Virus record (IMG/VR): IMGVR_UViG_3300028416_000001
Coordinates: 1 to 30,917 of that record
DNA: 30,917 bases
DNA from: a virus
Direction: 5' to 3' (one strand)
Part shown: in pieces, positions 1-30,917 of the stretch
How the letters are laid out: the number at the start of each line of letters is the position of its first letter
Numbering within the stretch: position 1 is the first letter of the stretch
The notes under the pieces: model-generated
Seen by the model: the letters and a program-made list of their open reading frames with translations, nothing else
The model's database searches: none
Told to the model about the DNA's origin: nothing
Program-made: the position numbers and the translations under genes

Positions 1-127
1 TTGGGTTTTATGAGATATAAGGTAAAGAAAACTAACCTTACTAAACTTCAAAAATATATTGAAGTAATAAAAAAAAGTAAGATTAACATGATAAAAAAAA
101 ATAAATGAGTTACGGAAGCATATACGA
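1..127. repeat. Terminal direct repeat, left copy
   Basis: These 127 bases recur without mismatch at 30791-30917. Both copies hold the same small ORF and the start of the BspA-like gene, and the gene upstream of the right copy joins it by an ATGA overlap. The unique genome is therefore 30790 bp and closes into a circle. A length of exactly 127 matches a common assembler k-mer, so an assembly overlap of a circular or circularly permuted genome is more likely than a real packaged terminal repeat. Confidence 0.95.
10..108 (+). CDS. Small basic protein, 32 aa, at the circle junction
   Basis: A 32-residue ORF rich in lysine, beginning MRYKVKKTNLTK and ending KNK. I do not recognise it. It is supported by translational coupling: its start overlaps the stop of the connector gene (seen at 30800-30803 in the right copy) and its stop overlaps the start of the BspA-like gene at 105, both as ATGA. 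It sits between a head-tail connector and the first tail-fibre gene, so a minor structural or assembly role is possible but only inferred. It appears twice because of the terminal repeat. Confidence 0.55.
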   Translation: MRYKVKKTNLTKLQKYIEVIKKSKINMIKKNK

Positions 128-1007
128 AGAAAGTTGGTGGGGTAGTCCTACAGAAAATGATTGGGGTAGCAGCTATTATGATTTAGCTTCAAGCGGTTTA
201 GTGGGGTTTGTTTTTGATGTAGATACTACACAAGCTGGTGTTTCTAGTTCAACACAATTTAAATTACCTTTAGCTTCTAATGGTACAACTAATGCAGAAG
301 TCGATTGGGGAGATGGTAGTAAAGATACTTTAACAAGTTGGAATCAAGCTGAAACAACACACACTTATTCAGCAAGTGGAACATACACTATTACTATAAC
401 AGGAACTTTAGAGGGTTGGTTTATTAATAATGGTGGAGATAAGCTAAAAATAAAAGAGGTTAAAAATTGGGGTAATGGAGATGGCTTAACGCTTAAGAAT
501 ATTAATGGTGGTTATTTTATGGGTGCTAGTAATATGACTTGTATAGCAACTGACTCACCTACTATATCTGCCACTAATTTTCAACAAGTATTTAGAGATG
601 CAAGTAGTATTGTAAGCGGTGTTAAAAATTGGGATGTTTCTGGTGTTACAAATTTAATATTTGCTTTTTATCAAGCTAATGATTTTAATGAAGATTTAAG
701 TAATTGGGATGTTAGTAATGTTACTAACTTTAGATATTGTTTTGAAAGATGTTTTGATTTAGACCAAAGTTTTGCGAGCTGGGATATGAGTAGTGCTACA
801 GATGTTGGTAGGATGTTTAAATCTACAACTATGTCTACTGCTAATTATGATGCAACTCTTATAGGGTGGGCATCACAGAGTTTAAATAGTGGTTTATCTA
901 TTGACTTTGGAAGTGCAAGATACACTGCTGGTGGAGATGCTGAAACGGCTAGAAACACATTAATTAATACTTATGGTTGGACTATCGTAGATGGTGGAAG
1001 TGTTTAA
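105..1007 (+). CDS. BspA/DUF285-repeat protein, probable receptor-binding tail protein
   Basis: 300 aa. The N-terminal third (about residues 33-105) resembles a PKD/Ig-like beta domain, with an EVDWGDGS turn and a THTYSASGTYTITITG strand pair. Residues about 165-245 contain at least three BspA-type leucine-rich (DUF285) units built on NWDVSxVTN...F..., and the end (GWTIVDGG) is typical of the family. BspA repeats are common in bacterial surface proteins that bind host ligands; in a phage they suggest a tail-tip or fibre protein that binds the cell surface. It begins a run of tail-fibre-like genes after the connector. Start ATG overlaps the preceding stop. Receptor binding is inferred; the repeat identification is fairly secure. 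Confidence 0.75.
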   Translation: MSYGSIYEESWWGSPTENDWGSSYYDLASSGLVGFVFDVDTTQAGVSSSTQFKLPLASNGTTNAEVDWGDGSKDTLTSWNQAETTHTYSASGTYTITITGTLEGWFINNGGDKLKIKEVKNWGNGDGLTLKNINGGYFMGASNMTCIATDSPTISATNFQQVFRDASSIVSGVKNWDVSGVTNLIFAFYQANDFNEDLSNWDVSNVTNFRYCFERCFDLDQSFASWDMSSATDVGRMFKSTTMSTANYDATLIGWASQSLNSGLSIDFGSARYTAGGDAETARNTLINTYGWTIVDGGSV

Positions 1008-1016
1008 TATATAATT

Positions 1017-1223
1017 ATGGAAAAAAGAGTAGATTTATGTTATCCAGATCAAGAGACATATTTTATATGTTGGGATAATGAAAGAGAAAATATAAAGGCT
1101 TATGATAGTGTTACACCTATTCAATGTTTAGGTACTAAATGGGACGAAATAGACTATTATATAATAAAAGATTTATGGCTTGAAGTATTGAATAATAATG
1201 GTATTGATACTGAATATTTATAG
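1017..1223 (+). CDS. Hypothetical protein, 68 aa
   Basis: Unrecognised 68-aa acidic protein with several aromatic residues (for example CYPDQETYFICWDNE near the start) and three cysteines. No signal peptide or membrane segment. It lies 9 bp after the BspA-like gene and 2 bp before the next, inside the distal tail operon, and its ATG is preceded by an AT-rich stretch with no Shine-Dalgarno. It could be a fibre chaperone or a small structural component, but nothing in the sequence decides this. Confidence 0.55.
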   Translation: MEKRVDLCYPDQETYFICWDNERENIKAYDSVTPIQCLGTKWDEIDYYIIKDLWLEVLNNNGIDTEYL

Positions 1224-1225
1224 TT

Positions 1226-1684
1226 ATGATAACTAAAATAGCATCAGCTAAACATAGTAATAAAATAAACAGACAGAAGTCTGCACACAAAGATAAGGTA
1301 GCTTTTAATCGTAGGCACTATTTAGGTGGTACAGGTAATTATACTTTGTATCAAGGCGGTGCGAGTACAGCTTTTCCTTATGCTTATGGATCAATTCCAG
1401 TTCCTTTTGATTGTTATGTTTCAAGCGTTACAATGACTGCAAATAAATACAGCTCTTATGGAACTCCTACTGGAACAAGTGCAACTGTTCAAATATATAA
1501 GAACGACCATCTAACTCAAGTAGGAATGCAAACGCTCACTTATACACCAAGCGAGGGTATGAGATTAACTTTTCGATTCGCTCATGATATTCCAATCAGT
1601 GCAGATGATAAAATCTGGGTGCGTTGGCAATCCAACGGAATCTGGAGGTATGTAGATAGCACAGTAATTTTAACAGAAAGATAA
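1226..1684 (+). CDS. Putative tail appendage protein, 152 aa
   Basis: 152 aa. A basic N-terminus (about 30 residues, many K and R) is followed by a beta-rich Gly/Ser/Tyr/Thr domain with alternating hydrophobic strands (CYVSSVTMTANKYSS; ATVQIYKNDH; DDKIWVRWQSNG). This pattern is typical of beta-sandwich appendage domains on phage fibres. It sits between two other fibre-like genes, and its TAA stop shares a base with the next ATG (TAATG). Exact function is unknown. The stretch from about 1500 to 1640 uses more C-ending codons than its surroundings, hinting at recent exchange. Confidence 0.6.
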   Translation: MITKIASAKHSNKINRQKSAHKDKVAFNRRHYLGGTGNYTLYQGGASTAFPYAYGSIPVPFDCYVSSVTMTANKYSSYGTPTGTSATVQIYKNDHLTQVGMQTLTYTPSEGMRLTFRFAHDIPISADDKIWVRWQSNGIWRYVDSTVILTER

Positions 1685-3441
1685 TGAGTAAACCTAAATT
1701 AGCACTAATTCCAAGCGGATATAAAAGTGGTAAAGTATATTCTATTTTACCTAATGATGCAAGTGGAGATTTTGATTTTACAAGACAGTCAATAGGTACA
1801 AGAGTACGCAAAGATGGTTTAATAGAGGAAGCTAAAACTGTTGGCAGTATTACTAATGAACTTTTATATAGTGAAGAGTTTACAGGTTTATATTGGGGTA
1901 CAATTAATACAACAATAACTTCAAATCAAGAACTTGCACCAAACGGAACAAATACTGCCGACAAATTACAAAGAACTTCAACAAGTGCTTCTTATAGACA
2001 GCACAGTATAAGCAAGTCATCAACTGCAAAAAAATACACTACTTCTGTATATTTAAAAAAAGGTAGCCACGATTATTTTGCTTTAAGAACACAAGGGAGT
2101 TATCCAAGCAGAGTAGATATTAGATTTAGATTTGATACTGAACAAATATATTATGCAACCGCAGTTTCTAATTTTACTTTATATGATTATGGAGTTGAAG
2201 TTTTAGCTAATGATTGGTATAGGTTACATTATACTTATGAAACTGATACTTATAATAATATTAATGTTTCGTTTAGTCCACGTCATTCAGATGGCAATAT
2301 TGATAGTAGTGATAGTGGTTCTACTGCTCACGCTTTTGTTTGGGGTGCTATGGTTAGTGAGGGTGCTTTATCTGATTACATAAAAACAGAGGGCAGTCAA
2401 GAAACTAAAAGAGTAGAAACCTTTACAGATGTTCCAAGATTAGATTGGTTAAATAGCAACTGTCCTAGTTTACTTTTAGAGCCACAAAGAACAAACTATT
2501 GTTTAAATAATACTCAATTACACTTAAATAGTACGTTATCTTCAGGTGCTACAATAACTTTAACAGGAAACTATGCTACTGCTCCTAATGGCACTTTAAC
2601 TGCTACAAGATTACAAGCTACAGGTAGTGGCTCAAATTATGCTTATCTATCAATGAATGGGACAAACCCAACAACAGATGGAAGTGGCGGGGGTTATTAT
2701 CGTTCTTCAGTATATGTAAAGAGTAATACAGGTAATACTCAAAATATTATTTTGTTCGCGGCAGGTGCTCCATCACCTTACACTCGAGAAGTTACTACTG
2801 AATGGACTAGAATAGAAATACTAGGATATAGACCCGCTAATGCAAAATATACCTATATTGGCTATAGTAGTGGTGCTGATAGTGACTTAGACTTTTTAGC
2901 TTGGGGTGGTCAAACTGAATTGGTAAATAGTTACGCATCAAGTTTGATTTACACAGGAGCAAGTGCAGTAACAAGATTAAAAGATGAGTGTATAAATGGT
3001 GGGGATAGTGATTTATTTGATATTACAGAGGGTACTTTTTTTGTAGATGTAACGCCTTATATAAATACAAGTTCAAATCATTATATAAGTTTAAATGATG
3101 GTGGCAGTTCAGATAGATTTGTCTTTATTTTTCAGTCAAACGGTACGCAAGTTAGATTATTTGGTGTAAGTGCAACTGTTAATTTTTTATCACATTACCA
3201 AAACATAACGTTTAATCAAAGAAATAAGTTAGCGGTTACTTTTAAAGAAGATGAGTTTAAGTTTTATCTTAATGGAAGTTTAGTACATACAGATACAAGC
3301 GGAAGTATGCCAACAGGTCTAAACCAATTAGATTTTAGTGAGAATAATGGGAATAGAAATTTTGAGGGCAAAGTACACGATACAAGAGTTTACGACAGAG
3401 TATTAATAGAAGCAGAAGCAATAGAACTAACAACACTATGA
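1684..3441 (+). CDS. Tail fibre/spike protein with tandem sugar-binding-like domains and LamG-like lectin domain
   Basis: 585 aa. After a short N-terminal segment (YSILPNDASGDFDFTR) there are two similar domains, about residues 55-240 and 265-435. Each has an APNGTxTAxxL element, a Y-x-S-V-Y-x-K strand, a W-x-R strand and a W-G-x element near its end, as in phage spike-fibre/carbohydrate-binding modules. Residues about 445-585 form a concanavalin A/LamG-like domain (EGTFFVDVTPYI; RNKLAVTFKEDEFKFYLNG; DTRVYDRVLIEAEAIEL). Such proteins usually bind surface polysaccharide; no depolymerase motif was seen. Glycine is mostly GGT and leucine TTA, unlike the GGA-rich central genome. Likely the main host-recognition fibre. 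Confidence 0.75.
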   Translation: MSKPKLALIPSGYKSGKVYSILPNDASGDFDFTRQSIGTRVRKDGLIEEAKTVGSITNELLYSEEFTGLYWGTINTTITSNQELAPNGTNTADKLQRTSTSASYRQHSISKSSTAKKYTTSVYLKKGSHDYFALRTQGSYPSRVDIRFRFDTEQIYYATAVSNFTLYDYGVEVLANDWYRLHYTYETDTYNNINVSFSPRHSDGNIDSSDSGSTAHAFVWGAMVSEGALSDYIKTEGSQETKRVETFTDVPRLDWLNSNCPSLLLEPQRTNYCLNNTQLHLNSTLSSGATITLTGNYATAPNGTLTATRLQATGSGSNYAYLSMNGTNPTTDGSGGGYYRSSVYVKSNTGNTQNIILFAAGAPSPYTREVTTEWTRIEILGYRPANAKYTYIGYSSGADSDLDFLAWGGQTELVNSYASSLIYTGASAVTRLKDECINGGDSDLFDITEGTFFVDVTPYINTSSNHYISLNDGGSSDRFVFIFQSNGTQVRLFGVSATVNFLSHYQNITFNQRNKLAVTFKEDEFKFYLNGSLVHTDTSGSMPTGLNQLDFSENNGNRNFEGKVHDTRVYDRVLIEAEAIELTTL

Positions 3442-3770
3442 TAAAGGTAGGCAAATATATTTTTGATAACGAGGCACAAGCTGAAACTAAAATAAAAGGT
3501 TTAGGGGTAGACAAAGACGAAAACGGAAATGAATACCCAACGCACAGCCACGCAATAGTAAGACTTGGAAGAGAAGTAATAGAAGAGGGAGAAACTGATG
3601 CAGAGGGCAATGTAATTAAAGAAACTGTACTAAGTGAAAAATACCTAATAGATGTAGTATGGAATGGAATAGAAGAACACCCATACGGGTGGAAAAGCTA
3701 TGCAGTAACTCCAAGTGGAGAGCCTTTACATAACTTTTATGGTGTTGATTATTTAGAAAATAAAATGTAA
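3438..3770 (+). CDS. Hypothetical protein, 110 aa, fibre-operon end
   Basis: 110-aa acidic protein with no membrane segment. Its N-terminus (MIKVGKYIFDNEAQAETKIK) and DKDENGNEYPTHSHAIVRLG stretch look like a compact mixed alpha/beta fold. The ATG overlaps the stop of the fibre gene (ATGA) and its own stop overlaps the next ATG (TAATG), so it is coupled between fibre and lysis genes. A tail-associated or fibre-assembly role would fit the position. No catalytic motif is visible. Confidence 0.55.
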   Translation: MIKVGKYIFDNEAQAETKIKGLGVDKDENGNEYPTHSHAIVRLGREVIEEGETDAEGNVIKETVLSEKYLIDVVWNGIEEHPYGWKSYAVTPSGEPLHNFYGVDYLENKM

Positions 3771-3943
3771 TGAGCATACAAGATTTGAAAATAGCTTTTT
3801 TTAATGCCATAAGTTTAGGGGTTAGTTTTACTGCAGTAGAAAATAGTTTAAAGATTATTCTTCTACTAGCTTCTATTATATATACGTTCCAAAAGATATA
3901 CGAAACGTACAAGAAAAAAAAGTCTAATGACAAAGAACTTTAA
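3770..3943 (+). CDS. Small holin-like membrane protein, 57 aa
   Basis: 57 aa, start ATG inside the TAATG overlap at 3768-3772. A hydrophobic N-terminal half is followed by one clear membrane-spanning segment (LKIILLLASIIYTF) and a strongly basic C-terminus (YKKKKSNDKEL). Its last 17 bp overlap the endolysin gene. A short membrane protein with a charged tail directly upstream of an endolysin is the usual layout for a holin, which would permeabilise the inner membrane at the end of infection. The assignment rests on topology and neighbours, not on a family match. Confidence 0.65.
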   Translation: MSIQDLKIAFFNAISLGVSFTAVENSLKIILLLASIIYTFQKIYETYKKKKSNDKEL

Positions 3944-4310
3944 AATTCATGAGTTTGAATGTAAGTGCGGTTGCAAGATGCCACTGGAAGTTTATGAGAA
4001 TATCATCAAACTTGCTGGACAGCTCCAGAGGTTAAGAGATTATACTGGAAGACCAATCACAATAAACAGTGCCTACAGATGTTCAGATCATAATTCTAAA
4101 ATAAAAGGAAGTAGCAGAAGTCAGCACTTATTGGGTAAAGCAGCAGATATCACAATCCAAAGCTTGAAGCCAGCAGAAGTCTTTGTAATTATTGAGGACT
4201 TGATTGATATGGGAGAACTTTTGCAAGGTGGAGTTGGAGCTTATGATACGTTTACTCACTATGATATAAGAAGAACAAAAGCACGTTGGAATTATGCCAG
4301 GAAAGTATAA
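3927..4310 (+). CDS. Endolysin, M15-family peptidase
   Basis: 127 aa, about the length of single-domain phage M15A (D-Ala-D-Ala carboxypeptidase-like) endolysins. It shows the SAYRCxxHN element at 48-56, the zinc ligands in SQHLLGKAAD (H67, D74) and the third ligand in HYD (H111). The predicted reaction is zinc-dependent cleavage of the peptide cross-links of peptidoglycan. No signal peptide is present, so release would depend on a holin, consistent with membrane proteins encoded on both sides. It overlaps the upstream gene by 17 bp and the downstream gene by 17 bp. Confidence 0.88.
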   Translation: MTKNFKIHEFECKCGCKMPLEVYENIIKLAGQLQRLRDYTGRPITINSAYRCSDHNSKIKGSSRSQHLLGKAADITIQSLKPAEVFVIIEDLIDMGELLQGGVGAYDTFTHYDIRRTKARWNYARKV

Positions 4311-4773
4311 ACAGAAACATGGAACGACAAGAGTTGGAGATGCTCTACGTTGGTTAGTTAGACAAGGAAAGGAAGTTGCTCCAGAGATTCTTAATGTTGC
4401 TGGAAGCATTACTGGTATAGATCAATTGAAAGAGTTAGCTGATAAGATAAAAGGAGACAAGGAGCTTTCAGAGATTGACAAAGAGATGCTACTGGAAGAG
4501 CTAAGATACGACATGATTGAGATGCAAGAAACAACAAAACGTTGGGTTGCAGATATGAATAGTGATTCCTGGCTTTCAAAAAACATAAGACCATTATCTT
4601 TAGGTTTTTTAACAATTACTTTATTTATTTACATAATTCTTGACAGCTCTTTGGAGGGGTTTAAGATTGATTCTAACTGGATTGATTTATTGTCTTCACT
4701 TTTATTGTTAGTTTATGGAGGATACTTCGGAATGAGATCAGCAGAAAAAATCACTAAACACTGGAAAAAATAA
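4294..4773 (+). CDS. Holin-like protein of the 3TM/GTA-holin type
   Basis: 159 aa. A basic N-terminus and a charged helical region (about 40-85) precede the motif SWLSKNIRPL near residue 93, then two hydrophobic segments (LGFLTITLFIYIILD; DLLSSLLLLVYGGYFGM) and a basic tail. The W-x-x-x-N-I-R-P motif just before membrane helices is typical of holins of the 3TM gene-transfer-release family. Together with the 57-aa protein upstream, it gives the lysis cassette two membrane proteins; which one sets lysis timing cannot be told. It is the last gene before an early promoter. Confidence 0.72.
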   Translation: MPGKYKQKHGTTRVGDALRWLVRQGKEVAPEILNVAGSITGIDQLKELADKIKGDKELSEIDKEMLLEELRYDMIEMQETTKRWVADMNSDSWLSKNIRPLSLGFLTITLFIYIILDSSLEGFKIDSNWIDLLSSLLLLVYGGYFGMRSAEKITKHWKK

Positions 4774-4777
4774 TTTT

Positions 4778-4812
4778 TTTGTTTTATATTTAAAAAATAA
4801 TATATAACTTTG
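4778..4812 (+). promoter_or_regulatory. Bacteroidota-type promoter upstream of ninG
   Basis: TTTG at 4778-4781 and TAACTTTG at 4805-4812 match the Bacteroidota primary-sigma consensus (TTTG then TAnnTTTG). The spacing of 23 nt is slightly longer than the usual 19-21. It lies in the 133-bp gap after the lysis cassette and leaves an AT-rich leader of nearly 90 nt before the ATG at 4907. Confidence 0.65.
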
Positions 4813-4906
4813 AGCTATTTATTATAAAAAAATGTTTTCTAATTATATAGATACATATATTTCTAAAAAAATAGTAATAAATATATGACTTCGGAATTGT
4901 AATCTT

Positions 4907-5305
4907 ATGCCAAAAAAAACTCTAAAATACTGGAAAACTAAGATTGATAAAGTATTTCACGAATATATAAGGAGAAGAGATGCAGACAATGTATCTGGAT
5001 ACTGCTCTTGCATATCTTGTGGAAAGCAAGTGCACTTTTCTGAAACAGATGCTGGACATTTTATATCAAGGCAACATCTTATAACTCGATATGATGAAAG
5101 GAACGTTCATGCACAGTGTCGTAAATGCAACCGCTTTGAATATGGGAGACAGTATGAATACAGCTTGAAGCTTGGAGAGGAGTTAAGTCAAGAGCTTCTT
5201 ACATTATCAAGAGGAGTGCTTAAACTTACTGATCCAGAATGGTTGGAAGTATTCCAGGATTTTAAGACTAAGCTTGATGATCTTAAAAGCAAACAAAACT
5301 TTTAA
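4907..5305 (+). CDS. ninG: NinG/Rap-like recombination endonuclease
   Basis: 132 aa. The cysteine/histidine arrangement matches NinG (Rap): C33, C35 and C38 (YCSCISCGK), then AGHFISR (H51), ERNVHAQC (C71) and RKCN (C74), an HNH-like zinc-bound fold. NinG proteins of lambdoid phages are structure-specific endonucleases that aid recombination at branched DNA. It is a single-gene unit: a Bacteroidota-type promoter lies upstream and a hairpin terminator downstream at 5415-5442. The start is the first ATG after a long AT-rich leader. Confidence 0.82.
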   Translation: MPKKTLKYWKTKIDKVFHEYIRRRDADNVSGYCSCISCGKQVHFSETDAGHFISRQHLITRYDERNVHAQCRKCNRFEYGRQYEYSLKLGEELSQELLTLSRGVLKLTDPEWLEVFQDFKTKLDDLKSKQNF

Positions 5306-5308
5306 TTG

Positions 5309-5400
5309 TTAATAACTCTTTAGCGTTTTAATCTTTCTTTTTTATTTATTATCTATATTTGATTAAAGATATAATCTTTGTTTTTTGTTATCAAAGAGTT
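5309..5400. repeat. Nested inverted repeats in an AT-rich gap
   Basis: Three inverted repeats nest between ninG and its terminator: AACTCTTT (5314-5321) with AAAGAGTT (5393-5400), TTTGAT (5358-5363) with ATCAAA (5390-5395), and an inner hairpin AAAGAT-ATA-ATCTTT (5365-5379). The surroundings are nearly all A/T. This could be an origin, an operator or a transcript-end structure. It is the only sizeable gap in the early region. Confidence 0.45.
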
Positions 5401-5414
5401 AACCAACTCGGAAA

Positions 5415-5442
5415 GAGCCACCATGATAGGTGGTTTTTTTTT
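5415..5442 (+). terminator. Rho-independent terminator after ninG
   Basis: CCACC (5418-5422), a 6-nt loop, GGTGG (5429-5433), extended by G-U and A-U pairs, followed by nine T (5434-5442). It closes the ninG transcript just upstream of the next early promoter. Confidence 0.88.
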
Positions 5443-5449
5443 GTAATAA

Positions 5450-5482
5450 TTTGTGAATAATTAAAATATTTTTATAACTTTG
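5450..5482 (+). promoter_or_regulatory. Bacteroidota-type early promoter for the replication operon
   Basis: TTTG (5450-5453), 21 nt, then TAACTTTG (5475-5482): an excellent match to the Bacteroidota housekeeping-sigma consensus. It lies directly after the terminator and about 32 nt before the ATG at 5515, and would drive the tightly overlapping genes starting there. Confidence 0.82.
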
Positions 5483-5514
5483 GGATATTATTAACTTTTT
5501 ATAACATTAAACAA

Positions 5515-5715
5515 ATGAATTTATTAGAAAGATTGAAGCCACACTACAAGCAAGAGCTTGAGAAGTGGAACTTAAAGATTCCAGATTTAGTTGCAAGAAT
5601 CAGTGAAGATTTAGAAAACGAGAGATTTGTTCACAAACTTAGGTATGAAACAATCATTGACTTAAATTTTGTCTTTGGGAGTTTAGATGCTTTCCAATTT
5701 TTTGAAGAGATATGA
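5515..5715 (+). CDS. Hypothetical early protein, 66 aa
   Basis: 66 aa, helical and charged (LLERLKPHYKQELEKWNLK), with no membrane segment or known motif. It is the first gene behind the strong early promoter at 5450-5482, a position where phages often encode small host-takeover or replication-accessory proteins. Its stop overlaps the next start as ATGA. Function unknown. Confidence 0.65.
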   Translation: MNLLERLKPHYKQELEKWNLKIPDLVARISEDLENERFVHKLRYETIIDLNFVFGSLDAFQFFEEI

Positions 5716-5855
5716 CACATGCAGAAGATGTAAGGAGAGTATCATCTCCATCACAAGTTGATTTTTTAAACGCAAGAATTAAAGCTCTTGAAAAACGTGT
5801 AGAATTTCTTGAAGCATTAATTGAAGTAAATAATTTAATAACAGAAGAGGAATGA
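5712..5855 (+). CDS. Small coiled-coil protein, 47 aa
   Basis: 47 aa, from the ATG overlapping the previous stop to a TGA overlapping the next ATG. Residues about 16-45 have a heptad pattern (FLNARIKALEKRVEFLEALI) consistent with a short dimeric coiled coil. Small coiled-coil ORFs like this are common in early phage operons. Coupling on both sides supports expression. Function unknown. Confidence 0.6.
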   Translation: MTHAEDVRRVSSPSQVDFLNARIKALEKRVEFLEALIEVNNLITEEE

Positions 5856-6259
5856 ATAAACAAAAACTAACAGAGTTATACAAAAAGTATAACCTTACAA
5901 AAGAAGATTTCTTTAAACACCAACACTATACAATCATTACAAGACAGGGTATTGACAAGATACAAGCTCTTGAGCAAATGAGCGTTAGTTATGAAGTTAT
6001 AAGATGTGAGCCAAATTTCGCAGTATTTAAAGCTCATGCAGAGAAAGATGGAAAGAGTATTGAAACCTTTGGAAGTGCTTTGAAAGGAGCTAATTACAAA
6101 GATGGAAATACTAACTCTTGGTATGTGCCAGAGATGGCAGAAAAACGTGCAATGAGCAGAGCAGTTTTGAAACTAACTGGCTTTTATGAACTCGGAGTAT
6201 TCGGAGAAGATGAAAGCGAAAGTTTCAAGAAACCAAAAACAGAATTTAAAACCCTTTAA
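5852..6259 (+). CDS. Putative recombination/ssDNA-annealing-associated protein
   Basis: 135 aa. The most distinctive stretch is WYVPEMAEKRAMSRAVLKL (residues about 89-107), followed by GFYELGVFGEDE. A P-x-MAEKRAxxRAVLKL-x-G pattern occurs in phage proteins found beside SSB and annealing proteins, and is usually annotated as recombination-related. Here the SSB-like gene follows 11 bp downstream and a RepA-like ATPase after it, so a role in handling single-stranded DNA during replication or recombination is plausible. There is no nuclease motif. Function is inferred mainly from context. Confidence 0.5.
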   Translation: MNKQKLTELYKKYNLTKEDFFKHQHYTIITRQGIDKIQALEQMSVSYEVIRCEPNFAVFKAHAEKDGKSIETFGSALKGANYKDGNTNSWYVPEMAEKRAMSRAVLKLTGFYELGVFGEDESESFKKPKTEFKTL

Positions 6260-6270
6260 TATATATAAAT

Positions 6271-6573
6271 ATGAGTGCATTAATTAATTTTAGTTTAAAT
6301 GTAGCAAAGCTACCAAAAGAAAAGTTTATTGCTGGAAAAGATGGAGCAGTTTACGTAAATCTCACAATGAGCGTCAATGATGAAACAAGATACGGTAATA
6401 ATACTGGAATCTATGTCAGTCAATCTCAAGAGGAAAGAGAAGCCAAAAAGCAAAAGACTTACTTAGGCAATGGAAAAGTGGTCTGGAACAATGGCACAAT
6501 CGTAAATGCAGAGCGTGAAGCAGCTCCAGAAGTGGAAGCTTCTCCGCAAGAAGCAGCAGATCTACCTTTTTAA
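6271..6573 (+). CDS. ssb: Single-stranded DNA-binding protein (SSB-like)
   Basis: 100 aa. The N-terminal part has the strand pattern of a short OB-fold (INFSLNVAKLPKEKF; AVYVNLTMSVND). After an alanine/glutamate-rich linker the protein ends in AADLPF, the acidic-hydrophobic C-terminal tip by which bacterial SSBs bind partner proteins. That tail is the best evidence. It would coat single-stranded DNA during phage replication. It lies between a recombination-like gene and a RepA-like ATPase, and a UUCG-loop terminator follows immediately. Confidence 0.72.
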   Translation: MSALINFSLNVAKLPKEKFIAGKDGAVYVNLTMSVNDETRYGNNTGIYVSQSQEEREAKKQKTYLGNGKVVWNNGTIVNAEREAAPEVEASPQEAADLPF

Positions 6574-6579
6574 TTTAGA

Positions 6580-6605
6580 GGGGAGCTTCGGCTTCCCTTT
6601 TTTTT
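6580..6605 (+). terminator. Rho-independent terminator with UUCG tetraloop
   Basis: GGGGAGC (6580-6586), TTCG loop, GCTTCCC (6591-6597): seven pairs including one G-U, then eight T (6598-6605). It sits just after the SSB stop and probably reduces, rather than blocks, transcription of the ATPase operon downstream, for which no clear separate promoter is seen. Confidence 0.9.
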
Positions 6606-6639
6606 ATATATTTATGATAACAAAAAACTATATTAAAAA

Positions 6640-7500
6640 ATGACAGAAAAGGAAACAACAGACAGAATGTTAATGGAGCTAATCAAGGAAGAGTGCGAAG
6701 TCAATACGACAGAAGTTCTTGACTATCCTCCAACTGCTTTGAGTTTAGGAAATAAAACAATCCAGACAAAAGCTGGAGAGATAACTTTTCCAGTTCCAAT
6801 CGGAACGTATGGTAACTTCTCATTTGTTCAAGCTCCACCAAAGACTAAAAAGACATTCTTTATTACTCTCCTTGCTTCGGTATATTTGAGTGGAGGTAAT
6901 AATTTTGGAGGAAAGATTTTAGGACACAGAGAGGGAAAGTGCTTGATTCATTTCGATACAGAACAAGGGCACTGGCACTCACAACGAGTATTCAAAAGAG
7001 TGCTTGATATGGCTAACATGAAAAATCCTGGATGCTACCAAACTTATGCTTTGAGGACTATTAATTATAAACAAAGAATGGAGTTCATTGAGTTCTGCTT
7101 AAAGGAAAATGGAGATAAGAATGGAGTTGTTGTAATTGATGGTATTGCTGATTTAGTTAGTGATGTAAATAATCTTGAGGAAAGCAATCTTTGTGTGCAG
7201 AAAATAATGGAGTGGAGTGCAAAGTTTAACTGTCATATTATTACAGTGATACATTCCAATTATGGAAGCGACAAACCGACTGGACATCTTGGATCATTCC
7301 TTGAGAAAAAAACGGAGAGCCAGATTCAGCTTGAAGCAAATACAGTAAACAAAGATTGGATAACAGTGAGCTGTAAACGTTCAAGGGGATACGCTTTTGA
7401 AACGTTTAGCTTTAGCATAAATGAATACGGATTACCTTTTGTGGTTGGAGAGATTTATGACCCACTGGAATATTATGTGCCAAAAAAATTAGATGTATGA
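6640..7500 (+). CDS. RepA/DnaB-like RecA-fold ATPase, probable replicative helicase or loader
   Basis: 286 aa. RecA-type ATPase core: Walker A-like APPKTKKT at 65-72, FDTEQ at 104-108, Walker B VVVIDG at 162-167, and a histidine sensor region IHSNYGSDKPTGHLGS followed by EKKTESQIQLE, as in the RepA-like AAA_25 family. These ring ATPases unwind DNA or load the replisome on plasmid and phage origins. The P-loop departs from GxxxxGK[S/T], with A replacing the first Gly and K replacing the second. No primase, DNA polymerase or zinc domain is attached. It starts an ATGA-coupled series. Confidence 0.75.
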   Translation: MTEKETTDRMLMELIKEECEVNTTEVLDYPPTALSLGNKTIQTKAGEITFPVPIGTYGNFSFVQAPPKTKKTFFITLLASVYLSGGNNFGGKILGHREGKCLIHFDTEQGHWHSQRVFKRVLDMANMKNPGCYQTYALRTINYKQRMEFIEFCLKENGDKNGVVVIDGIADLVSDVNNLEESNLCVQKIMEWSAKFNCHIITVIHSNYGSDKPTGHLGSFLEKKTESQIQLEANTVNKDWITVSCKRSRGYAFETFSFSINEYGLPFVVGEIYDPLEYYVPKKLDV

Positions 7501-7649
7501 AGCCATTTTATTACATAAATGAAAAAGAGGAAGAAGAGATTGATTTAATAGATTTATTTGAATATGCTTTTGACTATAAAGTTAATCATAAAAATTTAAA
7601 AAAAGGTCTTGACATAATTAAGAAGCATGTTAATATAACAGAAAAATGA
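7497..7649 (+). CDS. Small acidic protein, 50 aa
   Basis: 50 aa, starting MKPFYYINEKEEEEID, acidic in its first half and lysine-rich in its second. ATGA overlaps with the ATPase gene upstream and the PAPS-reductase-like gene downstream support it as a real coupled gene. No motif recognised; it could be an accessory subunit of either neighbour. Confidence 0.6.
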   Translation: MKPFYYINEKEEEEIDLIDLFEYAFDYKVNHKNLKKGLDIIKKHVNITEK

Positions 7650-8479
7650 TAACAGTTAATAGTTTAAGTGGAGGTAAGACTTCCAGTTATATTGCTGCTA
7701 ATTATAAAGCAGATTACAATGTTTTTGCTCTTGTTAGAACAAGTGATAAAAATTGCATGTTTCCAGATAAAAAAATCAGACAAGAAGTAAGCGACAAACT
7801 TGGAGTTGAATTTATTGGAACTTTAGAAGATGATACAATAATATACACAATGATTGATCTTGAGCAGTATATAGGTCAAGAAATATCTTGGGTAACTGGA
7901 AAGACTTTTGATGAGGTTATTATAAGAGGAGATAAATATTTACCTAATGTTACTCAAAGATTCTGCACTCAAGATATGAAGTTAAAACCAATCTTTGACT
8001 GGTGGGATGAAAATTTTACTGATCCAGTTGAGATGCGTATTGGATTCAGAGCTAATGAAACAAGAAGAGCAAAAAACATGATTGAGAAATGTGATGAAAA
8101 TGGAAACTTATCTTTCAAAAAAATAGTTGGTAAAAGAGGAACAAGAAATAAGTGGGCGGACATATCTTGGCAAAAGCCAGTCTTTCCCTTAATAGATGAC
8201 AATATTTATAAAGATTCAATTGAAAAGTACTGGCAAGATAAACCAGTTAGATTTGCATATATGAACAACTGTATTGGATGCTTTCACAGGAATCCAGTGC
8301 TGTTAAAATTAATGAGTGATAAACATCCAGAAAAATTTCAATGGTTTATAAATCAAGAAAACGAAAAGCGAACTTTTAAGAATGGAATGAAATACATTGA
8401 TATTAAAAACAGTTTAAAACAAACAGAGCTCTTTGAAGATGATTTCAATGATTGTGACTCTGGGTATTGTGGACTATAA
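7646..8479 (+). CDS. PAPS reductase/PP-loop ATP-pyrophosphatase family protein
   Basis: 277 aa. N-terminal PP-loop SGGKTSS (8-14) of the adenine-nucleotide alpha-hydrolase fold, then RFCTQDMKLKP (C107, like the RxCTxxxKxxP element of PAPS reductases) and CIGCFHR (C209, C212) plus two C-terminal cysteines (C270, C275). The cysteine set could hold an iron-sulfur cluster, as in APS reductases and DndC. Family members activate sulfate donors or carry out thiolation/adenylation. In phages they are common but poorly understood; roles in nucleic-acid modification or sulfur supply are both possible. It lies in the replication operon, not beside other sulfur genes. Confidence 0.78.
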   Translation: MITVNSLSGGKTSSYIAANYKADYNVFALVRTSDKNCMFPDKKIRQEVSDKLGVEFIGTLEDDTIIYTMIDLEQYIGQEISWVTGKTFDEVIIRGDKYLPNVTQRFCTQDMKLKPIFDWWDENFTDPVEMRIGFRANETRRAKNMIEKCDENGNLSFKKIVGKRGTRNKWADISWQKPVFPLIDDNIYKDSIEKYWQDKPVRFAYMNNCIGCFHRNPVLLKLMSDKHPEKFQWFINQENEKRTFKNGMKYIDIKNSLKQTELFEDDFNDCDSGYCGL

Positions 8480-8488
8480 ATTTAAAGT

Positions 8489-8983
8489 ATGAAAAAATCC
8501 CTTGTTGAAATAGCTTATAATAAACACAAAGACTGGATACGAATTGTAAAGTCTTTTGGATGCAACTCCTCAACAGCAGAGGACATTGTTCAAGAAATGT
8601 ATATACAGCTCCATCTGGATGTTCAAAAAGGACTTGATCTTTGGTATGGAGAGGAAGTTAATACTTATTACTGTTATAAGGTTTTAAGAGGGATTTATTT
8701 AAACATATATAAAAAGGAAGCAAAGCAAATAAAAATGTATCTTGAGGAGTTAAATGAATTTAAACAAGCGGAGGAGCTTGGTATTGATGAGGTTGAGTAT
8801 GCAAATAAAAAGAAAAAAATTGACAATTTAATGGACAAAATGTTCTGGTATGACAGAAAAGTCTTTGAGATTTGTGCATCTGGAAAGAGCGTTGCAGAAT
8901 TGAGCAGAGATACTAAAATCAGTTATTATTCACTTTACAATACATATACTAACGCAAAGAAATTTATAAAAGACCAGCTTTGA
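8489..8983 (+). CDS. Phage-encoded sigma-70-family factor
   Basis: 164 aa. Residues about 8-75 resemble sigma region 2 (CNSSTAEDIVQEMYIQL is the typical ECF-like AEDIVQEVF helix). After a charged linker, residues about 112-162 resemble region 4: WYDRKVFEICASGKSVAELSRDTKISYYSLYNTY, a helix-turn-helix that would contact the -35 element. Such proteins direct RNA polymerase to phage promoters. Five non-host-like promoter motifs occur ahead of late genes, making this the best candidate for their recognition (inferred). The stop overlaps a TTG start of the next gene. Confidence 0.75.
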   Translation: MKKSLVEIAYNKHKDWIRIVKSFGCNSSTAEDIVQEMYIQLHLDVQKGLDLWYGEEVNTYYCYKVLRGIYLNIYKKEAKQIKMYLEELNEFKQAEELGIDEVEYANKKKKIDNLMDKMFWYDRKVFEICASGKSVAELSRDTKISYYSLYNTYTNAKKFIKDQL

Positions 8984-9402
8984 TTGAAACGTTTAACAGA
9001 GATTTAAAAAGAGGGAAATATCATGAGAATGTTATCCTGGAGGTAATTCAAAAGAAATACACAAAAGCTTTCATCAAAGATGGATACTGCAAGGAGTATG
9101 ATATTTTTATCCCAGAGCTTGAAATCGGAGTAGAAGTTAAGAGTGATGAAAAAAGTAAATTCACTGGAAATATTGTAATAGAGATTGAATTTAATAACAG
9201 ACCATCTGCATTGAGTACCAGTAAAGCAAAGTATTGGGTAATCTTTGATGGATATGCTTATCACTGGTTTTTAAAAGATCGGATAAAAGACTGTATAAAA
9301 GAGAATCATCTCAACTGGGTGGAGTTTATTGGAAAAGGAGATACAAAAAGCAAAAAAGCTTATTTGATAAAAAAAGAAATATTATATAATTATAAGTTAT
9401 GA
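8980..9402 (+). CDS. PD-(D/E)XK nuclease-like protein, TTG start
   Basis: 140 aa. Strand-strand motif EYDIFIPELEIGVEVKSD gives D41, E52 and K54, the arrangement of a PD-(D/E)XK nuclease active site. The following helix/strand region (ALSTSKAKYWVIFDG) fits the resolvase-like core. The likely role is cleavage of branched or foreign DNA during recombination or host-DNA breakdown. The start must be TTG at 8980, overlapping the sigma gene's TGA; no in-frame ATG exists before the conserved region. The stop overlaps the next ATG. Confidence 0.65.
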   Translation: MIETFNRDLKRGKYHENVILEVIQKKYTKAFIKDGYCKEYDIFIPELEIGVEVKSDEKSKFTGNIVIEIEFNNRPSALSTSKAKYWVIFDGYAYHWFLKDRIKDCIKENHLNWVEFIGKGDTKSKKAYLIKKEILYNYKL

Positions 9403-9551
9403 AGTTAGGAGATTTAATTTATTACTTTACATATTACACTGGTATTCACTGGATAGTAAAAAAAATAAGCAAAGCAGTTGGAAAAGACTGTGGATGTGAT
9501 AAAAGAAGAGAAGAGTGGAATGATATTGATTTAGATTTATGGAACAAGTAG
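9399..9551 (+). CDS. Small conserved-looking protein with CGCDKRREEWN motif, 50 aa
   Basis: 50 aa. An aromatic N-terminal helix (LIYYFTYYTGIHWIV) precedes a K/R linker and the motif CGCDKRREEWN (31-41). Short proteins with this layout recur in flavobacterial phages, with no known function to my knowledge. ATGA overlap with the nuclease gene and 13-bp overlap with the next gene support expression. The two cysteines might bind metal, perhaps jointly with the neighbouring CGCKPKR protein; that is speculation. Confidence 0.65.
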   Translation: MKLGDLIYYFTYYTGIHWIVKKISKAVGKDCGCDKRREEWNDIDLDLWNK

Positions 9552-9733
9552 ATAAACAAAAGTGGCTTGAAGTAAGCCAGGAGATAAAAGGCAAAATAAA
9601 AGAAGATCAATTCAAGCTTCTTTGCCAGCTTCATGCAAAGTATTTTAACCACCAATACTTTGAACCATGCGGATGTAAGCCAAAAAGAATAGTGCAGTGG
9701 ATTGATGAACTTAATAAATTAAGCAATGAGTAG
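9539..9733 (+). CDS. Small protein with CGCKPKR motif, 64 aa
   Basis: 64 aa, helical, with HAKYFNHQYFEPCGCKPKR (about 32-50) then a tryptophan helix (IVQWIDELN). The C-G-C-K/R element echoes the one in the gene immediately upstream. It overlaps that gene by 13 bp and the next by 8 bp. No catalytic motif. A small nucleic-acid- or protein-binding role is possible but unproven. Confidence 0.65.
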   Translation: MEQVDKQKWLEVSQEIKGKIKEDQFKLLCQLHAKYFNHQYFEPCGCKPKRIVQWIDELNKLSNE

Positions 9734-10136
9734 AAGCGTAGAAGATTGGGAAAGAGCTGTAATAATGCTCTTGAATGCAGATGGATGGGAGCTTACTCAC
9801 AGAGGAGATGGATATGACTATGATGCAGAGGGTAAATCTCCAAAAGGAGTTGAGGTTGTTATGACAATGAATTTCAGAAAAGCTTACTATCTCCAGAAAA
9901 TGATTGAAAAGGATAGGTATGATAAACTCCTGGCAACTGGAAGGGTTGCTCTTTATTTTGTTAATGATCCTAAAGGCAACTATTTATTTTGGTTAAATGA
10001 ATTGAAAGAGCTCCAGCAGAAAGATTTTTACTGTCCAGATTCATCTCTTTGGACTAAAAAGAAAGTGCTAAAACCTTGTTATTTAATGGATGAAAAGGAT
10101 GCTTCAATAATTAATATAAACGAGGTAGAAAAATAA
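9726..10136 (+). CDS. Hypothetical protein, possibly a degenerate nuclease-fold protein, 136 aa
   Basis: 136 aa. WERAVIMLLNADGWELTHRGDGYDYDAEGKSPKG then VEVVMTMNFRKAYY recalls the strand order of small PD-(D/E)XK proteins. However, the position where E-x-K would be expected reads T-M-N, so if it belongs to that fold it may lack catalysis. The LYFVNDPKGNYLFWL stretch forms the following strands. It is the last gene of the 5515-10136 early run; a promoter follows. Function uncertain. Confidence 0.55.
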   Translation: MSRSVEDWERAVIMLLNADGWELTHRGDGYDYDAEGKSPKGVEVVMTMNFRKAYYLQKMIEKDRYDKLLATGRVALYFVNDPKGNYLFWLNELKELQQKDFYCPDSSLWTKKKVLKPCYLMDEKDASIININEVEK

Positions 10137-10147
10137 TTTAAAAAAAG

Positions 10148-10179
10148 TTTGTATAAAGTTATTATAAAACATACCTTTG
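10148..10179 (+). promoter_or_regulatory. Bacteroidota-type promoter for the second early operon
   Basis: TTTG (10148-10151), 20 nt, TACCTTTG (10172-10179). This is a full consensus match, in the gap after the 136-aa gene and about 28 nt before the ATG at 10208. Confidence 0.82.
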
Positions 10180-10207
10180 GACTATTAATAACAAAAAGCA
10201 GATAATT

Positions 10208-10339
10208 ATGATAAGCATTAATAAATTAAAAAATCAGTTAGCCGACAAGCTTTTCGGAGAAGATTATTACAGAGACTGTTCAGAGTTTGAGCAGTATCTT
10301 ATTAGAGAAGAGTTAAACAAATTATTTCAAAAAGCATAA
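10208..10339 (+). CDS. Small early protein, 43 aa
   Basis: 43 aa, starting MISINKLKNQLADKLFG and rich in charged helix-forming residues. It is the first ORF behind the consensus promoter at 10148-10179, with the next gene starting 1 bp after its stop. That placement supports a real gene. Function unknown; small first-in-operon phage proteins often act on the host. Confidence 0.6.
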   Translation: MISINKLKNQLADKLFGEDYYRDCSEFEQYLIREELNKLFQKA

Positions 10340-10340
10340 C

Positions 10341-10712
10341 ATGAAAACAATACAAAGAAAAGTACTTGAATTTATTTACGAAGAGTTAGACCTTGCAATC
10401 GACAGAGATGAGGTAAGAGAATTAACTGAAAAATTAACAGACATTGAGCCAGATTTCTACATTGAGATTGATGGAGAAGAATACAGATTCATTCACGATG
10501 ATGACATCTGGGATATTTATGTAGAAACAATCAGAGAGATAACGGAGGATTGCTATGATATTAAAGCACCGAAATGGTTAGTTATTGACTGGGAACAAAC
10601 AGCAAGGAAATGCTATTTTGATGGATATGGACATACTTTCGCTTCTTATGATGGAGAAGAGCTTGAGTATGAGTTTGATGGAGCTAACTATTATATTTTT
10701 AGAATTGGATAA
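10341..10712 (+). CDS. Very acidic protein, 123 aa, possible DNA mimic
   Basis: 123 aa, roughly 30 percent Asp plus Glu and few basic residues. It contains HDDDIWDIYVETIREITED and a signature-like DWEQTARKCYFDGYGHTFASYDGEE (about 83-107). High acidity and small size are seen in phage DNA-mimic proteins that block restriction enzymes or nucleoid proteins, but also in unrelated early proteins. I do not recognise a specific antirestriction family. It is the second gene of the operon behind the 10148-10179 promoter. Confidence 0.55.
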   Translation: MKTIQRKVLEFIYEELDLAIDRDEVRELTEKLTDIEPDFYIEIDGEEYRFIHDDDIWDIYVETIREITEDCYDIKAPKWLVIDWEQTARKCYFDGYGHTFASYDGEELEYEFDGANYYIFRIG

Positions 10713-10713
10713 G

Positions 10714-10932
10714 ATGGAAGAGATATACGTAGAAAAAACAGTTGCTCTCTGGGGTGGAAACAATGGAGAAGTAAACATGGAGCTGGAGGATGGAAGAGTT
10801 ATTACTTTTTATGCTTACGAGCTCTTTAAGGATCTTCCATCAATTGTTGAGATAACTTTTAATGAAGTGCAAAAAGAGAAATTATTAATGCAAGAGAATT
10901 ACCAGAAACTTGCTAAATTTATAAAAAAATGA
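10714..10932 (+). CDS. Hypothetical protein, 72 aa
   Basis: 72 aa, starting MEEIYVEKTVALWGGNNGEV. The reading frame stays open further upstream, but only inside the acidic gene; this ATG, 1 bp after that gene's stop, is the sensible start. A beta-rich first half and helical end (LLMQENYQKLAKFIKK) suggest a small folded domain. The stop overlaps the next ATG. Function unknown. Confidence 0.6.
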   Translation: MEEIYVEKTVALWGGNNGEVNMELEDGRVITFYAYELFKDLPSIVEITFNEVQKEKLLMQENYQKLAKFIKK

Positions 10933-11114
10933 AAAAAACAAAAACAGGATTACATATCCAAACAAGAAAGAACAGAATTGAAGTCTATACTAAAAAGGAT
11001 TTAAAGGAAAAGGAAGAGCAAAGAAAAGAACTTAGACAGTTTATTATCAATGCTGCTATTATTACATTTGCTTCTTTAACCTTTTTAATTGGTTTTATTT
11101 TAGGTAAAGCATAA
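10929..11114 (+). CDS. Small single-pass membrane protein, 61 aa
   Basis: 61 aa. A strongly basic, charged first half (KKTKTGLHIQTRKNRIEVYTKKDLKEKEEQRKE, about 2-35) precedes one membrane helix (INAAIITFASLTFLIGFIL) and a short GKA tail. Topology is probably N-terminus inside. ATGA overlap upstream, and the final A shared with the next ATG. In an early operon, a small membrane protein could act in superinfection exclusion or host modification; this is only a guess. Confidence 0.6.
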   Translation: MKKTKTGLHIQTRKNRIEVYTKKDLKEKEEQRKELRQFIINAAIITFASLTFLIGFILGKA

Positions 11115-11494
11115 TGGATTTATTACAGAATCAAACTTACAATCTCTGGTTTAATTGGTTAGCCGACAAAATAATGGAGTGGAAAGATGCAAAGCCACTT
11201 AATAAAGATTTAAGGAATTGTGTAAAAGCAATGAATGAGGTCGGAATGTTTACCAATACATTAAGGACAGAGCTGGAGATAATGACAAAGAGATACAATC
11301 TAATGAGGTCACAGAAAAATGATGAGATTCAAAACCTTAGAGAACAGATTGAAAACTTAACTAATGAATTAAAAAAATACGATATGCATTATATTGATAT
11401 GCCAGAAGAAACAACTTATTGTAGAACTTGCGACAAGGAAACCGATGGGGATTCTTATTGCTCAAAAAACTGTTACGATTATGACACAGAATAA
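11114..11494 (+). CDS. Coiled-coil protein with C-terminal Cys cluster, 126 aa
   Basis: 126 aa. The middle (about 50-92) is a long predicted coiled coil (EIMTKRYNLMRSQKNDEIQ). The end carries CRTCDKETDGDSYCSKNC (about 104-121), a C-x2-C-x9-C-x3-C arrangement that looks like a small zinc site. Possibly a DNA- or protein-binding accessory to the exonuclease-like gene whose start overlaps its 3' end by 14 bp. No family recognised. Confidence 0.6.
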   Translation: MDLLQNQTYNLWFNWLADKIMEWKDAKPLNKDLRNCVKAMNEVGMFTNTLRTELEIMTKRYNLMRSQKNDEIQNLREQIENLTNELKKYDMHYIDMPEETTYCRTCDKETDGDSYCSKNCYDYDTE

Positions 11495-12263
11495 AATTAC
11501 GCTTCTGGATGGGAAGCAATATGACAGAGCCGAGTTGCTCAAAAAGATGGATGATGATACTTTCTATTATGGAGAGCTCAATAAATTAGCTTTGAGTAGC
11601 AGTAGCTTGAAGCAGATTCTTGCAAGTCCAAAGACTTACAAATATTCACTTGAATATGGAAGTGGAGAATCACAAGCACTTAGAGATGGGTGGTTATTTC
11701 ACACCGCTATATTAGAGCCAGAGGTTTTCGCAGCACAGACTTTTATTGATGTGCAAAGCAAGAATACAAAGAAATTCAAAGAAGCAAAGCTGGAGCTTGG
11801 AAGAGTATTCACTGCAAAAGAGAGAAGTGATGCAGAGCGTTTAGTGGATGCTTTCTTTAAGAATGAACATGCAAAGGAGCTGATCACAAAAGCAGAGTTT
11901 GAAGTTCCTGGAATTGATAACATTAAAGGACTACCATTTCGAGGTAAAGCAGATGTTCTTGCAGACAACAGAATTGTAGATTTAAAGACATCTTCCTCAA
12001 GCGTTAAGGACTTTCACTATTCAGCACAAAAATATTCTTATGATGTGCAGTGCTTTCTTTACTGCAATCTATTTAATAAGAAGCATGAAGATTTTTATTT
12101 CTTAGTGCTTGACAAAGGAAGTCTTGACATCGGTATCTTCAACTGCTCTGAAAACTTTTACCACAGAGGAGAGGAGAAAGTTGAGAAAGCTCTTAAGTTA
12201 TATGAAAAGTTTTTCATTGATGGAGCTGATATTGATAACTATTGCTTAACTGGACAATTATAA
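11481..12263 (+). CDS. RecE/YqaJ-like PD-(D/E)XK exonuclease
   Basis: 260 aa from the ATG at 11481; the frame is open further upstream, but that part lies inside the previous gene. Features: GWLFHTAILEPE (70-81), GKADVL (155-160, D158), RIVDLKTSSS (164-173, D167 and K169) and QKYSYDVQCFLY (183-194). This is the order of the DUF3799/exodeoxyribonuclease VIII-like nucleases. Such enzymes resect double-stranded ends for annealing-type recombination. With NinG, SSB and the annealing-associated candidate it gives the phage a plausible recombination set. Confidence 0.8.
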   Translation: MTQNKITLLDGKQYDRAELLKKMDDDTFYYGELNKLALSSSSLKQILASPKTYKYSLEYGSGESQALRDGWLFHTAILEPEVFAAQTFIDVQSKNTKKFKEAKLELGRVFTAKERSDAERLVDAFFKNEHAKELITKAEFEVPGIDNIKGLPFRGKADVLADNRIVDLKTSSSSVKDFHYSAQKYSYDVQCFLYCNLFNKKHEDFYFLVLDKGSLDIGIFNCSENFYHRGEEKVEKALKLYEKFFIDGADIDNYCLTGQL

Positions 12264-12277
12264 AACAAATAAATAAC

Positions 12278-13042
12278 ATGAAAACAACAGAGATTAAAAG
12301 AGGAGAATTTCAACCTTATTACAACATCAAGAACTTAAAGATGGCAGAAGTCAATCGAGATGTATTTTTAAAGCATTCAGAAAACTTCAAGGATAAATTG
12401 AATGAGTTTGGCTGGATGATGCCAATAGTAGTTTCCAAAGATGGAGATATTATTGAGGGACATCACAGAGTGGTATCTGCTAAATTATTAAAGCAAAGAA
12501 CAGTTCCAGCTTACATCGTGGACTGGGTGGATACTCAAGACCAGAAGCAACATCTTAATGCAATCATAAACCTAAACAATGGAAACAAAGCTTGGACAAC
12601 TTTAGATTATTTAAAAGCTTTTGCTAAAGAGAATAAGGATTACAAAACAGCTTATACTAATTATATTAAAAATTCTAACAACATATCTGCTGGAAATATT
12701 GTGCACCTTTTCTTTGGATCAAATCCTGGAGGATTTAAAAAAGGAGAGTGCAAAATAAAAGACTTAAAATTTTCTTTATATCTTTTAAGAAAAATATCTA
12801 ATTTAGTAAGCAAATATGGAAAGAGAAACATTCAAGCTTATGGAGTTAGAGAGATGATAAAAATAGGATACATCAGTGCTTTTAATGATTATGAAGCAAT
12901 GGATTTCCTATTCAAAGAATATGGAAAGCTGGCAAAAATAGAGCATCCAGCAGCAACATCAATTTTAAGATTTAAGCCATTGATGGAAGCAACGCTACTG
13001 GAATTTAATAAATTAAGAAAAACAGTAAAAAATGAAATTTGA
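12278..13042 (+). CDS. ParB-like nuclease-domain protein
   Basis: 254 aa from the ATG at 12278, chosen over an upstream in-frame ATG that falls inside the exonuclease gene. About residues 25-90 form a ParB/Srx-type N-terminal domain with VVSKDGDIIEGHHRVVSAKLL. The GHHR element is the ParB box II equivalent. The rest (about 95-254) is helical and basic and could bind DNA. Phage ParB-like proteins are found next to modification or replication genes and may act as CTP-dependent clamps or nucleases. The 3' end overlaps the next ORF by 11 bp. Confidence 0.7.
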   Translation: MKTTEIKRGEFQPYYNIKNLKMAEVNRDVFLKHSENFKDKLNEFGWMMPIVVSKDGDIIEGHHRVVSAKLLKQRTVPAYIVDWVDTQDQKQHLNAIINLNNGNKAWTTLDYLKAFAKENKDYKTAYTNYIKNSNNISAGNIVHLFFGSNPGGFKKGECKIKDLKFSLYLLRKISNLVSKYGKRNIQAYGVREMIKIGYISAFNDYEAMDFLFKEYGKLAKIEHPAATSILRFKPLMEATLLEFNKLRKTVKNEI

Positions 13043-13202
13043 TTTAAACATTGAGTACTTAGGAAAGAAAGAGAAAAAAGGAGATACGGAGAAAGATATG
13101 TATCACTTGAGCTTCAAAACTTACAATGCAGAAATATCTGGAAAGTTTGAGAGAAGTGAAATAAGACATTTGATTCAACAACTTGACAACGCTATAATAT
13201 GA
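13032..13202 (+). CDS. Small hypothetical protein, 56 aa
   Basis: 56 aa, starting MKFDLNIEYLGKKEKKG and ending LIQQLDNAII, a beta-then-helix pattern. It overlaps the ParB-like gene by 11 bp and the DUF3310 gene by an ATGA. No known motif. Its coupling on both sides supports translation. Confidence 0.6.
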   Translation: MKFDLNIEYLGKKEKKGDTEKDMYHLSFKTYNAEISGKFERSEIRHLIQQLDNAII

Positions 13203-13426
13203 GGGCAACTTATTTACATTACGAGAATGGAAAGGGATACGATGTTATCGACTTCATAAAAGACTACAATTTAAACTTCAACAGAGGAAACATCATCAAG
13301 TATGTATGCAGAGCTGGAAAGAAAGAAAGCGAGTTAAGAGACTTGGAGAAAGCAGCAGACTATTTGAGGAGAGAGATTGAGTTCTTGAGAGATGAGCAAC
13401 AGAAATGGATTGAAAAAAATAAATAA
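13199..13426 (+). CDS. DUF3310 protein
   Basis: 75 aa. Strong match to the DUF3310 pattern: HYENGKGYDVIDFIKDYNL, FNRGNIIKYVCRAGKK, then DLEKAADYLRREIEFL. DUF3310 is widespread in phage early regions, sometimes annotated as nucleotide-kinase-like, with no agreed function. ATG overlaps the stop of the preceding gene, and the next gene starts 1 bp after the TAA. Confidence 0.85.
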   Translation: MRATYLHYENGKGYDVIDFIKDYNLNFNRGNIIKYVCRAGKKESELRDLEKAADYLRREIEFLRDEQQKWIEKNK

Positions 13427-13427
13427 A

Positions 13428-13781
13428 ATGAAATTACAGAAAATAGGAGAACAGATAAAAGAAATGACTGGAGTTGATATATTCCAGCAAAGCAGAAGAA
13501 GAGATCTTGTGGAGATGAGAAGCGTTGCAAACGTATTTATGCGTGAAACTTTAGGAATGGGATGGACAGAGATTGTGAGAGAATACAGAAAGAATGGATT
13601 TAAAACAACGCACAGATCAGTGATGTATTCTTGTGAAACTTATCCAGACCACAGTTTCTATAACAAGGAGCTTCCATTGATACATGAAACTCTTTTAAAT
13701 GATTCCAAGATTAATATCATAAGAAAAGTATCAAGCTTATCTCCAGAGAAACTGGAAGCTATTGAGGAGATACTAAAATAA
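13428..13781 (+). CDS. DnaA C-terminal-domain-like DNA-binding protein
   Basis: 117 aa from the ATG at 13428; an upstream in-frame ATG lies within the DUF3310 gene. RRRDLVEMRSVANVFMRE (about 23-40) and TEIVREYRK followed by TTHRSVMYSCETY (about 61-73) match the layout of the DnaA domain IV helix-turn-helix, where the [D/T]H-x-[S/T]-V motif contacts the DnaA box. No ATPase domain is present. It may recognise the phage origin or host DnaA boxes, or regulate transcription. It is the last gene of the middle region. Confidence 0.68.
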   Translation: MKLQKIGEQIKEMTGVDIFQQSRRRDLVEMRSVANVFMRETLGMGWTEIVREYRKNGFKTTHRSVMYSCETYPDHSFYNKELPLIHETLLNDSKINIIRKVSSLSPEKLEAIEEILK

Positions 13782-13800
13782 TAAGAAAAAATTTATATAT
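13773..13800 (+). promoter_or_regulatory. Late-type promoter motif, site 1 (before the ParB/Mom genes)
   Basis: CTAAA (13773-13777), 14 nt, TTTATATAT (13792-13800); ATG at 13805. Same two-part motif and spacing as the four other sites. The upstream half overlaps the 3' end of the DnaA-C-like gene. Confidence 0.6.
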
Positions 13801-13804
13801 AAGT

Positions 13805-14395
13805 ATGGAACTGATTGATATAAGAAAAGTAATAAAGAATCCAGACAATCCCAGAATCATAAGGGATACAAAATATCATAAACTTGTTAAAAGCATTAAA
13901 GAGTTTCCAGAGATGCTCAAGCTTCGTCCAATAGTCGTGAACAGTGATATGGTTGTGCTTGGAGGTAATATGAGATTAAGAGCTTGTAAGGAAGCTGGAT
14001 TGAAAGAGGTCTGGATCATGAAAGCAGACAATCTTACTCCAATGCAAGAAAGAGAGTTTGTCGTAAAAGACAATGTAAACTTCGGAGAGTGGGATTGGGA
14101 TTTATTAGCTAATGAATGGAACTCTGTTGAGCTTGAGGACTGGGGTATGGATAACTGGCAGAATATGGATGACATTGAAACCAGTGATGCTTTCTCACTT
14201 CCAGATGGAGAGAAAGAGCCATTTCAACAGCAGACTTATACTCTTGCAGATAAACAAGTGGAGTTCATAAAAGAAGCAATCAAAGAAATCAGACAAACAG
14301 AGGAGTTCAAATACGTTGAAACTTTTGGAAATGAGAACTCAAATGGAAACGCTTTATATTTATTAGTAAGCCAATGGGTAGAGCAAAGGAAATAA
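13805..14395 (+). CDS. ParB/Srx-domain protein partnered with the Mom-like gene
   Basis: 196 aa. N-terminal ParB-like domain: NPRIIRDTKYHKLVKSIKEF (about 15-34), PIVVNSDMVVLGGNMRLRA (about 45-63) and KEAGLKEV. The helical part DNVNFGEWDWDLLANEW to LEDWGMD is typical of phage ParB-like proteins often found fused or adjacent to DNA-modification enzymes. Its 3' end overlaps the Mom-like gene by 22 bp. The two may act together, for example by guiding modification to DNA sites (inferred). It follows the first late-type promoter. Confidence 0.75.
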   Translation: MELIDIRKVIKNPDNPRIIRDTKYHKLVKSIKEFPEMLKLRPIVVNSDMVVLGGNMRLRACKEAGLKEVWIMKADNLTPMQEREFVVKDNVNFGEWDWDLLANEWNSVELEDWGMDNWQNMDDIETSDAFSLPDGEKEPFQQQTYTLADKQVEFIKEAIKEIRQTEEFKYVETFGNENSNGNALYLLVSQWVEQRK

Positions 14396-15039
14396 TCGTA
14401 AAAGTTATAAACTCTAAAGTAGCGAATGCTTTTGTAAAAAAACATCACTATTCTGGAAAGGTTGTTAATATGAGCAGTCTGCACTTTGGATGCTTCCTGG
14501 ATAACCAATTGCATGGAGTAATGAGCTATGGAAGTCCAATGGATAAAAGAAACGTTCTTCCTTTAGTGGATTCTGGAGAAACTGATATAAACAAGAGATG
14601 GAATGAGATGTTAGAGCTTAACAGAATGGCTTTTGATGATTATCTCCCAAAGTATTCAGAGAGTAGATGTATTGCAATCAGTATACGCATGATCAAAAAG
14701 AATGCACCGCAGATTAAATGGATATTAAGCTACTCGGATGCAACGCAGTGCGGAGATGGAACAATATACAGAGCCAGCGGATTCAAGCTAACACAAATAA
14801 ATAAAAACGGAACAATATATCAACTTGCAAATGGAGAGATAGTAGCAAAGCGTGGAGATAGTAAGTATGACTTTAAAGGAGCTAAAGCTCTGGAGGGATT
14901 CCAAAACAGATACATTATCTTAATAGATAAAAGCTGTAAGATAGTGCCAGAGATATTGGACTTCAAAATGATTGATGAACTTGGAGCTGGTATGTATAAG
15001 GGTAAAAAAATAACCCTCCAAAAGAGGAGGGAAACTTAG
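14374..15039 (+). CDS. Mom-like GNAT DNA-modification protein
   Basis: 221 aa. Pattern of the Mom-like acetyltransferase family: VKKHHYSG (21-28), GCFLDNQLHGVMSYGSP (39-55), ELNRMAF (81-87), SYSDATQCGDGTIYRASGF (119-137). Phage Mu Mom converts adenine in DNA to a methylcarbamoyl form that resists restriction enzymes. This protein could protect phage DNA similarly, but its chemistry cannot be read from sequence and no Com-like regulator was seen. It ends exactly one base before the minus-strand tRNA-like RNA, whose terminator lies inside its last codons. Confidence 0.75.
   Translation: MGRAKEIIVKVINSKVANAFVKKHHYSGKVVNMSSLHFGCFLDNQLHGVMSYGSPMDKRNVLPLVDSGETDINKRWNEMLELNRMAFDDYLPKYSESRCIAISIRMIKKNAPQIKWILSYSDATQCGDGTIYRASGFKLTQINKNGTIYQLANGEIVAKRGDSKYDFKGAKALEGFQNRYIILIDKSCKIVPEILDFKMIDELGAGMYKGKKITLQKRRET
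15004..15031 (-). terminator. Minus-strand terminator for the tRNA-like RNA
   Basis: On the minus strand CCCTCC (15031-15026), a 6-nt loop, GGAGGG (15019-15014), then TTATTTTTTT (15013-15004). On the plus strand no U-tract follows, so the signal works leftward. It starts 9 bases beyond the 3' end of the tRNA-like element and lies within the 3' end of the Mom-like gene. Confidence 0.75.
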
Positions 15040-15109
15040 AGCGGTGAGGTCGATATGAACGCCATCTCTTGACTGGATGCCAAGTATTTTACTTTTAAAC
15101 TACCACCGC
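15040..15109 (-). tRNA. Degenerate tRNA-Gly(UCC)-like RNA
   Basis: Read on the minus strand, 70 nt fold as a cloverleaf. Acceptor GCGGTGG pairs with TCACCGC (7 bp) with discriminator T, as in tRNA-Gly. D-arm TAGTTTAAAAGTAAAAT recalls TAGTTTAATGGTAAAAC of tRNA-Gly(UCC). The anticodon stem CTTGG/TCAAG carries loop CATCCAG (anticodon TCC), and the T-arm is GGCG-TTCATAT-CGACC with one bulged A. Several near-universal bases are missing: U33 is A, G18-G19 are absent, and A58 is T. No CCA is encoded. It is the only convincing minus-strand gene and has its own terminator. It is either a decayed tRNA or a tRNA-like RNA with another role. Confidence 0.62.
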
Positions 15110-15173
15110 ATGTGAATAGAATGAAAACATTGAGATAAAGTTACAAAAAATAAGGATATAATATAAAAAAGTT

Positions 15174-15530
15174 ATGAACAAAACTGAACAACATAAAAAA
15201 GCAATAATTGAAGCACTGGAGAAATCTCTGGGTGTGGTAACAACTGCATGTAAGAAAGTTGGTGTTGGAAGAACAACATTTTATGGATGGTTAAAAGATG
15301 ATCCAGAGTTTGCTCAAAAAGTAAATGATATCCAGGAAATTGCTCTTGACTTTGTTGAGAGTAAATTGTTTGAGAATATTAAAGAGGGAAAGACAGCAGA
15401 GATGATTTTCTATTTAAAGAGCAAAGGAAAGAAAAGAGGGTATGTAGAAAGACAAGAAATAACTGGAGCGGATGGAATGCCAACTGATTTTAAAATTGAG
15501 ATAATTGACAAGATCAAAGATACAGACTAA
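15174..15530 (+). CDS. terS: Terminase small subunit
   Basis: 118 aa. An N-terminal helix-turn-helix (VTTACKKVGVGRTTFYGWLKDDPEFA, about 22-47) is followed by an oligomerisation helix (EIALDFVESKLFENIKEGKTAEMIFYLKSKGKKRGY), the standard layout of small terminases of the phBC6A51-type HTH family. It would recognise the packaging site and load the large subunit. The 3' end overlaps the large-subunit gene by 26 bp. The 64-bp gap upstream has an AT-rich TATAATAT segment but no clear promoter of either class. Confidence 0.83.
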   Translation: MNKTEQHKKAIIEALEKSLGVVTTACKKVGVGRTTFYGWLKDDPEFAQKVNDIQEIALDFVESKLFENIKEGKTAEMIFYLKSKGKKRGYVERQEITGADGMPTDFKIEIIDKIKDTD

Positions 15531-16668
15531 CATTGTCTACCGCCATTTGCAGAACAGCACTGGCAAGATAGCAATACACGAGGGTGGAACAAGAAGTGGA
15601 AAGACTTGGAATGTTTTACTCTTCCTTGTTTTTGACTATTGCTTAAGCTCTAAAGGAAGAACAATCACTATTTGCAGAAAGACTTTTCCAAGCGTCAGAG
15701 CTACAGTCATGCGTGATTTCTTGACTATATTGAAGCAGTATGGACTATATAGGGAGGAGAATCATAATAAATCAAATAGTGAATACAAGCTCAATGGAAA
15801 TCTCATTGAATTTATTTCTGTTGATCAACCGCAAAAAATAAGAGGTCGCAAAAGAGATATCTTATTTATTAATGAAGCTAACGAGCTTGACTATGAAGAC
15901 TGGCAACAGTTAGTATTCAGAACGCAAGAAAAAATCATAATTGATTACAATCCATCTGATGAATACCACTGGATATATGACAAGGTTATTCCAAGAGATG
16001 ATGCTGACTTTTATCGAACAACTTATTTAGATAATCCATTCCTGGAGCAGAGCATCGTTGAGGAGATTGAGCGTTTAAAAGAAACAGATGAACAATACTG
16101 GCAAATATACGGACTTGGACAGAGAGGAATCAGTAAAGCAACTATCTTCAAGTATTATGAAACTGATAAGATTCCAGATGATGCAGAGTTTGTAAGCTTT
16201 GGAGCTGACGCTGGATATACAAATGATCCAAGCACTTTAGTATCTGTATATAAGAAAGATTACAATCTATATATACAAGAGCATCTTTACAGAACAATGA
16301 TGACAACAAAGGATTTAAGTGACCATTTTAAGCAAGTGGGAGTTGGGAGGAATACTATCTTTTTTGATTCAGCAGAGCCACGTTTAATTGATGAATTGAG
16401 GAGAATGGGGCACAATATACAACCAAGCTTAAAAGGAAGAGATTCTGTAAATGCTGGGATTGATTTATTGAAGAGATTCAAGATACATATTACAAAGGAT
16501 AGTGATCATGCAATCCAGGAGTTTAGAAACTACAAATGGCAAGAGGACAGAAGTGGAAAGCTAACAAATAAACCAGTGGATAAGAACAACCACATTATTG
16601 ATGCTGTCAGGTATGCAACTTACTCATTATTAAGCAGACCGAACTTTGGTAAATATGCTGTCCATTAA
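15505..16668 (+). CDS. terL: Terminase large subunit, TTG start
   Basis: 387 aa. Walker A GGTRSGKT (27-34), Walker B DILFINE (118-124) and the RNase H-like nuclease acidic residues D235 (FGADAG), D288 (FFDSAEP) and D366 (NNHIIDAVRYA). This identifies the packaging motor ATPase/nuclease of the PBSX/Terminase_3 type. The start is TTG at 15505, because the codon just upstream in frame is TAA. Overlap with the small subunit (TAATTG) suggests coupling. Confidence 0.93.
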   Translation: MTRSKIQTNIVYRHLQNSTGKIAIHEGGTRSGKTWNVLLFLVFDYCLSSKGRTITICRKTFPSVRATVMRDFLTILKQYGLYREENHNKSNSEYKLNGNLIEFISVDQPQKIRGRKRDILFINEANELDYEDWQQLVFRTQEKIIIDYNPSDEYHWIYDKVIPRDDADFYRTTYLDNPFLEQSIVEEIERLKETDEQYWQIYGLGQRGISKATIFKYYETDKIPDDAEFVSFGADAGYTNDPSTLVSVYKKDYNLYIQEHLYRTMMTTKDLSDHFKQVGVGRNTIFFDSAEPRLIDELRRMGHNIQPSLKGRDSVNAGIDLLKRFKIHITKDSDHAIQEFRNYKWQEDRSGKLTNKPVDKNNHIIDAVRYATYSLLSRPNFGKYAVH

Positions 16669-16671
16669 TCA

Positions 16672-16699
16672 CTAAAAAATTATTAAATTGTTTATATAT
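16672..16699 (+). promoter_or_regulatory. Late-type promoter motif, site 2 (before tail genes)
   Basis: CTAAA (16672-16676), 14 nt, TTTATATAT (16691-16699), in the 47-bp gap after terL. Here the ATG is 25 bases from the start of the AT box, rather than the 13 seen at the other four sites. Confidence 0.62.
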
Positions 16700-16715
16700 T
16701 AATAAGCACAAGAAT

Positions 16716-17360
16716 ATGAATTACAAAATTACAATACCAACTTCCTTAAATGAGATAACTCTGGGACAGTATCAAGAGTTTGTTAAATTAAGTGAACTCC
16801 CAGAAGCAGAGCTCCAGTTGAAAGCAGTTGAAATCTTCTGCAATGTGCCAAAGGAAGCAGTTAGAGGAATGAGAGCGACTGATATTGCAGAGATATCTGA
16901 AATCATAAACAATATGTTCGATACTAAGCACCAGCTCATTAATAGCTTCAAATTAAATGGACAAGAGTATGGATTTATTCCATCACTGGAAGATATGACG
17001 TTTGGAGAGTATATTGACTTGGATACTTTTATTGGAGACAATGATAATCTGCACAGAGCAGTAAACGTTCTCTTTAGACCAATGGAGATGAAGAGAGGAA
17101 ACAGATATTTCATAAAAGAATACAATCCAGATAGTTTTGAGATTGCAAAAGAGTTTCCTTTGGATGCAGTGCTTGGTGCTGTGGTTTTTTTTTACAATTT
17201 AGGGAAGGACTTGTCTACAGTTATGATCAACTCTTTGGACAAGAAGAACGAGCAGATTTTAGCGGAGTATCTAATTTCACAAGAAAGTGGGGATGGTACA
17301 ACTCCATCTTTGCAATCGCTAACGGAGATATTACAAAATTTGAATATATCTCTAAATTAA
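16716..17360 (+). CDS. Tail-assembly chaperone-like protein, short form
   Basis: 214 aa. It begins MNYKITIPTSLNEITLGQYQEF and has an alpha/beta pattern (SFKLNGQEYGFIPSLEDMTFGEYIDLD). It opens the tail module, upstream of tail-completion genes. The coding frame passes through a run of nine T at 17185-17193, where a shift to -1 would give a 243-aa product continuing to 17446. Two products from one start, short and -1-extended, is the hallmark of lambda gpG/gpGT-type tail-assembly chaperones, although those normally sit just before the tape measure. I do not recognise the family itself. Confidence 0.6.
   Translation: MNYKITIPTSLNEITLGQYQEFVKLSELPEAELQLKAVEIFCNVPKEAVRGMRATDIAEISEIINNMFDTKHQLINSFKLNGQEYGFIPSLEDMTFGEYIDLDTFIGDNDNLHRAVNVLFRPMEMKRGNRYFIKEYNPDSFEIAKEFPLDAVLGAVVFFYNLGKDLSTVMINSLDKKNEQILAEYLISQESGDGTTPSLQSLTEILQNLNISLN
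17186..17192 (+). promoter_or_regulatory. -1 frameshift slippery heptamer T_TTT_TTT
   Basis: Within the nine-T run 17185-17193 the zero frame reads GTT-TTT-TTT-TAC, giving the perfect heptamer T-TTT-TTT for tandem -1 slippage. The -1 frame then stays open for 84 codons. Confidence 0.6.
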
Positions 17361-17446
17361 ATGTGCATGAATGTTTAACATTTTTGACTTTCTCTAAAGA
17401 AAAGAATGAGTTGGAAGCCAGACAAATAAAAAGTAAATTCAAATGA
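17192..17446 (+). CDS. -1 frame extension of the tail-assembly-type gene
   Basis: Entering -1 at the T run yields 84 codons. The part RKWGWYNSIFAIANGDITKF, followed by a FLTFSKEKNELEARQIKSK region, looks like a genuine alpha-helical protein. Its TGA overlaps the next ATG at 17443 as ATGA, the coupling used throughout this genome, whereas the zero-frame stop at 17360 leaves an 82-bp gap. The long form would be 159 + 84 = 243 aa. The alternative explanation is a missing T in the assembly: ten T would give one continuous ORF. Confidence 0.62.
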   Translation, partial: LQFREGLVYSYDQLFGQEERADFSGVSNFTRKWGWYNSIFAIANGDITKFEYISKLNVHECLTFLTFSKEKNELEARQIKSKFK

Positions 17447-17913
17447 GCAATACAGGAGTAAGAGGATTTTATCTATTAACAGAAGCAATCAAAAACCAGC
17501 TTCTTAATGATGTCAATGTAAATACAGTAACCACTGGAGATATTTATGACATTGATTTATCAAAGCAGAGCATCTTTCCTTTGTGCCATATAATCATAAA
17601 CAACGTAAGCACACAAGAGCAAACGCTAACTTTTAACGTAAGTATTCTTGCAATGGATATTGTTGATGAAAGCAAAGAGGAAACAAGTGATATATTCAGA
17701 GGTAATAATAATGAACAAGATATTTTAAATACTCAACTTGCAGTTCTTAATAAGCTGGTAATGGTTTTAAGAAAAGGAGTTCTTTATTCGGATCAATATC
17801 AACTGGATGGAGATGCAAATCTTGAGCCATTCTACGAGCGCTTCGAGAATCGTCTTGCTGGTTGGGCAGCAACTTTTGATGTCTTTGTGAGGAATGATAT
17901 TGATATATGTTAG
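17443..17913 (+). CDS. Tail terminator/completion-like protein
   Basis: 156 aa. FPLCHIIINNVSTQEQTLTFNVSILAMDIVDE (about 45-76) and the end FENRLAGWAATFDVFVRNDIDIC have the strand pattern of small tail-terminator proteins that cap the tail tube. It is followed by a gp10-like tail-completion gene overlapping by 7 bp, the usual neighbour of a tail terminator. Identification rests on fold pattern and order. Confidence 0.6.
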   Translation: MSNTGVRGFYLLTEAIKNQLLNDVNVNTVTTGDIYDIDLSKQSIFPLCHIIINNVSTQEQTLTFNVSILAMDIVDESKEETSDIFRGNNNEQDILNTQLAVLNKLVMVLRKGVLYSDQYQLDGDANLEPFYERFENRLAGWAATFDVFVRNDIDIC

Positions 17914-18437
17914 CAGAGAAATACTTAAGAGATGAATTGAATAAGTTTGCAAAGTATGTGATTCAGCAAAGCAGAAGCAACTTAACTAAAGGCAAAAAGA
18001 ACGCTTCTAAGGAGCTATACAATAGTTTAGGGTATGATGTATCCCAAAGTGCAAAGGAAACGTCTATGGCTTTTAAAATGGCTGACTATGGAGATTTTGT
18101 AGATAAGGGAGTTCAAGGAAAAGATAAAAGCATTAAAGCTCCAAACAGTCCGTATAAATTCGGTAGAAAGACTGGAAAGAAAGGTGGATTGACTAAAGGC
18201 ATTGATAAGTGGGTAAGGAGAAGAGGGATACAGTTCAGAGATAAGAAAGGAAGATTTTTGAGTTATGAGCAAACTTCTTTCATTATAACAAGAAGCGTTT
18301 ACAGCACTGGAATAAAAGCAAGTATGTTTTTTACAAAGCCATTTGAAAGAGCATTCAAAAGACTTCCAGATGATCTTGTAAAAGCTTATTCAATAGGAAT
18401 AGAAAAACAGATACAAATAAATTTAAAAGAGAAATAA
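17907..18437 (+). CDS. HK97 gp10-like head-tail/tail completion protein
   Basis: 176 aa, basic. The pattern AKYVIQQSRSNLTKGKKNASKELYNSLGYDV, then MADYGDFVDKGVQGKD and a K/G-rich loop (FGRKTGKKGGLTKG) ending in TSFIITRSVYSTGIKASMFF, fits the HK97-gp10/minor tail completion family. In that family a Y-x-x-F/Y-V-x-x-G motif and a disordered basic loop are typical. It would join or complete the tail at the head interface. It ends immediately before the next ATG. Confidence 0.68.
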   Translation: MLAEKYLRDELNKFAKYVIQQSRSNLTKGKKNASKELYNSLGYDVSQSAKETSMAFKMADYGDFVDKGVQGKDKSIKAPNSPYKFGRKTGKKGGLTKGIDKWVRRRGIQFRDKKGRFLSYEQTSFIITRSVYSTGIKASMFFTKPFERAFKRLPDDLVKAYSIGIEKQIQINLKEK

Positions 18438-19550
18438 ATGTCAAAGATTAATGCAAGAAGTCCGTATTACGTGAATATATCTGCAACAAATTTAACGCAA
18501 GTTGATATGGAGCTGTGGGTATATACTGGAGAGCAAACAACAGACAGAAGCAATAAGTTTGAACTTACATCTTTTGCAGTTCAGCAAAATGTAACTTTCG
18601 AGATCAGTGAAATAATAAGAGATTACTTGCTTCATACTTTTGATGGAGATTACTCAACAGAGAATGTTTGGGTTGATTATAGAACAAGGAATTATATACA
18701 AGGAAGTCAAGGAAGTTATACAAGCTATACTCAAAAAGTAGCTTTTGATGGATTTGGTTATTTTGAAGATGAAGCCAATCCGCAGAATGATTCTGGACTT
18801 TTACAGAGCAACAATATTGTTGTTAAACTTGATGATGCTCCAGCAACTATTCCAGTTGATACATCAACAGCAAATCAAGTAACTTATGAGCTTAATGGAG
18901 AGCTTGTATATACTAAAGCAATAAGCAGTAGCTTAGAAAGTGATGAGCAAATAGAATACGTTACTAATGGAATTAATGGTGCAGATGATTTTGAAAATAG
19001 AGTAATACAAGATGGAGGAACTTTCGAGAACAGTTCATGTTTGCAAGAGTTTTCAGATGATTTCATTTTATTTGATTTTGATACTATTTATATTGATACA
19101 GATAATGGAGTTATAAAGCTAACAGTTGATAATATCCAGGAGTGCAAATATCAACCGCACAAAATTACTTTTGTAAATAAGTTTGGAGCTCTTCAAGATA
19201 TATGGTTTTTTAAGAGATCAAATGAAACTCTGACAACTAAAGATGAATCATTCAAAAGAAACATTATTGTAAATGGAGCTTATAATTCAAGTAGACATCA
19301 AGATAAAACTCTTACAAAAAATGGAAGTGAAAAGCTAACTTTAAACACTGGCTTTTATCCAGAGGAATACAATGAAGTTTTTAAACAGTTACAGCTTTCG
19401 GAAGATTGCTGGATTGAGCTTGAAAATAAAACTCTTCCTATAAGAATAAGCGGTGGAAGTTTCTCTTATAAAACAGTTATCAATGATAAGTTAATTAATT
19501 ATACAATTGACATTGACTTTGCTTTTGATACTATAAACAATATACGTTAA
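18438..19550 (+). CDS. Minor tail/structural protein, 370 aa
   Basis: 370 aa, beta-rich, starting MSKINARSPYYVNISATNLT. It contains ELWVYTGEQTTDR, VTFEISEIIRDYL, a long central region with many D/N turns, and ITFVNKFGALQDIWFFKRS near 245. Proteins with this N-terminal layout recur in the tail modules of Bacteroidota siphophages. A tail-tip or baseplate role is likely from position. Its codon use (GGA, CTT) differs from that of the next gene, and the TAATG junction at 19550 marks a compositional boundary. Confidence 0.6.
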   Translation: MSKINARSPYYVNISATNLTQVDMELWVYTGEQTTDRSNKFELTSFAVQQNVTFEISEIIRDYLLHTFDGDYSTENVWVDYRTRNYIQGSQGSYTSYTQKVAFDGFGYFEDEANPQNDSGLLQSNNIVVKLDDAPATIPVDTSTANQVTYELNGELVYTKAISSSLESDEQIEYVTNGINGADDFENRVIQDGGTFENSSCLQEFSDDFILFDFDTIYIDTDNGVIKLTVDNIQECKYQPHKITFVNKFGALQDIWFFKRSNETLTTKDESFKRNIIVNGAYNSSRHQDKTLTKNGSEKLTLNTGFYPEEYNEVFKQLQLSEDCWIELENKTLPIRISGGSFSYKTVINDKLINYTIDIDFAFDTINNIR

Positions 19551-22138
19551 TGCAGATAATAGAACTTTATATAAAAGGATATAAGAGGTTAAATGGTGCA
19601 GTCAATTCAACAGCAACGAATAAACTTATAGATGGTACTGCAGAATTTACAGAGTATGTAGAAGTAGGAGATTATGCTACAAACCAAGAAACAAACGAAA
19701 CTGCAAGTATAACCGCTATAGATAGTGATACACAATTAACATTATCAGACGATATATTTACAACTTCACTAGAGCCTTATAGAATTACAAGCGATTATTT
19801 TAGAGCAGATATGTTTAAAGATGAAAGCGTTGTAATTACTGATAGTTTACTAAATGTAAGAGATGTAGCAAAAGTATTTACACCATTTTCTAAGCAGTTT
19901 AATCTTCCAGCCTCTAAGCTAAACAACAAACTATTTAGACACTATGAGAACACAGATATAGTAGATAGTTTTGATGCTAGATACAGGCACGATGCAATAA
20001 TAAAGCTAAACGGAATAGACTACAAAAAAGGTAAGATACAATTTAATAGTGTACAACTTAAAAACAATAAAGCCTATTCATATAAAGTAACATTTTTTAG
20101 TGATACAGTAGACTTAAAAGAAATACTAGGAGATAGTAAATTGTCTAGTTTAAACTATGGAGATTTGTCAGAGTTTGAATACAGCCAAGCTAATATACTA
20201 GATATGATTACTAGAGATGATACATATCTAGAAGCTAGTGGGGTATTAAACAGCTCAGATATTAAAGTGCCTAATATACACCATAGTAAAAATATGAGGT
20301 TTACTAGTAGTGGGTACGAAGATAATGCAACAGCAACTAGTTTAGAGTGGGTTGATGTTAAACCAGCAATAAGAGTAAGATCAATAATACAAGCTATAAA
20401 TAGAACATATCCACAAATTAATATAACAGGGTTTTTAGACAGCATACAGATACAAGATATTTATTTATGGCTACATAGGAATGAGGGGTATATAACAAAT
20501 GCAGAAGAGGGTGGAGGTACTCAAATAGTAAGAAATAGATGGAAAGCTGGAATAGATGACTATACTTTCAACTCATCTACTCCATCAAGTGTTGGAGATG
20601 CAAGAGGTGTTTTTTCAGATAATATTTTTTATTATTATAATTTCTTTGTAAGTATATACCCAACAGACCCAACAGAAAGCTATACAGTAAGAGTATTAAA
20701 AGCATCTAACGAAACAGTATTACAAGAATTTTCTGGTTTAACAGGAGATCAAGTTAATCTATTAACAGAAATAAAACGTTTTGGTGTTGGTGCTTATGGT
20801 TATGGCGAAATAGATATAATTGTAGAGGTGCAGTCAGAGAATACTATTTCAATGACGCAAAATGTATCAGTACAGAGAATATATAAACCTGTAAGTTGGC
20901 AACCGGGTACTACTCAATGGACTGCAAACTATACAGCAGTAAATTCTGATACACAAAACACTTTTTATACTGCTAAACAAGTGCCAGAAATGAAAGTAAT
21001 GGACTTTTTAAGTGGTTTGTTTAAGATGTTTAATTTAGTAGTCTTTAAAGAGGATAATGATATATACACCGCTTTAGCTAGTTGGTACATGAATATCGGC
21101 AATGCTTATGATATTACTAAATATGTAGATATGGAAACTTCTACACTAGAAAGGTTGTTTCAGTATAAAGAAATGGACTTTAAATTTAAAAGTAAAAAAT
21201 CATTTTTAGTACAGTTTGCTGATGAGATAAACGGTGTGCCTTTTGCAGAGGAAGATTACGGAAGTGATGAGTGGGATGGCGGAGTATATAAGTTAGAAGT
21301 ACCTTTTGAGAAAATGATGTACGAACGATTAAGCAACGAAACTACAGGTGCTTTGTCTGATATAGGACAGGGTGCAATGCTAGATAAAAAGTTTGAAGCT
21401 ACAATTGGAGAGCCTTTATTATTTTGTATGGATTATACTGATGGTGGTGGAGATTGGGCAATAGATGGCAGTGGTTTAGATACTTACTGGAGACCTACTC
21501 AACTAACTTCTAATAACTGGGGTGGCAGTGGCAATGGTTTAGCTTTAAATTTTGGTTTAGAAATGGATGAGTATTTATTGGAAGTACCTAATGGATATGA
21601 TAATTTATTTAGTGCTAATTACTTTGATTATGTAGAAACCGTTTTTGATAGACAGGCACGAATGCTAAAAGTTAGTGCTTATTTGCCTTTAAGTATAATA
21701 ACAAGATATAAACTAAATGATAGGTTTGTAATAGCAAACAAATCGTATAGAATAAATAGCATAAAGACAAATCTACTAACAAATAAAACAGACTTAGAAC
21801 TATTTAACAAAGAAGAATATAATAGTCAAATATTAAACAACCAAGTGGCTTGGTTAGGTAGGGTTGCACAGCCTACAGTAAGCGATATTTTTAAGTCAAG
21901 ATTTACAGTCAATTTTAATGGCATAGCAGGTGCAAACGGTTATGAACTTTATGTAAATGGCGAACTAAATGCATCACAAGGCGGTGGGGTTGGTGCTACA
22001 AGTTTAACAGCTACAGGACTAGAAGCAGAAACAAATTACACCGCTTCAATAAGAGTAAAATATGATGTAGATGGGAACGATGTATATTCTTTTGATACAG
22101 GAGTAAATGTAAAAACAAACAATATAACACCACCTTAA
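19550..22138 (+). CDS. Large tail-tip/hub-like protein with C-terminal fibronectin III domain
   Basis: 862 aa, the largest protein here. The N-terminal region (YFRADMFKDESVVITDSLLNVRDVAKVFTPFSKQFNLPAS, about 85-125) is typical of Bacteroidota phage tail proteins. Residues about 480-560 include KVMDFLSGLFKMFNLVVFKEDND, a hub-like alpha/beta segment. The end (about 768-862) is a fibronectin type III domain (GANGYELYVNGE; LTATGLEAETNYTASIRV). A role in the tail tip, contacting the host surface through FnIII, is inferred. Codons shift toward CTA/TTA and GGT here. Confidence 0.65.
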   Translation: MQIIELYIKGYKRLNGAVNSTATNKLIDGTAEFTEYVEVGDYATNQETNETASITAIDSDTQLTLSDDIFTTSLEPYRITSDYFRADMFKDESVVITDSLLNVRDVAKVFTPFSKQFNLPASKLNNKLFRHYENTDIVDSFDARYRHDAIIKLNGIDYKKGKIQFNSVQLKNNKAYSYKVTFFSDTVDLKEILGDSKLSSLNYGDLSEFEYSQANILDMITRDDTYLEASGVLNSSDIKVPNIHHSKNMRFTSSGYEDNATATSLEWVDVKPAIRVRSIIQAINRTYPQINITGFLDSIQIQDIYLWLHRNEGYITNAEEGGGTQIVRNRWKAGIDDYTFNSSTPSSVGDARGVFSDNIFYYYNFFVSIYPTDPTESYTVRVLKASNETVLQEFSGLTGDQVNLLTEIKRFGVGAYGYGEIDIIVEVQSENTISMTQNVSVQRIYKPVSWQPGTTQWTANYTAVNSDTQNTFYTAKQVPEMKVMDFLSGLFKMFNLVVFKEDNDIYTALASWYMNIGNAYDITKYVDMETSTLERLFQYKEMDFKFKSKKSFLVQFADEINGVPFAEEDYGSDEWDGGVYKLEVPFEKMMYERLSNETTGALSDIGQGAMLDKKFEATIGEPLLFCMDYTDGGGDWAIDGSGLDTYWRPTQLTSNNWGGSGNGLALNFGLEMDEYLLEVPNGYDNLFSANYFDYVETVFDRQARMLKVSAYLPLSIITRYKLNDRFVIANKSYRINSIKTNLLTNKTDLELFNKEEYNSQILNNQVAWLGRVAQPTVSDIFKSRFTVNFNGIAGANGYELYVNGELNASQGGGVGATSLTATGLEAETNYTASIRVKYDVDGNDVYSFDTGVNVKTNNITPP

Positions 22139-22139
22139 A

Positions 22140-22280
22140 ATGATAAAATTAATACTAGATAGCTTAAAATACGCAAACGGAGAAACAGAAAACATAAGAA
22201 TAGCAAAGGGTAAACATAAACTACCTACAACACTAAAAGAGGGTTACAAAGCACTTAAACAAGAAATAAAATGGCAATAG
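22140..22280 (+). CDS. Small tail-module protein, 46 aa
   Basis: 46 aa, starting MIKLILDSLKYANGETENIR and ending KQEIKWQ. It begins 1 bp after the hub-like gene and overlaps the tape measure gene by 10 bp. Small basic ORFs of this type occur at this spot in related phages as far as I recall. Function unknown; it could assist tape-measure folding. Confidence 0.6.
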   Translation: MIKLILDSLKYANGETENIRIAKGKHKLPTTLKEGYKALKQEIKWQ

Positions 22281-24208
22281 AAAAAGTAGTAGAAATAAAA
22301 GTTGTTAGTAAACAAGCTGAAAAAGACCTTAAAGCTATAAACTCAACTATTGATGAACAAAGAAGTATACTTGTTTTATTAGAGGAGGAATATATTAAAT
22401 CAAAAAAAGCACTTGACGATTACAATAAATCTGGCAAAGTAAACCTAGCACAAGAAAGGCAACTAAAACAAGCCTTATCAGAAAGAAAAGATGCACTAAC
22501 AGACCAACGTTTAGGTTTAAAAAAATTAGCAGTTGAACAAAGAGCATCAACTAAGGCAGCACAAGAGGGAAAAAAAGCACAAAAAGAAAATACTAATATT
22601 GTACGTGCTATTGATAAATTGACAGGTGGCTATGCAACTAAAATTATAAAACTAAAAAAAGGTTTTGTTTCTGGATTTGGTGCTGTTAAGAATTTCGTAA
22701 AAGGTTTAAGTGGAATTAAAAAAGCATTAATTGCTACAGGTATTGGAGCTTTAGTCGTAGGTTTAGCAACCGTCATCGCTTATTGGGACGAAATCACAGC
22801 ACTGTTCGACAATGGTTCTAAAGCTCTTCAGAAACAAGCAGACGAACAAAGAAGCAATGTTCAACTGTCAGATGACCAACTTGCACTACTTGAGCAACAA
22901 GAGAAAATATTAAAACTTCAAGGTGGTAGCACTGAAGAGATAGTTGCAGAAAAAAGAAAAGTATTACTACTTCAACAAGAACAGAACACTGCTTTACTTG
23001 AAACGCTTAAACTTCAATTAGAATTAGAGAAATCACAAGTTCGTGAATTATCATTCTTTGAGAAAGCACAGATTGCCACTTTAGAATCTCTTGGTCAGTA
23101 TGAAGCAGCCGCTAAAATACGAGCAAAAGGCATGATGGCGTCTGAAGAAGAGCTTGATAAGATAAAAGAACTTGAAGAAGAAATACAACAAACAAAACTT
23201 AAGTCTGGTCAAATAGATATTGCTTTAGCGACAATTGACGCAAACAAAAAGAAGAATAGAGAAAAAGACGCTAAAGACAGAAAAGATAAAGACGATAAAG
23301 AACTTAAAGAAATAGAGCGTAAGAATAAAGAAAAACTACGTTTAGAAAAAGAATATCAAGATAGGCTTAAAAATCTAAAAGACAGAATAAGAGAAGCTGA
23401 AGCAGTCACAGACGATGAACAAAGAGCTTTAAAACTTGAGAAACTTAAAGAAGAAAACAAACAGCTAATGGCTGAAGCTCTTGCTTTTGGTTTACTTTCA
23501 GAAGACCTTATAAAGTCTTTAAGAGAGCGAGAAAAAGCACTTGAAGAAGAGTTTAAGCTTGAAGACCAAGAAAAGAAAATAGTTGAACTTGAACTTGACA
23601 AAGAGTTTGATAATTTAACATTTGAAGATAAAAGAGAAGTTCTTCAAACACAAAGACAACTTGTACAAGACGATACTACATTATCAGATGAACAAAAATT
23701 AAAATTAAAGAAACAATTTGATGATGCTGAAATAAAATTGGATAAATCAGTAAAAGATGCTAAACTAGATAATGCTCAAGCTATAAGCGGTGCAATTGGC
23801 GGTCTACAATCACTTGCTGGGGAAAGCACTACTGCTGGTAAAGCTCTTGGGGTTGCTTCTGCAACTATTGATACTTATGTTGGTGCAAATAAGGCAATAG
23901 CTCAAGGTGGTATTGCTGGAACTGCTGCAGCTATTGGAATTATAGCTTCAGGTCTTGCAAATGTAAAAAACATTGTAAGCACAAAAGTACCATCAACAAA
24001 AGGAGGTAGTCCATCAACTTCTGGAAGCTCTCCTACTTCATTACCACAACCACCTAGCTTTAATATAGTAGGTGCAACAGAAACAAGCCAGTTAGCAGAA
24101 GCAGTTGGAAGCCAAACTCAACAACCAGTTCAAGCTTACGTTGTTTCAAATGATATCACAACCGCACAGAGCTTAGAAAATAACATTGTTGAGGGTGCAA
24201 CTTTATAA
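22271..24208 (+). CDS. Tape measure protein
   Basis: 645 aa. Long coiled-coil stretches (about 10-110 and 300-500; runs of K/E/L such as RKNKEKLRLEKEYQDRLKNL), a hydrophobic region (KKALIATGIGALVVGLATVIAYW, about 152-174) and a second Ala/Gly-rich segment (AISGAIGGLQSLAG to AAIGIIASGLANV). This is the classic tape-measure architecture: it fixes tail length and is ejected into the host. Scaling of about 0.15 nm per residue would give a tail near 97 nm (inference). No lytic transglycosylase domain seen. Confidence 0.82.
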   Translation: MAIEKVVEIKVVSKQAEKDLKAINSTIDEQRSILVLLEEEYIKSKKALDDYNKSGKVNLAQERQLKQALSERKDALTDQRLGLKKLAVEQRASTKAAQEGKKAQKENTNIVRAIDKLTGGYATKIIKLKKGFVSGFGAVKNFVKGLSGIKKALIATGIGALVVGLATVIAYWDEITALFDNGSKALQKQADEQRSNVQLSDDQLALLEQQEKILKLQGGSTEEIVAEKRKVLLLQQEQNTALLETLKLQLELEKSQVRELSFFEKAQIATLESLGQYEAAAKIRAKGMMASEEELDKIKELEEEIQQTKLKSGQIDIALATIDANKKKNREKDAKDRKDKDDKELKEIERKNKEKLRLEKEYQDRLKNLKDRIREAEAVTDDEQRALKLEKLKEENKQLMAEALAFGLLSEDLIKSLREREKALEEEFKLEDQEKKIVELELDKEFDNLTFEDKREVLQTQRQLVQDDTTLSDEQKLKLKKQFDDAEIKLDKSVKDAKLDNAQAISGAIGGLQSLAGESTTAGKALGVASATIDTYVGANKAIAQGGIAGTAAAIGIIASGLANVKNIVSTKVPSTKGGSPSTSGSSPTSLPQPPSFNIVGATETSQLAEAVGSQTQQPVQAYVVSNDITTAQSLENNIVEGATL

Positions 24209-24210
24209 AC

Positions 24211-24238
24211 GCAAAAAAATAAATTAAAATTTATATAT
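24211..24238 (+). promoter_or_regulatory. Late-type promoter motif, site 3 (before the prohead protease)
   Basis: GCAAA (24211-24215), 14 nt, TTTATATAT (24230-24238); ATG at 24243. It lies in the 34-bp gap after the tape measure gene. Confidence 0.65.
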
Positions 24239-24242
24239 AGAT

Positions 24243-25292
24243 ATGAGAATTGTAGAACTTATCCTGGATGAAGAACAAGAGATTGGAATTGAAGCCATTT
24301 CTGTTGTAGAGAATCCAGCAATTGAAGAGGATTTCATTGCACTTAAAAGCCAAGAGTTTAAACTTGCAGAAATAGACAAAGAAAAGCGTATCTTGATGGG
24401 TGCTCTTTTAATTCCTAACAAGCCTATATACCGCAGAAACGGAGAAGATGAATACTATATATATTTCTCAAAAGATACTGTATTGAAAGCTTCGCAGATG
24501 TATCTCATGCAAGGAAAACAGAATAATTCAACGCTTGAGCATCAATATCAAATAAACGGACTTTCTTTAGTTGAAAGCTGGATTGTTGAAGATAAGGTGC
24601 ATGATAAAAGCGTGAAGTATGGAATGGATTTACCTTTAGGAACTTGGGTTGGAAGCGTTAAAGTAAACAATGATAAAATCTGGGAGGAGTTTGTGAAGAC
24701 TGGAAAAGTAAAAGGGTTTTCAATTGAAGGATACTTTGCAGATAAAATGGAAAGACCAAAAGATCAAACTCTTGAAGATTTTAGTAGTGATTTAATACTG
24801 CAAGAGATTGAGGAAGCAGAAGCAGAATATTTATTGAAAGAGATAAAAGCTATTATCAAAAATGATAAGAGAACAAAATCTGGAAAGAAAACAATTCTTG
24901 AGAGTTATTCTGACTATCCAAGTGGAGTAAAAAATAATGCAAAGCGAGGTCTGGAGCTTAATGAGAAAGTAAATAATAAATGTGCAACTCAAGTTGGTAA
25001 AGTTAGAGCTCAACAGTTAGCTCAAGGTAAGCCAATAAGTGTACAAACAATCAAGCGTATGTATTCTTATCTCTCAAGAGCAGAGGAGTATTATGATGAG
25101 GGAAATACAAAAGCATGTGGAACAATCTCTTATCTTTTATGGGGTGGTAAAGCTGGTAAACGCTGGGCACTTAGCAAATTAAAAGAATTGGACTTGATTG
25201 ATCTTGAAGCTCCTTGTCAAGCTGGATACAGACAGTATGGAATGAAGATGAAGAACGGAAAATTAGTACCTAACTGTGTTCCAATAAAATGA
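24243..25292 (+). CDS. Prohead maturation protease (XkdF/S78-like) with extra C-terminal domain
   Basis: 349 aa. MGALLIPNKPIYRR, then TLEHQYQINGLSLVESWIVED (H100) and VKGFSIEGYF (S160) match the histidine and serine of XkdF-like phage proteases (Peptidase_S78_2 type). They cleave scaffold and capsid proteins during head maturation. Residues about 225-320 form an extra helical domain (YSDYPSGVKNNAKRGLELNE; LLWGGKAGKRWALSKLKEL), followed by a short C-rich tail (CQAGYRQYGMKMKNGK). Gene order (protease, unknown, scaffold-like, capsid) agrees. The stop overlaps the next ATG. Confidence 0.8.
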   Translation: MRIVELILDEEQEIGIEAISVVENPAIEEDFIALKSQEFKLAEIDKEKRILMGALLIPNKPIYRRNGEDEYYIYFSKDTVLKASQMYLMQGKQNNSTLEHQYQINGLSLVESWIVEDKVHDKSVKYGMDLPLGTWVGSVKVNNDKIWEEFVKTGKVKGFSIEGYFADKMERPKDQTLEDFSSDLILQEIEEAEAEYLLKEIKAIIKNDKRTKSGKKTILESYSDYPSGVKNNAKRGLELNEKVNNKCATQVGKVRAQQLAQGKPISVQTIKRMYSYLSRAEEYYDEGNTKACGTISYLLWGGKAGKRWALSKLKELDLIDLEAPCQAGYRQYGMKMKNGKLVPNCVPIK

Positions 25293-25669
25293 GAAGATTT
25301 AAAAAATTTATAACTCCAGGAAATTCATCTCCAAAAGGAAAGAAAAGAGCTTGTTTGTGTGAGGATAATACTTATTCAACTAAATGTTGTGATGGAAGCT
25401 TAAGAGCTCAAGGTATAGGTAGAATTACAAGGGAAGATTTTAGCGGTATTTGGTATGGTTATTATGTTCAATCTTGTGAAGATGGTCATAATCATCACGT
25501 TCATATACACGATACAGTTTTACAAGTAGGAAAAACATATTATTTGACTTTAGAAAACAATCATAATGAATGTTATACTATTTTAGAGGAAAGTCAAGCA
25601 GAGGGAATACACATAAATACAGCATCTATTGCTTATGATGATTGTACAACTTGCGAAGATGCAAATTAA
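25289..25669 (+). CDS. Cys/His-rich head-region protein, 126 aa
   Basis: 126 aa. Basic N-terminus, then KKRACLCEDNTYSTKCCDGSLRAQGIG (about 18-44), an element common to short Bacteroidota phage structural proteins. GHNHHVHIHD (about 66-75) is histidine-rich, and the end carries DDCTTCEDAN. Seven or more cysteines and clustered histidines suggest metal or disulfide structure. ATGA overlap with the protease. Possibly a head decoration or minor capsid protein. Function not established. Confidence 0.6.
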   Translation: MRRFKKFITPGNSSPKGKKRACLCEDNTYSTKCCDGSLRAQGIGRITREDFSGIWYGYYVQSCEDGHNHHVHIHDTVLQVGKTYYLTLENNHNECYTILEESQAEGIHINTASIAYDDCTTCEDAN

Positions 25670-25673
25670 AAAT

Positions 25674-25701
25674 GCAAATTAATTTTTTAACACTTATATA
25701 T
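25674..25701 (+). promoter_or_regulatory. Late-type promoter motif, site 4 (before scaffold/capsid)
   Basis: GCAAA (25674-25678), 14 nt, CTTATATAT (25693-25701); ATG at 25706. The upstream half lies in a 13-bp-spaced direct repeat of TGCAAATTAA (25660-25669 and 25673-25682). Confidence 0.68.
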
Positions 25702-25705
25702 TAAT

Positions 25706-26338
25706 ATGAACACAAATGATATGATCGAGAAAATCAAAGACGTTCTTAACTTATCCACAGAGATTAAGTTGGAACAACAAACGTTAGAAAACGGTGCTGT
25801 TTTGGAAGCAGAATCTTTTGAAGCTGGCAAAGAAGTTTTCATTGTTACAGAAGATGAGAAAGTTGCTGTACCTATCGGAGAGTATGAGCTTGAAGATGGT
25901 AGAGTGCTTGTAGTAGCAGAAGAGGGTTTGATATCTGAAATCAAAGAAGCTGGTGCAGAAGAGGAAACTCCAGAAGCAACAGAAGAAGAGGTTGAAGAAG
26001 TTGAAGCAGCAGAAGAGGAGAAGGAAGAGATGGGATACGCTACTAAAGAGGAACTTGCAGAAGTTAAAGAAATGATTGAAGAAATCAAAGCTATGCTTGA
26101 GCCAAAGGAGGAAATGAGTTCAGAAGATTTAGGGAATCTTATTACAGAGGAACTTGCAAAGCATGAAAGAACTGAATTAAGCGAAGTTCCAGAAGATGTA
26201 CAAGCTGAACTTAATGAGCCAGCAGCAGAGCCAATCAAAGCAAATCCAGAAAATAAAGCTTCTGTTAATTTAAACAGATTAGCTCCAAAAAGACCAACAA
26301 CAATTTTAGACCGAGTAATTAACAAAATAAATCAATAA
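25706..26338 (+). CDS. Scaffold-like acidic protein
   Basis: 210 aa, strongly acidic. About residues 90-135 are almost all E/A/K and helical (VEEVEAAEEEKEEMGYATKE; EVKEMIEEIKAMLE), and the C-terminus turns basic (LAPKRPTTILDRVINKINQ). An acidic coiled protein with a basic capsid-binding tail, directly upstream of the major capsid gene and downstream of the protease, is the usual form of a scaffolding protein. No family motif was recognised. The ATG sits 13 bases from the late-type box. Confidence 0.65.
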   Translation: MNTNDMIEKIKDVLNLSTEIKLEQQTLENGAVLEAESFEAGKEVFIVTEDEKVAVPIGEYELEDGRVLVVAEEGLISEIKEAGAEEETPEATEEEVEEVEAAEEEKEEMGYATKEELAEVKEMIEEIKAMLEPKEEMSSEDLGNLITEELAKHERTELSEVPEDVQAELNEPAAEPIKANPENKASVNLNRLAPKRPTTILDRVINKINQ

Positions 26339-26341
26339 TAA

Positions 26342-27277
26342 ATGGCAACAACAACATCAATTACAACAACTTACGCTGGTGAGTTTGCTGGTAAATACAT
26401 AGCAGCAGCTTTATTGAGCGGAGAAACTCTTAACAAAGGTGGGGTAGAAATCAAACCAAACGTTAAGTTTAAAGAAGTAATCAAAAAAGTATCAACTGAT
26501 GCAATCTTAAAAGATGCAACTTGTGATTTTGATCCAACTTCAACTATTACACTAACAGAAAGAATCCTTCAACCAGAGGAGTTTCAAGTAAACTTACAAT
26601 TGTGTAAGAAAGATTTTCGTTCTGACTGGGAAGCAATCGAGATGGGTTATTCAACATTTGATCAACTTCCTCCATCATTTTCAGATTTCTTAATCTCTCA
26701 CGTTGCAGAGAAAGTAGCTCAAAAAACAGAGCAGAACATCTGGGGCGGAGTAAATGCTAACGCTGGAGAATTTGATGGATTCACTGTTCTTTTGGCAGCA
26801 GATGGAGATGTTAATGATGCAGTAACTACTGAAACTGCTTTCACGGCAGCAAATATCACAACAGAAATAGGAAAATTGGTAGATGCTATTCCTAACAGTG
26901 TTTTATACCAAGAAGATTTACACATCTATGTTCCTAACAATGTTTACCAACTTTACCTACGAGCTTTGGGAGGATTCCAATCTGGTGGTGTAGGTGCTAA
27001 TGGTTATGACAATAAAGGAAACAACCAAGCATTAAGCAACTTGCTTTTTGATGGAATTAAAATATTCAGAGCTCCTGGAATGCCAGCAGACCATATGGTT
27101 GCTGCACAGAAGTCAAACTTATTCTTTGGTACTGGCTTGTTGTCAGATTCTCAAGAAGTTAAGGTTATTGACATGAGCGACGTAGATGGAAGTCAAAACG
27201 TAAGAGTAGTAATGAGAGCAACCGCTGGAGTTCAGTATGGTATCGGTGGAGACATCGCTCTTTATACACTTGCATAA
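26342..27277 (+). CDS. Major capsid protein
   Basis: 311 aa. Starts MATTTSITTTYAGEFAGKYI; contains TSTITLTERILQPEEFQVNLQLCKKDF (about 75-101), IWGGVNANAGEFDGFTVLL, then DLHIYVPNNVYQLYLRALGG and ALYTLA at the end, consistent with HK97-fold capsids of Bacteroidota phages. Highly regular codon use suggests strong expression. It is followed at once by a strong terminator. Identification rests on order (protease, scaffold-like, this) and composition. Confidence 0.82.
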   Translation: MATTTSITTTYAGEFAGKYIAAALLSGETLNKGGVEIKPNVKFKEVIKKVSTDAILKDATCDFDPTSTITLTERILQPEEFQVNLQLCKKDFRSDWEAIEMGYSTFDQLPPSFSDFLISHVAEKVAQKTEQNIWGGVNANAGEFDGFTVLLAADGDVNDAVTTETAFTAANITTEIGKLVDAIPNSVLYQEDLHIYVPNNVYQLYLRALGGFQSGGVGANGYDNKGNNQALSNLLFDGIKIFRAPGMPADHMVAAQKSNLFFGTGLLSDSQEVKVIDMSDVDGSQNVRVVMRATAGVQYGIGGDIALYTLA

Positions 27278-27298
27278 TTAAATTAATAACTAACGTAG

Positions 27299-27329
27299 AA
27301 AGGGGTGGGGAATATCCCTACCCTTTTTT
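27299..27329 (+). terminator. Rho-independent terminator after the capsid gene
   Basis: Arms 27303-27310 and 27316-27323 (GGGTGGGG with CCCTACCC, one G-U), loop AATAT, extended by A-T pairs, then six T. Placed just after the capsid stop, as expected for the most abundant transcript. Confidence 0.9.
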
Positions 27330-27348
27330 ATTATAAAAAACTAAAAAT

Positions 27349-27864
27349 ATGGCATGTGCAGTAACAAGCGGTCGCTCATTACCTTGTAAGAATAGCGTTG
27401 GAGGTCTTAAGACAATTTACATTCTTGACTTTGACTCAACGATTGCTGCTCTTTCTGATACATCTGGAACAATTGATTTAACAACTGGAGGAGATTTCTT
27501 CAAGTTTGATATCAAAGGTAACAGTTCTTTGGAAACAGCAGTAAACAGTTCTCGTGAGAATGGAACGACTTTTTATGAAACAACTTTAAACATTACTTTT
27601 ACTTTCCTTGATGTGGCAACGCAAGAGCAAATCAAACTTTTGAATGCTGGTAGAGCTCATTACGTAGTAGAAGATTACAATGGAAATCAACTGTTAATCG
27701 GACATAAGAACGGTGCAGAAATTACTGGTGGTACAATCGTAAGCGGTGCAGCAATGGGTGACCTTTCTGGGTTTACTTTAGTTGCAACAGCTCAAGAAGT
27801 AGCTCCACCATACTTTGTAAGCAACTTGCAAGAGGATGCTACACAGATAGATCCAGACGCTTAA
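27349..27864 (+). CDS. Major tail (tube) protein
   Basis: 171 aa. MACAVTSGRSLPCKNSVGGLKTIYIL, beta-rich middle (DFFKFDIKGNSSLETAVNSS; FYETTLNITFTFLD), and MGDLSGFTLVATAQEVAPPYF near the end, where the DLSGFTLTxxAxE pattern is typical of tube proteins of Bacteroidota siphophages. Hexamers of it would form the tail tube. It lies between the capsid and portal genes, flanked by terminators on both sides, suggesting its own transcript or read-through from the capsid. Confidence 0.75.
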   Translation: MACAVTSGRSLPCKNSVGGLKTIYILDFDSTIAALSDTSGTIDLTTGGDFFKFDIKGNSSLETAVNSSRENGTTFYETTLNITFTFLDVATQEQIKLLNAGRAHYVVEDYNGNQLLIGHKNGAEITGGTIVSGAAMGDLSGFTLVATAQEVAPPYFVSNLQEDATQIDPDA

Positions 27865-27891
27865 TTTAGAGCAAATTAAAGGGTGTATTCA

Positions 27892-27922
27892 AGGGGTTAT
27901 CTTAATTGGTAACCCTTTTTTT
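27892..27922 (+). terminator. Rho-independent terminator after the tail tube gene
   Basis: GGGTTA (27894-27899) pairs with TAACCC (27910-27915), followed by seven T (27916-27922). It closes the capsid-tube block before the long gap. Confidence 0.82.
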
Positions 27923-28103
27923 ATGCTTTTTATTCATTTGATTTAAGGGCAATTTTAAGCGTTTTACGAGTTGTTATGCTCTCTGTAATATAGGTCTATT
28001 AAAAAACCGAGTTCTTTGAACTGACAAAAAACCCTTCTTACAAAATTATGTAAAATACTTATTACATAAATTCCAGAAATATAAGTGTTTTTGCAATTAT
28101 CAT
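27923..28103. other. AT-rich gap after the tail tube gene
   Basis: No supported + strand gene. A minus-strand frame (stop near 27964) reads ILHNFVRRVFCQFKELGFLI in part, but has no credible start. ACTTAT (near 28049) and ATAAGT (28080-28086) form a loose inverted repeat. The end holds a hairpin that merges with the promoter at 28104. It is the longest gap in the genome (27865-28135, 271 bp). Confidence 0.5.
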
Positions 28104-28109
28104 GCAAAA
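28089..28109. repeat. Palindromic operator-like hairpin over a late promoter
   Basis: TTTTGCA (28089-28095), 7-nt spacer, TGCAAAA (28103-28109): a perfect 7-bp inverted repeat whose right arm contains the GCAAA box of the promoter at 28104-28131. It could be a protein-binding site or chance symmetry. Confidence 0.5.
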
Positions 28110-28131
28110 TATTTCTTTTTTGTTTATATAT
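28104..28131 (+). promoter_or_regulatory. Late-type promoter motif, site 5 (before the portal operon)
   Basis: GCAAA (28104-28108), 14 nt, TTTATATAT (28123-28131); ATG at 28136. It lies at the end of the longest noncoding gap, well separated from coding sequence, which makes it the cleanest example of the motif. Confidence 0.7.
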
Positions 28132-28135
28132 TAAT

Positions 28136-28486
28136 ATGAAGTTAATTGGAACAAGCGGAAGTAAATCTTTTAAGATAATTCCAAGAGAATACATTACTGG
28201 TAGCATCACTGTTAATTTAAAAAGTGAGAGCACTGGATCAAATATAAGCATAACTCCAACAGCTTCAACAGACAGAAATTACTCAACTTTTACAGCAGAT
28301 TTTGGAACGCTTACGGAGGGAGATTTCTATACGTTGGAAGTAAAGAATGGAAGCTCTGTAATTTATAAAGACAGAGTATTTTGCACAGACCAAACAATTA
28401 ATCAATCCAACAACGATTATTACTCTGTAAATAGTGGAGAGTATGTCCAGGAGGATAGTTATGACAACGATTACATAATATTATGA
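28136..28486 (+). CDS. Hypothetical head-region protein, 116 aa
   Basis: 116 aa from the ATG at 28136 (MKLIGTSGSKSFKIIPREY). The frame is open upstream, but an earlier start would place coding sequence over the promoter and hairpin. Beta-rich (GSITVNLKSESTGSNISITP; YSTFTADFGTLTEGDFYTLEV; IYKDRVFCTDQ), Ig-like in pattern. It precedes the portal gene with an ATGA overlap. A head- or tail-associated structural role is likely; family not recognised. Confidence 0.62.
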   Translation: MKLIGTSGSKSFKIIPREYITGSITVNLKSESTGSNISITPTASTDRNYSTFTADFGTLTEGDFYTLEVKNGSSVIYKDRVFCTDQTINQSNNDYYSVNSGEYVQEDSYDNDYIIL

Positions 28487-30303
28487 ATGATTTAAGAGTA
28501 GTAAATCTAAGCACTTATACCAGTCCAGAGATTGTGGAGAAATCCAACAAAGAGTGGGTTGCTTATGGAAACGACAATAATTATTTCCAGTATCTTATTG
28601 ACAGATATAATGGAAGTCCAACAAACAATGCTATTATCAACGGAGTATCGGAGATGATATATGGAAAAGGATTGGATGCTTTAGATTCAAACAAGAAGCC
28701 AGAGCAATACGCAAAGATGATTTCTTTGTTTCACAAGGATTGTGTAAGAAAGCTTTGTTACGATTTGAAGCTTATGGGACAGTGCTCCATGCAAGTGATA
28801 TACTCAAAGGACAGAAAGACTGTTGCAAGAGTAGAGCATATACCAGTGGAAAACTTAAGAGCAGAGAAGTGCAATGAGAAAGGAGAGGTTGAAGCGTATT
28901 ACTATTCAGATAACTGGAGTAAAGTAAAAAGAGCGGATGAGTGCACAAGAATACCAGCTTTTGGTTATTCAAATGAATCAATCGAGATCGTATATGTAAA
29001 ACCGTATCGAGCTGGATACAAATACTATTCCTCTCCAGATTATCAAGGTGGACTTCAATACGCAGAGCTTGAGGAAGAGATCAGCAACTATCATCTCAAT
29101 AACATACTTAACGGACTTGCACCAAGTATGCTAATTAATTTTAACAATGGTACACCTAACGCTGAAGAGCGACAAATGTTAGAAAACCGTATTTATTCTA
29201 AATTTTCTGGTAGTTCTAACGCGGGTAAATTCATCCTAGCGTTTAACGATAACCCAGAGAGTGCAGCAACGATTGAGCCAATCCAGTTAAGTGATGCTCA
29301 CAATCAGTATCAGTTTTTATCAGACGAGAGCGGTAAGAAAATAATGGTAGCACACAGGATAGTTTCTCCAATGCTTTTGGGAATTAAGGACAGCTCTGGA
29401 CTTGGAAACAATGCAGAAGAACTAAAGACTGCAAGTACTTTAATGGATAACACTGTTATTAGACCATTTCAGACACTTTTGATTGATGCGTTTGACCAGA
29501 TATTATCCTATAACAGTATAGCTCTTAAATTATACTTTAAAACACTACAGCCACTTGAGTTTACTGATTTGGAGAACGTTGTTGATAAGGAAACAAGAGA
29601 AGAGGAAACTGGAGTTAAATTAAGCAAAGAGCTTCCAGATGAAATGGGTAGTGATATTGCAGATGCTTTGATTGAGCTCGGAGAAGATGAAGAGGAGCTT
29701 TTAAAGGACTTTGATGTTATTGATGAGCGTGAGGTAAGTTATGAGCATGAAGAGGAGCTTGATGAAGTTATAACTGATTTAAACAAGCCAGAGGAAAAGA
29801 GTTTGCTTTCTAAGATTTGGGAGTTTGTAAGCACTGGAAGTGCAAAGCCATACAGAGAAAGTGAACAAGATGGAACTTCTAAGCAATCAAGAGAAGAGGG
29901 AAATGAATTTCTTGTAAGATATATGTATGCACCAGCAAGAACAAAATCTACTTCAAGACAATTCTGTTCGAAAATGGTAAGTGCTAAAAAAGTTTACAGA
30001 AAAGAAGATATTGCTGCAATGGAAAACAAAGCAGTAAACGCTGGATTTGGAAAAGATGGTAGCGATACTTATTCCATTTGGCTTTATAAAGGCGGTGCAA
30101 GATGTAATCACAAATGGTTTAGAAAGACTTACGTTAGAAAAGAGGGAGCTAAAGGACTTGGGGATGCAATAAGCACAACGGAAGCCAGGAAGAGAGGTTT
30201 TAAACCAGAAGCTAACGCACAAAAAGTTCCAGTTGCACCAAAGGATATGAAGTATAAAGGATATACAGCAGAGTATTGGAATAAAATGAAATTTAAAAAC
30301 TAA
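28483..30303 (+). CDS. Portal protein with C-terminal extension
   Basis: 606 aa. Residues about 1-400 are portal-like: SNKEWVAYGNDNNYFQYLIDRY, NNAIINGVSEMIYGKGL, AEERQMLENRIYSKFSG, MVAHRIVSPMLLGIKDSSGLGNNAEEL. A long acidic linker follows (about 390-450). The C-terminal domain (RYMYAPARTKSTSRQFCSKM; YSIWLYKGGARCNHKWF) is an extension seen in Bacteroidota phage portals. The portal is the ring through which DNA enters and leaves the head. Around 29150-29255 codons switch to GGT/CGA/CGT/CCT, unlike the AGA/GGA/CCA flanks. Confidence 0.82.
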   Translation: MNDLRVVNLSTYTSPEIVEKSNKEWVAYGNDNNYFQYLIDRYNGSPTNNAIINGVSEMIYGKGLDALDSNKKPEQYAKMISLFHKDCVRKLCYDLKLMGQCSMQVIYSKDRKTVARVEHIPVENLRAEKCNEKGEVEAYYYSDNWSKVKRADECTRIPAFGYSNESIEIVYVKPYRAGYKYYSSPDYQGGLQYAELEEEISNYHLNNILNGLAPSMLINFNNGTPNAEERQMLENRIYSKFSGSSNAGKFILAFNDNPESAATIEPIQLSDAHNQYQFLSDESGKKIMVAHRIVSPMLLGIKDSSGLGNNAEELKTASTLMDNTVIRPFQTLLIDAFDQILSYNSIALKLYFKTLQPLEFTDLENVVDKETREEETGVKLSKELPDEMGSDIADALIELGEDEEELLKDFDVIDEREVSYEHEEELDEVITDLNKPEEKSLLSKIWEFVSTGSAKPYRESEQDGTSKQSREEGNEFLVRYMYAPARTKSTSRQFCSKMVSAKKVYRKEDIAAMENKAVNAGFGKDGSDTYSIWLYKGGARCNHKWFRKTYVRKEGAKGLGDAISTTEARKRGFKPEANAQKVPVAPKDMKYKGYTAEYWNKMKFKN

Positions 30304-30803
30304 TGGCGACAGCACTATTCATAAGCAGAACTGATCTTGTTAAGAACTCCATCATTGATGGAAATACTGACACGGACAAGTTTATACAATTTATAAAAGT
30401 AGCACAACAAGTTGAGGTGCAGAATCTTCTTGGAACTGATTTATACAATAAGATAAGTGCTGACATCATTGCAGATACTTTGTCTGGAGATTACCTTGAT
30501 CTTGTAAATAATTATGTGCAACCGACTTTGATTTGGTTTGCTCAAATGACATACATTCCTTTTGCTGCTTATCAAATAAAAAACGGAGGAGTATTCAAGC
30601 ATTCAAGCGAAACTGCACAAAATGTAGAAAAAAATGAAGTTGATTACTTAGTATCGAAAGCAAGAGAGTACGCTAACTATTACTCAACAAGAATGGTTGA
30701 CTATTTATGTTTCAATGATTCAAAGTTTCCAGAGTATAGAAGTAACTCAAATGAAGATATTTCTCCAGATACTGACACAACGTTTAATGGTTGGGTTTTA
30801 TGA
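30303..30803 (+). CDS. Head-tail connector-like protein
   Basis: 166 aa, mostly helical: FIKVAQQVEVQNLLGTDLYNKISADII (about 29-55) and QPTLIWFAQMTYIPFAAYQIKNGG (about 72-95). This is the pattern of small adaptor proteins placed just after the portal. It probably forms a ring under the portal joining head and tail (inferred from position and fold). The ATG shares a base with the portal stop (TAATG), and its TGA overlaps the 32-aa ORF of the terminal repeat. Confidence 0.65.
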   Translation: MATALFISRTDLVKNSIIDGNTDTDKFIQFIKVAQQVEVQNLLGTDLYNKISADIIADTLSGDYLDLVNNYVQPTLIWFAQMTYIPFAAYQIKNGGVFKHSSETAQNVEKNEVDYLVSKAREYANYYSTRMVDYLCFNDSKFPEYRSNSNEDISPDTDTTFNGWVL

Positions 30804-30898
30804 GATATAAGGTAAAGAAAACTAACCTTACTAAACTTCAAAAATATATTGAAGTAATAAAAAAAAGTAAGATTAACATGATAAAAAAAAATAAATGA
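30800..30898 (+). CDS. Small basic protein, 32 aa (second copy of the junction ORF)
   Basis: The same ORF as at 10-108. Here the upstream context is visible: its ATG at 30800 overlaps the TGA of the connector gene. On a circular genome the two copies are one gene. Confidence 0.55.
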   Translation: MRYKVKKTNLTKLQKYIEVIKKSKINMIKKNK

Positions 30899-30917
30899 GT
30901 TACGGAAGCATATACGA
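30895..30917 (+). CDS. 5' fragment of the BspA-like gene, cut by the window end
   Basis: First 23 bases of the gene at 105-1007, repeated because of the terminal redundancy. Confidence 0.9.

Follow-up and report, generated by a model that had tools for sequence, protein, structure and literature searches.

A conserved run of nine or ten T's between two overlapping frames of a putative tail assembly chaperone gene in Bacteroidota phages

The slip-site gene and its overlapping frame

The window, that is, the whole stretch of DNA analysed here, is a virus record of 30,917 bases (IMGVR_UViG_3300028416_000001). One of its genes crosses a run of nine T's (T9) and terminates downstream of it (Table 1). 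The −1 frame is already open before the run and remains open up to its own TGA, which overlaps the start of the next gene. The T9 run, the crossing of the run by the 0-frame gene, the heptamer, the −1 frame of 84 codons, and the ATGA overlap had been recognized in a preliminary description of this DNA, and the coordinates and frames given there proved to be right.

Table 1. Positions of the slip-site locus and of two further genes in the window
Feature	Position	Strand	Description	Basis
0-frame gene	16716..17360	+	214 aa, stop 17358-17360; short product, gpG-like	ORF
T9 run (candidate slippage site)	17185..17193	+	codons GTT TTT TTT TAC; in-phase T_TTT_TTT	
-1 frame extension	17192..17446	+	84 codons (17192-17443) and TGA 17444-17446	translation
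Dual-coded stretch	17194..17357	+	0 frame: end of the short product; -1 frame: beginning of the extension	
TTTAGG	17198..17203	+	F-R in the -1 frame, L-G in the 0 frame	column conservation
Next gene, phrog_30964	17443..17913	+	ATGA 17443-17446 overlaps the -1 stop	
Tape measure gene	22271..24208			
Portal protein	28483..30303		long C-terminal extension from about residue 420	

The translated −1 extension reads FFLQFREGLVYSYDQLFGQEERADFSGVSNFTRKWGWYNSIFAIANGDITKFEYISKLNVHECLTFLTFSKEKNELEARQIKSKFK and contains no ATG in the window. It comprises a helical domain with the motifs KWGWY and GDITKFE..SKLN..ECL, and this domain is kept in hundreds of loci. Residues 1–159 of the short product are common to the predicted long product of ~243 residues, the remaining 84 residues of which would be read from the −1 frame. 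An AlphaFold2 model of the 0-frame protein has a pLDDT of 77.5, and the model of the extension on its own is poor (pLDDT 58.7). The next gene likely encodes a small tail protein, and its ATGA junction with the extension is found in 149 of 298 relatives.

Conservation of the site and constraint on both frames

A scan with the 0-frame protein found 80 relatives with at least 42% identity. Among the 78 N-domain relatives that were compared (42–99% identical), 77 possess exactly T9 at the homologous place and in the homologous phase, followed by a 0-frame stop downstream and by the conserved −1 domain. In the single exception (L026), an upstream indel closes the 0 frame ahead of the run. Pooling the 0-frame protein scan with a −1 domain scan, a DNA pattern scan, and two scans that used only the C-terminal half of the −1 domain yielded 301 distinct sites, at which the run length is nine (276 sites) or ten (25 sites), with no other length. 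The DNA pattern scan and part of the −1 domain scan are tied to the run, and the count was therefore redone on the three scans that are independent of it (the 0-frame protein and the two C-terminal-half scans), whose peptide patterns exclude the run. T9 or T10 was present in 237 of the 237 scorable loci; three loci were unscorable, since two contigs end ahead of the site and one is truncated just past a visible T9. As judged from these sequences, the conservation of T9 is far above chance.

The relation of the two frames is conserved along with the run. Upstream of the run at the 301 sites, the 0 frame has no stop over a distance of 318 nt or more wherever this is measurable, and the −1 frame is closed within 168 nt; after the run, the 0-frame stop is reached at 24–270 nt and the −1 stop at 249–294 nt. 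A fused ORF was found at none of the 301 sites, and all of them have an overlapping ORF pair to be joined by a change of frame, as a pair of the lambda G/GT type requires. The preliminary description had interpreted the run as a slippage site that gives rise to a −1 extended product and had suggested a comparison of the locus in related phages. This interpretation is borne out by the 301 unfused sites and by the constraint on both frames described below, and the comparison found T9 or T10 throughout and no continuous ORF in any homologue. The programmed frame transition is almost certainly real and conserved.

The constraint on the two frames was assessed from the pairwise change per codon position in 19 sequences that align without gaps. 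Ahead of the run, the wobble position of the 0 frame changes fastest (0.49 versus 0.23 and 0.19), and past the 0-frame stop it is the wobble position of the −1 frame that does so (0.41 versus 0.15 and 0.10). Within the overlap, the three position classes hardly differ (0.17, 0.13, and 0.19). At the −1 wobble position, the change is 0.407 in the stretch coded in the −1 frame only and 0.194 in the dual-coded stretch. This rate thus drops by half in the region where translation of the 0 frame continues, which indicates selection on the tail of the short product as well. The TTTAGG that follows the run shows no variation in the main register (85 thinned lineages), an invariance which arises from the residues that it encodes in the two frames. 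It is not an absolute signal, since the rare variants TTTCGG, TTTCGC, and TTTGGA exist. In two loci with TTTCGG or TTTCGC (L377 and L389), F-R of the −1 frame is kept and L-G of the 0 frame is replaced with F-G or F-A, which suggests, at the level of sequence, that the constraint on the −1 frame is stronger here.

The T9 site is also present in an isolated phage, Nonlabens phage P12024S, where it reads CTTTTTTTTTATCATTTAGGG. P12024S_38 is the homologue of the 0-frame protein (31% identity), and the terminase gene, the slip-site gene, and the subsequent small genes stand in the same order as in the window. In the deposited annotation, the −1 extension appears as a separate hypothetical protein, P12024S_39 (positions 3525–3692 of L082), with a start inside the domain, and the joined product is lacking. 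A prophage with the T9 site was found inside a contig of 3,910,334 bases (Flavobacteriaceae, the same family as a Winogradskyella MAG). Its gene order is that of the window: recombinase, terminase, slip-site gene, the same two small genes, tape measure, major capsid, and portal.

Several further observations concern these genomes. The prophage, which spans position 3818 of L451 to approximately position 15459 of L452 in the 3.9 Mb contig (G218), is apparently complete, and its structural genes are syntenic with those of the window. Its genes include one for a large serine-type recombinase and two paralogues for tail-tube-like proteins (at 7483 and 10748 of L452, both phrog_19091), and its portal protein carries the long C-terminal extension that is also seen on the portal protein of the window. 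A contig (L086) in a MAG labelled Euryarchaeota archaeon SP3063 bears a Bacteroidota phage gene with the same T9, and is probably a misbinned phage contig.

Polymerase and ribosome at the T run

Frameshifted tail chaperones are textbook examples of ribosomal recoding, and ribosomal frameshifting had been the first choice of the preliminary description. In this reading, a programmed −1 shift would occur at T_TTT_TTT, where tRNA-Phe would slip back in the P and A sites on an mRNA that stays U9. The window and its N-domain relatives do carry the heptamer in phase, in the form X_XXY_YYZ. However, every T9 run contains an in-phase T_TTT_TTT, and thus the heptamer alone cannot discriminate between the mechanisms. 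Seven T's, or T6C or T6G, would suffice for the ribosome, yet a run of 7 or 8 was found at none of the 301 sites, and the placement of the run slides while its length is kept. If numbering starts with idx0 at the T that opens the −1 FF codons, six registers are seen: idx −4..5, −2..7, −1..7, 0..9, 1..9, and 0..8 (the last in L450, read by hand). Parsimony on a FastTree phylogeny of the domain minus its first columns gives at least 16 register changes, a rough figure from a short alignment in which the registers are partly clade-bound. The run reaches further to the right where the codons on its left are poor in T (GGT, AGT, or CGG), and further to the left where C or G follows on its right. 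What is conserved is the length of the run rather than the codon phase of the heptamer. This favours transcriptional slippage, and ribosomal frameshifting was accordingly ranked second.

The position idx6 provides a finer comparison. If TAY comes next, replacing T with C at this position alters neither protein (TTC TAY in the 0 frame; CTA, Leu, in the −1 frame). Among E. coli slippery tetramers, U_UU.Y ranks high with C included, and U_UUC is level with U_UUU (PMC4066793); a ribosomal site should therefore tolerate C at idx6. TTC makes up 19% of the Phe codons in these phages. C at idx6 was observed in eight sequences, all of which have upstream T's that keep T10, and in none of the 267 others. 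The silent C is thus missing unless the run stays at ten, rather than conservation being limited to the heptamer with a free Z (T or C). A search of the same phages for other instances of [VIL]FFY, for codon comparison, found none.

Stimulators are frequent at ribosomal sites, if not obligatory, and none was detected here. Local RNA structure was absent from the scan of 80 thinned lineages, which extended to structures other than pseudoknots (mean z of −0.2 downstream and 0.0 upstream), and Shine–Dalgarno-like sequences were not enriched (9 of 98 versus a background of 15%). On the other side, a review by Atkins and colleagues presents the tail-chaperone shifts of lambda, P2, and others as ribosomal, and some phage shifts occur without stimulators (PMC5009743). 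Taking these points together, we regard ribosomal frameshifting as a possible but rather unlikely explanation. Ribosomal and polymerase slippage may also both operate.

Transcriptional slippage is further in keeping with the treatment of T runs elsewhere in these phages. In 1280 other ORFs, two sense runs of at least nine T's were observed against 16.5 expected from synonymous shuffles (~8-fold depleted), and ten sense T8 runs against 35 expected, indicating that such runs are avoided outside the slip site. Replication or ribosomal slippage may also contribute to this depletion. According to Baranov and colleagues, a run of nine A's or T's very likely serves purposeful transcriptional slippage if all homologues conserve its length (PMC1088944), and the RNA polymerase of E. 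coli slips on runs of seven T's or more, with a preference for poly(T) (PMC6260861). The run described here has such properties, with a length of nine to ten and a codon phase that is free over the six registers.

We consider the addition of one U by transcriptional slippage to be the best account of the mechanism, and probably the correct one. Most transcripts would contain U9 and direct the synthesis of the 214-residue short protein. In a minority of transcripts, RNA polymerase would slip on the T9/A9 stretch and add one U, and the added U would bring downstream ribosomes into the −1 frame, resulting in the ~243-residue protein with the extra helical domain. One gene would thus provide two proteins in a set ratio. 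A literature search, which covered few subscription papers, found no report of transcriptional slippage in a phage tail chaperone.

Related arrangements are known from other systems. The P2 gpE/gpE+E' pair shares a poly-T slippery site and a −1 extension in a tail gene, but its site consists of T6 followed by G and is read as T_TTT_TTG by the ribosome, in contrast to the T9/T10 run with its sliding register. All 80 P2-family loci examined, which are nearly identical in sequence, have only T6 followed by G at the documented site. Owing to this near identity, relatives of P2 E were dropped as a profile for remote comparison and were used as a contrast in run length only. In Shigella mxiE, a nucleotide added in a run of U's joins two ORFs that overlap (PMC1088944), although mxiE encodes a bacterial secretion regulator rather than a phage tail protein and shows no homology to the gene described here. 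Slippage on A9 in IS elements and in Thermus dnaX resembles the present case in that a run length near nine is conserved among homologues (PMC1088944), but the runs are of A and the genes encode transposases or a DNA polymerase subunit.

Three other explanations fare much worse than ribosomal frameshifting. The −1 ORF might be a separate gene with an internal start, in agreement with the annotation of P12024S_39 as a CDS of its own; this is very improbable, given that 293 of the 301 sites have no ATG in the −1 frame ahead of the domain and that the FFLxFR part adjacent to the run is conserved. Replication slippage, with T9/T10 changes switching populations between short and fused forms by phase variation, draws on the hypermutability of long homopolymers and is hardly more credible, since the fused form is absent from all 301 sites and the T10 forms are substitutions that preserve the frame relation. 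The main alternative of the preliminary description, a T missing from the assembly (homopolymers being error-prone) or a degraded gene whose true form is one continuous ORF, is refuted by the comparative data, namely more than 300 distinct sites without a fused homologue, the same T9 in the isolate P12024S and in the prophage of the 3.9 Mb contig, and the constraint on the 0-frame tail.

Putative function and implications

The arrangement, the position, and weak profile and fold matches make it rather probable that the two products are tail assembly chaperones of the gpG/gpGT type, family homology not being significant. The likeness to lambda gpG/gpGT that had been pointed out in the preliminary description holds for the arrangement: in both cases, a gene of the tail region specifies a short protein and a −1 extended form with no evident stimulators. 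The two pairs differ in that the window gene has no detectable sequence homology to the lambda gene and that its two frames share a long dual-coded overlap (~165 nt). The slip site of lambda is GGGAAAG, as opposed to the T9/T10 run. They also differ in placement. The lambda pair lies between the genes for the major tail protein and the tape measure protein and adjoins the latter, whereas the slip-site gene directly follows the terminase gene and precedes the tape measure gene by ~5 kb, as it also does in the prophage. In pairs of the lambda type, tail assembly depends on both products in a set ratio, and neither is part of the virion. The position had been described as unusual for its distance from the tape measure gene; the distance is real, but the position is not peculiar to this phage, as the same order is found in P12024S and in the prophage. 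The pair stands at the head of the tail genes, and no other frame-shifted pair was evident near the tape measure gene of the window.

Twelve of 26 relatives matched phrog_166, annotated as "tail protein", with a best value of 3.7e-5. One of 32 members matched PF10109 (Phage_TAC_7) at an E value of 0.01, which is at chance level. Foldseek with the 0-frame model gave a weak match to a viral protein named tail assembly chaperone (E value 0.03, probability 0.97). Neither domain had a significant match in Pfam, NCBIfam, or PDB families.

Flavobacterium phage 6H matched weakly in fold (TM 0.29) and was set aside, as the presumed gene has no T9 and unclear frames. In this phage, ~300 nt of unannotated DNA downstream of the presumed gene (L444, 10352–10927) contain protein-like stretches in changing frames, which may reflect either errors in sequencing or a further recoding site.

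ORF callers overlook the extension, and the annotation of a conserved gene is consequently wrong throughout a group of phages that is very common in marine and fresh waters. For a large and mostly uncultured lineage of Bacteroidota phages, we put forward, as a proposal in which we place about as much belief as doubt, that the chaperone ratio is set by RNA polymerase slippage at T9/T10 in place of a lambda- or P2-like ribosomal frameshift. If this is true, an essential ratio in tail assembly would be fixed at transcription, and selection would keep the ratio while the level of decoding would be exchangeable, as is known for dnaX. The combination of a sliding register with a constant run length offers a comparative test to separate the two mechanisms in other recoded genes.
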